Assembly: GCA_035578175.1 (NCBI GenBank)
Contig: JAQMRL010000003.1
Span: 110,132,319-110,196,318, forward strand
From: Catonia carolina
Lineage: Eukaryota; Arthropoda; Insecta; Hemiptera; Achilidae
Length of the DNA: 64,000 bases
Reading direction: 5' to 3'
Position 1 is the stretch's first letter; each line of letters starts with the position of its first letter. The notes beneath the pieces are model-generated. The model had not been told where the DNA came from. It saw only the letters and a list, made by a program, of their open reading frames with translations, and ran no database searches. The position numbers and the translations under genes were made by a program. Below, piece by piece: positions 1 to 64,000 of this stretch.

Positions 1-378
1 AACGGCGGAAAATCATATGTCAACAATCGCCGACATCGAATTCGTCATCGTCATCATCGTCGTCGGCGATGAATTGTTCTAGTCATAATAGTATTCATCA
101 CCAGGATTCGTCGACTAACAATACGGTCGTCGTTAAAAGTGAACCGAATGCGATCGCCGGAAGTAATCAGCGATATAATCATCATCAACAACAACAGCAA
201 AATTTAGGCGGTCAGCAACAACAGAATAGGACGTTTGCGAAGGTGTCGATACCGGCGAAACGGTTGCATCGTCAGACGACGTGGCAACGGGAACGGAGGA
301 TACGTCATGAAGCGTTGCAACGTATACATGAAGCGCAACTTGAAGCGGCTGATGTCAAAAGAGATCTGTTCCCTTTAG
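1..378 (+). CDS. INO80D: INO80D exon (5' boundary outside window)
   Basis: The frame is open from base 3 with no acceptor seen, so the exon continues to the left; the ATG at 69 is an internal Met. The protein has a Ser run, then Gln/His/Asn-rich low complexity (about residues 25-75), then a basic, probably helical segment and KRDLFPLG. The donor is CCTTTAG|GTAAGT with the exon ending at 378 (one base of a Gly codon), joined to 6531. The DLFP-LGLD motif across this junction matches vertebrate INO80D and confirms the splice. Confidence 0.9.
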
Positions 379-1695
379 GTAAGTACAAGCTGATTATTTT
401 CATATACAGTTCAGCCATTCTTAGTTTGCGCCTACTGTCAACAATTCTGCCCATAACAGACAGGTGGAGTGTCAAGTTATTTACATTCAATCTGTTTGTT
501 TCAGGGCTAAAATAAATAGTTCTGTTTCTTATCACATGGTCAGCCAATTAATTAAATGAGTGAATCATTTAAGAACAGAAGAGGTAGAGGTGTAAAAGAC
601 ACTAATCAGAGTTATTTCCTCTGAAAGTAATGAATTTTATTATACAGCCAGACCCTGTGGTGAATGAAGTGAAGGTGTCATTTGCAGAGTGGAAAATATG
701 TGCTTTTCAGAGGGCCCGGCATGCTGATAAGCATACTTTTCCACTCAGTGAGGAAGGCAATGGTAAACCACCTCACTCTTTGTTTTACTTAGTAAAACCT
801 CTACAGGTTCAAACCAGCCTTTCGGCTGATGACCTAAACAACAACAACAACTGTCAACAAACAAAAGCCACCTACTACAGGGTGCACGCTAGAGTCTGCG
901 ACTTTATAGATGTGTCGTATTCCTATTAAGTTGACTATTTTTTAAATTATAAGTACTTAAAGTACTAAAAACATCAGTCATGATATGATGTAGGCCTAAC
1001 AATTTCATTTAGAAAAAAAAATTATTATTTATTTTGTTGTTACTTTTTAATCAGCGTGTACACACTTTGATATAATGCGCATGCTCAGTGACGTCATTAT
1101 TTGTTTACATTAGGAGCAAACTTAAGAGAGGATGGACTTTAGATATTTTTAAGTACAAGTAATTTAAGTAATTACTAGGCCTAATGAATTTTTCTGTATT
1201 TTTCATTGAATTATTAAAAAAGTAATTAATTGTACTTACAGACTCCGGTTGACGGCTTTCGCCAAACCTACATTTACTGGTTTATTGTTGTAAAATAAAT
1301 TTTAAACTGTTTACTTTGTATTTTTTTTATTAAATAAGTATTTTCTTTGAAACGTATCTTATTATATTGTTTAAAAATATAAATTTCATATTTATTAATA
1401 ATTACATTTCATATCCCGCTATTCGAACCACTCACTATACAAACTTTTTGTTATAAGAACTTTGTTGTAACATTTTTTTCGCCTTGCATTACAAACTTTG
1501 CTTCACAATATGACGATTGTTATGTATGTATTTTTTACTTTCTCTTGCCTTTATGAATATATAGGAAGGAAAGTATTGTTTTCATGTCGATTTTTCGAAA
1601 TCGAGTTTTCACCGGATCTATACGTTTTCAGACCCCCTGAATCCAAAAAACATGTTTTTAGCGATTGGTCTGTGTGTGTGTGTGTGTGTGCGCGC

Positions 1696-1730
<35 letters not shown>

Positions 1731-4700
1731 CAGAATATCTCAAGAACGGAACATCGTACGAACTTGAAACTTGAAACTTAAGTTACATACCACTACCGGA
1801 CCCGACACGAACATTTTCATCAAAATCGGTCAACCGGAAGTAGTAGTTTATTCGTATAATTTTTCACTTTTTTGCGATTTTCTCAAAAACTGGTCCTACG
1901 ATTTTTTCTAAAATCACCTGGTTTACTACATTTTTTATGCTCTACAAGATAGGGTAGGCGCCATGTTTGCTGAAATTCTGCGTGAGGCTGTTTTTACGTA
2001 AAAACATTTTCTTTTTAAGATTGCGGCTTTAATATGCATTTTAGCGCAAAACGTTATATAATAAAAGTTGTAGAGAATGTAAAATTCTACAACTTTTATT
2101 TCGAACATTTTTTTGTATAACGCTTAGTTTAGCGGTAATTTGCGATTTTCTGTTTTTTTTCTCATGAAAACGTGAGGAAAATCGATTTTTTTTAACATTT
2201 CGGTCTTAGTATGCATTTTACGACAAAAGTGTATATAATTAAATTTATAGAAAATTAAAAGATCTACAACTTTTGTTTAGAGCATTTGTCTCTACAGAGC
2301 CTAGTTTTGCGTGAAAGCGTGATTTTCCGTTTTTTTTAAGCCAAATTGAGTTTTTCATTTTGCGTCATTCACTCATGATTAAAATAAGGTTATTTTTTTG
2401 AGGTTAGTGTTTTGTTTATTTCTAATATTTTATTAATAATGTTAGGTTTATTATTAATTATTTGCATTGGCAAGAGAAAGTTGTGTGAGTATTTCACACC
2501 AGATTTTTTTCCTAAAAAAGCGATCCAGTTTACCATTTGCTGTACTAGAATGTCATTTTAATAATTCGTGTACGCACACATACACAGTAGCGTGCAAATT
2601 AATCCGAACCCAGACGTTATGTAATGAAAAGTTACTTTATTTTTGAAAAAAAATATATGTACATTCTATTTGTTAATGTTTAATAATTAATATGGCCACT
2701 TTTATTGTTTATCAGTTCATGTATGCAATTTGGCATAGATTCAATTAGTGTACTGCACATTTTTTTAATTTGTTCGTCACGAAACCATACCGATGTTATT
2801 GCTGCAATGATGTTATTTTTTGTAGTACAATTATTCATTTATGAGAGTTGTTTTTTCACTATTGCCCAAAGATTTTCAATCAGGCTTATATCTGGGAAAT
2901 TACCTGGCCATGTCAACACTTCAAGGTTTTCTTGTTCCAAAAAATGCTTTCACTTTTTTGGCAGTATGTCATGGTGCTAAATCTTGTTGAAACGCTCCAT
3001 TGCCATGTGGAAATTTTGTTTGCAGTTGTGGCACAACCTTTGACTTAAGAATTTGGATATATTCATCGCTTTTTAACATACTATTTACTGGGACTAATGA
3101 ACAAGGTCCTTCAAATGTGAAACAACCCCAAAACATTTTTTTCTGGGGATGTTTAACTGATTATATGAGCCGGTAATGTTCTTTCATCTGTTGATTTCCG
3201 AACGTATGAAACCTTTTGCTCCTGAACGTTAAAATGGGATTCATTGGAGAACATTACATTTTTATAGTCTGCAACAGTCCACTTAGCATGTGCTTTGGCC
3301 CACAATAACCGTTTTTTGCACATTGCTTGGGTCAAAAGTTGTTTTCTTAGTCAGTCGACGAGCTTCATGTCGAGCACCAAGAAGTCGGCGTCTAACAGTT
3401 GTCATGTGCAAATTCGTTCCACTGGCTGCAAGTTGTCGATTTAAGTCCACAGCATTTAATTTTGGATTCACTTTACTTGTTCTCTCTATTAACCGATCCT
3501 GAGTCGCAGTGCTTTTTCTTTTACGGCCACATTTTCCTGTCCTTCGAGGTGAAAAGGAACGAGTTTCTCGAAATTGTTTCAATATAGCATTCACTGTCCC
3601 TAGTCCAACGCCACACTGTGAAGCTATTTGTTGTTGTGTCATACCGGTATACTCGGAGAGAGAAACAATTTTTGAACGTTTTCTTGGAGTTACATCCAGT
3701 TAAAATCGTATATTACATAAACAGACACAAAAACAATATGTAAATTTATCATAAAAAATCTGGTGTGAAACACTCACACAACTTTCTCTTGCCAATGCAA
3801 ATAATTAACAATAAACCTAACATTAGTATTAAAACATTAGAAATGAACAAAAACTAACCTCAAAAACATAACCTTATTTTAATCATGAGTGGAAGACGCA
3901 AAATGAAAATCGAACTCAATTTGGCTTAAAAAAAACGGAAAATCACGCTTTCACGCTAAACTAGGCTCTGTAGAGAAAAATGCTTTAAATAAAAGTTGTA
4001 GATCTTTTAATTTTCTATAAATTTAATTATATACACTTTTGTCGTAAAATGCATACTAAGGCCGAAATGTTAAAAAAATCGATTTTTCTCATGTTTTCGT
4101 GAGAAAAACAGAGAATCGCAAATTACCGCTAAACTAAGCGTTATACAAAAAAATGTTTGAAATAAAAGTTGTAGGTTTTCAAATTCTCTACAACTTTTAT
4201 TATATAAATTTTTGCGCTAAATTGCATATTAAAGCCATAATCTTAAAAAAACTATGTTTTTACGTGAAAACAGCCTCACCCAGAATTTCAGTAATCATGA
4301 CGCCTATCCGATCTTGTAGAGAACAAAAAATTGAGTAATCCAGGCGATTTTTAAAAAAATTGTAGGACCAGTTTTTGAGAAAATTGCAAAAAAGTGAAAA
4401 ATTACACGAATAAACTACTACTTCTTCCGGTTGACCGATTTTGATGAAAATGTTCGTGTCGCGTCCTGTAGTGGTATGTAACTTAAGTTTCAAGTTTCAA
4501 GTTCGTACGATGTTCCGTTCTTGAGATATTCTGTTCACATACACACACACAGACACACACACAGACCAATCGCTAAAAACAAGTTTTTTGGGTTCAGGGG
4601 GTCTGAAAACGTATAGATCCGGTGAAAACTCGATTTCGAAAAATCGACATGAAAACAATACTTCCCTTCCTATATATTCATATAGGCAAGAGAAAGTAAA

Positions 4701-7700
4701 AATGAAATACACTTGTATAAACTACTACTAATGTCATGAAATTGCTATAGAGACAAAGAACAACAACTTCACATTGCACAGACAGCTTACAGAATATGTG
4801 TGGTTAGCAGTGTAGCCACAACATAGAAAAAAAAACAAAAATTTTCCTTTGTTGGGATTAATTTGCACGCTACTGTAGTTTCACAGAAAAGCCTGTTTAA
4901 TTGTAGGCTTTGACCACTACTTTACAAAAATGGTTTTTGTCTAGCACTCCGCTAGATTCATCAGTTAATTTCTAACATCCAGTCCTTACATTATGTACTG
5001 AATCTTATCTCTTTGATTTCCCCTTTGTTCACACTCTTTCTTAAAAATCAATACACATTCAACCTTCTTGCTTTCAGTTTCAATCCTGCTTTACACCCAT
5101 GAAAAACCATGTTATCATTAAAGTTTCGAAGGGCTGGTTTTTTATGTTTCACATTTAATTTCAGTTTCGAGTTTGTTTGCTTCTGTACTTCACAATTTAG
5201 AATTTTAATTTTGAGAATGTCTTCGAAAGGTATGTCCGGGTCAGCAAAGAAAAGGAAACCATTGACCATTGAGATTAAAAAAGAAATTGTTTCTAAATTT
5301 GAACGTGGAATGAGACAGGTGGATTTGGCTTCAACGTATAGATTGAACAAGTCTGCTATGGCAACGATCATCAAGAATAAAGAAAGCATTAAGGCAACTG
5401 GTGTTGCAAAAGGTGTAACCAGGATTGACAAAACAGAAATTTAATTCATGATGACGTGGCGGGGGACACACCCTGCTATATGAACTCCACTTAAGAGCGA
5501 ATTTAATTTTGTATAGTGAGGTACAACTGTATATACGAGGGTAAGTCAATTATTATCCGCGATTTAGTTATATTTTTGTTTATGTTGGCAGTACTGTCGT
5601 TTTGCGTTGATGACGCTTGCCTTGTTTATTTGTGGTTATATGTATGCAAGTTTCAAGCTGCTAGGTTAGTTTTGTTATCGCTGTCTTGCTGTTAATCTTG
5701 GCTGCTCCGCTTTCTATTTGTACCAAAGGAGAGCAATGTTCAGTGATCCGTTTTTTGTGGTCGGAAGATGTATCGGGGCCGAAATTCGTAGAAGACTTTC
5801 GGTACAGTACGGGAACAGTGTTTTGTCACAATCCTGCTCCTTTTGATTATTACTTGTTTGATCTACTCAAAGAGACATTAATGGGCCGTCGATTTACCTT
5901 GGACAAAGCATTGAAAGAAGCGGTGCATTCCTGGCTCGCATTTCAACCAAAAACCTTTTATGAGGGGATTAGGAAACTTGAACAACGATGGACCAAGTGC
6001 GTTGAAAACCAAGGGGACTATGGCGAAAAATGATGTATTTGTAAGTTTCCTATTTGAATACAATAAAATTTTATAACTACGTTGCGGATAATGATTGACT
6101 TACCCTCGTACTTGCGACATACAAAAGTATAACTAAAAAACGGTAACTGGCCCTGTGTATTCGAATTATATTACTTTCTCTTTCTGTATATATTAATATA
6201 TAGGGAAGAGGAGTATTATTTTTATCTTTATTTTTAAAATCAAATTTTCACTAGATGTATATGTTTTTAGCGAATGGTCGGTGTGTGTGCGCGCGCGTGC
6301 GTTTGTGTTTGTGTGCGCGTGCTTGTGTATGAACAAAATATCTAAAGAATGGAATATAATACAAAGTTAAAACGTGGAACGTAAGTTAGGTACCACAACG
6401 GAACCTGACATTGCCATTACTAGACAGTGTAGGGTTTGTCCTTGATGCCTGTGCTGTTTTTCCGTTATTTTTTTACCCAGTTATTTTTTAGCCAAACCTT
6501 GTATTCAACAAGTTGTTTGGTTTGTTTTAGGTTTGGATGCTTCAGAATCGGACGATGATTGTTATGCGAACGGTGTAGATGATGAAAACGACGAAGTATA
6601 CCAACGCCATTGGTTCATGGGTTGTGGCGGTGCAGATTACGACGGCGCTGGCGTCAGCATCAGAGGTCGAGAATCACGGTTGACACAGTTGAGAAGCGAA
6701 CTGAGAAGACGGTTGCGGCAGGTATGGCGTGGTATTGAAAGAACGGGTGAACCACCGCCTGATCTGGTGCACGCTGTCGTTACGGCGGCTCGTACCCAAC
6801 CGACGGCTACCGCCATGCTTATTAATCCTCAGCATTTTGAGTCTGCGAATAATCAGAACAAACTTAACAGGTGTGTTTCTCATTCCCTTTGTATACAATT
6901 TCAGCTGTTCTTAGTTTACTCCTACTGTCAACAAACAAAAGCCACCTACTACAGGATGCACGGTAGAGTCTTCAACTTTACGGATGTCGTATTCGTATTA
7001 ATTTAACTATTTTTTAAAATATAAGTACTTAAAACATCAGTCATTATATGATATAGGCCTAACAATTTCATTTATAAAAATACTTTTAAAAGTATTTTGT
7101 ATTTAAATACTTTTGAAAGTATTTTGTTGTTACTTTTTATTCAGCGTGTACACATTTTAATATATTGTGCATGCTCAGTGACGTCATTATTTGTTTACAT
7201 TAGGAGCAAACTAAGAGAGGCTGGACTTTACATTGCTATTCTTGTTTAGGTCATAAGCTGAAAGGCTGGTTTGAACCTCGAGGGATTTCTAGGTAAAACG
7301 AGGAGTCAGGTCGTTTATTTTTAACTTCCTAACTGATGGAAAAGTGTGTTTATCAGCATGCCAGGCCCTCTGAAAAGCATCTACTTTCCACCCTGCAAAT
7401 GACACCTTCATGGCATTCACCAGAGAGTCCGACTGTATTATGAAATTCATTACTTTCAGAGAAGATAACTGTGACTAATGTCTTTTACACCTCTACCACT
7501 TCTGTTCGTAAAAGTCATATAATTGGCTGAACATGTGTTAAGAAACACAAATAATTTTTGTAGCCCAGGAACTAGCAGATCAAGTGCAAAATAATTTAAC
7601 GCTTTACCTCCCTGTTATGGGCAACAAAATACTGTACATAAACGTATAGATACAAAACATATTTTCACTTTTGTACTTGATGGTGCTGTATTAAAGTATT

Positions 7701-10700
7701 GTTTAAGGTATTGGAAGTATGGCATTGAATGATTCAATAACCTGAAATATGCTTGAGATTTAAACACTTTGTACAGTTTGTAGTGTCCTAAAGAATAGAA
7801 AGTAGCTTTCAGCTTGTCCTTATTTATAGATTTTCACTTTCTCTTACCAGAAAGTATTATACGTATATTATAAGTATTATACGGAAAGTATTGTTTTCAT
7901 GTCGATTTTTCGAAATCGAGTTTTCACCGGATCTACATGTTTTCAGACCCCCTTAACCCAAAAAACATGTTTTTAGCGATTGTTATGTGTGTGTAAACAG
8001 AATATCTCGAGAACAGAACATTTTATGAACTTGAAACTTAAGTCACATACCACTACCGGATGTGACATGAACATTTTCATCAAAATTGGTCACCCAGAAG
8101 TAGTAATTTATTCATTTAATTTTTCACTTTTTGCGATTTTCTCAAAAACTGGTCCTACGATTTTTTAAAATCGCCTGGTCTACTAAATTTTTTATGCTCT
8201 ACAAGATAGGGTAGGTGTCATGTTTGCTGAAATTCTTGGTGAGGCTGTTTTTGCAAAAAAACTGGTTTTTCTAAGATTACGGCTTTATTATGCATTTAAG
8301 CGCAAAAATGTATATAATAAAAAATGTAGAGAATTTAAAATCCTACATTTTTTAAGATTTCGGCCTTAGTATGCATTTTACGACAAAAGTGTATATAATC
8401 AAATTTATAGGAAATTAAAAGATCTACAACTTATATTTAAAGCATTTTTCTCTACAGAGCCTAGTTTAGCGTGGAAGAGTGATTTTCCGTATTTTAAAGC
8501 CAAACTGAGGTTGATTTTCATTGTGCGTCTTTCACTCATGATTAAAATTAGGTTGTATTTATTGAGATTAGTTTTTTGTTTATTTCTAATGTTTTATTAC
8601 TAGTGTTAGGTTTATTGTTAATTATTTGCATTGGCAAGAGAAAGTTGTGTGAGTGTTTCACACCGAATTTTATTGTTTTTTTTTATTTTTCAGGGCAAAA
8701 GTTTCTATGTTGGATGTGAAACAGTGTAGCCTTTGCCAAAGGAAAGCATTACCGTGCACGAGGCATTGTACTAAACACATTATGTACAATGTCGACCAGT
8801 TACTATTCGAATACTGCACTGGAAGACTGGACGACAAAACTCAGTGCCGAGTACCTGTGTTCGACATTGCTCATCAAATGCCGCTTTGTCCACAACATGC
8901 TAGGAAACAGGTATTTCAATTGTTTCGGAAGTGTTTTACGTTTTTGTTTTGTTTTGTTTTTTTTTCTTTGCTTGATGGCACTTGAAGATTAAGGCTTTCT
9001 GAACAAATTCTTTTGGAGTTCATCCAATTTGCCACGTAGCACACACACATTGAGCGTACTTTACATTAACCCTTTGGAAACAGACTGTTACTCGTTAAAC
9101 AGAAGAATTGCAAAATTCAAAATGCGCTCTCAAAACAACTGTTTTATTTAACGTCACTACTGATGAAAAATTATGAAAATATTACAGTTAATTCATATAA
9201 TACGTATGCGCCTTTTGAATATAATTACAATAAAATCGCTTGATTATTCTTTGCATTTAGGTGAGCGAAATTTTCAACTGCGAAAATTTCTGTGTTTTGT
9301 AAGGTAAAATGAGGACACAACACGGTGTCTTCACCAATTTATGTAAAAGAAACAAACGTCTCCGGACATAAAAATCAAAAAAACTAACTAAAAAAAAAAG
9401 GCTGTACCAGTCAAGATGTATCCCACCAACCAGTTGAGATGAAATACCTCAAAACTGATACATTCGGGGGCTGTAGCACAAGGTGCAAACAAAAACTCCA
9501 CCACCATGGTCAGAAGAACCAGGTATGGAAACGGCCAGGAGAAACCATACCCCAAAAGCTAGAATTAACGGTAGAGCAACACAACACTAAAATGCGGAGG
9601 CGAGATGATAAAATCTATGCCGGGTCAGATAAATGATTCATTACACAACACAAGAATATGAGTGACTTAAAGGTATTTATTAATAAAAACAAATAATAAC
9701 GAAAAATTATTAGCCCAAAACTGAGCTGGCCTAAAACGTAAAAATCAATAATAGCCTAGTGAATAAAATAAACTTATAAACTAACAATAGGTAATGATCA
9801 AATAAAATATTTAAACGTACACAAAACTTTTAATTACGAAACAGAAACAAGTTCTTAGAAATGTTAAATTATCAATGAAGAAAAACAGAATGTAAATACG
9901 AATTAATATTTTTGGAATGAATTTTTTTTTTTTACGGAAAATTATATTACTTTTATAGGTAGGGAAACTAAAAAATCTTTACTTAAACAAATATTAATAA
10001 TAAAAAAACTTTTACGTTATGAACATTAGATATTACTTTACTTTATAAAAAAATTACTTTATTTTATAAAAAAATTACTTTAATGGTTTAAAAAAAAAAT
10101 GAAAATATTTATGGTTATTCATGTTCATTGGCAAATCATCCGAAAAATCAAATCAAAACAAAACACACCAGTCCTAACAAAAGAATTAGGAAGGGGACCA
10201 CAGAGTTACAGAATTAACAAAAAAAAAATGTTCTAAAGTAAATAAAACTGAATTTAATAAAATGGAAACAAAATTTTAAAGAAAAAAATAAAACGGAATA
10301 AAAGAGATCCAAGATTTAGAATGGAAATTACGTAAAACAAAAATTCGGGTGATTTACCGAAGAACATAGAATAAACTAAATCTTAGTTTGATTCTATTTT
10401 TTAAATAATCAAATTAAACATATTACATTAATTAAATTTATTAATTAATTAAATTTTTTTTTATTTAAAGTCCAAAAAAAAGAAAGACTGAAGCTGAGAA
10501 AAAGGATACACGAATATCCTGAACAATGACTTAAGTGTTGGATGTAGATTTCAGTTGCAGTTAAACCGTACATCCCCGAAAATAATAGGAAATAAAAATT
10601 TAATCAAATTATTTAAATTAAAGAGAAAAATTAGGAAATAAAAATTTACATTAAATTATTTAAATTAATGAGGAAAATTAGGAATTAAAAATTTACATTA

Positions 10701-13700
10701 AACACCATATTAATTGTTAACCGAAAAGATCAAGAAAACAGACAAGCCAAAATATTTAAAAAAACCAAAATTCCGAACCAAAATTTAAATTAAAAATTTC
10801 GGTATTTAATTCTAAGAAATTCAATAATGAAGTTCATAATGGAAAAATTACCTGAAAAAATTCTAGGTGAAACAGTCGTCAAAGATTCCCAAGTCGAAAG
10901 TGAAAAAAAATTCACACACATAAGAAAAACGTAAAAAATGACCATACCCCCCTCTCCTACTGCAGGAGGCCAATAAACCAAGTCAGCGGACTCAGCGAAA
11001 AAAGGGAATAGAACGTAAATCGCGCGTGTCAAATAGAACTAATGTGATTTATTGAGATTGAAAATAATTAAATTAAATACAAGGAAAATATTTCAATAAA
11101 ATACGCAGTTGAATTAAAAATGAACTTTGAGACCGGAAATGCATAAATAATAAGAATCATACGATGAAATTCTTTTAAAGAAAAATTAAGTTTTAAATAA
11201 AGGTTTTTATAATAATGTTAATGAAAAAATTTATAAAATCACTACAGTATGTCCCAAAAGTAAGGTGAACATACGACTAGGAAATAATAGCAAATTTTTC
11301 ATTTAAAAGAAATGCAAAATTTATTTAAATCAAAATTCTAAGGGGTTTCAAAGATTTTGAAACTCCTTACAGTTTACTTAATATTTTTTACTATTACAAG
11401 CTTGAATTTCAGTTAAGCAAAAAAATTTATAAAACATGTTTTGTACACAAGAGTTTTCTGGAATAAATGTTATTTTTTTTTAAATTTCCGTAAATATTTG
11501 ACGACGTTATAAAATGTTCAACATGAGTCCATTTTCACATGATAAGGAAGCATGAAGGGATGGTATTTTACATTCTTTACGGTGATGTCACAGAGCCACT
11601 ATTATATTTAGGTTACAGCTGTAAGCAAAGCAATGTAGAAAATTCTTTTCCCTACAACGATGTGTTTTGAAAAATTCTGTAGGTGCCGTTAGAAGGAAGC
11701 CATTACACATCCTTTGCAACCCAGCAAAGTGTCGAATTTTTTGCCTATGTGATGGTAAACTCTCTCCTAAAAAGTTAAATAGACTGGTCTTCCCTTTTCA
11801 AGGGCAAACGCCGTAACAGAATCGTCATAGCTTCAACACAAACTAAAGAACATGCATGTATGTTGACTTACACATGAGCTACACGGATTTCCATTCAAAA
11901 CAAACGATTCCCAAACCATCAATGCCTACCTACACACTATAGAGTGAATAAAAATTTTCCCTGGTATGATATTCTACATCTGTAAACACTATTAGATGCG
12001 TTAAAGAATTCCCTACTAGAAAAGAACAATATTTACCGGTTTTTGAAATACACTGACCTGGCAGAAGCATGTTTTATCGCCCCAACCGCAATCCATTTGG
12101 CATCATCTAAAATTAGATTACCAGTGTGAACAGGGTTGAAGTAAAAATACGAGGTAAGTCCAGAAAGTTAGTTCCGTTTTACTGGTGAAAGAAAACAAAT
12201 ACGTATTAAGAAAAATATTTATTTCCATAGAATCTCTATTCTTAAGATTACTTTTGTACCTAAGTACCACCAGTTTGTAAGCACTTGTCATTCCGTGGCA
12301 TGAGCTTTTCTATTCTTTCATCATAAAAAGTTGCCACCTGTGATTTCAACCAAGTGGTTTTTGATCTTGTCAACCTTTTGCCAGCAAGATCATTTTTCAG
12401 GTACAAAAAAATAAATTAGTCACTAGGACCAAGGTCTGAACTGCATGAAGGGTGGTTAAAGTGTTTCCAGCCAAAATTGTTTAAAACTTGTGTCACATTC
12501 GCGGTGTTAGGGCAAGCCATTGCCTTGGATCTAAAAAAAAACTATGTCGTTGGTGAGCATTCCATGGCGCTTGTTCTGTATTGCATGACTTAGTTTTCTA
12601 AGCATCTCACAGTAAGCATTTGCGTTAACTGTTTCACCCTACTGTGAAAAGTCTAGTAAGAGAACACCATGTCTGTCGCAAAATACTACACATGATTTTG
12701 CAATTTGTCAAGATTTTTTTTGAGAACTACTTGTCGTAATCATAATACTCTTTTACAAGTTTCCACATTTTCTGTGTCCTATTTGTGAGGAATTCACTGT
12801 AGTTTATTGTAATTTATTTATGTTTTTTTTTCTTTCAGGAAAATAGTGTTAAAACGCCACCTGATGTGGCATCCAAGAAATCGCGTAAGAAATCTAAAGC
12901 ATCTTCGTTGTTGAGATCGACGAAACGAGGCAAAAAGAAGAAAAAGAAGCCGCCGACACCGGTCAGTATTGGCAGTGCGAACAACTCTAGTATCAAAAGT
13001 ATGGATAACCATCTGGATATGAACCATTGCAGTAGCCTCACGGACGGTGGTGACGGTTTGAACGGTATAATTATCGGCGATAGATCACCGGAAACGGTCA
13101 TGACTTCAGTCGGCATCATGCAGCAGCCGATGGTGAGCGGCGTTACGACGACTGCTTCGGCGGTACCGACTTCCATCGGTACCGGTAACGTATCATCTAA
13201 TATAATCTTGGACGGTATCGTGAACAATGGACGACAGCATGATCTGTTGACATCGGTGGCTGGGACGAAACTCTCTTCTAATACTTCTTCGACGATTTCA
13301 TCGTGCATTCCAGTGTCGCAGGTCGAGATTCAAGTACAACTAGAAGGTAAAAAAATTTGTACTGACAGTCCATTTTATTTAGTTCGTAATTATTTTTAAG
13401 TGTATTGCACATTGTTACAATTTCAAGGTTTTTCTAGCTGTAAATCAAAAGTTATAGCATTCAGAGGAAGGTAGCCTGTTAAAACAAACATAGTGGTAGA
13501 TGATATAATCCTGAAACAGATCTTACACCTCCAGTAGCCCATGCTGAAACGCCTGTTCTTTTATTACCTGCATACTCATTCAATCGCACAGAAACATTCT
13601 GTGCGCTAATTGACACTGGTAACACTGGCAATAGGAAAGCAGGGAACCTGCGTTCTTTGTGTTTTCACTCTAAGGCTACAGACTGATTCTCAGGATACTA

Positions 13701-16700
13701 TAGACAGAATTGAGTCCAGACAGTTATACCTGTAATTGTATGGGAATTTCTGAAGAATTGTAGCAGACAAATGATTGGGTCAACGGAAAAATGTTGCAAG
13801 TAACTAAAACAAATTTTTACAGAAAGTGAAAGCTACCATCTGATTCTTAGCTGTATAGCAATTTTTCACTGTATGATGATTTTGTTTGAAGAATTTTAGT
13901 TACAATTCTACCCGTTACAATTCACTGTTGTGATCGAATAGAGGATTTATAGAACGTATTCCACTGAAACCTCACTTCTTTAAATTTTGTCAGTTGCAAC
14001 GTTTTTCTGTTGAGCCATTCAAATGGCTCACAAGAGCAGTTTTTTCCATCCTGAAAGAAAAGGAAGAGGTTGCCCTCAGAAAAGATGGATGTGCCAGCCG
14101 TCTACTTTGATGCCCATGTACTGAACTGTAATTACTAAATTTTTTGGTTTTAGAAATTCACAAAACATAATATGAAATTAGATTTTCGTTTTCGTTCTTG
14201 TGTGATGAAATTTTTAATATCTTATAAAAACCAGTTATTTTGACCTATTCTTCTATCTTGTTTTGCAGAGGAAGTACCAGAAGAAGTGTTGGCAATTGCA
14301 TCTCTTGATCCGGCGGAACTAGCCAGTCAAGCGAGCCGGCTATTGGAAGATCAGGATCTGACGAACATGTTAAACATACCGCCTGATGCTTTTAATGATC
14401 TATTCACTGGTAAACTTTATTGTATATTTTTTTCTGTTATTTTTTGTATTCTGGGTAAGTTGGAACAGGAGTTTTCTGTTCCTAGCACTGATAGAATGTA
14501 GTTGATACTTTTTTTATCTAGAACCGATTCAAAAAACCCAACTTAGCAAAGAAATATTAATATTATTCTCACTGTATTTGGTTGAATTAGAACTAATGAT
14601 GGGGCAAGTCATAGATGGTTGTTACCCATGATCGAGAGAATAGTACAAAGCTAACACTATACATATTTCAAAGGGATTTTTTTGGTCGAGTTCAGTCTCT
14701 GCCTCCACTGGACTGATTCCAGTCAACTGTTTTTAAAAATGTTGCTCTCCACATGCAGATTTGCCATCATCTGTCGTTATTTTTTCCTAATCCAGAAAAC
14801 GGTGTACCCAAAAAAAACCAGAATTATTTTTCAAAAGCTATTTATTTTCAATTTTTTTACAAAACAGCCTTATCCCTTTCAAAATACTCTATATTACAAC
14901 TAATACATTTATCCCGCCGGTGCTGCCACTGTTCGAAACATTTTTTGTAATCATCTTTAGAAATAGCTGACAGCTGCTCTCTCGTTTTTTTCTTGACCGC
15001 TTCAATGTTGGCAAATCTGTGTCCTTTAATGTCCCTTTTCATGCATGGAAATAAGAAAAATTCGCACAGAGCCAGGACAAGCGAGTAAGATGCGTGGGGC
15101 AGCAGGACCATGCCATTTTTAGTCAAAAAATCTTTCACCAAGATGGCTATATTGTCGTGGTGGGAGAACCAGTCTCCTGTCTGCCATAAATCGGATCTGT
15201 TTTGACAAACACTGTTGCGCAATCTTCTTAAAATTTCCAAATTGTCATTTGACGGTCTGATAGTACACTGTATCAAATTTTTCAAACATTTTCGTCGATT
15301 CGGGCAGTTGATGGACATCCAGAACGAGGTTTGTCATCAATCGACATGTCGCCATTTTTAAACCAAGAAACCACTCGTATACTTGACATTTTCTCATAGC
15401 GTTATCTTTGTAAGCTGTTTTCAACATTAAAACAGTTTCAGCAGCACTATTACCGAGTAGAAAACAAAATTTCACAGCTACACGTTGTGTTCACTTAAAC
15501 TTGCCATCATAAAAAACGAAACAAGAACAAAACAGCACTAGCAAAAACATTGAACTCTCAATGAGTTGCAATCACTGCGCTGGACTTGCAATAAGTTGCG
15601 CTGTACACGTTTGTGCGGCAGATATATGTACTACACAAGCACCACCCACAGCAATGCTATTTTGGTTACTTTTGGGTACCTCCCTCATATAAGCACATTG
15701 CCATAAAAAATTATGAATAAGTTGGTAAAATCGTGTTATCATACAAGGATTCCAAAGTTTTGGATTTTTATTAAAGCATTATAACTAAAGTGAAAATAAA
15801 GCAATTTTTGTGATTTTTTTTTAAAATAAAGCTCGTATTCTTGTCAACCTTCGTGAATTTTTTGGATTTTTTTTGTAAAAAAATGGCTGAGGGAATGTGA
15901 GTAGGAGTGAAGAGAGTTCGGCTGCTGCTTACCGCATATCTAAGGTTTAGTGGAAAAATAATATAACACCTATACTGCAGTCCATGTAAGTTTTTTAAAA
16001 TATATTAATTTTTTTATATTTTAAAAAATCTTGTAATCTTACTTTCCAGGTAAACCTCATACTCTATATAGAGTTGCAGTGTCTAAGGGAAGACTGTATG
16101 ATGGGTTTGACTGATAATTTTGATTTTCGGGTTTTTATGTTTTTCAATAGTTTAGACTTAGACCTACCACAAAAATATTAAATTATAACAAAAAATCATT
16201 TTAATGGAAAAAAGTTTTTATCAGGTTTATCCTAAAAAATTAACATGTCGCCAAGAACAAATATTTTTCATATTTTTAAATTGCTTGTTTTAGTGCAAAA
16301 AGAATTTTAGTTTTTTTTTTTAAATATCTGCTTCACTATTTTTAATATTGCCTGCCGTTGGTGCAGCTTTCTAACCAACTTGTTTGTGTACATTTAGTTT
16401 ATTATTTGTGCCGTTTCCCATAAATTTAGATTTTTAACACTTATGTACGGTTTTCTCAGAAACCATTTAACCTACCAGGTTGAAATTTTTACCAGTTAAT
16501 TATCATGTACATAAAAATATTCACCGACATTGTTTTTACTTCCTTAGGTACTCAAAAAAAATAGTAATTTGCAAAAAACAAAGAAAAAAATTTTATGTTA
16601 TTCGTTATTCTTTTAAAAATTTTATGGTCCAACAGATTAAATTGTAAAAAATTTTCAGTAGCTAAAACCACTCTACGACTATAAGTGTGTAAAGTTTTAT

Positions 16701-17188
16701 TTTCGTAAATTTCACCAACCTTATGAAAAATGTACCTTAAAATAGCAAATTTAACTTTGGCGGGATACAAAGTACAGTCTCCCCTTAAGGGACTAAAAGG
16801 ACTGTCTCATTCTTCCTTTATAATCTGTATGAATAAAGAGTTGAGTCAGCATCTTGTTATTTTTTTAAAATTTTGTATTTTAATATCATATTTTGCGTTT
16901 TGTTGTGTAGAAGATAAAAATGGTGAATACGAGCCAACAAGAGAGGAGACTGAAGAGCTGGAGAGAGCGTTGGAAGCGGTCGACAAGGACGTGCGTTCGC
17001 TGGAGCGAATGACCCGTTCGATGCCTTTAACGATGCCACTCGAAACCATGACCACTCTGTTGGACGACCCGGTCGTGTCGTCTGCGATTCCTGGAGTCTA
17101 CGCTGGCGTAGGTGTCGGTGTCGGTGTGGGGGTCGGGTATCCGAATGGATTCACGTCGTCCGTGCAGACGGATCTGCGACATTCTTAG
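1..17188 (+). CDS. INO80D: INO80 complex subunit D orthologue, 3' part of gene (6 exons)
   Basis: Joined exons 1-378, 6531-6870, 8694-8910, 12839-13346, 14269-14409 and 16911-17188 total 1860 nt read from base 3, i.e. 619 codons plus TAG. Every junction is GT-AG and keeps frame (phases 1, 2, 0, 1, 1). From memory of vertebrate INO80D, four blocks match in order: DLFPLGLD plus an acidic run; a Cys/His domain (KALPCTRHC, then CRVPVFD and PLCPQH); a Lys-rich stretch; and EETEELERALEAV, ending near VQTDL. Family knowledge: INO80D is a metazoan-specific subunit of the nuclear INO80 chromatin-remodelling complex and carries two C3Hc3H-type zinc-binding domains. Only the second is in the window; the start codon and first domain lie to the left. 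The C-terminus stops soon after VQTDL, whereas the vertebrate protein continues for a long Ser/Pro-rich tail. Confidence 0.93.
398..1137 (+). mobile_element. family M MITE, copy 1 (split by a family-B insertion)
   Basis: The flanks 398-444 and 861-1137 are about 85-90% identical to 6888-7230. The ends are imperfect inverted repeats (TTAGTTTGCGCCTACTGT... against the complement of ...AGGAGCAAACTTAAGAG). It contains TGACGTCA. It begins about 20 bp after the donor of the first visible INO80D exon. Confidence 0.65.
445..849 (+). mobile_element. family B retroposon, copy 1, complete
   Basis: 405 bp from TTCTGCCCATAACAGACAGG to a (AAC)n tail. It is flanked by the 11-bp direct repeat ACTGTCAACAA at 434-444 and 850-860. 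The second M copy (6918-6945) has the same site without the insert, so both ends are certain. The target duplication and 3' repeat tail point to LINE-type (SINE-like) retroposition. A near-3' GGTTCAAACC resembles a B box but no A box is seen. Confidence 0.8.
1138..1532. other. intronic AT-rich DNA
   Basis: Intron 1 sequence between two repeats; no gene or recognised element seen. Confidence 0.5.
1533..2503 (+). mobile_element. family A element (Helentron/HINE-like), copy 1, full length
   Basis: Begins ACTTTCTCTTGCC and ends GGCAAGAGAAAG plus TTGTGTGAGTATTTCACACC and AGA, in T-rich flanks. Features shared by all copies: a 12-13 bp subterminal inverted repeat, a CCTATAT/ATATAGG hairpin at one end, a GTGTGA/TCACAC hairpin at the other, and a (TG)n tract about 140 bp from one end. 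This is the layout of Helentron-derived HINE/DINE-1-like elements. No coding capacity. Confidence 0.75.
2690..3705 (-). pseudogene. Tc1 transposase, degenerate
   Basis: The N-terminus reads as a paired-like helix-turn-helix (RKRSKIVSLSEYTG, then MTQQQIASQCGVGLGTVNAI), followed by RRTGKCGRKRKST and VRRRLLGARHEARR. The first catalytic region is near 3240-3260 (MFSNESHF, with Asn where the catalytic Asp of FSDES is expected). The second is QQDLAP followed by a stop and HTA near 2960-2995. The C-terminus (SMPNCIHELI) is at about 2700. Stops and frame changes near 3335 and 2900-2985 make it inactive. It normally binds the inverted repeats and cuts and pastes the element. Confidence 0.85.
3759..4698 (-). 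mobile_element. family A element, copy 2, inverted, inside Tc1
   Basis: Starts TCTGGTGTGAAACACTCAC and ends ATATAGGCAAGAGAAAGT in this strand's reading. Full length with a short (CA)n tract. It is in opposite orientation to copy 1, about 1.25 kb away. Confidence 0.8.
5217..5444 (+). pseudogene. pogo/Tigger-type transposase N-terminal fragment (CENP-B HTH)
   Basis: 75 codons, MSSKGMSGSAKKRKPLTIEI onward, then KFERGMRQVDLASTYRLNKS and a stop at 5442. The KRK..T...K..I...E.G....DLA..Y...KSTV pattern is the CENP-B N-terminal DNA-binding domain of Tigger/jerky-type transposases. The DDE part is absent, so this is a fragment, not a working gene. Confidence 0.65.
5536..6108 (+). mobile_element. mariner deletion derivative (573 bp)
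   Basis: Inverted repeats CGAGGGTAAGTCAATTATTA at 5536 and its complement ending at 6108, both flanked by TA. An N-terminal transposase piece (EQCSVIRFLWSED, about 5716-5770) is joined directly to the C-terminal piece (APFDYYLFDLLKET to GDYGEK, 5845-6030). The central part with the first two catalytic Asp is deleted. Confidence 0.85.
6172..6420 (+). mobile_element. family A fragment, old
   Basis: A diverged 5' third of family A (TTACTTTCTCTTTCTG, TATATAGGGAAG, a TG/CG-rich tract at 6280-6335, then AACAAAATATCTAAAGAATG). Truncated before 6430, about 110 bp upstream of INO80D exon 6531. Confidence 0.6.
6531..6870 (+). CDS. INO80D: INO80D exon with acidic and helical linker
   Basis: The acceptor TTTGTTTTAG ends at 6530 and the donor AACAG|GTGTGT follows 6870. 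It encodes LDASESDDD with more Asp/Glu, then YQRHW, then a region starting ESRLTQLRSELRRRLRQV that corresponds to the SSRVTQLCTYFQQ part of the vertebrate protein. The segment ends with a partial codon (AG) completed by G at 8694. The reading frame runs on past the donor into a MITE, which is read-through and not coding. Confidence 0.9.
6888..7230 (+). mobile_element. family M MITE, copy 2
   Basis: Uninterrupted copy of family M (see 398-1137), serving as the empty site for the family-B insertion there. It begins about 18 bp after the donor of the 6531-6870 exon. Confidence 0.65.
7240..7623 (-). mobile_element. family B retroposon, copy 2
   Basis: Inverted family B copy from TTGTTTAGGTCATAAGCTG to CCCTGTTATGGGCAA, more diverged than the other complete copies and without a clear target duplication. 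Confidence 0.7.
7834..8665 (+). mobile_element. family A element, copy 3, next to an INO80D splice acceptor
   Basis: Internally shortened family A copy (very short TG tract, one internal hairpin reduced). It ends GGCAAGAGAAAGTTGTG, then TTTCACACCGAA at 8665, 28 bp before the acceptor at 8693. The branch point of this intron therefore probably lies in or next to transposon sequence. Confidence 0.75.
8694..8910 (+). CDS. INO80D: INO80D exon with second C3Hc3H zinc-binding domain
   Basis: The acceptor TTATTTTTCAG ends at 8693 and the donor AAACAG|GTATTT follows 8910. It encodes the best-conserved block: Cys pair in QCSLCQRKALP, then TRHCTKHI, a later Cys (EYCTG), CRVPVFDIAHQ and PLCPQHARK. The Cys/His spacing is that of the putative zinc-binding domain shared by INO80D and KANSL2; flanking blocks decide for INO80D. 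Oddity: a family-A transposon ends about 28 bp upstream of this exon. Confidence 0.94.
8911..12149. other. INO80D intron 3, AT-rich, no gene seen
   Basis: Long A/T-rich stretch. A roughly 46-bp unit is repeated about 2.5 times at 10588-10700 (AGGAAATAAAAATTTA), and a short TTACTTTATTTTATAAAA duplication lies at 10030-10085. Nothing else is recognised; the open frames here are short and low-complexity. Confidence 0.5.
12150..12760 (-). pseudogene. mariner-type transposase fossil
   Basis: An inverted-repeat-like end CGAGGTAAGTCCAGAAAGTT lies at 12150 after TA. Reading the - strand gives broken mariner signals: a HPSCSSDLGPSD.FIF motif near 12415-12465 (compare HPPYSPDLAPSDYHLF) and an upstream ANVTQVLNNFGW. 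Many stops. Related to the family at 32250 by its terminal sequence. Confidence 0.6.
12839..13346 (+). CDS. INO80D: INO80D exon, Lys-rich linker and low complexity
   Basis: The acceptor TTTTTTCTTTCAG ends at 12838 and the donor is TAGAAG|GTAAAA. It starts ENSVKTPPDVASKK, then a strongly basic segment with a run of six Lys (GKKKKKKPPTP), plausible as a nuclear localisation signal and equivalent to the KKHKKKRRR region of vertebrate INO80D. After that it is Gly/Ser/Thr/Asn-rich without recognised domains. No Met near the exon start is needed because this is an internal exon. Confidence 0.87.
13347..14268. other. INO80D intron 4
   Basis: 922 bp with a T-rich tract before the acceptor; no gene or repeat recognised. 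Confidence 0.6.
14269..14409 (+). CDS. INO80D: INO80D short exon
   Basis: The acceptor CTTGTTTTGCAG ends at 14268 and the donor is TTCACTG|GTAAAC. It encodes EEVPEEVLAIASLDPAELAS, then LLEDQDLTNMLNIPPDAFND, similar in character and position to the NQEDFSDVLPRLPDDLQDF stretch of vertebrate INO80D. It enters in phase 1 and leaves in phase 1, consistent with both neighbours. Intron 4 upstream (13347-14268, 922 bp) shows no recognisable element. Confidence 0.87.
14797..15687 (-). mobile_element. mariner deletion derivative in INO80D intron 5
   Basis: The ends GTGTACCCAAAAAAAACCAG (14803) and TACTTTTGGGTACCTCCCTC (to 15686) match the mariner at 50579-51899. The N-terminal part (MKFCFLLGNSAAETVLMLK, at 15475) is joined through a deletion to LRRLRNSV and the C-terminal half (HHDN, then LVLALCEFFLFP, to YFERDKAVL at 14859). 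The first catalytic Asp region is missing and CEF replaces the third-Asp motif CDF. Confidence 0.8.
15690..16910. other. rest of INO80D intron 5
   Basis: AT-rich, no gene or recognised repeat. The 3' end has a T-rich tract before the acceptor at 16910. Confidence 0.5.
16911..17188 (+). CDS. INO80D: INO80D last coding exon
   Basis: The acceptor TGTTGTGTAG ends at 16910. It encodes EDKNGEYEPTREETEELERA, closely matching GKNGDLLPTTEEAEELERAL of vertebrate INO80D, then Met/Thr-rich sequence, a GVGVGVGVG run (17100-17140) coded by imperfect GGT-GTC repeats, and VQTDLRHS followed by TAG at 17186-17188. The vertebrate protein has VNTDLGELL here and then continues, so this is a natural early end or a lineage-specific truncation. 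The open frame upstream to 16730 is intron. Confidence 0.92.
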
Positions 17189-17200
17189 TAGTTTTAAACG

Positions 17201-17297
17201 GTAAGTTTTTTATTGATAAATTTGAAGTTTTAGAATTTGACTTTAATTGAAAAGCTTTGAACGGATTCTTATTCTTCTTTTATTATTATTATTTCAG
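17201..17297 (+). other. probable 97-nt intron in the INO80D 3' UTR
   Basis: TTAAACG|GTAAGTTTTT at 17201 and TTATTATTATTTCAG ending at 17297 form a good donor/acceptor pair. The junction is only 12 nt after the stop, too close to act as a premature-stop signal under the usual 50-55 nt rule of nonsense-mediated decay. Confidence 0.6.
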
Positions 17298-17412
17298 TCT
17301 ACTAAGGATCATGTTTAATGATGTGTTTACTTACGGATGATGTTTTCTCTTTTCCATTGCTTTCTTCTGCTCATTTTTTTTGGTATTTGTTATCTTCTCT
17401 TTTGCATTCATC
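17298..17412 (+). other. start of INO80D 3' UTR
   Basis: T-rich non-coding sequence after the UTR intron. I cannot place the poly(A) site: the downstream DNA is a SINE fossil, a solo LTR and then transposons, and AATAAA-like strings are frequent in the AT-rich region to 26 kb. Confidence 0.4.
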
Positions 17413-17565
17413 AGCCTGTGGTGTAGGTGTCAGCGCAACTGGCTTCTATGCTGGGGTCGTCATGGGTTCAATTCCGCATCAGGTTTAGCATTTTGTCATC
17501 TGTTACCCTTCTTATAATCTCCTTTAGCGGCAATTGCAAAACAGTTGAATATAATACCAAAGAAA
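17413..17565 (+). mobile_element. tRNA-derived SINE (family J), diverged
   Basis: GCGCAACTGGCTTCTATGCT, then GGGTTCAATTCC (B-box-like) and a tail with CGGCAATTGCAAAACAGTTG match the SINE at 54341-54510. It lies in the presumed 3' UTR of INO80D. Confidence 0.6.
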
Positions 17566-17694
17566 AAATACTCAATTTTCTCTTAAACAGCTTTTCAATT
17601 CTTTGAGCTATTTTCTAAATTTGCTTCTGTCCTTTGTCATATCTTAACACCTTCATATCTCATTTACATCAGTTTTATAAACCATCTATTATGG

Positions 17695-18324
17695 TGTCAC
17701 CACTACCCCTTCTAATTAATCGTTTACTGTGTTGCCGGCCTTCAATAGTTCTCCCAGCCTTTGTTGGTGTGGTAGGACCTTTTGCGGCATACCGACAAAC
17801 CTTTCGGCTGCGCACCGACAGAGGGCTTTGTCATCAAGGCCGAGCCAGTAACCGCCTCCTACCACAGCGCTTTCGGTGACTATAAAAAGAGCTTTCCACT
17901 AAGCCGAGAGATTCAATTCCGATCAAGACACAGAGAGATTTAATTCCAATCCAGGCAGCATCGACAAGACGTTCACCACCGCACACGGCTGCCGGACTCC
18001 AGCGAGGACTAATTGACGACTTCGCAAGAGAGAAGATGATGCTTCCGCTCGCCGACCCGCCACCATAAGCCGTCGACCAGACCGTCATCGCCCTCTGATG
18101 CGAACGATGCCCACAGTGGTCCCTCGAGCAAGCCCTACGCCCACTGGATCCGACGAAGCAGCTATCGACGCACTACTGCGAGGGAAAAAGATGATGTCTC
18201 CACTGGACGACGACACGCCATGACGACTATGACCGACGCTTCCCATCAAGAACACCGCTTAAACGGCCCTTTTCAGGGCTACCAAACAAATAGGCTCGTC
18301 ACTTAATGTCGCCATCTGGTGACA
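17695..18324 (+). mobile_element. solo LTR, family C, copy 1 (histone-type 3' end)
   Basis: 630 bp beginning TGTCACC and ending GGTGACA, flanked by the 4-bp duplication ATGG (17691-17694 and 18325-18328). TATA box CTATAAAAAG at 17880; about 380 nt downstream is the stem-loop GGCCCTTTTCAGGGCT followed by ACCA. No AATAAA follows before the end. No internal retroelement genes adjoin it, so it is a solo LTR, probably of a Gypsy-like element judging by ends and duplication length. Confidence 0.8.
18265..18284 (+). terminator. histone-mRNA-type 3' stem-loop in the LTR
   Basis: 6-bp stem with a 4-nt TTTC loop and ACCA 3' flank, preceded by AAAC. This is the consensus bound by SLBP in replication-dependent histone mRNAs. 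The outermost pair here is G-T; other copies have a perfect stem. Confidence 0.75.
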
Positions 18325-18454
18325 ATGGTTTCGTAATCTCTGCATCCATTAAGTTTCTGTTTTTTAAATGTTTTTAGGTACGTAACATATGTCCATAAAA
18401 CATTCTTAACTCTTGAAGATGTTACATTTTTTACATTTTCTTGCACTATATGAT

Positions 18455-18680
18455 CTTATTGTAATTTTTCACTTTTTTGTGATTTTCTCAAAATAGGGAA
18501 GAAAAGTATTGTTTTCAGGGTCTGCGTGTGAACAAAATATGTAAAGAACGGAATATTGTATTAAGTTGCCACTTGGAATTTAAGTTAGGCACGATAAGGG
18601 ACCTGATATAAATATTTTTATCAAAATCGGTCAATCAGAAATAGTAGTTTATTCCTGCAATTTTTGACTATTTTGCTAAG
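18455..18680 (+). mobile_element. family A fragment, rearranged
   Basis: Pieces of family A (TTTTTCACTTTTTTGTGATT, then AGTATTGTTTTCAGG, then ATCAAAATCGGTCAATCAG), truncated at both ends. Confidence 0.6.
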
Positions 18681-18689
18681 GTGAGTGGG

Positions 18690-19032
18690 CAAATTAAGTA
18701 ATTTAGAGGTTCTTAGACGAGTGGATGAAAAAAGAAGTATATGGAAATATCTTATCAGAAGAAGGGATAGTCTAGTGGGGCATATCTTGAGACATCCAGG
18801 TATTGCTCTATCAATAATTAATAATGAAGAGTAATATTGAGGGAGTGAATTGTAGGAGGAGGCAAAGATTGAAATATTTAAAGCAAATTACAAAAGATGT
18901 AGGGTGTTAACAGGTATGTAGATATGAAACGACTTTACGCTTGGAGAACTGGATCAAGCTGTCTAGAGACCGATGACAAAAAAATATTGTATTAAATCTG
19001 GATATTTTTTGTTGCACATCTTGATTATAGTT
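18690..19032 (+). mobile_element. LINE 3' end, 5'-truncated
   Basis: Encodes EVLRRVDEKRSIWKYLIRRR then LVGHILRHPGI, the C-terminus of the reverse transcriptase also present at 49740-50480 (- strand). The 3' UTR has GAGAACTGGATCAAGCTGTC, AGACCGATGACAAAAAAATA and TTGTTGCACATCTTGATTAT, the last shared with 48359-48410. Confidence 0.75.
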
Positions 19033-19084
19033 ATATCACATCGCAAATACTTTAAATTTCCTACCTGTTCCAGTATTTTATAAC

Positions 19085-19172
19085 TGCTAAGGATAAAACG
19101 ACTTGTGCAAGACGAAACAGCTTGGAAAACTGGATGAAGCCAGTCTAGAGACTTATGACAAAAAAAAATTGT
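19085..19172 (+). mobile_element. LINE 3' end, short fragment
   Basis: GACTTGTGCAAGACGAAACA, then GAAAACTGGATGAAGCCAGT and TATGACAAAAAA: the same LINE 3' UTR as 18690-19032. Confidence 0.65.
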
Positions 19173-19205
19173 TTACTCGTGAATAAACGTTCGTTATGTA
19201 GTTCT

Positions 19206-19253
19206 TTACTTTCTGTTGACAAGAGAAAGTCGTGTGATTGTTTACACCAGATT
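19206..19253 (+). mobile_element. minimal family A relic made of its two ends
   Basis: ACTTTCTGTTGACAAGAGAA then GTGTGATTGTTTACACCAGA: the two ends of family A joined with almost no interior, directly before a full copy. Confidence 0.6.
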
Positions 19254-19261
19254 TTTATATT

Positions 19262-20169
19262 TTTACTTTCTCTTGCCTATATGAATATATAGGAAGGAAA
19301 GTATTGTTTTCATGTCGATTTTTCGAAATCGAGTTTTCACTGGATCTACACGTTTTCAGACCCCCTGAACCCAAAAAGCATGTTTTTAGCGATTGGTGTA
19401 TGTGTAAACAGAATATCTCAAGAACGGAACATCGCACGAACTTCAAACTTGAAGTTACATACCACTACACGAACATTTTCATCAAAATCAGTCAACCGGA
19501 AGTAGTAGTTTATTCGTGTAATTTTTCACTTTTTTGTGATTTTCTCAAAAATCCTACAATTTTTTTTAAAATCGCCTGGTTTACTAAATTTTTTGTACTT
19601 TACAAGATAGGGTAGGCGCCATGTTGGCTGAAATTCTTGGTGAGACTGTTTTCTCGTAAAAAAATTTGTTTTTTTTAAGATTACGGCTTTAATATGCATT
19701 TTAGCGCAGAAATGTATTTAATAAAAGTTGTAGAGAATTTAACATTCTACAACTTTTATTTTAAACATTTTTTTTATAACGCTTAGTTTAGCAGTAATTC
19801 GCAGTTTTCTGTTTTTCCTCACGAAAACGTATGAAAAGTCGATTTTTTTAAGATTTCGGCCTTAGAATGCATTTAACGAGAAAAGTGTATTTAATAAAAT
19901 TTATAGAAAATTAAAAGATCAACAATTTCATTTAGAGCATTTTTTTGTACAGTCCCTAGTTTAGTTTAGCGTGAAAGAGCGATTTTCCATATTTTTAAGC
20001 CAAACTGAGGTTGACTTTCATTTTGCATTTTTCATATATGATTAAAATTAGGTTATGTTTATTGAGATTAGTTTTTTTTGTTTATTTCTAATGTTTTATT
20101 ACTAATATTAGATTTATTGTTAATTATTTGCATTGGCAAGAGAAAGTTGGGTGAGTGTTTCACACCAGA
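19262..20169 (+). mobile_element. family A element, copy 4
   Basis: Nearly complete, TTTTACTTTCTCTTGCCTAT to TTTCACACCAGA, with almost no TG tract (GGTGTATGTGTAAAC). Confidence 0.8.
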
Positions 20170-20821
20170 TTTTTTATTTATCTGAAGCACAGTGAAATAA
20201 TGATGATCATTAATCCTCCTTCTCCTTGCCCCCCCCCCCCAGCTCCTGTTTATATTTTCTTTTAAAAATAGAATTTTTTCGCAGTAGTTTATTTTTATGT
20301 TATTATTATTTTTCAGGCAAAATTTAACGTGATTTGTTGTAATGATGTGGAAGATATTCAAAGTACAACAAGGAAACAAAACAGACCAATTTTGCAGCCA
20401 TTGCCATTTCTATTTCATCGTTGTCTTTTGTCGTCGTCGTCTTCATCGTTGTGTGGTTGTGATAGGTGTTACTATTATTATAATTATTATTATTATTATT
20501 ATTATTTTAATTAACGTGATTGATAAGTGTTATCATTGTCATCTTGGTGTCTCTCATCGTTGGTATGTACGTGTGCATGTGTGTGTGTGTGTGCATACAT
20601 CTCTTTCTTTTTAATAGTGAAATAAATTAAAATATTTAGATTATAAATCAATTATTATCGGTTTACTTGGTGTAATACTACGATTGTTGTTAAAAAAAAA
20701 AAAAAATATCGCGGGCAGTGGTAATAATAATTATTATAAAAATAAAAAAATTAATAAAATAATTATAATAAAAAATATTAAATGAATAAAAATAATTAGA
20801 ATTGTTGACTTTGTATTTGTA

Positions 20822-20854
<33 letters not shown>

Positions 20855-22111
20855 ATTAAAAAAGTTGTTGAAGTTTCTGGACATTTAATGAAAGGATTGT
20901 CTATGTATATTATATTATATTATCGCGATATGTGTACGATAATATTGTGTTAAAATTTGTTGGTTGCAACCTAGCACTACTTCTATTATTGCTATTATTA
21001 ATTATATATTCCTTCTATTACTATTGCAAAATAAATATGAAAAAAAAATACTACTACGGCGTATTATTCGTATATATACGTATTGTAATTATAATTGTGA
21101 TTATTATAATACTTAATTATAATTATTATTATTATATCGTGTATTTGTATTGTAATAATAATAATGATGTGTAGTAATGTAATAATATCATAAAGGATTA
21201 TGTACTTTTTTTATGATTATTTTTTATTTTATTTATTTTTTTTGTAATTATTCGTATTTCGATTAGTACGATTATTATACAGTTGTTGTCGTTGTAGTTG
21301 TTTATATTTCCGTTGTTCGCAAGGTATTGTTGATGTTTTTTTATTATTATTAATTAATAATTGATTACTTTGTTCTATTACTATTATATAATTGTCGGCT
21401 GTTTAATACTATGTATTATTCGTTATTATTATTATTATTATTTTTTTTGCTAATATATTTTTATTTACGGATATTTTGTTAACTCCTTAACTGCTACGTT
21501 AGGAATCGTCATGTGTAACCTCCTGTGCTGAATTAGGAATGACTTTTTGGTGTCATTTTAAATCATTACTTATTTCTTTTAAGTTTAAAATAAAATCAAA
21601 ATTTTTACAAAAAAAAATAATTTAAATTTAAAATTAAAATTTGTGTAAACTCATATGCAACAGCTGTTTCGCAAAATACTTATTTATTTATTTACTATTT
21701 TCATTGTAAAATGCAATATTTTATTTATTTTTATAATAAAAAAATGAAGAAAATGATATAACCAAAATATAACTTGAAAATAATCGAATAAATTAGACAC
21801 CAAAATACAACGGCAACACATCTGACAATATGCGATGTAGTTAATAAATACAGGACACTGTCAAAAAGTTTCACGTAAAAACCAGTAGATGGTGTAACAT
21901 GTCCATTATGTAGTGTTATGATTTAACATTAGAACGTACAAATGCGGAAGTAGCACGTGCGTTTGATTTTCAATAACGTAAAAGTACGTTAGTAGCACAG
22001 TAAGTGCCGCGAGCTCCAAACATATATATACATCAATAGCAGTTAAAGGTATAAAAGATCTTTGGTTTTCACAGATAAATTTTTGAAATGCATTTTACCA
22101 ATTATTATTAT
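20170..22111. repeat. AT-rich DNA with TTA/TAA microsatellites
   Basis: C10 homopolymer at about 20230, (TTA)n at 20476-20506, ATT/TAA-rich stretches at 20820-20850 and 21110-21180, and (TTA)n near 21427. Open frames here are Tyr/Asn/Ile strings from these repeats. Possibly a long 3' UTR or plain intergenic DNA; I cannot tell which. Confidence 0.5.
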
Positions 22112-23215
22112 AAATTACAGTATAAATTAAATTTATCACCTTACCTTTGGTTCCTTTTTAAGTTTAAAAAACTTGTGCGTGTTTTTCGATGGAACCACCT
22201 TCAGAGCAATATTATTAAAATTTAGAACGTCGTTTACATTCATTCATTCAGATTAAAACTGTTTTAGTAATGGTATAGGAAATTATTTATAATAGTAAAT
22301 GATGTCTTAGTTACAATACTGCCCTGCTAAGAAAAAAGGCAGTAACTGCAAATTTCTCGATTTTGAGTTTTATATGTATTCTTATGTTTTGGAGCACAAG
22401 GAATCTAGTGAACTTACTAAAAAAAGCCCTACCTACAACGGTTACTTAGATATCAAGGTATTCAAAAGCATTATCTTCATGTTTTTGTCAGGCTTACAAA
22501 GGAAAGGAAGAGTATATTCAGATACTAAGAGAAAAGGCAGTGCAGAGATCTGCACTATAGTTACTGCCTTATTTCTTAGTATGCTACAGATACTGATTTT
22601 TTTACGTAGTAGAATTTGATACTGAATTCATTTACTGCTTTGTATATCGTTGTCGATTAGTCATAAAAGTTTAAGGTTGCACCACCTTAAATATTGATCT
22701 GTGGACAAATTCTTGAATATGGATTTTAAAAAAATATTGGGCACCAGCCTTAGCAGCCTGTAGAGCTTGAAAAAATTAAATAAATTAAACTATGTTTTCC
22801 TCTCCTACCAACCAACCAGGTATGTTTACCAGGCAAAAAAGCAGTATCTGCTTTTTTAATTGTTGTAACTAACTTTTTCAATTTTTAACTTAAAAAACTT
22901 CCCTTTTTACTATATAATCACAAAATCATGTTACATTAATAATTGTGTTACAGCTATCGAAAATACTATAAAGCCATTTTCCCACACTTCAGTTTTTTGC
23001 ACTTCCTGCCTTCTTTCTTAGTAGGGCAGAATACAGGAATGAAATTTAAGACAGTTCTAATCTGAATGACTGAATGGAAACACGTTCTAAATTTTAATTT
23101 TTAATTTTACTTAATATTGCTTTGAAGAAAGTGATACCTCTGAAACGTGCGTAAATTTTTTAAATTTATAAACGAACCAAAGGTAAGGTGATATATTTCA
23201 ATTATACTGTAGTAA
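22112..23215. mobile_element. non-autonomous DNA element with ~230-bp inverted repeats
   Basis: The left arm 22112-22365 and right arm about 22968-23215 are inverted copies: TCACCTTACCTTTGGTTCC against ACCAAAGGTAAGGTGA, AACTTGTGCGTG against ACGTGCG, and CTGCCCTGCTAAGAAAAAAGG against CTTTCTTAGTAGGGCAG. An inner pair (GGCAGTAACT at 22340, AGTTACTGCC at 22559) shows extra rearrangement. No transposase, so the superfamily is unknown. Confidence 0.65.
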
Positions 23216-23280
23216 TCTTTGGTTTTGTTAAAGTTTTGTTTTATTTTAAAAAAATTTCTAAATTATACATTGTTATTATT

Positions 23281-23471
23281 TATTGGGAATGTTATTGAAA
23301 CAAAGTGGAATTTCTTGGGAATGTTATTGAAATAAAGTGGAATTTCTTGGGAATGTTATTGAAACAAAGTGGAATTTCTTGGGAATGTTATTGAAACAAA
23401 GTGGAATTTCTTGGGAATGTTATTGAAACAAAGTGGAATTTATTGGGAATGTTATTGAAACAAAGTGGACA
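23281..23471. repeat. minisatellite, 32-bp unit, 6 copies
   Basis: Units start at 23285, 23317, 23349, 23381, 23413 and 23445 (GGGAATGTTATTGAAACAAA then GTGGAATTTCTT). Nearly perfect: one C/T change in unit 2 and one C/A change in unit 5, so it is young or recently homogenised. Confidence 0.9.
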
Positions 23472-25930
23472 ATAATATGTCTTAAATAAACACTCATGAA
23501 TTATCAAAAACGTAGCTTATAATAAAATTGGTAAAGATAATGGTGTACGGAAATGATTATGAATTATGTTATCCACTGATTTAATTAAATATTTCTTGAA
23601 GTTGTGCAAATAGTTACAAACGTTGATCTCTCGAGCGAAAAGAAACTTGGTTTAGTTATGCTAAAATGGTTTTTAGTAGATTTCTGCTGTTGAGAGGTCC
23701 ATTATGAATATTGGATAGAGTTGAGTAGAAATCGTCGTAATATTTTGTAAGTTTGGTTGAATGTCCTCTTTGCTGATAATGGTTTTATATCAGTGATATG
23801 ATATTTCTGTTAATGTATGTATATTATTGGTTAAACTTATCTAGGTGAAATTGGTGCCTCTGTCCCGAGCCATCTCCACCGACTAAATTTGAGGTTTTTC
23901 CTAGTTTCTTTCTCAGCACAAGTGTAGTTGCTACTCTCCGACATGTTCAAGGATTTTAGAAATCATTAGGGAATAAGATTTTGCTAAGTATGCTCTCTGA
24001 CAGTGAAAAAAAACTTGGATAACTCAAACTCTGTTGAAAATTAAGAGGGAAACTTATGGTAAACTAGTGATATAAATGAAAATATGGTCAAAAATGTGAA
24101 GAAAGGCATCTACTATATTAGCAAATAAAAAAATGACATACAAATTAAATATAAAATGAAAAAAGACAACGTATATAATTTATTTGCGGATTTCACTTTG
24201 TGCCGTATTTTTTGGGACAAACACGGTTAACCCAAGGCTTGGATAACCGCGGCTTTACTGTAATTTCTATTTTTATTAAAACATTTGTCAAACCGTTGTA
24301 CAAGTTTTTGAATTTCGACATACAAGAAATCTAAAGGCAAGCACCACTCGTCCTTATAATTTTAGAGCTGTTTGACGAGCTGGACTCGTTAATAGGCTAA
24401 ACAATATAATATATAATATATAATAGGTTAATGTGCTAAACAGTAACCCTTGTACATCGGTGCACTGTGTATGACATAAACCACTGAAATTAAATAACCT
24501 GAGTGAGATTCAGGGTTGAGGAACTGTTAAACAGTTGCCCCTGTAAAATGATAACCTATTCAACCATAACCAGATTACACTGTATTAGATTTTCATAACC
24601 TCTTTATGAACATTGACACATGTGTGGTCATTAAAACTACAGCTTAATATCTTTCAACTACTTTGATACCCAATTGCCACATACGAGGGGGAACCCAAAA
24701 GTAACCAGACTTGTGAGCGCACTGCTATTTGTAGACTTAGTTGTTGAGAGATTTTATTGTAATTTTAATGTACAACTAAGATAAAACATTACAAAATAAT
24801 TATTTTTTTTTTAACAAATTGTATTAGTAATTGAAATAATACAAAGGAAACTAATCTAAAAATAAATAAATAAAAAGATAATAATACTGGGAATAGGCTT
24901 TAACTAAAAATTGACATTCTGAGAATTTTATTGAATTTTTTATTAGTGTGGAGGCACCAATTTTGATTATTTTTTTTTTTGGAAGTATATTTTCCTGTGC
25001 TTTTTCATGTTCTGAGATTTTTTACTTTGTTTATGTTTTGAGCCAGAACTTTTAGTTTTTCTTTTACGTATCCAACAGAAAAGAGATCTTAACTTCACTA
25101 ATAGGGAATCCATTGATGAAGCTAAGATCAATTTTCAATATTTGACATACTGCCTATTTTTGGGAATTTAATCTGGTTTGAAATTTAAAATAAAATAAAA
25201 TAGGGTTATTTTTATACACAGAAAAGAATAAATAATATTTTATTTAAAAAAAAAACTGAAAATGACATTGACCTAATTTCATATTTTTTGTTGTCCTGAA
25301 TATTTTGCGTTTTGAAGATAAAGATCCCTTTTCGTATACAAGGTCATGTATATTTTATTTAATATAAAATTAATAATAATAATAATAAAAATAATAATAG
25401 TTCGAATAATACATAGTAGCGAAGTTTAGAACGAAATTAATGTCTAATTATTATAAATAACTGTATTGTATCAGTACTTTGTATATAATTATATGACAGA
25501 ACGTTCATTATATAAATATGTATAAATATATTAAGTACATTAAACAAAAAATATGAAAATAAGAAAAAAAAAACAATGTGAAAACGTTTTTAAAAGTGCA
25601 TTTTTCATTTATTTTTTTATTTACGATTTAACTATTTTTAAGTACTATTTATATAATCTACTATTACTATTATAATGTAATTGTAATTTAATGAAATTGT
25701 TGTATAATAAATTAATTCATTAATTATTACAATAAACTTGTGTAATTTGTATATTTGTAATTTATTATTATAATGTAATTTGTAGGTTATTTATTTTTTT
25801 ATTAATATTTTTTTATTATGTTCCTGTTAAATTATTTTTTGATTTTTTTTTTGTTATTTTTAATTTTTGAAAAGTGTGTCTTCGTGTGTAATTAAGTGTT
25901 GTTTTGTTTGTATATAATTATATTTATTTA
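23472..25930. other. AT-rich intergenic DNA, no gene seen
   Basis: No coding signal. A lone mariner-like end (CGAGGGGGAACCCAAAAGTA after TA, at 24684) is the only element end found. AT microsatellite-like strings lie at 24400-24425 and 25370-25400. Confidence 0.5.
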
Positions 25931-26061
25931 ATTTCTCTTGTCTATATGAATATATAGGAAGGAAAGTATTGTTTTCATGACAAATTTTAAGAAATCGAGT
26001 TTTCACCGGATCTACACATTTTCTGACCCCCTGAACCCATACAAATATGTTTTAGTGATTG

Positions 26062-26106
<45 letters not shown>

Positions 26107-26168
26107 CGCGAGCGTGTGCGCGAGCGCTGTGCGCGTACAAAATATCTCGAAGAACGGAACATCGTACA
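25931..26168 (+). mobile_element. family A element, 3'-truncated
   Basis: TTTCTCTTGTCTATATGAAT through a long TG then CG/TG tract (26063-26120) to GAACGGAACATCGTAC, then non-family sequence. Confidence 0.75.
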
Positions 26169-27040
26169 ACCCGTACAATAATGAGTAAACTTTCACCAGG
26201 GGTCGCAAAGAAAAATTGCAAAATATGACCAATAACACATCGTATATTGTGTATTTATTAGTAAAAAGGTAATACAATGTCAGATAATTGAAAAAATGGT
26301 GAGGAACACATCTGATCCTCACCACCTACAAGGGAAAAAATTAGTAAGTAAAAAAAAAGTTTGACGCAGTTTAAAAAGAAGGTTAGTGAAATTTATTATA
26401 CAAATTCATTATATAAAATAGAACAAATGTATTTTTCACTAGTTCTAATAGGCGTACAACAAATTCAATGTATTCTTAGCAGGCCTACAAAAGTTATGAT
26501 GAAAGAATCATGATGGTGTCTGAGGAACCAGCATGAATTTTCACGGCCTGTGCAAACAAATCTGTGAGAATCACCAGCGACCCTCACGGCATGTGTTATC
26601 GAAACACCTGAGGATCGTATGCATATCTCACAGCAGCCAACCTGTTAAGAGGAATCAAATGACGCTATTTTTGTTTTCTTGACTTCCGGTCGAAACCGGA
26701 ACTTCAAACCCAATCTAGGTCTACTACTAACTTTTTGTGTAGATTACGAATCTAAATTTTGTTTGTTGCTATCTCTTGTAGTTTTTGACATAACGAACAG
26801 ACACCGTCACCCTTTAGTTTTTGATAAATAGAGAGTTGTTTGTTTTGCAATTGAGGAAATAGTCATAGTTTTATTAAATTTACATACTCTTCATTCCAGA
26901 CACACTTGATTCCGTGAAAAAGCGAACTGTAAACTTGCCGTCAGGATACAGCATGAACAACTATCAGTTTTGGGGAGTCTCATTCATCCTGCAGTATCTT
27001 ATGACAATTTTATGACCTATTAAATATATTTCTATATATT
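26169..27040. other. no recognised feature
   Basis: AT-rich DNA without coding signal or recognised repeat. Confidence 0.5.
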
Positions 27041-27935
27041 TTTACTTTCTCTTGCCTATATGAATATATAGGAAGGAAAGTATTGTTTTCATGTCTATTT
27101 TTCGAAATCGAGTTTCCACCGAATCTATACGTTTTCAGACCCCCTGAACCCAAAAAACATGTTTTTAGCGATTGGTCTGTGTGTGTGTGTGTATGTGAAC
27201 AGAATATCTCAAGAATGGAACATCGTACGAATTTGAAACTTGAAACTTAAGTTACATACCACTACCGGACCCGACACGAACATTTTCATCAAAATCGGTC
27301 AACCGGAAGTAGTAGTTTATTCGTGTAATTTTTCACTTTTTTGCGATTTTCTCAAAAACTGGTCCTACGATTTTTTTAAAAAATCGCCTTGTTTACTCAA
27401 TTTTTTATTATCTACAAGATAGGGTAGGCACCATGTTTGCTGAAATTCTTGGTGAGCATGTTTTCCCGTAAAAACGTTTTTTTAAGATTACGGCTTTAAT
27501 ATGCATTTTAGCGCAACAATTTATATAATAAAAATGGCAGAAAATTTAAAATCCTACAACTTTAATTTCAAACAATTTTTTGTATTACGCTTAGTTCAGC
27601 TGTAATTAGCAATTTTTTGATTTTTTCTCACGAAAACGTATGAAAAATCGATTTTTTTAAGATTTCGGCCTTAGTATGCATTTTACGACAAAAGTGTATA
27701 TAATAAAATTTATAGAAAATAAAAAGATCTACAACTTTTATTTAAAGCATTTTTCGCTACGGAGCCTAGTTTAGCGTGAAAGAGTGATTTTCCATATTTT
27801 TAAGCCAAACAGTTTGATTTTCATTGTTTTTGAGGTTAGTTTTTTGTTTATTTCTAATGTTTTATTGCTAAAATTAGGTTATATTGTTAATCATTTGCAT
27901 TGGCAAGAGAAAGTTGCGTGTGTGTTTCACACCAG
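27041..27935 (+). mobile_element. family A element, copy 6
   Basis: Near full length, TTTACTTTCTCTTGCCTATA to TTTCACACCAGA; short TG tract at 27177-27191. Confidence 0.82.
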
Positions 27936-29049
27936 ATTTTTTATTTTGTATTTATTTATTTAACGTCCCATCAACTGTAACGGTCATTAGCGACAACGTT
28001 GAGATGTAACTATGTGAAGATGAAATTATTTTTTTGTAACTTATGAAAATATGCCGTGCCTGAGTGGGATGTACAGTATATATATATTTAATATATATTT
28101 TTTAAACTCCCAAGAAAACTGATTAAATTATTTTACTTTAAAAAATCAAACCATTAATGATAATATTGATAAATAAATCAATTATACCAACTTAAACAAT
28201 ATTTAATTATAGAAGATTACACTTTGAAATTGTAGTACAATAAAGTTTTATTGTGGTGGTAATACTGTTGTATAGGTATTAATTAATTTGTATATTTGTG
28301 TATAAGTAGCACTTAATTAATTAATTATGATTTAATGTTTGCACTTACAAAAAATACATAATATTAAATTATTGTTTGGTTGTATTTAATTATTTATTTT
28401 TAGAAAAATTAGATTTTATTTTGTGGGCTTATCCTAAAATTAATTTTCCTATACTTAAATGGCAGAAGGTAATCTTGTCACATAATTTATTTTTACGTCC
28501 TTTTTAAAAAAATTATTTTTTTATGTAGTTCCAATACACTGGTGGCATTTATGTTACTTTCCTCCATGGAATGGAATGGAAATTTTCGTTGGTAAGTAAA
28601 CCAATGAAAAAATTTGCAAGCTTAACGAATTAAAATTTATGATACAGTTTTATTTTAAAGGAAGTGTGGAATGAAAAAGTAAAAAAATAAATCAATTTGG
28701 CATTTTTTTGTTAAAAATATAGTTTGAAATGTGCGCTTAAAAATTGTATTAGTATCATGTTGCTATGCAAACTAGAAAATATTTTATTAATTTTTTTGTG
28801 ATTGTATTTTTTGTTAAGCTGATTTTGCCATCTGTCACGAAATTTTACAAAATAATTTTCCCTTTCGATTAATATTTTACTGTAATTTATTATACTGTTT
28901 TTCACATTGCCGTCTCTCTTTTATTTATTCAAAGGTTGGCAGTATAACCTAAAAGTTTATAACCTGCACCATTTTTGTTGTGGTCTGTCTTTGTTTATAC
29001 TCGTGTTTTTGTTTCTCAAACTTTTAAACGCAAATATCTCAAAATGTCA
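27936..29049. other. AT-rich DNA, no gene seen
   Basis: Very A/T-rich with no coding or repeat signal that I recognise. Confidence 0.5.
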
Positions 29050-29416
29050 TTTTTAGAAATTTATGTACCTTTTTCTCAGCTTCTACAAAAAATACAAGGC
29101 TGAAATTTTTATGGAGTATGTTAATAGGCTATTTGAGAATGCGAAAAATAAAGTGTCAATTGCTGTCATCAGTATAAATTAAGAGTTTAAAAATGGTTAT
29201 TTATTAACGTAAGTTGAAAATAATAATTGATTTATTTAAAAATCCATAAATAAAAATGCAAATTTTTAAACGTTTGTCACGTGACACAAAACGCTCTTGA
29301 TTGGTCGAGTTTATGATGACGTCACATGCTTGTAAACAAACCTCGTGGCTCGTTTGCCTACTTGTTATATTAGCTTTCGAAACTTTTATTAAGATTTTCC
29401 TTTGGTTTTGTGTGAT

Positions 29417-29710
29417 TTATTTGCAATATTTTAGAAATTCTGTCAAGTACCTACTTTTACCATGGACAACGATTTTGTAAAAGCAATAACAATCAATAAT
29501 ACAACTTACATTGTGATAGTTGTGTCGAAATGAAATCGGTAAAGTCTTTCTGATAGATTGTTTATTTAAATTTACAATAAAAGGGCGTAAAAAGCTAGCT
29601 GTAATTGGAATATTTTTCAGGAATAATTTACTGTTATATGATAATGACAGTCCAAAATTATCTTCAAGTTCAGAAAAAGTACTATTTAATTTAATTTTTT
29701 TCAAACACAT
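29417..29710 (-). pseudogene. transposase fragment, possibly DDE_Tnp_4 type
   Basis: About 95 codons. The part reading KQSIRKTLPISFRHNYHNVS then CIIDC resembles the stretch before the first catalytic Asp in DDE_Tnp_4 proteins (LP..F...Y..V.CIIDC.E). The rest of the catalytic domain is missing or broken. It lies 0.5 kb downstream of the THAP exon on the same strand. Confidence 0.45.
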
Positions 29711-30181
29711 TAATATATGTTCATGTGGTATGTGGGTGTGTTTATATATTAAATGAACTAAAAAATACTAAAAAATACTAAAAAAATACTAATAAAATAC
29801 TAAAAAATAGCAGTCAACAGGGATTCCAATATACGTCATTGGCTTTTTTACAATTAAGCGCAAAGTATTCTGCAAACATTGAATTTTTTCAATATCTTCA
29901 TTTGCGCATGCAATGCTTGTACTGGATTTGTCCAGATATTCCTAGATATTCTTAATTATAAATTTGTCGGAATCTTTTAGTGTAATGCTTATTAAATCAT
30001 AAGACTCTGTAGCTACAATTTTTAACTAATATTATGGAAAACAGCAGAAATATTCGAAGTGAGTTGTAAGAGACATTCTGTTAAAAACATAAGAGGTATT
30101 ATAACCTCCAATCAATAACGAAAGTATTTACATTCTGAATGTAATTAATTATTACAAAATATAAATATTATGTTTACTTAC

Positions 30182-30364
30182 ATCGAAATGGTCTTCACAG
30201 AAGAAAATATTTGTACTATTCGCTATGTCATTAGGATCCCTCCGAGAAAGTTGCAACCACTTTCGGCGCACTTCGACATTCTTTGGAACACTTACAAATA
30301 GTTTTTCCGGAGTTGTTAACGACGTATTTGTACATTTTGGAACTGCACACCATTTGTAACTCAT
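30182..30364 (-). CDS. THAP zinc-finger exon (first coding exon, ends at a donor)
   Basis: 61 codons from ATG: MSYKWCAVPKC, then KLFVSVPKN, RRKWLQLSRR and FFCEDHF. This is the C2CH THAP signature: Cys-x4-Cys, the conserved Trp, and Cys-x2-His. THAP domains bind DNA and occur both in host regulators and in transposases. The last codon (GAT) is followed at once by GTAAGT, a good splice donor, so the exon is probably real and in phase 0. No downstream partner exon in intact frame was found, so it may belong to a dead transposon or a domesticated gene. Confidence 0.6.
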
Positions 30365-31056
30365 TTTGTTACATAAATCACTGATAAAATGTAAATCCAA
30401 TCGCACTTTCGTTTTTTGTTTACAGCAAAATGTATGTGGATGATATGTGCCACAGACCAAATACAGGCAAGTGACGTCACCGACCCGTTTGCAGCGCCAT
30501 ATTGTCAAAGTAGTGTTTTGGCGCGCTATTTAAATATTGAATTTTTAATTTGATATTTTTCAGCAAATATGTACCAGATTTAAAAAATACAACTTTTACT
30601 GGGTTCCTTAAACTCTACTACATCATATAAAATGGATTTTAAAAACCTGTCAAATAGCCTATTGTCCAGTTCTATTGATTGAATGTGCAGTTTTTTAAAA
30701 AATCGAAAATTGTAGGAGAAAAAAGTGAAAATTAAAATTCTTATTATAATTAAATGGTACATATTCTAATTTTGTACCAAAAAGTGGCCTTTCATACAAA
30801 AATAAATTGTAGCTCTAACTGTTGTGTGGTTGCTGAGAAAAAGGTACAAACATTAACATTGCTTAGGGTAGGGATTCAGACTTCCCTTAAAAAAAATTAT
30901 GCTTCTTTATTGTACAGTATACTTGATTAAGAAGCCTTCAGAGTCATTTTGCCTGATTAAAAAACTCTACTGCCATATGTATTGTTTCTTTATTACAAAT
31001 TTTTCATGGCTGACTAAACTTTTGTGTATTCAAAATGCCTCCTATTGTTTCAAATT

Positions 31057-31972
31057 TTTACTTTCTCTTGCCTATATGAATATATAGGAAGGAAAGTATT
31101 GTTTTCATGTCGATTTTTCGAAATCGAGTTTTCACCGGATCTATACGTTTTCAGACCCCCTGAACCCAAAAAACATGTTTTTAGCGATTGGTCTGTGTGT
31201 GTGTCTGTGTGAACAGAATATCTCAAGAACGGAACATCGTACGAACTTGAAACTTGAAACTTAAGTTACATACCACTACCGGACGCGACACGAACATTTT
31301 CATCAAAATCGGTCAACCGGAAGTAGTAGTTTATTCGTATAATTTTTCAGTTTTTTGCGATTTTCTCAAAAACTGGTCCTACGATTTTTTTTAAAATCGC
31401 CTATTTTACTCAATTTTTTATTCTCTACAAGATAGGGTAGGCGCCATGTCTGCTGAAATTCTCGGTGAGGCTGTTTTCACGTAAAAACGTTGTTTTTTTA
31501 AGATTACGGCTTTAATATAAATTTTAGCGCAAAAACTTATATAATAAAAGTTGTAGAGAATTTAAAAACCTACAACTTCTGTTTCAAACATTTTTTTGTA
31601 TAACGCTTAGTTTAGCGGTAATTTGCGATTTTGTTTTTTTTCTCACGAAAATGTGAGAAAAATCGATTTTTTTAACATTTCGGTCTTAGTATGCATTTTA
31701 CGACAAAAGTGTATATAATTAAATTTATAGAAAATTAAAAGATCTACAACTTTTGTTTAGAGCATTTTTCTCTACAGAGCCTAGTTTAGCGTGAAAGTGT
31801 GATTTTCCGTTTTTTTTAAGCCAAATTGAGTTCGATTTTCATTTTCCGTCTTCCACTCATGATTAAAATAAGGTTATGTTTTTGAGGTTAGTTTTTGTTC
31901 ATTTCTAATGTTAGGTTTATTGTTAATTATTTGCATTGGCAAGAGAAAGTTGTGTGAGTGTTTCACACCAGA
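31057..31972 (+). mobile_element. family A element, copy 7
   Basis: Full length, close to consensus; short TG tract (31192-31211). Confidence 0.85.
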
Positions 31973-32249
31973 TTTTTATTTTAGTTTTTTAAATGGGTTT
32001 AGATAAGTAATAATATCTGGAAATACTCCAAGTACACAGAAATCTCTGTTATGCTTGGCCGTTAGTTAAGTTGCCTGTAGACTTATGAAAATAGCCCTAA
32101 AATAATATCTTAATAGTTAAATTAGTCCATAGGCTCTGGTGGGAAGGTTTGTGTTGGACTCATGTATACATCCATAGCACAGAAATTGTTAAGACACTCC
32201 AATATAGCATTACATGGAGGTCAAGAACAGACAAAATAGTACTGATCTA

Positions 32250-32921
32250 TGAGGACAGTCCAGAAAGTCTGTCACGTTTTGATATAAAAAAAGAACTAAG
32301 TACAAGAAAAAAATTTTATTATATACATTTGAAAGTGCAACTAAAATGCTATTTTTCTACATAATCACCAAACAAATTAAGACACTTATCATAGCGGTGA
32401 ACTAATTTTGAAATGCCGGCGTCATAAAAGTCCACCGCCTGTGATTTTAACCAGTTAGTCACACCCTCCTGCAGCTCCGCATTGTCATCAACGTCGTCAT
32501 CACCTCCCATTTGAAAGCATCCAGGACTTCTCGTGTTCAATTTGCCGTGTGTGGTCGGGCGTTGTCATGCAAAAAGAGAATTTTTCCATTTAACTTTCCT
32601 CTGCACTTGTTTTGGATCGCTCTTCTTAACTTTTCAAGTGTTTCACAATACCTCGCAGAGGTTATTGTTGTGCCACGTTCCAAGAAATCGATAAGAAGAA
32701 CTCCTTTCCTGTACCGACCGTACTTCACAACTGGCGGGATTTTGAATTGCGGCACACATTTTAAATTGTTATTGAAAAACAACGAAGAGCGACACAGACC
32801 TCTCGCTAGCACGGCTGGATAGCCACTGAACGGAGAAACGCCGCGGCACCAAAATGGCCGCGATAGCTCCGCCCCTAGCGGCTACAACGCAAAACATGAC
32901 AGACTTTCTGGACTGCCCTCG
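32250..32921 (-). mobile_element. mariner deletion derivative with transposase remnant
   Basis: Ends GAGGACAGTCCAGAAAGTCT (32251) and AGACTTTCTGGACTGCCCTC (to 32920), followed by GTA on the right. On the - strand: YCETLEKLRRAIQNKCRGKL, FLHDNARPHT (second catalytic Asp), a gap, then the C-terminus VTNWLKSQAVDFYDAGISKL to LFGDYVEK. The third-Asp motif and the N-terminal two thirds are missing. Confidence 0.85.
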
Positions 32922-33084
32922 TAATAAACAAAAGAATGTTATATGTGCTGCTACCCACTTAACAAAAAAAATTATCCTTTGCATGGAAAAAGTGACATAT
33001 GTACTATCCAGTATTATTATATGCTAGAGTGGACAAAATGTTTTGTTTTTTATTATATACAGTTGCATCCATACCTTTAACAAA

Positions 33085-33258
33085 TTAGCCGGCCGCTTTG
33101 GCGATGTTGGTAACGTGCTCGCCTCTCATCATGCGGTCTTGGGTTCGAATCCCACTCGGGCATGGCATTTTTTTCATACGTTACAAAAAAATTCATTTCA
33201 TCCTTCACCGTCTGCATTAGCAGCAATTTGCAAAACAGTCGGATGTTAAACCAAAAAG
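33085..33258 (+). mobile_element. tRNA-derived SINE (family J), copy 2
   Basis: A-box-like TGGCGATGTTGGTAAC and a perfect B box GGTTCGAATCC (33151-33161), then a tail with CCGTCTGCATTAGCAGCAAT and AACAGTCGGATGTTAAACC ending in A-rich DNA. The body shared with 54341-54510 makes it a SINE, not a tRNA gene. Confidence 0.75.
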
Positions 33259-33321
33259 AATTTAACAAATTATTTAAAATTTTGGGTAATTATTTTTAAA
33301 TAATTCGTTAGAAACTTTTAT

Positions 33322-33714
33322 GCCCACAACAGACAGGTGGATTGTCAAATTATTTACACTCAATCTGTTCGTTGCAGAGCTAAAATAAATAGTTCTGTTT
33401 CTTATCACATGGTCAGCCAATTAAATGACTGAATTATTTAAGAACAGAAGAGGTAGAGGTGTAACAGATACTAATCAGTTATCTCCTCTGAAAGTAATGA
33501 ATTTCATTATACAGCCAGACCCTGTGGTGAATGAAGTGAAGGTATCATTTGCAGAGTGGGAAAATGTGCTTTTCCCAGGGCCTGGCATGCTGATAAGCGT
33601 ACTTTTCTACTCAGTGAGGAAGGCATTAGTAAACCACCTCACTCCTCATTTTACGTAGTAAAACCTCTACACGTTCAAAACGGCCTTTCGGCTGATGACC
33701 TAAACAAACAAACC
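33322..33714 (+). mobile_element. family B retroposon, copy 4
   Basis: Complete copy with the 11-bp duplication GAAACTTTTAT at 33311-33321 and 33715-33725. The tail is (AAAC)n-like. Confidence 0.82.
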
Positions 33715-33725
33715 GAAACTTTTAT

Positions 33726-34182
33726 CAGAAAATGGTATATTATATAAAATTATCTAAACCACCCATTATTTTGTAACTGTTTCTAATTTTTAACATAACT
33801 TTTTAGTCCATGAAAAAAATTTATCCAAATATTTTTTTCACTAAAATTTCATAATATTGAGTAAAATTGATATATGAATACCACAAAGATTTTATACAGG
33901 AACAAATTTGTCGTTAATAAATTTATTTCTGTAGGAGTTATCAAAATGAAATTTTTGAAAATCTCATTAAAAAATTGTGTATCTATGTATTTTAAAATAA
34001 ATTATTTATACACAGTAAAACCCTGTTTATCCAAACCTTGCTGAACCCGGCATATCTGAAACGGATTCGAAAAACTTTTTTTTAATTTAGTGATTACTTA
34101 CTGTAAATATTTTATATACAGTCTCAGAAAATTTTTTACGTATTTTGAATGGAGATATTACTTTGAACAAAACACTTACATG
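33726..34182. other. AT-rich DNA, no gene seen
   Basis: No recognised feature. Confidence 0.5.
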
Positions 34183-34349
34183 GCCGCCTTTGTAGTGTAG
34201 TGGTTAGCGCATTGGCCTGCCATGCGGAGGTCCTGGGTTCGATTCCTGGCCAGGGTCTGGAAATTTTCATGTGTCATATCCCACAGTTAATATTATATAA
34301 TCCACCGTAGTCGCAAATAACCAAGCAGTTGATGCAACTTTAAATAATG
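34183..34349 (+). mobile_element. tRNA-derived SINE (family K), tRNA-Gly-like head
   Basis: GTAGTGTAGTGGTTAGCGCA (A box region), CCTGCCATGCGGAGG (like the anticodon arm of tRNA-Gly-GCC) and GGTTCGATTCC (B box, 34236-34246), followed by a body with CCACCGTAGTCGCAAATAAC, found again at 44867-44920. It lacks pairing acceptor ends. Confidence 0.65.
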
Positions 34350-34681
34350 TTTTTTTTTTTAATCCCTAATTTGTGTACGTTGCAATCTGTTCAATTTAGA
34401 ACAATAAGCAACCCCATGACCCAATCAGATGAGGATGATATGTACGACATGTAAATGAGGTGTAGTCTTGTACAGGCTCAGGCCGACCATTCCTGAGAGA
34501 GTATGGTTAATTGAACCCCAACCATCAAAGTACACCGGTAACCACTGTCTAGCATTCAAATCCGTATAAAAGTAACTACCTTGATTAGAATTTGAACCAG
34601 GAACCTTCGTCTCCGAAAATCAGCTGTTAAACAACTGATTTTGGAGACGACTTTTACCTCTAGACCAACCCGGTGGGTTGA
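34350..34681 (-). mobile_element. tRNA-derived SINE (family D), copy 1
   Basis: Inverted copy of the SINE at 62045-62363: GTCAACCCACCGGGTTGGTC head, TGGTCTAGAGG A box, GGTTCAAATTC B-box-like sequence, and a poly(A) tail (the T run at 34350). Confidence 0.78.
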
Positions 34682-34813
34682 CTTTAAATAAATAAATTTT
34701 AAAACAGGCTCTTATATCTTGAAAACCTTAATCAGCTGACAATTTAAAACAGCTGTTTTTTTTAACAGTGTAACTTAATTGTCATTATTTCTCTCATTTA
34801 GTACGAGATAAAC

Positions 34814-35050
34814 ATGGTTGCAGTTAAGTTGTCTTTTGATCAACAGAAATGGGTTTTAAAGTGTTACTGGAAGACTGAGAATGTTCAAGAGGTTCTAAGA
34901 CAAATAGAATTTGAACGCAACCACCTTCAAGAATAACAATTGCTAGGATTCGTGACAAGTTTTAAACACATGGGTTAGTGAGAAATGTGAACAAGAAATG
35001 GTCTGGGTTGAGAAAAACCTCCACAAGTAATGAAAAGTCAACGTGGTTAT
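34814..35050 (+). pseudogene. mariner/maT-type transposase N-terminal fragment
   Basis: MVAVKLSFDQQKWVLKCYWK then TENVQEVLRQIEFERNH, then frame changes with IARIRDKF and NVNKKWSGLRKTSTS. This is the helix-turn-helix start of the common insect transposase family whose C-terminus is seen at 36895-37464. No catalytic part follows. Confidence 0.65.
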
Positions 35051-35265
35051 GTAATTCTGTATTACCACGTTGAGGTAGATGTATTGCAGTTAACTATAAT
35101 CATTTTGAACGTTTATAAGTTTGTATTACAATACAGTACAAATATTAAGTACTGATATGTAATGACGAGATGAACCCGGGACTCAGTGTGGGCAATGCGC
35201 TGCTTCTAGCGTAGTACGTACATTTCTAAAAACATCCAACTGTGTAGTATTATGTAGTTTATTTT

Positions 35266-35398
35266 TTATGTTCTCTTGCCTATATGAATATATAGGAAGG
35301 AAAGTATTGTTTTCATGTCGATTTTTCGAAATCGAGTTTTCACCGGATCTATACGTTTTCAGACCCCCTGAACCCAAAAAACATGTTTTTAGCGATTG

Positions 35399-35459
<61 letters not shown>

Positions 35460-36217
35460 CAGAATATCTCAAGAACGGAACATCGTACGAACTTGAAACT
35501 TGAAACTTAAGTTACATATCACTACCGGACCCGACACGAACATTTTCATCAAAATCGGTCAACCGGAAGTAGTAGTTTATTCGTATAATTTTTCACTTTT
35601 TTGCGATTTTCTCAAAAACTGGTCCTACGATTTTTTTTAAAATCGCCTGGTTTATTCAATTTTTTATTCTCTACAAGATAGGGTAGGCGCCATGTTTGCT
35701 GAAATTCTGCGTGAGGCTGTTTTTACCTAAAAACATTTTCTTTTTAAGATTGCGGCTTTAATATGCGTTTTAGCGCAAAATGTTATATAATAAAAGTTGT
35801 AGAGAATGTAAAATTCTACAACTTTTATTTCAAACATTTTTTTGTATAACGCTTAGTTTAGTGGTAATTAGCGATTTTCTGTTTTTTTCTCACGAAAACG
35901 TGTGAAAAATCGATTTTTTAAAGATTTCGGCCTTAGAATGCATTTTACAACAAAAGTGTGTATAATAAAATTTGTAGAAAATTAAAAGATCTACAACTTT
36001 TATTTAGAGCTTTTTTTTTGTACAGTGCCTAGTTTAGCGTGTAGGAGCGATTTTCCGTGTTTTTAAGCCAAACTGAGGTCGATTTTAATTTTGCGTATTT
36101 CACTAATGTTTTTTGAGGTTAGTTTTTTGTTTATGTCTAATATTTTATTACTAATGTTAGGTTTATTGTTAATTATTTTCATTGGCAAGAGAAAGTTGTG
36201 TGAGTGTTTCACACCAG
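35266..36217 (+). mobile_element. family A element, copy 8, long (TG)n
   Basis: Full length, with an unbroken (TG)n of about 57 bp at 35401-35457. The long pure tract and near-consensus sequence suggest a young copy. Confidence 0.85.
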
Positions 36218-36894
36218 ATTTTTGCTTCTTCTTTACAACACTTAATAACATTTAATATAACATTCCGTTCTGCACTTCGAATTGTTTTCCCCTGCTTTCG
36301 AATGGTCGACATGATAAACTTATAATACATGACACTACAGAATAATGAATAAAATGTGAAGAATTAAAATGAAAAGAAACTGAATCAGTTTTAACGAATT
36401 AAAATACTTTTATTTGTATAAATGTAGCCTGAAACATAAAAACAGAATAGCCAAATCAAAACTATATTTCCCTGTACCACTCGTCGCGTAATAAAATAAG
36501 GACTGTGTATTCCAATGAACTACAAGGTGTCAGTATGTTTTTAGGATTGTAATAGAGAAACTGGGCATGCGCAGTAGATTGTTCCCCTCTTACATTCGTC
36601 TCAAACAAAGTTCATTTCGTGACTAATCATCGATATCTAAATGTTTTCATCAAATAAATATATCTGTTCAAAAAATGTATATATATTATTTTGAGATATT
36701 CGGTACATACAGTAACAGCACTTAAATACATAGCTTAAGTTAAGGTATAAAATAAATATTAATATAAGGTTACTTTATTATGAAAATTTATTTATTTATG
36801 CAAATGTTGAACCATCATTTATCAGTTGTGATAAAAATATCTACTGTGTACACCATAAAAGGTTTACTATCTATTTCCAGGAATTCCCCTAATA
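36218..36894. other. no recognised feature
   Basis: AT-rich DNA; no gene or known repeat seen. Confidence 0.5.
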
Positions 36895-37464
36895 CAGGGT
36901 TATTATTGAGATGGACTCAATTTAATAAATTCATATTTATTTAAGTATAAATGCAAAATGAAAAATTCACATACCAATGGAAAGAGGAAGTTTCAAAGTT
37001 TTTCTACACATTCTTAACCTGTACATGCGCGCAAGTGGGCGGTTGTAGTTGCAGAAACCCTTCCTCAGTGCTGGATCAGACGGATAGGAAATCAAGACCT
37101 GGCTCTAAATTTCTGGCCACCGAGATATCCTGATCTCATCCCATCTGACTATTTCTTATGGGGTTACGTTAAGGAAAGAGTTTTCATCCCGTCTCTACCA
37201 ACAACTCTGGCTGACCTGCAGAATCGTATCACTGCTGCGGTGCACTCAGTAACGGAAGATACGCTTGCACGTGTGTGGGACGAGTTTGGATATCGTTTAG
37301 ATGTGTGCTGTGCTGCACAAGGAGGACACATCGAACATTTGTAAATGTGTAAAAAAAAACTTTGAAACTTCCTCTTTCCATTGGTATGTGAATTGTTCAT
37401 TTTGCATTTATACTTAAATAAATATGAATTTATTAAATTGGGTCCATCATTTATTATAACCCTG
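36895..37464 (+). mobile_element. mariner/maT-like deletion derivative with ~110-bp inverted repeats
   Basis: CAGGGTTATTATTGAGATGG at 36895 and ATTTATTATAACCCTG to 37464, both flanked by TA; the arms are inverted copies over about 110 bp. Inside, on the + strand, a broken C-terminus: NQDLALNFWPPRYPDL, IPSDYFLWGYVKER, TTLADLQNRITAAV and GGHIEHL, stop at 37344. The D in PSDYFLWG is the third catalytic Asp; the first two are deleted. Confidence 0.82.
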
Positions 37465-37779
37465 TACTTAAAACCTGTGCAAAAACACAGTAGGTTTGGT
37501 TAAAAAACTCATGCTTCTACAGTGGCGTGATATTGCCTTAAGACAATGGTTTCATCAAAGATGAAACCATTTTATTCTCTTGAATTTAGTTCACTTTATA
37601 TTCACTTTTAACTTGTTTTAAACCCTAAAAGTATATTTTGGCGTATTATCTGGAATTTTATGTATCGGAAATCTGGTATGCTTCCTATATTTTGGTTAAG
37701 CAGCGTTTTACTGTAATTTCTCTGTGAAATAGTATACTAAATATTGTAAAGTAAAACTAAGAATAATTTTTTTCCCTTT
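37465..37779. other. no recognised feature
   Basis: AT-rich DNA with a small inverted motif (GATGAAACCATTTT near 37560). Confidence 0.4.
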
Positions 37780-38118
37780 TTACTTTCTCTTGCCGATATG
37801 AATATATAGGAAGGAAAGTATTGTCGATTTTAAGAAAACGAGTTTTCACCGAATCTCCACGTTTTCAGACCCCCTGAACACAAAAAACATATATTTAGCA
37901 ATTGGTCTGTGTGTGTGTGTGTGTGCGTGTGTGCGTGCGTGCGTGCGTGTGTGAACAGAATATCTCAAGAACGGAACATTGTACAAACTTGAAACTTATG
38001 TTAGACACCACTACCAGACCCAACACGAACATTTTCATCAAAATCGGTCAATTGGAAGTAGTATATTCGTGTAATTTTTCACTTTTTTGCGATTTTCTCA
38101 AAAACATCCTACGATTTT
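37780..38118 (+). mobile_element. family A element, 3'-truncated
   Basis: TACTTTCTCTTGCCGATATG through TG/CG repeats (37907-37950) to TCTCAAAAACATCCTACG, then cut off. Confidence 0.78.
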
Positions 38119-38450
38119 TAGAGAAGGGTTAATCCATGAAAAATAATAGTGACTATTATATTATAATAAATACAATGCAGATCAGTAAGCCAATTGATGG
38201 CTAGGCACTTCCTTATTATTAAATAAATAATTTACATGAAATTGAAAGGCCATAACCTTTGGACCAGAAGAAAATTTACAAAAATTAAATGTAAATACTA
38301 TGTATTTCAAAGCAAACGTTAAAAAATGAAAGTTCACAGGGCTACAAAAATAGTTGTGTTTGTTATAATATAGCCTGCAAATTAAATGACTGAATCATTT
38401 AAGAACAGAAGAGGTAGAGGTGTAAAAGACACTAATATGCTTTTTATGTT

Positions 38451-38795
38451 TGATGAGCTCTGCTGTTCCACATGTATGAACCAAACATTTGCCAGCGTTG
38501 TCAGATTGTACCTGACAAACATTACACGTGCACATGTATAAAAGCCACAATAGTTCACTCTCGTTTTGCATCTCGTACTGAACACATAGATTATAGAGTG
38601 CGTTAACACGCAATACTTTATAATATAATCACCTGATTGTATGTTTATAGGTTATAATTGTTATTGAAAGACCAAAAAAGTGGCTAACGAAATATTCAAC
38701 AGAGCTACAAGAGGAAGTGTTGGCAACGTTGCTGGCAAGACATTGGCTAGCTATAAAGTGGGTAGGGGGCAATGCATACTCTTAAGAGCTCATCA
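38451..38795 (+). mobile_element. family F MITE-like element, copy 1
   Basis: Starts TGATGAGCTCT and ends AGAGCTCATCA (11-bp inverted repeats). It has a TATAAAAG motif at 38535 and matches 44493-44860 and 61940-62518. Confidence 0.65.
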
Positions 38796-39019
38796 GCCGT
38801 GAAGAATAGTATAGTGACAATTTATACCCTCTGAGAGTAATGAGTTTCATTATACACCTAGACTCTGTTGGTGAATGAAGTGAAGGTGTCATTTGCAGGG
38901 TGGAAAAGAGATGCTTTTCATAATTTTTGACATCCTGATAAGCATACTATTCCACTCAATAAGGAAGGTATTCATAAACCACCTCACTCCTCGTTTTACG
39001 TAGATCACTGCCTCTAGAG

Positions 39020-40112
39020 CAGTGATCTTCAACCCGCAGGCCGCTAGCGACCTGCCACGTAAATTTTAGCGGCCCGCATAATGATTTCAGTTTTTGAACA
39101 AAGAGCTTAGAACATTGCATCATTTTGCTGATTTTTAAACTAGTGAAAGAGAAAGAATGTCAAGTTTCCCATTGAACTGAAAAATTACCATTTTGATGTT
39201 TTTAGTTTGGTTTTGAGTTTTGTAACATGTTTAAGTATAAGTATATGTTTCAATGTTGATATTTACTGTCATTTTCAACCAATATAAGCTTTTAAAAAAA
39301 AAATCATGTTATTTCTTTTAACACTTTCAGGACGGCACCCGTATATGACACGCGCGCGTCATTTTGGTCGGCGCCTATTTCACTTGGTTTTATATCCATT
39401 AGCTCGTATCGTATACGATTGCCGTCTATGCTGTCACTTTCTTTAGTTCATTCTGAATCTAATAGAGTACACTCATAGTCCTAATGTTGTCACATTATCG
39501 AATATATCGACTTTTACAGCATCGATTTTATCGATGTTATCGATTGTGAGCAATCGATCTGCCGGAACTTCTGCGCGTTGTTGTTAGTTATTAGTTCGTT
39601 ATTATAATACTTAGTTCTTTTTTAATTTTACTTAAGAAATAAAAAAGTAAATTGGTTATTAGAAATATGTAAATAGTTTGTAAGAATTTAACTCGTATAA
39701 TTAATGTTATTATTCCTATTATTATCATTATACGGTGAAAAAAATTGAAATTCAAGAAAACATACCTCTCATCAGTTGAACATCTTTATCATTATAATTT
39801 AAATAATCCTAATCTTAATAAATGAAAGGTAATCTACTAATTATGATCTTTAATTTAAATTTGTATTTTTGAATTCAAGACCAATGGTTGATTTGTTACA
39901 ATTTTTTTAAATTTCCCGAAAAATGGCAGTCCACGGGCAAAACTACAAAAAAAGATGTCAGTCTTCAAAGTGTTAACCTGACACAAAATGTTCATATATG
40001 TTTATACTATATAATATATTCATACACAAATATACATACATATGTAGATCAATGCAGCCCTCAAGCCCACCCGTAATAAAAATTTGGCCCTTTATAGGGT
40101 TGAAGACCACTG
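39020..40112. mobile_element. non-autonomous hAT element
   Basis: CAGTGATCTTCAACCCGCAG at 39020 and GGTTGAAGACCACTG ending at 40112 are the typical CAGTGGTTCTCAACC-type hAT ends. The 8-bp duplication is CTCTAGAG (39012-39019) and CTCTAAAG (40113-40120). No transposase frame. Confidence 0.85.
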
Positions 40113-40163
40113 CTCTAAAGGTTCAAACCAGCTTTTTGACTGATGACTTAAACAACAACAAAC

Positions 40164-40501
40164 CTTAATTGTATTTTCTCTAACATTGTACAAAAAAATA
40201 TTTTTAGAGATTTGTTACAAACTATTTTACTTTACAATTAACATTATTTCACAGAGAATTAATTGTATTACCTAAAAGAAATACCCTTAAAAAAAGAAGC
40301 TTGTGTAAGAATCGAACAATGTTATTTAGATCAAGTAAGTCAATTTCTTCTAATAGTTTATAATTAGTTTTATTTTTACAACTTACAAGATTATGACAGT
40401 ACAGAAGAAACACTTCAGAGTAAAATTTTGAGAAATTTGTATTTATGAAAATGTTTTTGGTTTTATTTCACTTATTTTTTTTAAAAAATGGTGATCATTG
40501 T
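40164..40501. other. AT-rich DNA, no gene seen
   Basis: No recognised feature. Confidence 0.45.
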
Positions 40502-40890
40502 GTATTGTGCGGGTCCAAGCTCCGTGCAGTTGCGGGGTGAAGGTTACGGGTGAGGTATAATGAATGAGTGACGCATGCTGGTAGAACGATTGTTGTATTA
40601 CTCTGATACAAAACATTCGTTTTCAAACTTTCCGTATTTAACATATTTGTTTGTATTTATTACATTCATTTATTTACATATTTTGATATGAATTGGTAAG
40701 TTAAATATAATGAATCCGACCAAGTTAATAACCTGGTAGGTATTTGTTAAATTAATGCGCCGGATGATAAGAATATTTTTTTAGTCTAGTTAGTACATGC
40801 TACCAGTACAAATGCATCAGCTGTGAAATACTACTAACTCATTCATTCTGCCACTACTATAATAACGCATTGCATGGAGCTGCGACTCGA
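40502..40890 (+). mobile_element. family E MITE-like element, copy 1 (empty site)
   Basis: Ends AAGCTCCGTGCAGTTGCGGG and CATGGAGCTGCGACT are imperfect inverted repeats. A second, inverted copy at 60000-61372 carries a family A insertion, so this copy shows the uninterrupted target GACTAAAAAAATATTC (complement of 40782-40797). Confidence 0.68.
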
Positions 40891-41092
40891 ACATTAGTCT
40901 TGTCCGTTTACTACTGTGTAGCAAAGATTTGATTGCCCCCTGAGGAGAGAACCATTATTGGCCCACTAGCCTTCTCGGTAACTTTTTTTTTTTATATATT
41001 TTTATAACAATGAAAAATGCTCTAGTCTTGTGTAAAATCATGATATGCATCTTTTTTGTCCTATTAACTTTAACGATAATATATATTTATAC

Positions 41093-41660
41093 TTTCGCCG
41101 ACCAGGGCCGACGGCACGTGGCAAAACCTTGTCTGTAAAATTGGTGGCCCTGAAAAGGGCCGTAGTTGACAGTTGGAAGCGGCGAGCCGGCGTAGTAGAA
41201 GCGGAGCCCGAAGAGTGACAGCTCGTCTACCGGGTTCAGGCCTAGTCTTCCCTCAGCGGCAGTTGGTTCCCCACTGCAGCGTGGCAGTGGTGGCCCCCAG
41301 AGCCCCGCAGTGTCGGGTCGGTGTAGGCCGTCTGCTGGTAGCGCGGCCGAGGCAGCTCTCTCCGGGCCGTTGAAGGCTGACTGGTACGGGAATGTAGTGT
41401 CCGCCACCGGTAGACCAGGGATGGTACGTCCGGTCTCGGCTGGGCTCTTCTTCTGGCTGGAGCTCTTCTTTCTTGTTCTTCTCCGGTTGAGAGTTCACTG
41501 AAGAGTGCCTCTCGTGGGTGAAAACGCTCTCTTAAATACCTCTCCGTTGAGTCAACAAGGTGGTGGGGAGAGGCTGTAGGCTCTGCACGTCTGTAGCACT
41601 CCGCGCGGCAGGCAGTGTGACTGTGTGTAGACGCTAATATTGGAAGGGCAAGCGGCGACA
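41093..41660 (-). mobile_element. solo LTR, family C, subfamily 2
   Basis: 568 bp with perfect 4-bp duplication ATAC (41089-41092 and 41661-41664). In the - reading it starts TGTCGCCGCTTG and ends GGTCGGCGAAA (a CA end with one change). TATA-like GGTATTTAAGAG at 41531-41540 and a perfect histone-type stem-loop at 41146-41161. GC-rich; the open frames inside (up to 139 codons) overlap in several frames and look non-coding. The body differs from the other family C copies. Confidence 0.78.
41142..41161 (-). terminator. histone-mRNA-type stem-loop in the LTR
   Basis: GGCCCTTTTCAGGGCCACCA on the - strand: perfect 6-bp stem, TTTC loop, ACCA flank, then a purine-rich ACAGACAAGG 8-17 nt downstream, where a histone downstream element would lie. 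Confidence 0.75.
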
Positions 41661-41836
41661 ATACAAACTGTTAACACACAAATCGACAATCGGTAACATT
41701 TTCAAACACCAATATTTAGAGGTCCATAACTTTTGAAGGTGTCATCAAAATTGCTTGATTTTTTTTCACTAAAAATAAGTGCATTCTTTAAACTACAATT
41801 TATACACTGCATGTACATAGAAATAATTATAATTAT

Positions 41837-42337
41837 TGTCACCAGATGGCGATATTGAGTGGCGAGTTAAAACCTTTAATTTTTGGTGGCCCTGAAAAGG
41901 GCCATTTAAGTGGTGGTTGTCTTGATGGGAAGCGTTGGTCATAGTCGTGGCGGTTGAAGAGCTGGGCGATATGGCATGTTGTCGTCAAGCAAAGACGTCA
42001 TCTTCTTCCCTCGCAGTAATGCGTCAATGGCTGCTTTGTCGCGTCCGGTGGGCGTAAGGCTCGGTCGAGGGACCACTCCCTCAATCCTCCATGCTCCATT
42101 CTGACGCGAGCAATGCCCATCATCGCTCGCGTCAGCAGGTGATGACGGTCCAGTCGATGGCTTATGGTGACGGGTCGGCGAGTGGAAGCATCATCTTCTC
42201 TCTTGCGGGGTCGTCGATTAGTCTTCGCTGGAGTCCGGTAGCCGTGTTGCCAATAGTGGATGTCTTGTCTGCTGTCTGGATCAGAATTTAATTTTCCCTG
42301 TTGAGTGCAGCGCTCTTTATATAGTTGCTGAGAGCAC
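41837..42337 (-). mobile_element. solo LTR, family C, copy 3, 5'-truncated
   Basis: In the - reading it ends CTGGTGACA at 41837 and is recognisable up to just upstream of its TATA box (42316-42323); the U3 part is missing. Stem-loop GGCCCTTTTCAGGGCC at 41888-41903 with ACCA flank. Confidence 0.75.
41884..41903 (-). terminator. histone-mRNA-type stem-loop in the LTR
   Basis: Perfect 6-bp stem, TTTC loop and ACCA flank on the - strand, same position in the element as in the other copies. Confidence 0.72.
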
Positions 42338-42368
42338 ATTTTTAACTGCATAACATATTAACTAATAT

Positions 42369-42422
42369 TATGTAGGTTGGGAGTAACAGCTGATTGATCA
42401 GCTGTTACTCCCAACCTACATA
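42369..42422. repeat. perfect 25-bp palindrome (hairpin)
   Basis: Arms 42369-42393 and 42398-42422 are exact reverse complements around a 4-nt TTGA loop (TGTAGGTTGGGAGTAACAGC and its complement). It lies just beyond the truncated LTR. Confidence 0.9.
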
Positions 42423-43728
42423 TTGAAAAATATGCATCTGTTTTGATTTTAAATAAAGCGAAATTTCAATATCTATTATTCATTTTTTCCTGAGTAATTC
42501 ACATGAATCTTTTAAGAATTAAATTTTCTACAAATTTATTTAAGAAAAAATACACCTTTATTTACCATGTATGGAAGAAATCTTATGTTAAACACAAAAA
42601 TGTGTTATTTCTTTGCACCAATTCTTGTGCTTTATTTAAGATATCTGTAAAAGTATTGCATTTACAGCTCTGGAACCAATTTTATTCAATTTTTTAGATT
42701 AAAAAACATAAGAAACAATCTTTGTAACTACCTTTAACATTTTTATACAGCCTTACTTCACTGAGGGTACAGAGTTGTAGGTGAAATTTTTCGCTAGCCG
42801 TAACTCGCCAACTAAGCGTTTTCAGGCATATGTTTATATGAACTTTTTTTCTTATTTTTAGCTATAGAATCCCAAGAGATTGCTGTATAGTTTTGAATCA
42901 CCCTATATATGGTCGCCATGCCAAGACTCATATCCAAACAATGTAACTTAACTTTTTATTATAATTTTCCAATTGATCTGGTTATCTGAAATCTTTTGTT
43001 TCTTCTTTGCTGTCATGTTAATTTCCTATAGATTATTTTTTAGTTTTTTTATTATTTTATTATTGTATGGTATGGGATAAATTTAATTGTTTTATTTTTT
43101 AATTACTCACAAGACTGATATCTGGAATAATTTTCAACTATTAGTTTTTATTATTATTTTTATTATTGTAATAATAGCATTTACTTATCTTTGTAGTATT
43201 TTTAATAATATTCGGAAGAAGGGTGTTATTTTTGATTTTGCAATTTTTTGTGTTTACATTTTAGCACTGCAATATTTTTATGTTATTTAATTGTAATGAC
43301 TTATCAATGAGTTATTTCCATGAGTATTTCTTTGTACATTATTGTATGAGTTGTATTAAAAAAAATAACAGGAATTTTCATTTTTTTTGTTGAAAAATTG
43401 TGTATTGTAACACGTAAATCTAGGTTCGAATGGAATCTGAGTATGATAAATAATAAAAAAAACTTATTTTAAATAACAATTAACAATTAAACTTAGCTTT
43501 ATAAATTAAATCAATAACAAAACTTAAGCTTAAACTAAACTTGACTATAATTAAGACAATAATAATTAACTACACACAATCAAATTACTTGATACTACCA
43601 GTATGTAACCTCTATTAATGTAGTTCAAAACTGGTCCCATAATGACACTATTTCGAAACAGCCCGATAACACTTTTCATTCACAATTCAACTATTGACTG
43701 ACTCACTACAAAGACACTTGTTTTTATA
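42423..43728. other. AT-rich DNA, no gene seen
   Basis: No recognised element; open frames are Ile/Phe/Tyr-rich AT artefacts. Confidence 0.5.
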
Positions 43729-43743
43729 CCTGTGATGTTTACT

Positions 43744-44316
43744 TACTTTACTTTACTTTACAACTCCAGGGTGTTCAGGCTTCTGCAGCCCCTCCTCACC
43801 GCGACCTAAAAGATCTTTTGTGATTGCCCCTATTCCTTAATTATGCAAGACCCACACTTTCGATAAAGCGCAGGATCTGCCTAGGATCTAGTGCACTTAC
43901 CTGAGAAGGTGTTAACACGTCCTTACCCATCAGCGCTCTTCTTTTGCAGCCAATCACTTTGCAACTGCATAAAATATGCTCAGCCTTCTCTTCTGCCTCA
44001 TGACAGAATCTACACAGGCTCTCTTCAGCAACTCCTATCTTGGATAAATGATACCCAAGATTACAATGACCAGTCATCAGTCCCACTACCCTCCTCAAGT
44101 CCTGTCTTCCTAGTCTATTATATATCCCAGCCTTTCTGCTGGAATAGGCAATGAATTTTTTTGCCTGTTCACAGCCTGGCACCTTCTCCCAATAGGAGGT
44201 TTTAGCCTCCTCTTCCCAGGCCCTAACTATACCTCTATAATAGCCTTCACCAATTCCACAGAATGGCTCTGGGCCTATGAAGTGAGAGGCTGCACCTTTC
44301 TTTGCTAAGGCATCCA
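43744..44316 (-). mobile_element. 5'-truncated LINE with RNase H tail
   Basis: Flanked by the 15-bp duplication CCTGTGATGTTTACT (43729-43743 and 44317-44331). The tail on the - strand is (AAAGT)n. Coding sequence reads DALAKKGAASHFIGPE (end of an RNase H domain), RLGRQDLRRVVGLMTGHCNL and a zinc-knuckle CRFCHEAEEKAEHILCSC. Typical ORF2 C-terminus of Jockey/R1/I-type elements. The frame is open from the truncation point to TAA near 43841. Confidence 0.85.
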
Positions 44317-44492
44317 CCTGTGATGTTTACTGATGCAATAAAGAAATGGTGTTAATTAAATACAACTTGCGAAATTAAAAAATTCCTGTTTTGAATACAC
44401 CTCGTACATATGTGTAGTAAAATTTAATTGTAATTTTTAAGGTAAAAAGTAAATGGGGTTTTTTTTAGAGGGATTATAGACACATGTAACTA

Positions 44493-44860
44493 ATATGCTT
44501 TCCAAGGTTGATGAGCTCTGCTGTTCCACATGTTTAGACCAATCAGAACGTTTGCCAGCATTGTCAGATTGTACCTGACAAACATTACGCGCGCATGCTT
44601 ATAAGAGCCGCAATAGTTCACTCTCGTCTTGCATCCCGTACTGAACGCATCGATTATAGAGCGCGTTAACATGCAATACTTTATAATATAATCAGCTGAT
44701 TGTATGTTTATAGGTTATAATAAATAAATATTATTATTGAAAGACCAAAAAAAAAAAATGGCTGACAAAATATTTAACAGAGCACAAGAGCAAATATTGG
44801 CAACGTTGCTGGCAAGCCATTGGCTAGCTATAAAGTGGGTATGGGACAATGCATACGTTT
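44493..44860 (+). mobile_element. family F MITE-like element, copy 2
   Basis: Matches 38451-38795 from TTGATGAGCTCTGCTGTTCC to GCTATAAAGTGGGTA; the right inverted repeat is lost. Confidence 0.62.
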
Positions 44861-44861
44861 A

Positions 44862-44925
44862 TTGCATTACCCACCGTAGTTGCTAATAACCAAGCAGTTG
44901 ATGTGACTAAATAAATAATTAAGTT
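44862..44925 (+). mobile_element. SINE family K body fragment
   Basis: CCACCGTAGTTGCTAATAAC and CAAGCAGTTGATG match the body of the SINE at 34183-34349. Confidence 0.5.
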
Positions 44926-44937
44926 ACAGGCAGTATA

Positions 44938-45369
44938 CAGGGTTATTCTAAATGATGGACCCAATTTTATAAATTCGTATTTATTTAAGCATAAATTCAA
45001 AATGAAAAATGAATACACAATTAGAAAGAGGAAGTTTCAAAGTTTTTTTTACACACTTATAAAATGTTCAAATGAGAAATGATATTCGAAGGAAGATGGG
45101 TCTGACTGAGAATATTGCTGATTGGATAGAGGCAAAGAGTTTGAAGTGGTATGGGCATGTGAAGAGAATGCCTCCTGAGAGATGGCCAAAGATATTATTG
45201 GACTGGGTCCCTGAGTCAAGCCGGAAAAGAGGAAGGCCGAAGCACTCCTGGCAGTATGGCATGGAGGTGGCGATGCAGGCGAGAGGACTGACAGACAATG
45301 ACTGCTTGGACAGACAAATGTGGAGGGTATTAGGATGCGAGAGACGGCGACAGCTGTAAAACAAACTCG

Positions 45370-45419
<50 letters not shown>

Positions 45420-46235
45420 TCAATGTGTCCCCCTAGTGCTGCATGGTGAACATCTAAACGAAAGCCAAACTCGCCCTACACACGAGAAAGCGTATCTCCT
45501 GTTACTGAGTACACTGTAGCAGTGTTACGGTTCCGCAGATCAGCTCCCTGAATTGGGCGGTGGTAGTTGCAGAAATGGTCGCTAGAGTTCTCTGCCAGCC
45601 GCCATTGCATTGGAACATGAAAGAGACTCGCCAAAGATAAATGTGTTCTGGCCTTATCTCGTACAAAGGTTTACCGGATAATTTTTTTTCGTGGAAAGAA
45701 CTGTGACTGGAATGACATACCTGGACATGCTGAAACAATGGCTGTTCCAAGTTATGGAAGATTCACAGGACTTCATTTTCCAATAATATGGAAACATCCG
45801 TCCCATTGGCACCTCGATGTTCGAAACTTTTGGAATCAGTCCCTTCTTCTACGCTGGATAGGACGCAGGGGAAATCAAGACCTGGCTCTACACTACTAGC
45901 CATCGAGATCTCCTGATCTCACCCTATGTGACTATTTATTATGGGGTTGATGTCAAGGAAGCAATTTACATCCCACTTCTACCAATAACTCTGGCCGATC
46001 TGCGGAACTGTATCACTGCTCCAGTGCACTTAGTAACAGGAGATACACTTTCTCGTATGAAGGGTGAGTTTGGCTTTCGTTTGGATGTTTGCCATACGGG
46101 ACACATTGAACATTTATAAGTGTGTAAAAAAACTTTGAAACTTCCTCTTTCTAATTGTGTATTCATTGTTCATTTTCAATTGATACGTAAATAGATACAA
46201 GTTCATAAAATTGGGTCCATCATTTAGAATAACCC
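44938..46235 (+). mobile_element. mariner/maT-like fold-back copy with LINE insertion
   Basis: The right half reads toward a C-terminus (about 45850-46119, degenerate; ends HIEHL). The left arm (44938-45057 plus 45424-45545) is an inverted copy of that same 3' end, including the last ~40 codons. The outer ends are CAGGGTTATTCTAAATGATG and its complement. Same family as 36895-37464. A LINE fragment (45072-45409) lies in the left arm. Confidence 0.75.
45072..45409 (+). mobile_element. 5'-truncated LINE with (AT)n tail
   Basis: Flanked by the 14-bp duplication TATAAAATGTTCAA (45058-45071 and 45410-45423). Encodes MRNDIRRKMGLTENIADWIE, LKWYGHVKRMPPERWPK and RKRGRPKHSW, the C-terminal end of an RTE/I-type reverse transcriptase. 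The stop near 45357 is followed by a 3' tail of about 35 bp of pure AT repeat. Confidence 0.83.
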
Positions 46236-46564
46236 ATTAGATTTTTTTTAAATTTATCTTCCATTTAAGCTAAATTTGTAAAAATAAAAATTTTTTATGG
46301 CAAGAAGTTTTGTAATATGTGATTATTATTAATTATTATTGTTGTTGTATTTGTAATTAGCTAGTGTATAATTAATTAATTAAATTAATAATGAAGATAA
46401 AAAAAGCCAAAAAATGTGTAATTAATTATAAATAATGTAATAATTTGTAGTGTTTATTATTATTAGTCTGTGTAATTAATAATTAATTAATTAGTTGTTT
46501 AACAAAATATTAAATGGAGATGCTGGTTTTTTAAATGTAAGGAATTATTTAGGTGTATTGTAAC

Positions 46565-46604
<40 letters not shown>

Positions 46605-46708
46605 TACTACTATTATTATTATAATTACTATTGTATATGTAAATGTAATATTTTAAATATAAATAAATATTGTAGATAAAATTCCATCGGTTTGATTTAT
46701 TAATTTTT
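46236..46708. repeat. AT-rich DNA with (TTA)n microsatellite
   Basis: (TTA)n at about 46566-46620 with TAC interruptions; otherwise no recognised feature. Confidence 0.6.
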
Positions 46709-47147
46709 TGGGATCTTCTCTGTTATATGCCTACCACTATTAACTCCAGTTCCCCTTGTGCCATAGTTCTCCCACTGCTGAATGAAGGTTCGCACTACGC
46801 AACACGTGTTATTCTCATACGCGGTCAATATGGAGCGTATGCATGCACACAACCACTGAGCTGACACTGATCGCCTTGAGGAACAGAGACACCACCAAGA
46901 GCTAGATTTTTGTGTTTTTAGCGATCTCCTTAAGGGGACTATACGCAAATAATAATAATAATAAATAATACAATAACACATAAGTAATAATTAATAAAAA
47001 AGTCATGCGAATAACCAGTCTCACCTTCATACTAGATTGCACCGCACTACTCCCACCAACTCATACCATGCAGTATGACGTAGTAGTGGCAGACACAAGG
47101 GGAACTGGAGTTAATAGTGGTACGCATATAATAGAGAAGATCCATTT
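46709..47147 (-). mobile_element. short DNA element with ~50-bp inverted repeats
   Basis: GGGATCTTCTCTGTTATATG with ACTATTAACTCCAGTTCCCC at the left is inverted at 47090-47147. The - strand has a broken helix-turn-helix-like stretch (TAYENNTCCVVRTFIQQW), suggesting a deletion derivative of a maT/mariner-type element. Confidence 0.5.
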
Positions 47148-47518
47148 TTTGTTCCTCCCACTTTTTCTTGTCAATGTAAATAATTAGGAAGATGTACTGG
47201 CTATTAACACATTCAGCTCTGTGGCTAGAATCACCGGTGCTTCGCTATGCCGACCCGCCATTACAGTGAAAATATACCATGCCGCTTAAGGCGGCATCAG
47301 GCCACGGAAAAAATCTTACTTATTTGCTCATCTGCTCACCGGCTCAATATAGTACAGTATTATACGTGTTTGTTGTTTCTACGAAATTTATCACATCTGC
47401 GATGTGATATAAACTACGATGGTTATCCAGAAAATAACCTCCGTTTTGAAATAAAAAGTAAACGAGTGAAGATACAAAAACTATATTATATACATATTAA
47501 AACTACAGTTTTTCTCTA

Positions 47519-47930
47519 TTTTTTGACATAGTCGCCATACAGATTCAAGCACGTGTCGTACCTTGGAACAGTCTTTGAAATACTCTCTGCATAAAAATCT
47601 GCCGCTTGTGAATGTAGCCAACCATTCACGGCGTTTTGAAGCTCTTCGTCATTGGCAAACCGCTGAGATGCAAGCCACCGCTTCATGTTTGTGAACAGGT
47701 GAAAGTCACTAGGAGCCAAGTCCGGGCTGTATGGGGGATGATCGAAAATGTTCCATTTAAACTTGGTTAAAAGTTCATTTGTTCTTCGAGCTGTATGAGG
47801 GCGAGCGTTGTCATGCACAAACACAACACCACGTGTCAGAAGGCCACGACGCTTGTTTTGGATCGATCTTCTTAGTCTGTTTAAAGTTTCACAGTAGACA
47901 GCAGAAGAAGTAGGAAGCATTGGTGTGTGC
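47519..47930 (-). pseudogene. mariner transposase C-terminal half (left arm)
   Basis: YCETLNRLRRSIQNKRRGLL, FVHDNARPHTARRTNELL, HPPYSPDLAPSDFHLF, KRWLASQRFANDEELQNAVN, ending LYGDYVKK and stop at 47519. The Asp pair in HDN and PSD is 34 residues apart, as in DD34D mariner proteins. It lacks the HTH and first Asp. Confidence 0.85.
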
Positions 47931-47949
47931 CTTCTGACACGTGGTGTTG

Positions 47950-48257
47950 TGTTTGTGCATGACAACGCTCGCCCTCATACAGCTTGAAGAACAAATGAAC
48001 TTTTCGCCAAGTTTAAATGGGACATTTTTGATCATCCCCCATACAGCCCGGACTTGGCTCCTAGTGACTTTCACCTGTTCCCGAACATGAAGCGGTGGCT
48101 TGCATCTCAGCGGTTCGCCAATGACGAAGAGCTTCAAAACGCCGTGAATGGTTGGCTATATTCACAGGCGGCAGATTTTTATGCAGAGAGTATTTCAAAA
48201 ACTGTTCCAAGGTACGACAAGTGCTTGAATCTGTTTGGCAACTATGTCGAAAAATAG
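47950..48257 (+). pseudogene. mariner transposase C-terminal half (right arm)
   Basis: Mirror copy of the left arm: VHDNARPHT region with a frameshift near 47985, then HPPYSPDLAPSDFHLFPNM, NAVNGWLYSQAADFYAESIS, ending LFGNYVEK and TAG at 48255. Confidence 0.82.
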
Positions 48258-48358
48258 AGAAAAACTGTAGTTTTAATATGTATATATAATAAAGTTTTTG
48301 TATCTTCACTCGTTTACTTTTTATTTCAAAATGGAGGTTATTTTCTGGATAACCCTCG

Positions 48359-48600
48359 TATAATCAAGATGTGCAACAAAAATATCCAGATTTATAATAC
48401 AATATTTTTTTGTCATCAGTCTCTTGACTGGTTTGATGCAGTTCTCCAAGCTGTTCTATTTTGTGCAAGTTGTTTCATATCTACATACCTGTAACACCCT
48501 ACATATTTTGTAATTGGCTTTATGTATTCTAACCTTTACCTCCCCCTACAATTCACTCCCTCAATATTACCCTCCATTATTGATAGACTGAATTTTTTTT
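48359..48600 (-). mobile_element. LINE 3' end, inverted
   Basis: TATAATCAAGATGTGCAACA, TTTTTTGTCATCAGTCTCTT, GACTGGTTTGATGCAGTTCT and CTCAATATTACCC match the complement of 18690-19032. Confidence 0.75.
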
Positions 48601-49735
48601 TGCATCTAGGAGACTCCAAAAGGGAATATAGGATATGTCAAGATAAAACTCTTAAACAAAAAGTTTTTCACAATGATAAATTCATCACTTACCATCGAAC
48701 ATTTGTTTCTGCTACTGCTTACTTCAGTAGGCTTGTCATGAACCCCATTGTATCAAATAGCATACAAAATTAAAAAGTCAAACAATGAAAATTCATCACT
48801 TACCAATAATTTTTTCCCGCTACTGCTTAACTCACAACTCAGTGGGCTTGTCATGAACCCCTTTGTATCAAATAATACATAATATTTCTTTAATTAGAAG
48901 TTAAATACTTTTCAACCAAAACTATTTAGAAAGGCATTCATGCACACTGTAAAATGTTTCATCAATCAAATATTGTTTTAGCTTTTTTTTTAAATGACTT
49001 AAATTGTCACAAATTTTTAAACCTTGTGGCAATTTATTGATGTATTTTCTACCTGCATAAGTTGGTTTTGTTCAAATAATTAAGTGCTATGATTAGCAAC
49101 ATAATAATCGATTCTGTTTCTTGTGTAGTGGTTGTGAACATCTAAATTCTGTAAAAGGTATTATGCTTTATGTACATTATCACTTTGAAAATGTACAAAG
49201 AAGTATCTGTGGGCAATTGCAGCTCATTAAATAGTGATCTGCATGAGGTAAGGTGGTTGACTCCCATTATTTTTTTTTTTTTTTTTAGCATCCAGGAGAC
49301 TCCAAAGGGAGTATAGGACATGTCAAGATAAAACTAATTAACTGAAAGTTTATCACAATGATAAATTCATCACTTACCACTGAACATTTGTTTCTGCTAC
49401 TGCTTACTTCAGTAGGCTTGTCATGAACCCCTTTGTATCAAATAGTACACAATATTTGTTTAATTAGAAATTAAATACATTTCACCCAAAAACTATTTAT
49501 AAAGGAATTCGTGCACACTGAAAATGTTTCATCTATCAAATATTGTTTTAGCTTTTTTTTTAAAATGGCTTAAATTGTCACAACATTTTAAACTTTGTGA
49601 CAATTTATTGATGTTGATCATCAATTTATTGATCATACACCTGACAGCTTTTTTCTGTATTTTAAAAACTCTTTCCATGTTACACTGTGATGAATTACCC
49701 CATTCTAATATGGCACACCTGATAGGCCTATGAGA
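48601..49735 (-). mobile_element. CR1/Jockey-like LINE C-terminal fragments, two copies
   Basis: 48601-49260 and 49283-49735 are direct repeats of one LINE 3' end (shared GTAGGCTTGTCATGAACCCC). On the - strand they give broken reverse-transcriptase C-termini: EWGNSSQCNMERVFKIQKKA (49640-49700), NLSHFKKK near 49570, and HNTRNR-like sequence near 49110. Many stops. Confidence 0.65.
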
Positions 49736-49739
49736 TAAA

Positions 49740-50480
49740 ATTAAACCATGAAGCTGAAATTAGCAACTTTTTTATGATACCTGGATGTCTTAGGATATGC
49801 CCCACTAGCCTATCCCTTCTTTTGGTAAGATGCTTCCATATACTTCTTTTTTCATTCACTCGCGTAAGAACCTCTAAATTACTTAATTTGTCCGACCACC
49901 AAATCTTTAACATTTTCCTATAACACCACATTTCAAAAGCTTCCATCCTCTTCCTTTCTACAGCCCCTATCACCCACGTTTCACTCCCGTATAATGCTAC
50001 ACTCCAAACATAGTGTTTTAAGAAATTTTTTCTAGTCTGTAAGTTAATGTTTGTAGTCAGTAAGCTGTTTTTCATTTCAAAGGCTTTTCTAGCTTGAGAA
50101 ATTCTACTTTAAACGATATCACGTATTTCTACCATCCTTTGTTATTTTACTTCCTAGATAGCAGAATTCCTCAACTTCGTGTGTGTTTTCGTTGCTTACT
50201 TTTAAATTTCCCATCTCTTCTAAACCACTCTTGTTGCTGCACAACACTTTCGTTTTGTTCTTATTAATTTTTAATAAAGTAGGCCTAATCCTTTCTCATG
50301 ATCTCATCCATTTAATTTAAGACATCCTCTAATTCTTTCTTTGTCTCGGCTAATACTACTATATCATCGGCAAATCTCAGAATTTTTTAAGTTTATCCTC
50401 GAATTTTTATTCGTGCGTCAAATTTTTCCTTCACTTCATTTATAGCCTCTTCTACACACCAGTTAAAAAGTTAATACGAT
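49740..50480 (-). pseudogene. LINE reverse transcriptase, degenerate 3' half
   Basis: From EEAINEVKEKFDARIKIRG through ILRFADDIVVLAETKKELED (FADD is the polymerase catalytic box), EVEEFCYLGSKITKDGRNT, then YVWSVALYGSETWVIGAVER, EAFEMWCYRKMLKIWWSDKL and LVGHILRHPG. Frameshifts near 50400, 50300 and 50080. The family is the RTE/I-like endonuclease-reverse transcriptase common in insects; its 3' UTR is seen at 18690 and 48359. Confidence 0.8.
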
Positions 50481-50578
50481 ATGTAGAGCTTTAAGGCGAA
50501 GCGTGAAAGGCAAAACAAGAAAGGATACACAGATTAAGTTTTACTTTAAAGTAACCTATAATATGAGTACGTAAAATA

Positions 50579-51899
50579 CAAGGGGGTACCCAAAAGAAAC
50601 CGGAATTATTTTTTAAAACTATTTATTTTTAATTTTTTTACAAAAGAACCTTATCCCCTTTAAAATACTCTCCATTACAACTAATACATTTGTCCCACCG
50701 GTGCTTCCACTGTTCAAAACATTTTTTGTACTCCTCTTCAGTGATGGCTGCCAGCTCATCCGTCGATTTTTTCTTGACATCATCAACGTTGTTAAATCGG
50801 AGACCTTTCATGCCCCTTTTCATGCGTGGGAACAAGAAAAAATCACACGGAGCTAGATCGGGTGAGTACGGTGCGTGTGGTAGCAAAACCATGCCGTTTT
50901 TCGCCAAAAACTGGGTAACCGAGATTGCCGTGTGTGCAGGCGCGTTGTCGTGGTGGAAAAACCAGTCCCCTGTCTGCCACAAATTAGATCTTTTACGACG
51001 AATGCTGTTTCGCAGTCTTCTTAACACTTCAAGATAAAAAGCTTGATTACCGTCTGGCCTGGTGGAACGAACTCTGAATGGACAATTCCCCTCACATCAA
51101 AAAAACAAATCAGCATTGTTTTGATGTTCGATCTGACTTGACGACTTTTTTTGGTCGGGGTGATAATGAAGTCTTCCATTGACTGGATTGTTGTTTGGTT
51201 TCTGGGTCGTACCCATAGCACCAAGACTCGTCACCCGTAATGATCTTTGACATGAAATCTGGATCAGTTTCAAGCTGTTGTTTCAAATCACTACACGTTT
51301 CAATTCGACGTTCCTTTTGAGTGTCTGTCAGAACCCGAGGCACAAACTTGGTAGCGACTCTTTTCATTGTCAAGTCTTCTGTTAAAATGCGTTGGACTGA
51401 GCTCCAAGATAACCCACTAACCTGTGATATTTGGTCAATGGTCTGTCGTCGGTCTGTTCGTACAATTTCTTTCACTTTCACAACATTTTCGTCTGTTCGG
51501 GAAGTCGACGGTCGTCCAGAACGAGGTTTGTTCTCAATCGACATGTCGCCATTTTTAAAGCGCAAAAACCACTCGTACACTTGGGTTTTTCCAATAGCGT
51601 CGTCTTTGTAAGCTGTGTTCAACATTACAACTGTTTCCGCGGCGTTTTTACCGAGCAAGAAGCAAAATTTCACAGCCGCACGTTGTTCATTAAAACTTGC
51701 CATCATGAAAAACGACACGAGCACAAAACAGCACTAGCGAGAACAATCACTGCACGAGAACAGAACAAGCTAGATCAACGAACAAAATGGCATTGAACTG
51801 GCAATGAGTAGCGCTACAAGCAGCCTAGTGGCGGGAATTTGTACTGCACAAGCTCCGCCCACAGCAGAGCTATTCCGGATACTTTTGGGTACCCCCTCG
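50579..51899 (-). mobile_element. full-length mariner transposon
   Basis: 1321 bp between TA dinucleotides (50577-50578 and 51900-51901). Inverted repeats are AGGGGGTACCCAAAAGAAAC and, at the other end, ATCCGGAATAGCTC preceded by CGAGGGGGTACCCAAAAGT. The best-preserved mariner of the window. Confidence 0.9.
50638..51705 (-). pseudogene. mariner transposase (DD34D), lightly damaged
   Basis: Starts MASFNEQRAAVKFCFLLGKN at 51703; first HTH with KTQVYEWFLRFKNGD; linker GRPSTSRTDENV; second HTH QISQVSGLSWSSVQRILTED; first Asp in KIITGDESW; second in HHDNAPAHT; third in YSPDLAPCDFFLFPRMK, 34 residues after the second; C-terminus ends GDKVLL. About 345 codons as in typical mariners. At least two frame breaks (near 51200 and 51030) make it inactive as it stands. 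Confidence 0.88.
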
Positions 51900-52110
51900 T
51901 ATACCCTGTGAAATCTTTATCAGTAATAAATTATTAAGTTTTTTTATTAAAAATTGTTTTTATTTTAAAATTTAAAAACTGTAAAAGTAGTATTAGTTAG
52001 GATTCTATTTGAACCTACTTAAAGTACTATATATATACAGTATGTACTACATACTGTATATACAAATGTATATACTGTAGTATATATAATATATAGTATA
52101 GTATATATAA

Positions 52111-52891
52111 CTCACACAACTTTCTCACACAACTTTCTCTTGCCAATGCAAATAATTTACAATATAATTTAACATTAGTAATAAAATATTAGAAATAAAC
52201 AAAAACTAACCTCAAAAACATAACCTTATTTTAATCATGAGTGAATGACGCAAAATGACAATAGAACTCAGTTTGGCTTAAAAATACGGAAAATCACGCT
52301 TTCACGCTAAACTAGGCTCTGTAGAGAAAAATGCTCTAAACAAAAGTTGTAGATCTTTTAATTTTCTATAACTTTTATTATATACACTTTTGTCGTAAAA
52401 TGCATACTAAGACCGAAATGTTAAAAAAATCGATTTTTCTCACGTTTTCGTGAGAAAAAAAACAGAAAATCGCTAATTACCGCTAAACTAAGCGTTATAC
52501 AAAAAAATGTTTGAAACAGAAGTTGTAGGTTTTTAAATTCTCTACAACTTTTATTATATAAGTTTTTGCGCTAAAATTTATATTAAAGCTGTAATCTTAA
52601 AAAAACAACGTTTTTACGTGAAAACAGCCTCACCGAGAATTTCAGCAAACATGGCGCCTACCCTATCTTGTAGAGAATAAAAAATTGAGTAAAATAGGCG
52701 ATTTTAAAAAAAATCGTAGGACCAGTTTTTGAGAAAATCGCAAAAAACTGAAAAATTATACGAATAAACTACTACTTCCGGTTGACCGATCTTGATGAAA
52801 ATGTTCGTGTCGCGTCCGGTAGTGGTATGTAACTTAAGTTTCAAGTTTCAAGTTCGTACGATGTTCCGTTCTTGAGATATTCTGTTCACAC

Positions 52892-52941
<50 letters not shown>

Positions 52942-53137
52942 GCGCGCGCGCACACACACACACACACGCACGCGCACGCACACACACAAAACGCACACAG
53001 ACCAATCGCTAAAAACATGTTTGTGTGGGTTCAGGGGGTCTGAAAACGTATAGATCCGGTGAAAACTCGATTTCGAAAAATCGACATGAAAACAATACTT
53101 TCCTTTCTATATATTCATATAGGCAAGAGAAAGTAAA
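52111..53137 (-). mobile_element. family A element, inverted, long (CA)n
   Basis: Outer end slightly truncated and duplicated (CTCACACAACTTTCTCACAC); otherwise complete to GGCAAGAGAAAGT. CA/CG-rich tract of about 105 bp at 52887-52990. Confidence 0.82.
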
Positions 53138-53444
53138 AAGTAACATATAAATATAAGTGGGGCCACCCAAAAAAAAAAAACTTCTGGGGCCGCCATTGAT
53201 TCGTCGTCAAAGAGCAATTTGCATCTATCGCACAGTTTAGAATCACCCTGTATTTTACCTTAAATTTCAATCTTTACAGCGGTTTATGAAGGCTATGAAT
53301 AAGAATGTGTAAAAAATTGGAATTGGCTCAATTCCTGGAACGAAGAGTGATGGAATGTTTTATTTGAAGAATAAAGAAAGATATTGGCTTCTTACTCAAC
53401 AACTGTTTTACATACACTACAGGGTGTAACAAAAAGAAAATTTA

Positions 53445-53980
53445 GTGTGAAACACTCATAAGACTTTTTCTTATACAGTGCCTCTCTGTATAGAGAGCCT
53501 AGTTTAGCGTGAAAGAGTGATTTTCCGTATTACCTATTAAGCCAAACTAATGTTGGTTTTAATTTTGCATCATTCACTCATGATTGACCCACTGGGTTGG
53601 TCTAGATGTAAAGTTGTCACCAAAATCAGCTGTTTACCAGCTGATTTTGGGAAACGAATGTTCCTGGTTCAATCCTAGTAAAGGTAGTTACTATTATACG
53701 AATTTGAATACTAAACACCGGTGAAATTTGATAGTTGGGGTTCAATTAACCATACCCTCTCAGGAATGGTCGGCCTGGGTCTGTACAATATTACACCACA
53801 TTCACACGTCATACAAATCATCATCTCATTGTGTCATCGGGTTGCTTATTGTTCTAAATTGAACATATTGCAACGTACACCGTTAGGGATAAAAATAAAA
53901 GAAAAAAATTACTAATGTTAGGTTTTATTGCTCATTATTTACATTAGCTAGAGAAAGTTGTGTGAGTGTTTCACGGCAGA
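53445..53980 (+). mobile_element. family A fragment interrupted by a SINE
   Basis: 3' third of family A: CTAGTTTAGCGTGAAAGAGT, then GCATCATTCACTCATGATT, a D SINE, then TAATGTTAGGTTTTATTGCT and GTGTGAGTGTTTCACGGCAG. Confidence 0.7.
53587..53908 (+). mobile_element. tRNA-derived SINE (family D), copy 2
   Basis: ACCCACTGGGTTGGTCTAGA head, GGTTCAATCC B-box-like sequence, the shared body CATACCCTCTCAGGAATGGT, and an A-rich tail. Inserted in a family A copy. Confidence 0.8.
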
Positions 53981-54002
53981 TTTTTTTAATTTTTAAATTC
54001 TT

Positions 54003-54630
54003 CTTACTTTGACTTGTCTTATATGAATACGAGATTATAATCATGTAGATATTTCAAAATCGAGTTTTCACCGAATGTACACGTTTTCAGACCCCCTAAA
54101 CCAAAAAACGTGTTTTTTGCGATTGGTTTGTGTGTGTGAACAAAATATCTCAAAAACGGAATAATGTATGAAATTGAAACTTCGAACGTAAGTTAGGTAC
54201 CGTAAGAGAACCAGACACGAATATTTTCATCAAAATCGGTTAACCGGAAGTAGTAGTTTATTCGTGTAATATTTTACTATTTTGAAATTTTCTTTTTTTT
54301 AATATTGGCCATTTACTACATTTTTATTCTCTACAAAACAGGCCGGCCCGTGGCGTAGTGGTTAGCGCAACTGGTTTCTACGCCAGGGTTCCGGGTTCGA
54401 TTTCCGGCCCGGTCTGGCATTTTTTCATCGCTCATCTTCACCGATCATCCTTCTCACCGTCTGCATTAGCAGTAATTGCTAAACAGTCGGACGTTAAACC
54501 AAAAAAAAAATCTACAAGACACATTAAGCGTCTTACCATGTCTGCCGAAAGTCTCGGGGAGACTGTGCTCTCTTGGTAAAAAATTATTTGTGTTTTTAAG
54601 ATTGCGGCTTTAATATTCATTTTGTATGTT
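54003..54630 (+). mobile_element. family A element, diverged, interrupted by a SINE
   Basis: Family A 5' half (TTCACCGAATGTACACGTTT, ATCAAAATCGGTTAACCGGA) and part of the middle after the SINE (GGGGAGACTGTGCTC, TTAAGATTGCGGCTTTAATA). Confidence 0.72.
54341..54510 (+). mobile_element. tRNA-derived SINE (family J), copy 3, complete
   Basis: GCGTAGTGGTTAGCGCAACT (A box), GGTTCGATTTCC (B box), tail GTCGGACGTTAAACC plus A10. Target duplication TCTACAAAACA (54330-54340) and TCTACAAGACA (54511-54521), with the site inside family A. Confidence 0.83.
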
Positions 54631-54635
54631 TGAAT

Positions 54636-55030
54636 CCTGTTCATAACAGACAGGTGGAGGGTCAAATTATTTACACTTAATCTGTTCGTTGCAGGGCTAA
54701 AATAAATTTTTCTGTTTCTTATCACATGGACAGCCAATTATATGACTGAATCATTTAAGAACAGAAGAGGTAGAGGTGTAGAAGACACTAATCAGAGTTA
54801 TCTCCTCTGAAAGTAATGAATTTCATTATACAGCCAGACCCTGTGGTGAGTGAAGCGAAGGTGTCATTTGCAGAGTGGAAAATATATGCTTTTCAGAAGG
54901 CCCGGCATGCTGATAAGCGTACTTCTCCACTCAGTGAGGAAGGCAAGTAAACCACCTCACTCCTCGTTTTTACTTAGTAAAACCTCTACAGGTTCAAATC
55001 AGCCTTTCGGCTGATGACCTAAACAAACAA
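54636..55030 (+). mobile_element. family B retroposon, copy 5
   Basis: Complete copy from TCATAACAGACAGGTGGAGG to GATGACCTAAACAAACAA. Confidence 0.8.
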
Positions 55031-55375
55031 CATGTTTGGATTCTCCTGTGGTAAGGCCTTTTTGGGCCGACGGTCCGTGACATTTAGCCCGTTCTGCCAC
55101 CCTATTGTTAAGCCACTGCGCAACAGGTTTACAAGCCTATTTTATTGAAGGGGTGGTGAGGAGGAGTAGGGGGAGAAAAGTTTTTTTTTAAATAACATTA
55201 TTTGTATGTAATCAGTTTTTAAAAATAAACTATAAACAAATCTTTTGAATTTACAAATCACAAGTTGAGGTCTCATTATCCTGAGTACCTCTCATTATAT
55301 CAATTATTCATATGTTAAAAGAGAAAATTACTACGTACAAAGATATTTACATTTTACAATATGAAATACTTTTCA

Positions 55376-56700
55376 CTATAATTTTATATACATATAAACT
55401 CTTTCAGACAAGTTCAAAACATGGTAACGTTTCAGGCGCCTAACTTCTTCTGCATTGTTTAGAATATTTATGGCTAATTCGTTTTCGTGACTTTCAAGTC
55501 TTGCATGATATTTTCTATTAAAACGCCTGACCTCGTTTATTACATCGGAAGGTTGCAATGATGTATTTCTGCATGCCTTGTAAACCATGGTGCCCTTGTT
55601 ATAGCCTGAAGAACCTTATTCTGGAACCTTTGAATTACCTCTATGTTACTTCTGCTGGTAGTTCCCCAAAGTTGAGCGCCGCACAACCAAACTGGTTTAA
55701 AAGTAATATTTTGTAAAGGAGCAACTTATTCTCAAGAGAGAGTGAAGAGTTTCCACCAATCAGCCAGTACATCCTTCTGTATTTTCGATTTAATTCATTC
55801 CTCTTCATTCTCACATGGGTTTTCCAAGTTAACCTCCTGTCAAGATGCATACCCAGGTACTTCACAACTTCACTTTGTAGTAAATCAACACCTCCAAGTT
55901 TTACTAGCGGATATGTATTTCTCCGCATTGTACAGTAGAACCTCTTTAATCCGGCATGTTTGGGACTCGAAGCTTGCCGGATTAAAGGAAATTCCGGACT
56001 ATGGAGGTTATTTATAAAAATACAGGAGTCGTATAAAAAATAACACAATTTGCACAAGAAACTTTTACTGTATGTAGCCTATTTATTATTTAAACATGGG
56101 TTATTTAAACAATATATATCAATATTTAAGTACAGGAGAAATATTAAAATGGATTTTTTAAGTACAGTAGACTACATGATGAAATAAATTTGAATACAGT
56201 ATGAAATACAGTACAGTACTGTACTATTCGTGGTTTTTAGCAACAGCCACCGGTAGATGGCTGGAAAAAAGATCTAATATCTACTTGCTTCTTACGATTA
56301 GTATTTTTTTTATTTAAAAAATCATTTTTTATTATATGCAAGTTCATAACTTCGGCCATACTGTGTTGTTCATTTGACTCAGCAAATTTTACAAACTTGT
56401 AAAAAAGCGTACTGAGTTTACAAACTCAGAGCGTGACGCTTTGTGGCTCTTGAGTGTCGGCGGTAGCTGTCGGGTTGCTCACTTTACAATGTTCATTGTG
56501 AAGGCAATTCTATAATTTTTGTCTATTGCCGTTGATGCCGGATTATAGACAATTCCGGACTATAGAATGCCGGATTATGGAGGTTTTACTGTAAATGTAA
56601 CATGATGCGATTTTGCAGTATTGATTTTCACTCTACATTTTTAAAGCCATGATTGTATTTGGTCTAAACATTCCTGAAGTTTGAAGCTACTATAGGATCT
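55376..56700 (-). pseudogene. Jockey-like LINE reverse transcriptase C-terminus, split by a pogo MITE
   Basis: On the - strand: LQECLDQIQSWL, KINTAKSHHVTF (56590-56690), then the MITE, then MRRNTYPLVKLGGVDLLQSE, VVKYLGMHLDRRLTWKTHVR, SSLSLENKLLLYKILL, and in another frame EVRRFNRKYHARLESHENEL and RRLKRYHVLNLS. Frame breaks near 55650. Five-prime part and endonuclease absent. Confidence 0.85.
55933..56591. mobile_element. pogo/Tigger-type MITE
   Basis: CAGTAGAACCTCTTTAATCC at 55933 and GGATTATGGAGGTTTTACTG to 56591, flanked by TA on both sides; a second internal CCGGATTA motif pair follows. Typical pogo/Tigger ends. No transposase; inserted inside the LINE reading frame. Confidence 0.88.
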
Positions 56701-56710
56701 CCACTTTTAG

Positions 56711-57285
56711 GAGAAAAGTGAAAATAATTTTTCTGCCACCCTATAATGGTATGCTAAAGAAGTTGTGATGGTAGCAATTAGTTAGTCGGTATTTGTTAGT
56801 TGAGCCGTGACCAAAAGATGTCTTATAATTACCGTGAAATAGAATCACTGTCGCCTTCTTAACCGTTTCGCGCCGCGCCGACACATTCACGCCCATCCTT
56901 AGAAACCCTCTCCTCTTCACCCCTCACGACACTTTAACTTCACACCCCCTCCAAGTGTCATTTGCCTGTGATTCAGAACGGTAACTAGACGATTTATTGC
57001 ATCTATTCATGTCTATTAGCGTCTAATGTTATTAACAAATAGATTAGTTCTTTCTTTATTTGAGTAACCGCCATCGTTCCAAATAAATTAACTTAAATTA
57101 CTACACTAAATGCCATCTTCACAAGCTGTTATTTCTTAGTCTATCTAGGCCTATATCTTAAATTAACACATTTCTTTAAAGATTCTATGTGAACGACTCA
57201 ACCTATTAGCGAACTGTTGGTATTGAATGAACAGTGAGTTTAGCCTGAGCAAGTCAAGCACAGATAACGTTTTTATCTTAAATCA
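56711..57285. other. no recognised feature
   Basis: Non-repetitive DNA as far as I can see; no coding signal. Confidence 0.45.
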
Positions 57286-57864
57286 TGTCACCGGATGGCG
57301 ACATTAAATGGCAAACCTTATTCATTTGGTGGCCCTGAAAAGGGCCGTTTAAGTGGTGGTCGTCTTGGAGAGGCGTCGGTCGTACTCGTCGTGGCGGTCG
57401 AGGAGCTGGACGACACGGTATGTCGTCGTCCAGCGGAGACATTCTCTTCTTCCCCCGCAGTAGTGCGTCGATGGCTGCTTCGTCGGGTCCATTGGGCGCA
57501 AGGCTCGATCGAGGGACCGCTGTGGGCATCGCTCGTGTCAGCGGGCGTCATCTTCTCTCTTGCGGGGTCGTCGATTAGTCCTCGCTGGAGTCCGGCAGCC
57601 GTGTGCCATGGTGGACGTCTTGTCGTTGTCTGGATCGAAGTGAATCCCTCAGTCTTCATCGGAAATGAATCGCTCGGCTCAGTGCAGCGCTCTTTATATA
57701 GTCACCGAGAGCGCTGTGGTAGAGAGCGGCTACTGGCTTAGCCTTGATGACAAAGGCCACTGCGGTGCGTTGCCGAAAGGTTTGTCGGTATGCCGACAAA
57801 GGCCGGAAGAAGTATTGAAACCGGCAACACAGTAAATGATTTATTAGAAGGGGTAGCGGTGACA
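57286..57864 (-). mobile_element. solo LTR, family C, copy 2
   Basis: 579 bp, TGTCACC to GGTGACA; flanks ATCA (57282-57285) and ATTA (57865-57868) form a 4-bp duplication with one change. TATATAAA on the - strand at 57693-57700, perfect stem-loop at 57331-57346. About 85% similar to 17695-18324 throughout. The 113- and 148-codon open frames lie in overlapping frames on both strands and are not conserved as proteins. Confidence 0.82.
57327..57346 (-). terminator. histone-mRNA-type stem-loop in the LTR
   Basis: GGCCCTTTTCAGGGCCACCA on the - strand, preceded by TTAAAC and followed by a purine-rich GAATAAGG about 6-13 nt downstream. Confidence 0.77.
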
Positions 57865-58005
57865 ATTAGATAATATAGAAAAGAAGAGAATACTATCTGA
57901 AGACTTACACAATGCTTTTTTCTACTTTTACACAAATATTCTACACAATAAATGTAAAAACTTATATAAAATAAAATAGTTTATTTTTATTTCTATACTC
58001 ATAAA

Positions 58006-58399
58006 TTCTGCCCATAACAGACAGGTGTAGTGTCAAATTATTTACATTCAATCTGTTCGTTGCAGGGCTAAAATAAATAGTTCTATTTCTTATCACATGG
58101 TCAGCCAAAATGACTGAATCATTTAAGAACATAAGAGGTAGAGGTGTAAAAGACACTAATAAAAATTATCTTCTCTGAAAATTATGAATTTCATTATACA
58201 ATCAGACCCTATGGTGAATGAAATGAAGGTATCATTCGCAGGGTGGAAAGTAGATGCTTTTCAGAGGGCACGGCATGCTGATAAGCGTACTTTTTCATTT
58301 AGTGAGAAAGGTAAAGGTAAACCACCTCACTCCTCGTTTTACTTAGTAATGCCTCTAGAGATTCAAACCAGCCTTTCGGCTGGTGACCTAACCAACAAC
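58006..58399 (+). mobile_element. family B retroposon, copy 6
   Basis: Complete copy with 9-bp duplication ACTCATAAA (57997-58005 and 58400-58408). The frame MNFIIQSDPMVNEMKVSFAG is open for 85 codons. Confidence 0.82.
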
Positions 58400-58411
58400 A
58401 CTCATAAAGTA

Positions 58412-58772
58412 TTGTCCATAACAGGCAGGTGGAGAGGTTAAATTATTTGAATTTGCCTTCCTCACTGAATGGAAAAGTACGCTTATCAGCATAGCCCTCT
58501 GAAAAGCACATATTTTCCACTCTGTAAAGCACTGCAACTGTCTTCACTTCATTCACCACAGGCTCTGCCTGTACATATAATGAAATTCATTACTTCCAGA
58601 GGAGATAACTCTGATTAGTATCTTTTACACCTCTACCTCTTCTGTTCTTAAATGATTCAGTCATTTAATTGGCTGACCATGTGATAAAAAACAGAACTAT
58701 TTATTCTAGCCCTGCAACTAACAGATTGAGTGTAAATAATTTGACATTCCACCTGTCTGTTATGGGCAAGTA
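58412..58772 (-). mobile_element. family B fold-back fragment
   Basis: About 40 bp of a + strand family B 5' end (CCATAACAGGCAGGTGGAGA) run straight into an inverted copy lacking its 3' end (GCCTTCCTCACTGAATGGAA to CTGTCTGTTATGGGCAA). Confidence 0.72.
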
Positions 58773-59367
58773 CACACATTACGGATTAAAAAAATTAATA
58801 CAGTATTAATAACTACAATAGGTATCTCGTACTATCATAAATTTTGAAATTTTGCACTTATATAAAAATATTCTAAGTTGATTTACACAATTGCTCTCTC
58901 ATTTTCTTTCCTTCTCTTAATAAGATGCCAAATGAATTTAATTATCCCAATTTAAAGAGCGCACTTTCTCTCTAATAAATTTAAACAAAATATCAACAAA
59001 CAAAGAACTTAAATAATTATCCGCTAATTAACTAAATTAAGATGTGACAAAAGACAAAATTACTTTCGGCTTCACCTATTTTCCTTCGGCACACGCCCTT
59101 CCTAGTCAAGTTAGCCTAAATTGGATTATTGCCAAATAAGGAGTCCAATAATCCATTAATAACACAAAGAGAATGAATTCTCTAAAAGAGGAACATATCG
59201 AGGGGTTAATGTCAAACAACACTATCTACAAAAACCTATTTTTTTAATATTTTTCAGGAGAGCGAAAAACTACTTCTAATCTGATTATCTTCCTATTATC
59301 TCAGTTATTTATACATGTAGTCAACTATAAATTTAGTGTAATTTAATTTATTTCTTAATGTTAAATG
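58773..59367. other. AT-rich DNA, no gene seen
   Basis: No recognised feature. Confidence 0.45.
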
Positions 59368-59764
59368 TGCCCATAACGGGGGCAGATGGAGTGTTAAATT
59401 AATTGCACTCGATCTGTTGGTTTCAGGGCTACAAAATAAATCTGTTTCTTATCATATAGTCAGCCAATTATGTCTGAACTATTTAAGAACAAAAGAGGTA
59501 GAGGTGTAAAAGACACTACTCAGAGTTATCTCTCCTGAGAGTAATAAATTTCACTATACAACCAGACCCTGTGATGAATGAAGTGAAGGTCTCATTTGCA
59601 GGGTGGAAAGTGGGTGCTTTTCGGAGGGCGTAACTAGCTGATAAGCATACTCTTTGAACTTGGTGAGGAAGGCATAGTAAACTACCTCACTCCTCATTTT
59701 TACTTAGTAAAACCTCTAGAGGTTCAAACCAGCCTTCTGGCTGTTGACCTAAACAACAACAACA
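59368..59764 (+). mobile_element. family B retroposon, copy 8
   Basis: Complete, with diverged 5' end (CATAACGGGGGCAGATGGAG) and (AAC)n tail. Confidence 0.78.
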
Positions 59765-59999
59765 ATGGTAAATAGTAAATAAATGGTGATGGCTCTCCTG
59801 AAAAATTTGGTTTTTGTACATAGTGTTGTTTGACATTAACCCCTCGATATGAGAATGGTAAACTGCAATGTTTTTCTTGTTGTTGTTTAGGTCATCAGCC
59901 GAAAGACTGTTTTGAACTCTAGATGGTATACTAAGTATAAAACAAGAAGTGAGACAGTTTACAATTGCCTTCATCACTAAGTGGAAAAGTAATGCTTGA

Positions 60000-61372
60000 G
60001 TCGTAGCTCCGTGTAGTTGGAAGGAATGCAGTGCGTTGTTATAGTAGTGGGAGAATGAATGAGTTAGTAGCGTTTCACAGCTGTTGCATTTGTAGTGGTA
60101 GCGTGTACTAACTAGACTAAAAAAAATCTGGTGTGAAACACTCACACAACTTTCTCTTGCCAATGCAAATAATTTACAATATAATTTAACATTAGTAATA
60201 AAATATTAGAAATAAACAAAAAACTAACCTCAATAAACATAACCTTATTTTAATCATGAGTGAATAACGCAAAATGACAATCGAACTCAGTTTGGCTTAA
60301 AAATACGGAAAATCACGCTTTCACGCTAAACTAGGCTCTGTAGAGAAAAATGCTATAAACAAAAGTTGTAGATCTTTTAATTTTCTATAAATTTAATTAT
60401 ATACACTTTTGTCGTAAAATGCATACTAAGACCGAAATGTTAAAAAAAATCGATTTTTCACACCTTTTCGTGAGAAAAAAACAGAAAATCGCAAATTACC
60501 GCTAAACTAAGCGTTATACAAAAAAATGTTTGAAACAGAAGTTGTTGGTTTTTAAATTCTCTACAACTTTTATTATATAAGTTTTTGCGCTAAAATTTAT
60601 ATTAAAGCCGTAATCTTAAAAAAACAACCTTTTTACGTGAAAACAGCCTCACCGAGAATTTCAGCAAACATGGCGCCTACCCTATCTTGTAGAGAATAAA
60701 AAATTGAGTAAAATAGGCGATTTTAAAAAAAATCGTAGGACCAGTTTTTGAGAAAATCGCAAAAAACTGAAAAATTATACGAATAAACTACTACTTCCGG
60801 TTGACCGATTTTGATGAAAATGTTCGTGTCTCGTCCGGTAGTGGCATGTAACTTAAGTTTCAAGTTTCAAGTTCGTACGATGTTCCGTTCTTGAGATATT
60901 CTGTTGACACACAGACACACACACTGACACACAGACACACACACAGACACACACACAGACCAATCGCTAAAAACATGTTTTTTGGGTTCAGAGGGTCTGA
61001 AAACGTATAGATCCGGTGAAAACTCGATTTCTTAAAATCGACATGAAAACAATACTTTCCTTCCTATATATTCATATAGGCAAGAGAAAGTAAAAATATT
61101 CTTATCATCCGGCGCATTAATTTAAGAAATACCGACTGGATTATTAACTTGGTCGGATTCATAATATTTCACTTACCGATTTAAATCAAAATATGTAAAT
61201 AAATAAATGTAATAAATATACAAACAAATAGCCTATGTTAAATACGGGAAGTTTGAAAAGGAATGTTTTGTATCAGAGTAATAGAAGAATCGTTCTCCCA
61301 GCATGCGTCACTCATTCATTATACCCCACCCGTACCCTTCACCCCGCAACTGCACGGAGCTTAGAACCGCAC
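60000..61372 (-). mobile_element. family E MITE-like element, copy 2, carrying family A
   Basis: Pieces 60000-60120 and 61098-61372 match 40502-40890 in inverted order (GTCGTAGCTCCGTGTAGTTG, CATCCGGCGCATTAATTTAA, CCGCAACTGCACGGAGCTTA). Confidence 0.75.
60127..61092 (-). mobile_element. family A element, inverted, inside E
   Basis: TCTGGTGTGAAACACTCACA to GGCAAGAGAAAGT, full length. The left flank is GACT plus A8 and the right flank A5 plus TATTC, against an empty site GACT-A7-TATTC in the other E copy. Insertion in an A/T run with little or no duplication fits Helentron-type insertion. Confidence 0.85.
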
Positions 61373-61515
61373 AATATGCTTATCATCATGCCAGGCCCTC
61401 CAAAAAGTACCTACTTTCCTCCCTGCAAATGAGGCCTTCACTTTATTCATTTCATTCATCACAGGGTCTGGCTGTATAACGAAATTCATTACTCTCAGAT
61501 GAGATAACTCTAACT

Positions 61516-61915
61516 GTTGTTGTTGTTTAGGTCAACAGCCGAAAGGCTGGTTTGAACCTCTAGAGGTTTTACTAAGTAAAAACGAGGAGTGAGGTGGTTT
61601 ACCACTGCCTTCCTCACTGAGTTGAAAGAGTATGCTTATCAGCATGCCGGGCCCTCCGAAAAGCACTCACTTTCCACCCTGCAAATGACATCTTCACTTC
61701 ATTCACCACAGGGTCTGGCTGCATAGTGAAATTCATTACTCTCAGAGGAGATAACTCTGATTAGTGTCTTTTATACCTCTACCTCTTCTGTTCTTAAATA
61801 GTTCAGTCATATAAGTGGCTGACTATGTGATAAGAAACAGAACTATTTTTTTTAGCCCTGGACCAAACAGATAGAGTGCAATTAAAATAACACTCCACCT
61901 GCCCGTTTTGGGCAA
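61516..61915 (-). mobile_element. family B retroposon, copy 10
   Basis: Complete inverted copy, (GTT)n start, with perfect 9-bp duplication ACTCTAACT (61507-61515 and 61916-61924), inserted at the broken end of another family B copy. Confidence 0.83.
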
Positions 61916-61939
61916 ACTCTAACTATAACTTACTTATTT

Positions 61940-62518
61940 TAAAGCTGATGAGCTCTTAAGAGTACGCATTGCCCCCTACCCACTTTATATCTGGCCAATC
62001 ACTTGCCAGCAACGTTGTCAATACTTGCTCTCACAGCTCTGTTAACCCACCGGGTTGGTCTAGAGGTAAGTCGCTGCCAAAATCAGCTGCTTAACAGCTG
62101 ATTTTCGGAGACGAAGGTTCCTGGTTCAAATCCTAGTAAAAGTAGTTACTTTTATACGGATTTGAATACTAGACAGTGGTTACTGGTGTACTTTGATGGT
62201 TGGGGTTCAATTAACCATACTCTCTCAAGAATGGTCGGCCTGGGTCTGTACAAGACTACACCTCATTTACACGTCATACACATCTCATTGGGTCATGGGG
62301 TTGCTTATTGTTCTAAATTGAACAGATTGCAACGTACACAAATTGGGAATAATAATAAAAAAAAGCTCTGTTATATTTCGTCAGCCATTTTTTTTTGGTC
62401 TTTTTTAATTACAATTATTATAACCTATTAACAAGCAATCAGCTGATTATACTATAAAATATTGCGCATGTACGCGCTCTATAATCGATGTGTTCAATAC
62501 AAGATGCAAGACACGATA
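61940..62518 (-). mobile_element. family F element, copy 3, split by SINE and cut by mariner
   Basis: GCTGATGAGCTCTTAAGAGT, CCACTTTATATCTGGCCAAT, then after the SINE TCGTCAGCCATTTTTTTTTG, CAATCAGCTGATTATACTAT and CTCTATAATCGATGTGTTCA. The last ~90 bp of the family is missing at the mariner boundary. Confidence 0.68.
62045..62363 (+). mobile_element. tRNA-derived SINE (family D), copy 3, complete
   Basis: Head ACCCACCGGGTTGGTCTAGA with A box TGGTCTAGAGG and B box GGTTCAAATCC; tail (AAT)n plus A8. Target duplication AGCTCTGTTA (62035-62044 and 62364-62373) inside family F. Confidence 0.87.
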
Positions 62519-62520
62519 TA

Positions 62521-63435
62521 CGAGGTGTGGCTATTAAATAACGAGACTGACGTTGTAAAAAATTTAATTTTAATTTTATACATAATCACTTGTTGTCACC
62601 TTCAATATACACTTCTTCTCTATCCCTACGATGCTCCATGAGAATTTTCCATTGTTGGAAGTCATCTTCTGTCAGCTCCTTCAGGACACGTGCCGCTTTC
62701 TCTTTTACAGCTTCCTCAGACTCAAATCTTGTCCCTTTTAATACAGATTTCACCTTAGGGAACAGGTAGAAGATAATAATAGGTGATGAAACGTGGTTTA
62801 TTACTTATGATCCGGAAACGAAGCGCCAATCCATGCACTGGAAGAGCCGAACTTTACCGAGAGTCAAAAAGCTCGAACGAGCAAGTCAAAACTTAGATCA
62901 ATGATGATTGTTTTTTTATATCCATGGGATTGTGTACCCTCACTGGGTTCCTGAAGGTCAAATAATTAATCAATATTACTACCTTGAGGTACTTTCTAAA
63001 CTACGTCAAAGAGTAAGGAAAACCCGCCCCGAAATATGGAAGGACAAATTATGGGTTCTCCAACAAGACAATGCGCCAGCTCATTCCGCGTTATCTGTCA
63101 AGAGGTTCCTAGCCAAGTACAACATCTCAGTGTTAGAACATTCATCTTATTCACCAGAATTTGCACCATGTGACTTCTACCTGTTCCCTAAGGTAAAATC
63201 TGCATTAAAAGGGACAAGATTTGAGTCTGTGGAAGGTGTAAAAGAGAAAAGGGCATGTGTCCTGAAGGAGCTGGCAGAAGATGACTTCCAGCACTGTTTC
63301 CGACAATGGAAATTTTGCATGGAGCGTTGTAGGGATAGAGAAGGAGTGAATATTGAAAGTGACGATAAGTGTTTATGTATAAAATAAAAATTAAATTTTT
63401 TACAACGTCAGTCTCATTATTTAATAGCCACCTCG
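62521..63435 (+). mobile_element. mariner fold-back element, second family
   Basis: CGAGGTGTGGCTATTAAATA at 62521 (after TA) and ATTTAATAGCCACCTCG to 63435. The first ~250 bp (62521-62772) is an inverted copy of the last ~250 bp, so both ends derive from the 3' end of the transposon. No N-terminal domain. Confidence 0.82.
62773..63387 (+). pseudogene. mariner transposase (DD34D), N-terminus replaced
   Basis: GDETWF.YDPETKRQSMHWK (first Asp, with a frameshift near 62797), two stops near 62900, then GIVYPHWVPEGQIINQYYYL, LQQDNAPAHSALS, YSPEFAPCDFYLFPKVKSAL and the C-terminus to LCIK with TAA at 63385. The second and third Asp are 34 residues apart. The inverted arm replaces all sequence before GDETW. 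Confidence 0.85.
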
Positions 63436-63830
63436 TTATTTATCAATAACCTACCCTAAAAATACACGTGTACAATCTAAAAAAAAAAAAAAAAAAAAAA
63501 TAGAACCGTAAAGGGCGGTTTTACAAAAGGAATAATAATGTTTTACTATAGCTACGGAGATCTATTGATAGCTACATAGGCCTAGGTTTACCTAATAACT
63601 GCCTACCAATGGGCAGACTATTTAGAAAAGTCATTGTCATCGATTAAACTATTATAATACTCCTAGACCTAGTAGTTCTCGTCTATTGTTAAAGAAATAC
63701 TTAATGAAAAATTGTATAGAAATAAGGTTAGATTTTCCATTGAGTAACATACCCTACCTAACCCAAATAAAAAGAAAAATCAGCAAAAATGTAGAGGGCG
63801 TAACTATTTACTATGTATATATAGTAATAA
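63436..63830. other. no recognised feature
   Basis: AT-rich DNA with an A20 run at 63480; no gene or known repeat seen. Confidence 0.45.
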
Positions 63831-64000
63831 CGGGTGATTCAAAAAGAGCGCCGGTTTTTAAACGGCTGGTAAATTTTTGTTTATCGGTTGGCAACATTGT
63901 TAGACCTCATTTCTATTTCGGAGAACATTCCGATTGACGATTCAGTTGTAGTTTCTCTTGTTCGCAGTGTAGTACTCTCGCAGTCTGTGTCTAACCATGG
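63831..64000 (+). mobile_element. possible 5' end of a further DNA transposon, cut by window edge
   Basis: CGGGTGATTCAAAAAGAGCG after TAA resembles inverted-repeat starts of insect Tc/mariner-type elements, and an ATGG lies at 63997 at the very end. Only a hint; the body is outside the window. Confidence 0.35.

Follow-up and report, generated by a model that had tools for sequence, protein, structure and literature searches.

To our knowledge, the RNAs of known LTR elements, like retroelement RNAs, are polyadenylated. The alternative route used by replication-dependent histone mRNAs requires a stem-loop and a downstream element, with cleavage between the two, according to two studies (PMC2781718, PMC9756948), and PMC9709290 and PMC2781718 describe histone mRNAs as the only known targets of SLBP. 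The nearest precedent in a literature search, and the only transposon with a histone hairpin that it returned, is Tm1-HH, a transposable element family of root-knot nematodes. This is a DNA transposon of the Mutator/foldback kind, non-autonomous and with duplications of 9 bp; the authors of that study suggest acquisition of a host fragment and leave the function of the hairpin open (PMC3169594). The search returned no LTR element with a histone hairpin in the sources within its reach; subscription journals and preprints mostly lay outside it, so an earlier description is possible.

The DNA described here, a 64-kb stretch from Catonia carolina (the window, taken at its full length), contains LTRs that carry the histone-type stem-loop near their 3′ ends. 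Their sequences suggest, with a probability of about 0.8, that Ty3/gypsy-type LTR retrotransposons use the host replication-dependent histone 3′-end pathway instead of polyadenylation.

Histone-type hairpins in the LTRs of the window

The initial annotation described three solo LTRs, copies A, B and C of a family termed F1 below. This holds for A and C, which are complete, but not for B, which lacks its 5′ part and with it TGTCACC. Absent from that annotation were a fourth hairpin, in an LTR of a second family (copy D, family F2), and the AAGGTT motif of B, C and D. The features are as follows.

17695..18324, + strand: LTR copy A (family F1), complete solo LTR, TGTCACC...GGTGACA, flanks ATGG/ATGG
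17881..17886, + strand: copy A TATA box, at LTR position 187
18265..18280, + strand: copy A histone-type stem-loop GGCCCTTTTCAGGGCT, one base change, a G.U pair closing the stem base
41093..41660, − strand: LTR copy D (second family, F2), solo LTR, TGTCGCC...GGCGAAA, flanks ATAC/ATAC
41125..41130, − strand: copy D AAGGTT, candidate histone downstream element
41146..41161, − strand: copy D histone-type stem-loop, above the Rfam Histone3 gathering score
41532..41538, − strand: copy D TATTTAA, a TATA-type box
41837..42336, − strand: LTR copy B (family F1), 5′-truncated directly above its own TATA box
41871..41876, − strand: copy B AAGGTT, candidate U7 site (histone downstream element)
41888..41903, − strand: copy B histone-type stem-loop
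42316..42323, − strand: copy B TATA box
57286..57864, − strand: LTR copy C (family F1), complete solo LTR, TGTCACC...GGTGACA, flanks ATCA/ATTA
57314..57319, − strand: copy C AAGGTT, candidate histone downstream element
57331..57346, − strand: copy C histone-type stem-loop
57693..57700, − strand: copy C TATA box

The LTRs in the 64-kb window are solo only, with no pair. Target duplications are perfect over 4 bp for A and D and agree at three of four bases for C, which bears out the one clear and one imperfect duplication first reported, A having ATGG/ATGG and C ATCA/ATTA; the truncation of B leaves none to compare, and in D the terminal CA is replaced by AA. The layout proposed at the outset, a TATA box followed some 400 nt on by the stem-loop and then by about 40 nt to the LTR end, is corrected by the distances measured for A, B and C: 384, 420 and 354 nt from TATA box to hairpin, and 44, 51 and 45 nt from stem end to LTR end. 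The stem-loop said to be shared by the three copies is GGCCCTTTTCAGGGCC in B and C, but in A it is GGCCCTTTTCAGGGCT, with one change that places a G.U pair at the base.

Copies C and D are distant relatives. Their global alignment scores 119.5, against 13.1 (sd 14.0) for 300 shuffles, and the longest exact stretch common to both is 23 nt, ACGGCCCTTTTCAGGGCCACCAA, against at most 14 nt in shuffles. The LTR tip and the TATA region are also similar in this alignment. AAGGTTT lies downstream of the hairpin in both copies, a match that was recorded before any host histone gene had been compared.

The hairpin is far too frequent to be a chance inverted repeat, an explanation ruled out by two comparisons. 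With up to two mismatches, GGCCCTTTTCAGGGCC matches four times in the window (0.00 expected from 100 shuffles), and the exact 21-mer of hairpin plus ACCAA matches 4052 times in the 1.47-Gb genome (2027 forward, 2025 reverse, host histone genes among them), against no match for the reversed control; some of the sites listed cluster with alternating strands. The Rfam Histone3 model (RF00032; a 6-bp stem, a 4-nt loop and an ACCA flank) gives 36.6 bits for D, above its gathering cut-off of 34 bits, and 32.9, 32.7 and 24.6 bits for C, B and A, all below it. Every hairpin in the window is predicted to form, whether on its own, within a longer stem or next to a second helix, and the folding-energy z-scores are modest (−1.1 to −2.0).

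In copy C, an open frame runs through the hairpin. A coding reason for the hairpin was considered and rejected: changes over the whole frame are spread evenly over the codon positions (10, 12 and 13), and the D LTR has no ATG. A protein search with the copy C frame found nothing. By eye, only synonymous differences separate A, B and C in a stretch reading AAIDALLRGKK in the putative R region, and a peptide may start inside the F1 LTR. The U3 of copy C (positions 65–84; window 57781–57800) holds an inverted repeat, TTTGTCGGCATACCGACAAA, a possible factor-binding site.

A perfect palindrome with 26-bp arms and a 2-bp spacer (42369–42422) stands 32 bp beyond the truncated end of copy B; a foldback insertion may account for it, or a rearrangement that left a scar. 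Mariner-type remnants with HTH_48 and DDE_3 matches occupy 47482–48291 and 51113–51733, one of them within a 363-bp, 95% inverted duplication. Several dispersed copies of a multi-part repeat, which has internal units about 175 bp long and belongs among repeat families D1–D20, lie within 1529–36225 and 52216–61097.

Host histone genes and a candidate downstream element

One locus that contains the 21-mer, L062, is a histone repeat with H2B, H2A, H3 and H1 identified by Pfam and H4 by its own sequence, Pfam giving a histone-fold match only. Each of these five genes is followed by GGCCCTTTTCAGGGCC, a 16-mer identical to the LTR hairpin, and then by ACCAAA (H2A, H2B, H4), ACAAAA (H3) or GCCAAA (H1). 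The early reading of hairpin and flank as the histone mRNA 3′ signal is thus upheld by the host's own H1, H2A, H2B, H3 and H4 genes, which end in the same 16-mer, most with ACCA. Viral contigs searched with hairpin patterns gave no match. A single GTDB match sits within a bacterial reading frame and is regarded as a chance hit.

In the host, xAGGTT starts 14–17 nt past the stem in 9 of 10 hairpins (L062 together with L063, a locus assigned by its flanks only). This conservation makes AGGTT the natural candidate for the U7-binding element, and it is presumably the histone downstream element. The same motif follows the LTR hairpins. A strict count among 30 sampled LTR loci finds AGGTT within 27 nt after the last hairpin in 24 (22 of 28 distinct), as against 172 of 13500 control windows (1.3%), and none in the remaining six. 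AAGGTT starts 11–15 nt past the stem in copies B, C and D; in copy A, the downstream element is degenerate, with no AAGGTT match. The distance from stem to hexamer, measured, like those just given for the host and for copies B, C and D, with a looser pattern fixed after inspection of the data, is mostly 9–12 nt in F1, 15 nt in F2 and 18 nt in a third family, F3, so that F1 spacing falls below that of the host genes.

Some LTR subfamilies carry histone-type hairpins in tandem, as seen at 13 loci examined (L029, L030, L031, L037, L042, L045, L046, L052, L055, L057, L059, L060 and L072). Of eight F1-type arrays, seven contain a variant hairpin further upstream that is itself followed, after 9 nt, by AGGTT; six (L029, L030, L031, L052, L057 and L060) share the variant GGTCCTTCTCAGGACC, with pair 3 changed on both sides (GGTCCT...AGGACC), and some perfect hairpins in between have no AGGTT. 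In F2-type arrays, AGGTT follows the last hairpin only in four of five, and L046 has none. The idea that AAGGTT stands solely after the last hairpin of an array is wrong for F1-type arrays and holds for four of five F2-type arrays. A compensated GGTCCTTTTCAGGACC occurs in L046 and L072.

The comparison of stem columns between copies advocated in the initial annotation has a mixed outcome. Compensated hairpins are found in the arrays, but most changes are not compensatory: single stem changes retain pairing in 9 cases and break it in 18, a count that leaves out L001, L002, L044, L050, L064, L070 and L071 (unrelated, duplicate or partner copies) and that, by requiring an ACCAA-like flank, did not register the F1-type array hairpins with compensated GGTCCT...AGGACC stems. 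Among 30 F1 copies (aligned without L030 and L031), conservation of hairpin plus ACCAA is 0.961, which ranks only 35th of 557 windows; old F1 copies thus show little special constraint on the hairpin.

LTR families and autonomous elements

A genome search with copy C gave at least 44 matches, with the best 40 of 5187 candidates scored and 30 loci returned. Among 25 F1 copies with both ends reached (L028, L030, L031, L014 and L019 being excluded), the flanking duplication is a perfect 4 bp in 16, has one mismatch in 7 and is worse in 2; flanks paired from different loci match perfectly over 4 bp in 6 of 600 cases. Most of these copies are hence solo LTRs that remain from insertions made by an integrase. 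Sampling by the 21-mer instead, 30 loci drawn from the first 100 of the 4052 sites are 28 distinct ones, since L043/L044 and L049/L050 overlap. Twenty-eight of the 30 can be assigned to F1, F2 or F3, with matches equivalent to 239 or more identical bases; for L055 and L042 the figures are 49 and 35, too low for assignment to any LTR family. F3 cannot be aligned to the families of the window.

Three of four same-strand candidate LTR pairs are real: two F1 mini-elements (L070 and L071) and an F3 element (L064–L067). The fourth, L068/L069, consists of two separate LTRs that are 84.9% alike. The F3 element (C1:22.095-22.102 Mb) has identical 1.13-kb LTRs, target duplications, a PBS, a PPT and the gypsy order of coding domains (gag, protease, RT, RNase H, integrase). 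Downstream of its integrase piece, an open frame of at least 169 codons (L065:1-507, − strand) has no Pfam match at 0.001; viral contigs held no relative of its RT piece. The mini-elements (C1:6.52 Mb and C1:9.84 Mb) are young, with LTRs of about 640 bp, interiors of 186–259 bp, a PBS and a PPT, and both carry the histone signals in their LTRs. The search for full-length copies that had been recommended thus yielded a gag-pol element of F3 and mini-elements of F1 with paired LTRs, but no autonomous F1 element: gag-pol is shown for F3 only, and the loci fetched included no autonomous F1 or F2 copy, F1 being represented by mini-elements and solo LTRs only.

The hairpin-bearing units are LTR retroelements. 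Full-length members without the hairpin were looked for and not found, the autonomous F3 element carrying both signals. Nor was a histone-derived repeat without a retroelement found when this was sought: paired LTRs, PBS, PPT and gag-pol were present instead, and the paired-LTR elements with gag-pol domains rule out such a repeat.

Proposed formation of the RNA 3′ end and relation to known systems

Transcription of these elements would start below the LTR TATA box. In the 3′ LTR, the nascent RNA would fold the SLBP-type stem-loop, U7 snRNP would pair with AAGGTT 9–18 nt further on, and cleavage would occur between stem-loop and AAGGTT, right after ACCA. Because cleavage would fall just there, R would span from cap site to ACCA, a length of some 340 nt for copy C and some 840 nt for the autonomous family. 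U5 would be the short remainder of about 40–105 nt, and the genomic RNA would have no poly(A) tail. We infer the pairing of U7 with AAGGTT, the action of SLBP and U7, the cap site and the exact RNA end from sequence, and an S-phase-linked abundance of the element RNA from known histone mRNA biology. Since the same hairpin lies in the 5′ and the 3′ LTR, only one of the two can serve: the 5′ copy of the signal would somehow have to be passed over and the 3′ copy used. Retroviruses with poly(A) signals in R likewise must ignore the 5′ copy.

The DNA directly shows both signals, that they are identical with those of the host histone genes, where in the LTR they lie, and the retroelement anatomy. 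Other than by use of the pathway, it is difficult to account for the presence of both signals, in the host order and at near-host spacing, in LTR families that cannot otherwise be aligned. The odds are somewhat better than even that two or perhaps three Ty3/gypsy lineages, at least two of them separate, have given up polyadenylation, their genomic RNA ending through the histone SLBP/U7 pathway.

Ordinary polyadenylation is an unlikely alternative, in which weak signals of the ATTAAA or AATAAG type in U5 or the flank would end the RNA, and the histone signals would trim some transcripts or regulate them through nuclear handling or S-phase decay. Dual use of this kind is plausible, because on loss of SLBP the histone genes of Drosophila use cryptic downstream poly(A) sites, according to PMC2781718. 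As originally stated, the interval from stem to LTR end is free of AATAAA in A, B and C, but in copy B it contains ATTAAA, and one or other of AATAAA and ATTAAA occurs within 44 nt past the stem at 5 of the 30 sampled loci; AATAAGG follows the stem in many F1 copies. Against this, neither AATAAA nor ATTAAA occurs in the three young LTRs (F3, L070 and L071) or in D, though the lack of AATAAA is uninformative, since only 0.09–0.48 such signals are expected in the young LTRs. U5 is also short, with 44–108 nt after the stem, and for the 3′ LTR a site beyond it falls outside the element.

A hairpin taken from a histone gene and then kept for strand transfer, packaging or dimerisation, with no part in 3′ processing, is quite improbable. 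The hairpin does lie near the putative R/U5 border, the place of strand transfer, and array hairpins without AGGTT after them would suit such a task. However, this leaves unexplained the AGGTT that is common to five host histone gene types and present in 22 of 28 distinct LTR loci, as well as ACCAA and the exact primary sequence in families that are otherwise unalignable. Finally, a non-retroviral repeat derived from a histone gene, or a chance inverted repeat, deserves almost no credence: host histone genes do have the same 16-mer, but against the former stand the TG...CA ends, the 4-bp duplications (perfect in 16 of 25 copies), the PBS and PPT, the pairing of LTRs and the gag-pol domains, and against the latter the 4052 matches versus 0 for the reversed pattern.

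If 3′ ends are indeed made by the histone pathway, a retrotransposon would be a natural non-histone client of SLBP processing, and the rule, as we know it, that retroelement RNA is polyadenylated would be broken. The host histone signal would form the 3′ end of R, a previously undescribed way to define the end of a retroelement RNA. Element RNA would be linked to S phase, with histone locus bodies as a probable further link, and this would suggest a way in which retrotransposition is coupled directly to DNA replication. The strategy would be a successful one, given thousands of hairpin copies with young elements included, and such elements would escape RNA-seq that selects for poly(A).

The elements share with Ty3/gypsy (Metaviridae-type) retrotransposons their TG...CA LTRs, 4-bp duplications, tRNA-type PBS and G-rich PPT, and, in F3, gypsy-order domains; they differ in a 3′ LTR that carries the histone stem-loop and downstream element. 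The mini-elements L070 and L071, with their paired LTRs, short interior, PBS and PPT, we take to resemble TRIM-type miniature LTR elements, except that their LTRs carry histone 3′ signals. Tm1-HH is likewise a transposable element bearing a histone hairpin, but it has long TIRs and 9-bp duplications in place of the 7-bp inverted termini and 4-bp duplications of the LTRs here. The signals themselves are those of replication-dependent histone 3′ ends (RF00032 plus HDE), with an identical stem-loop, an AGGTT-type element and mostly an ACCA flank (ACAA in host H3, GCCA in H1). In contrast to the histone genes, the LTRs have no histone coding sequence, and the signal lies in the LTR and hence at both ends of the element.
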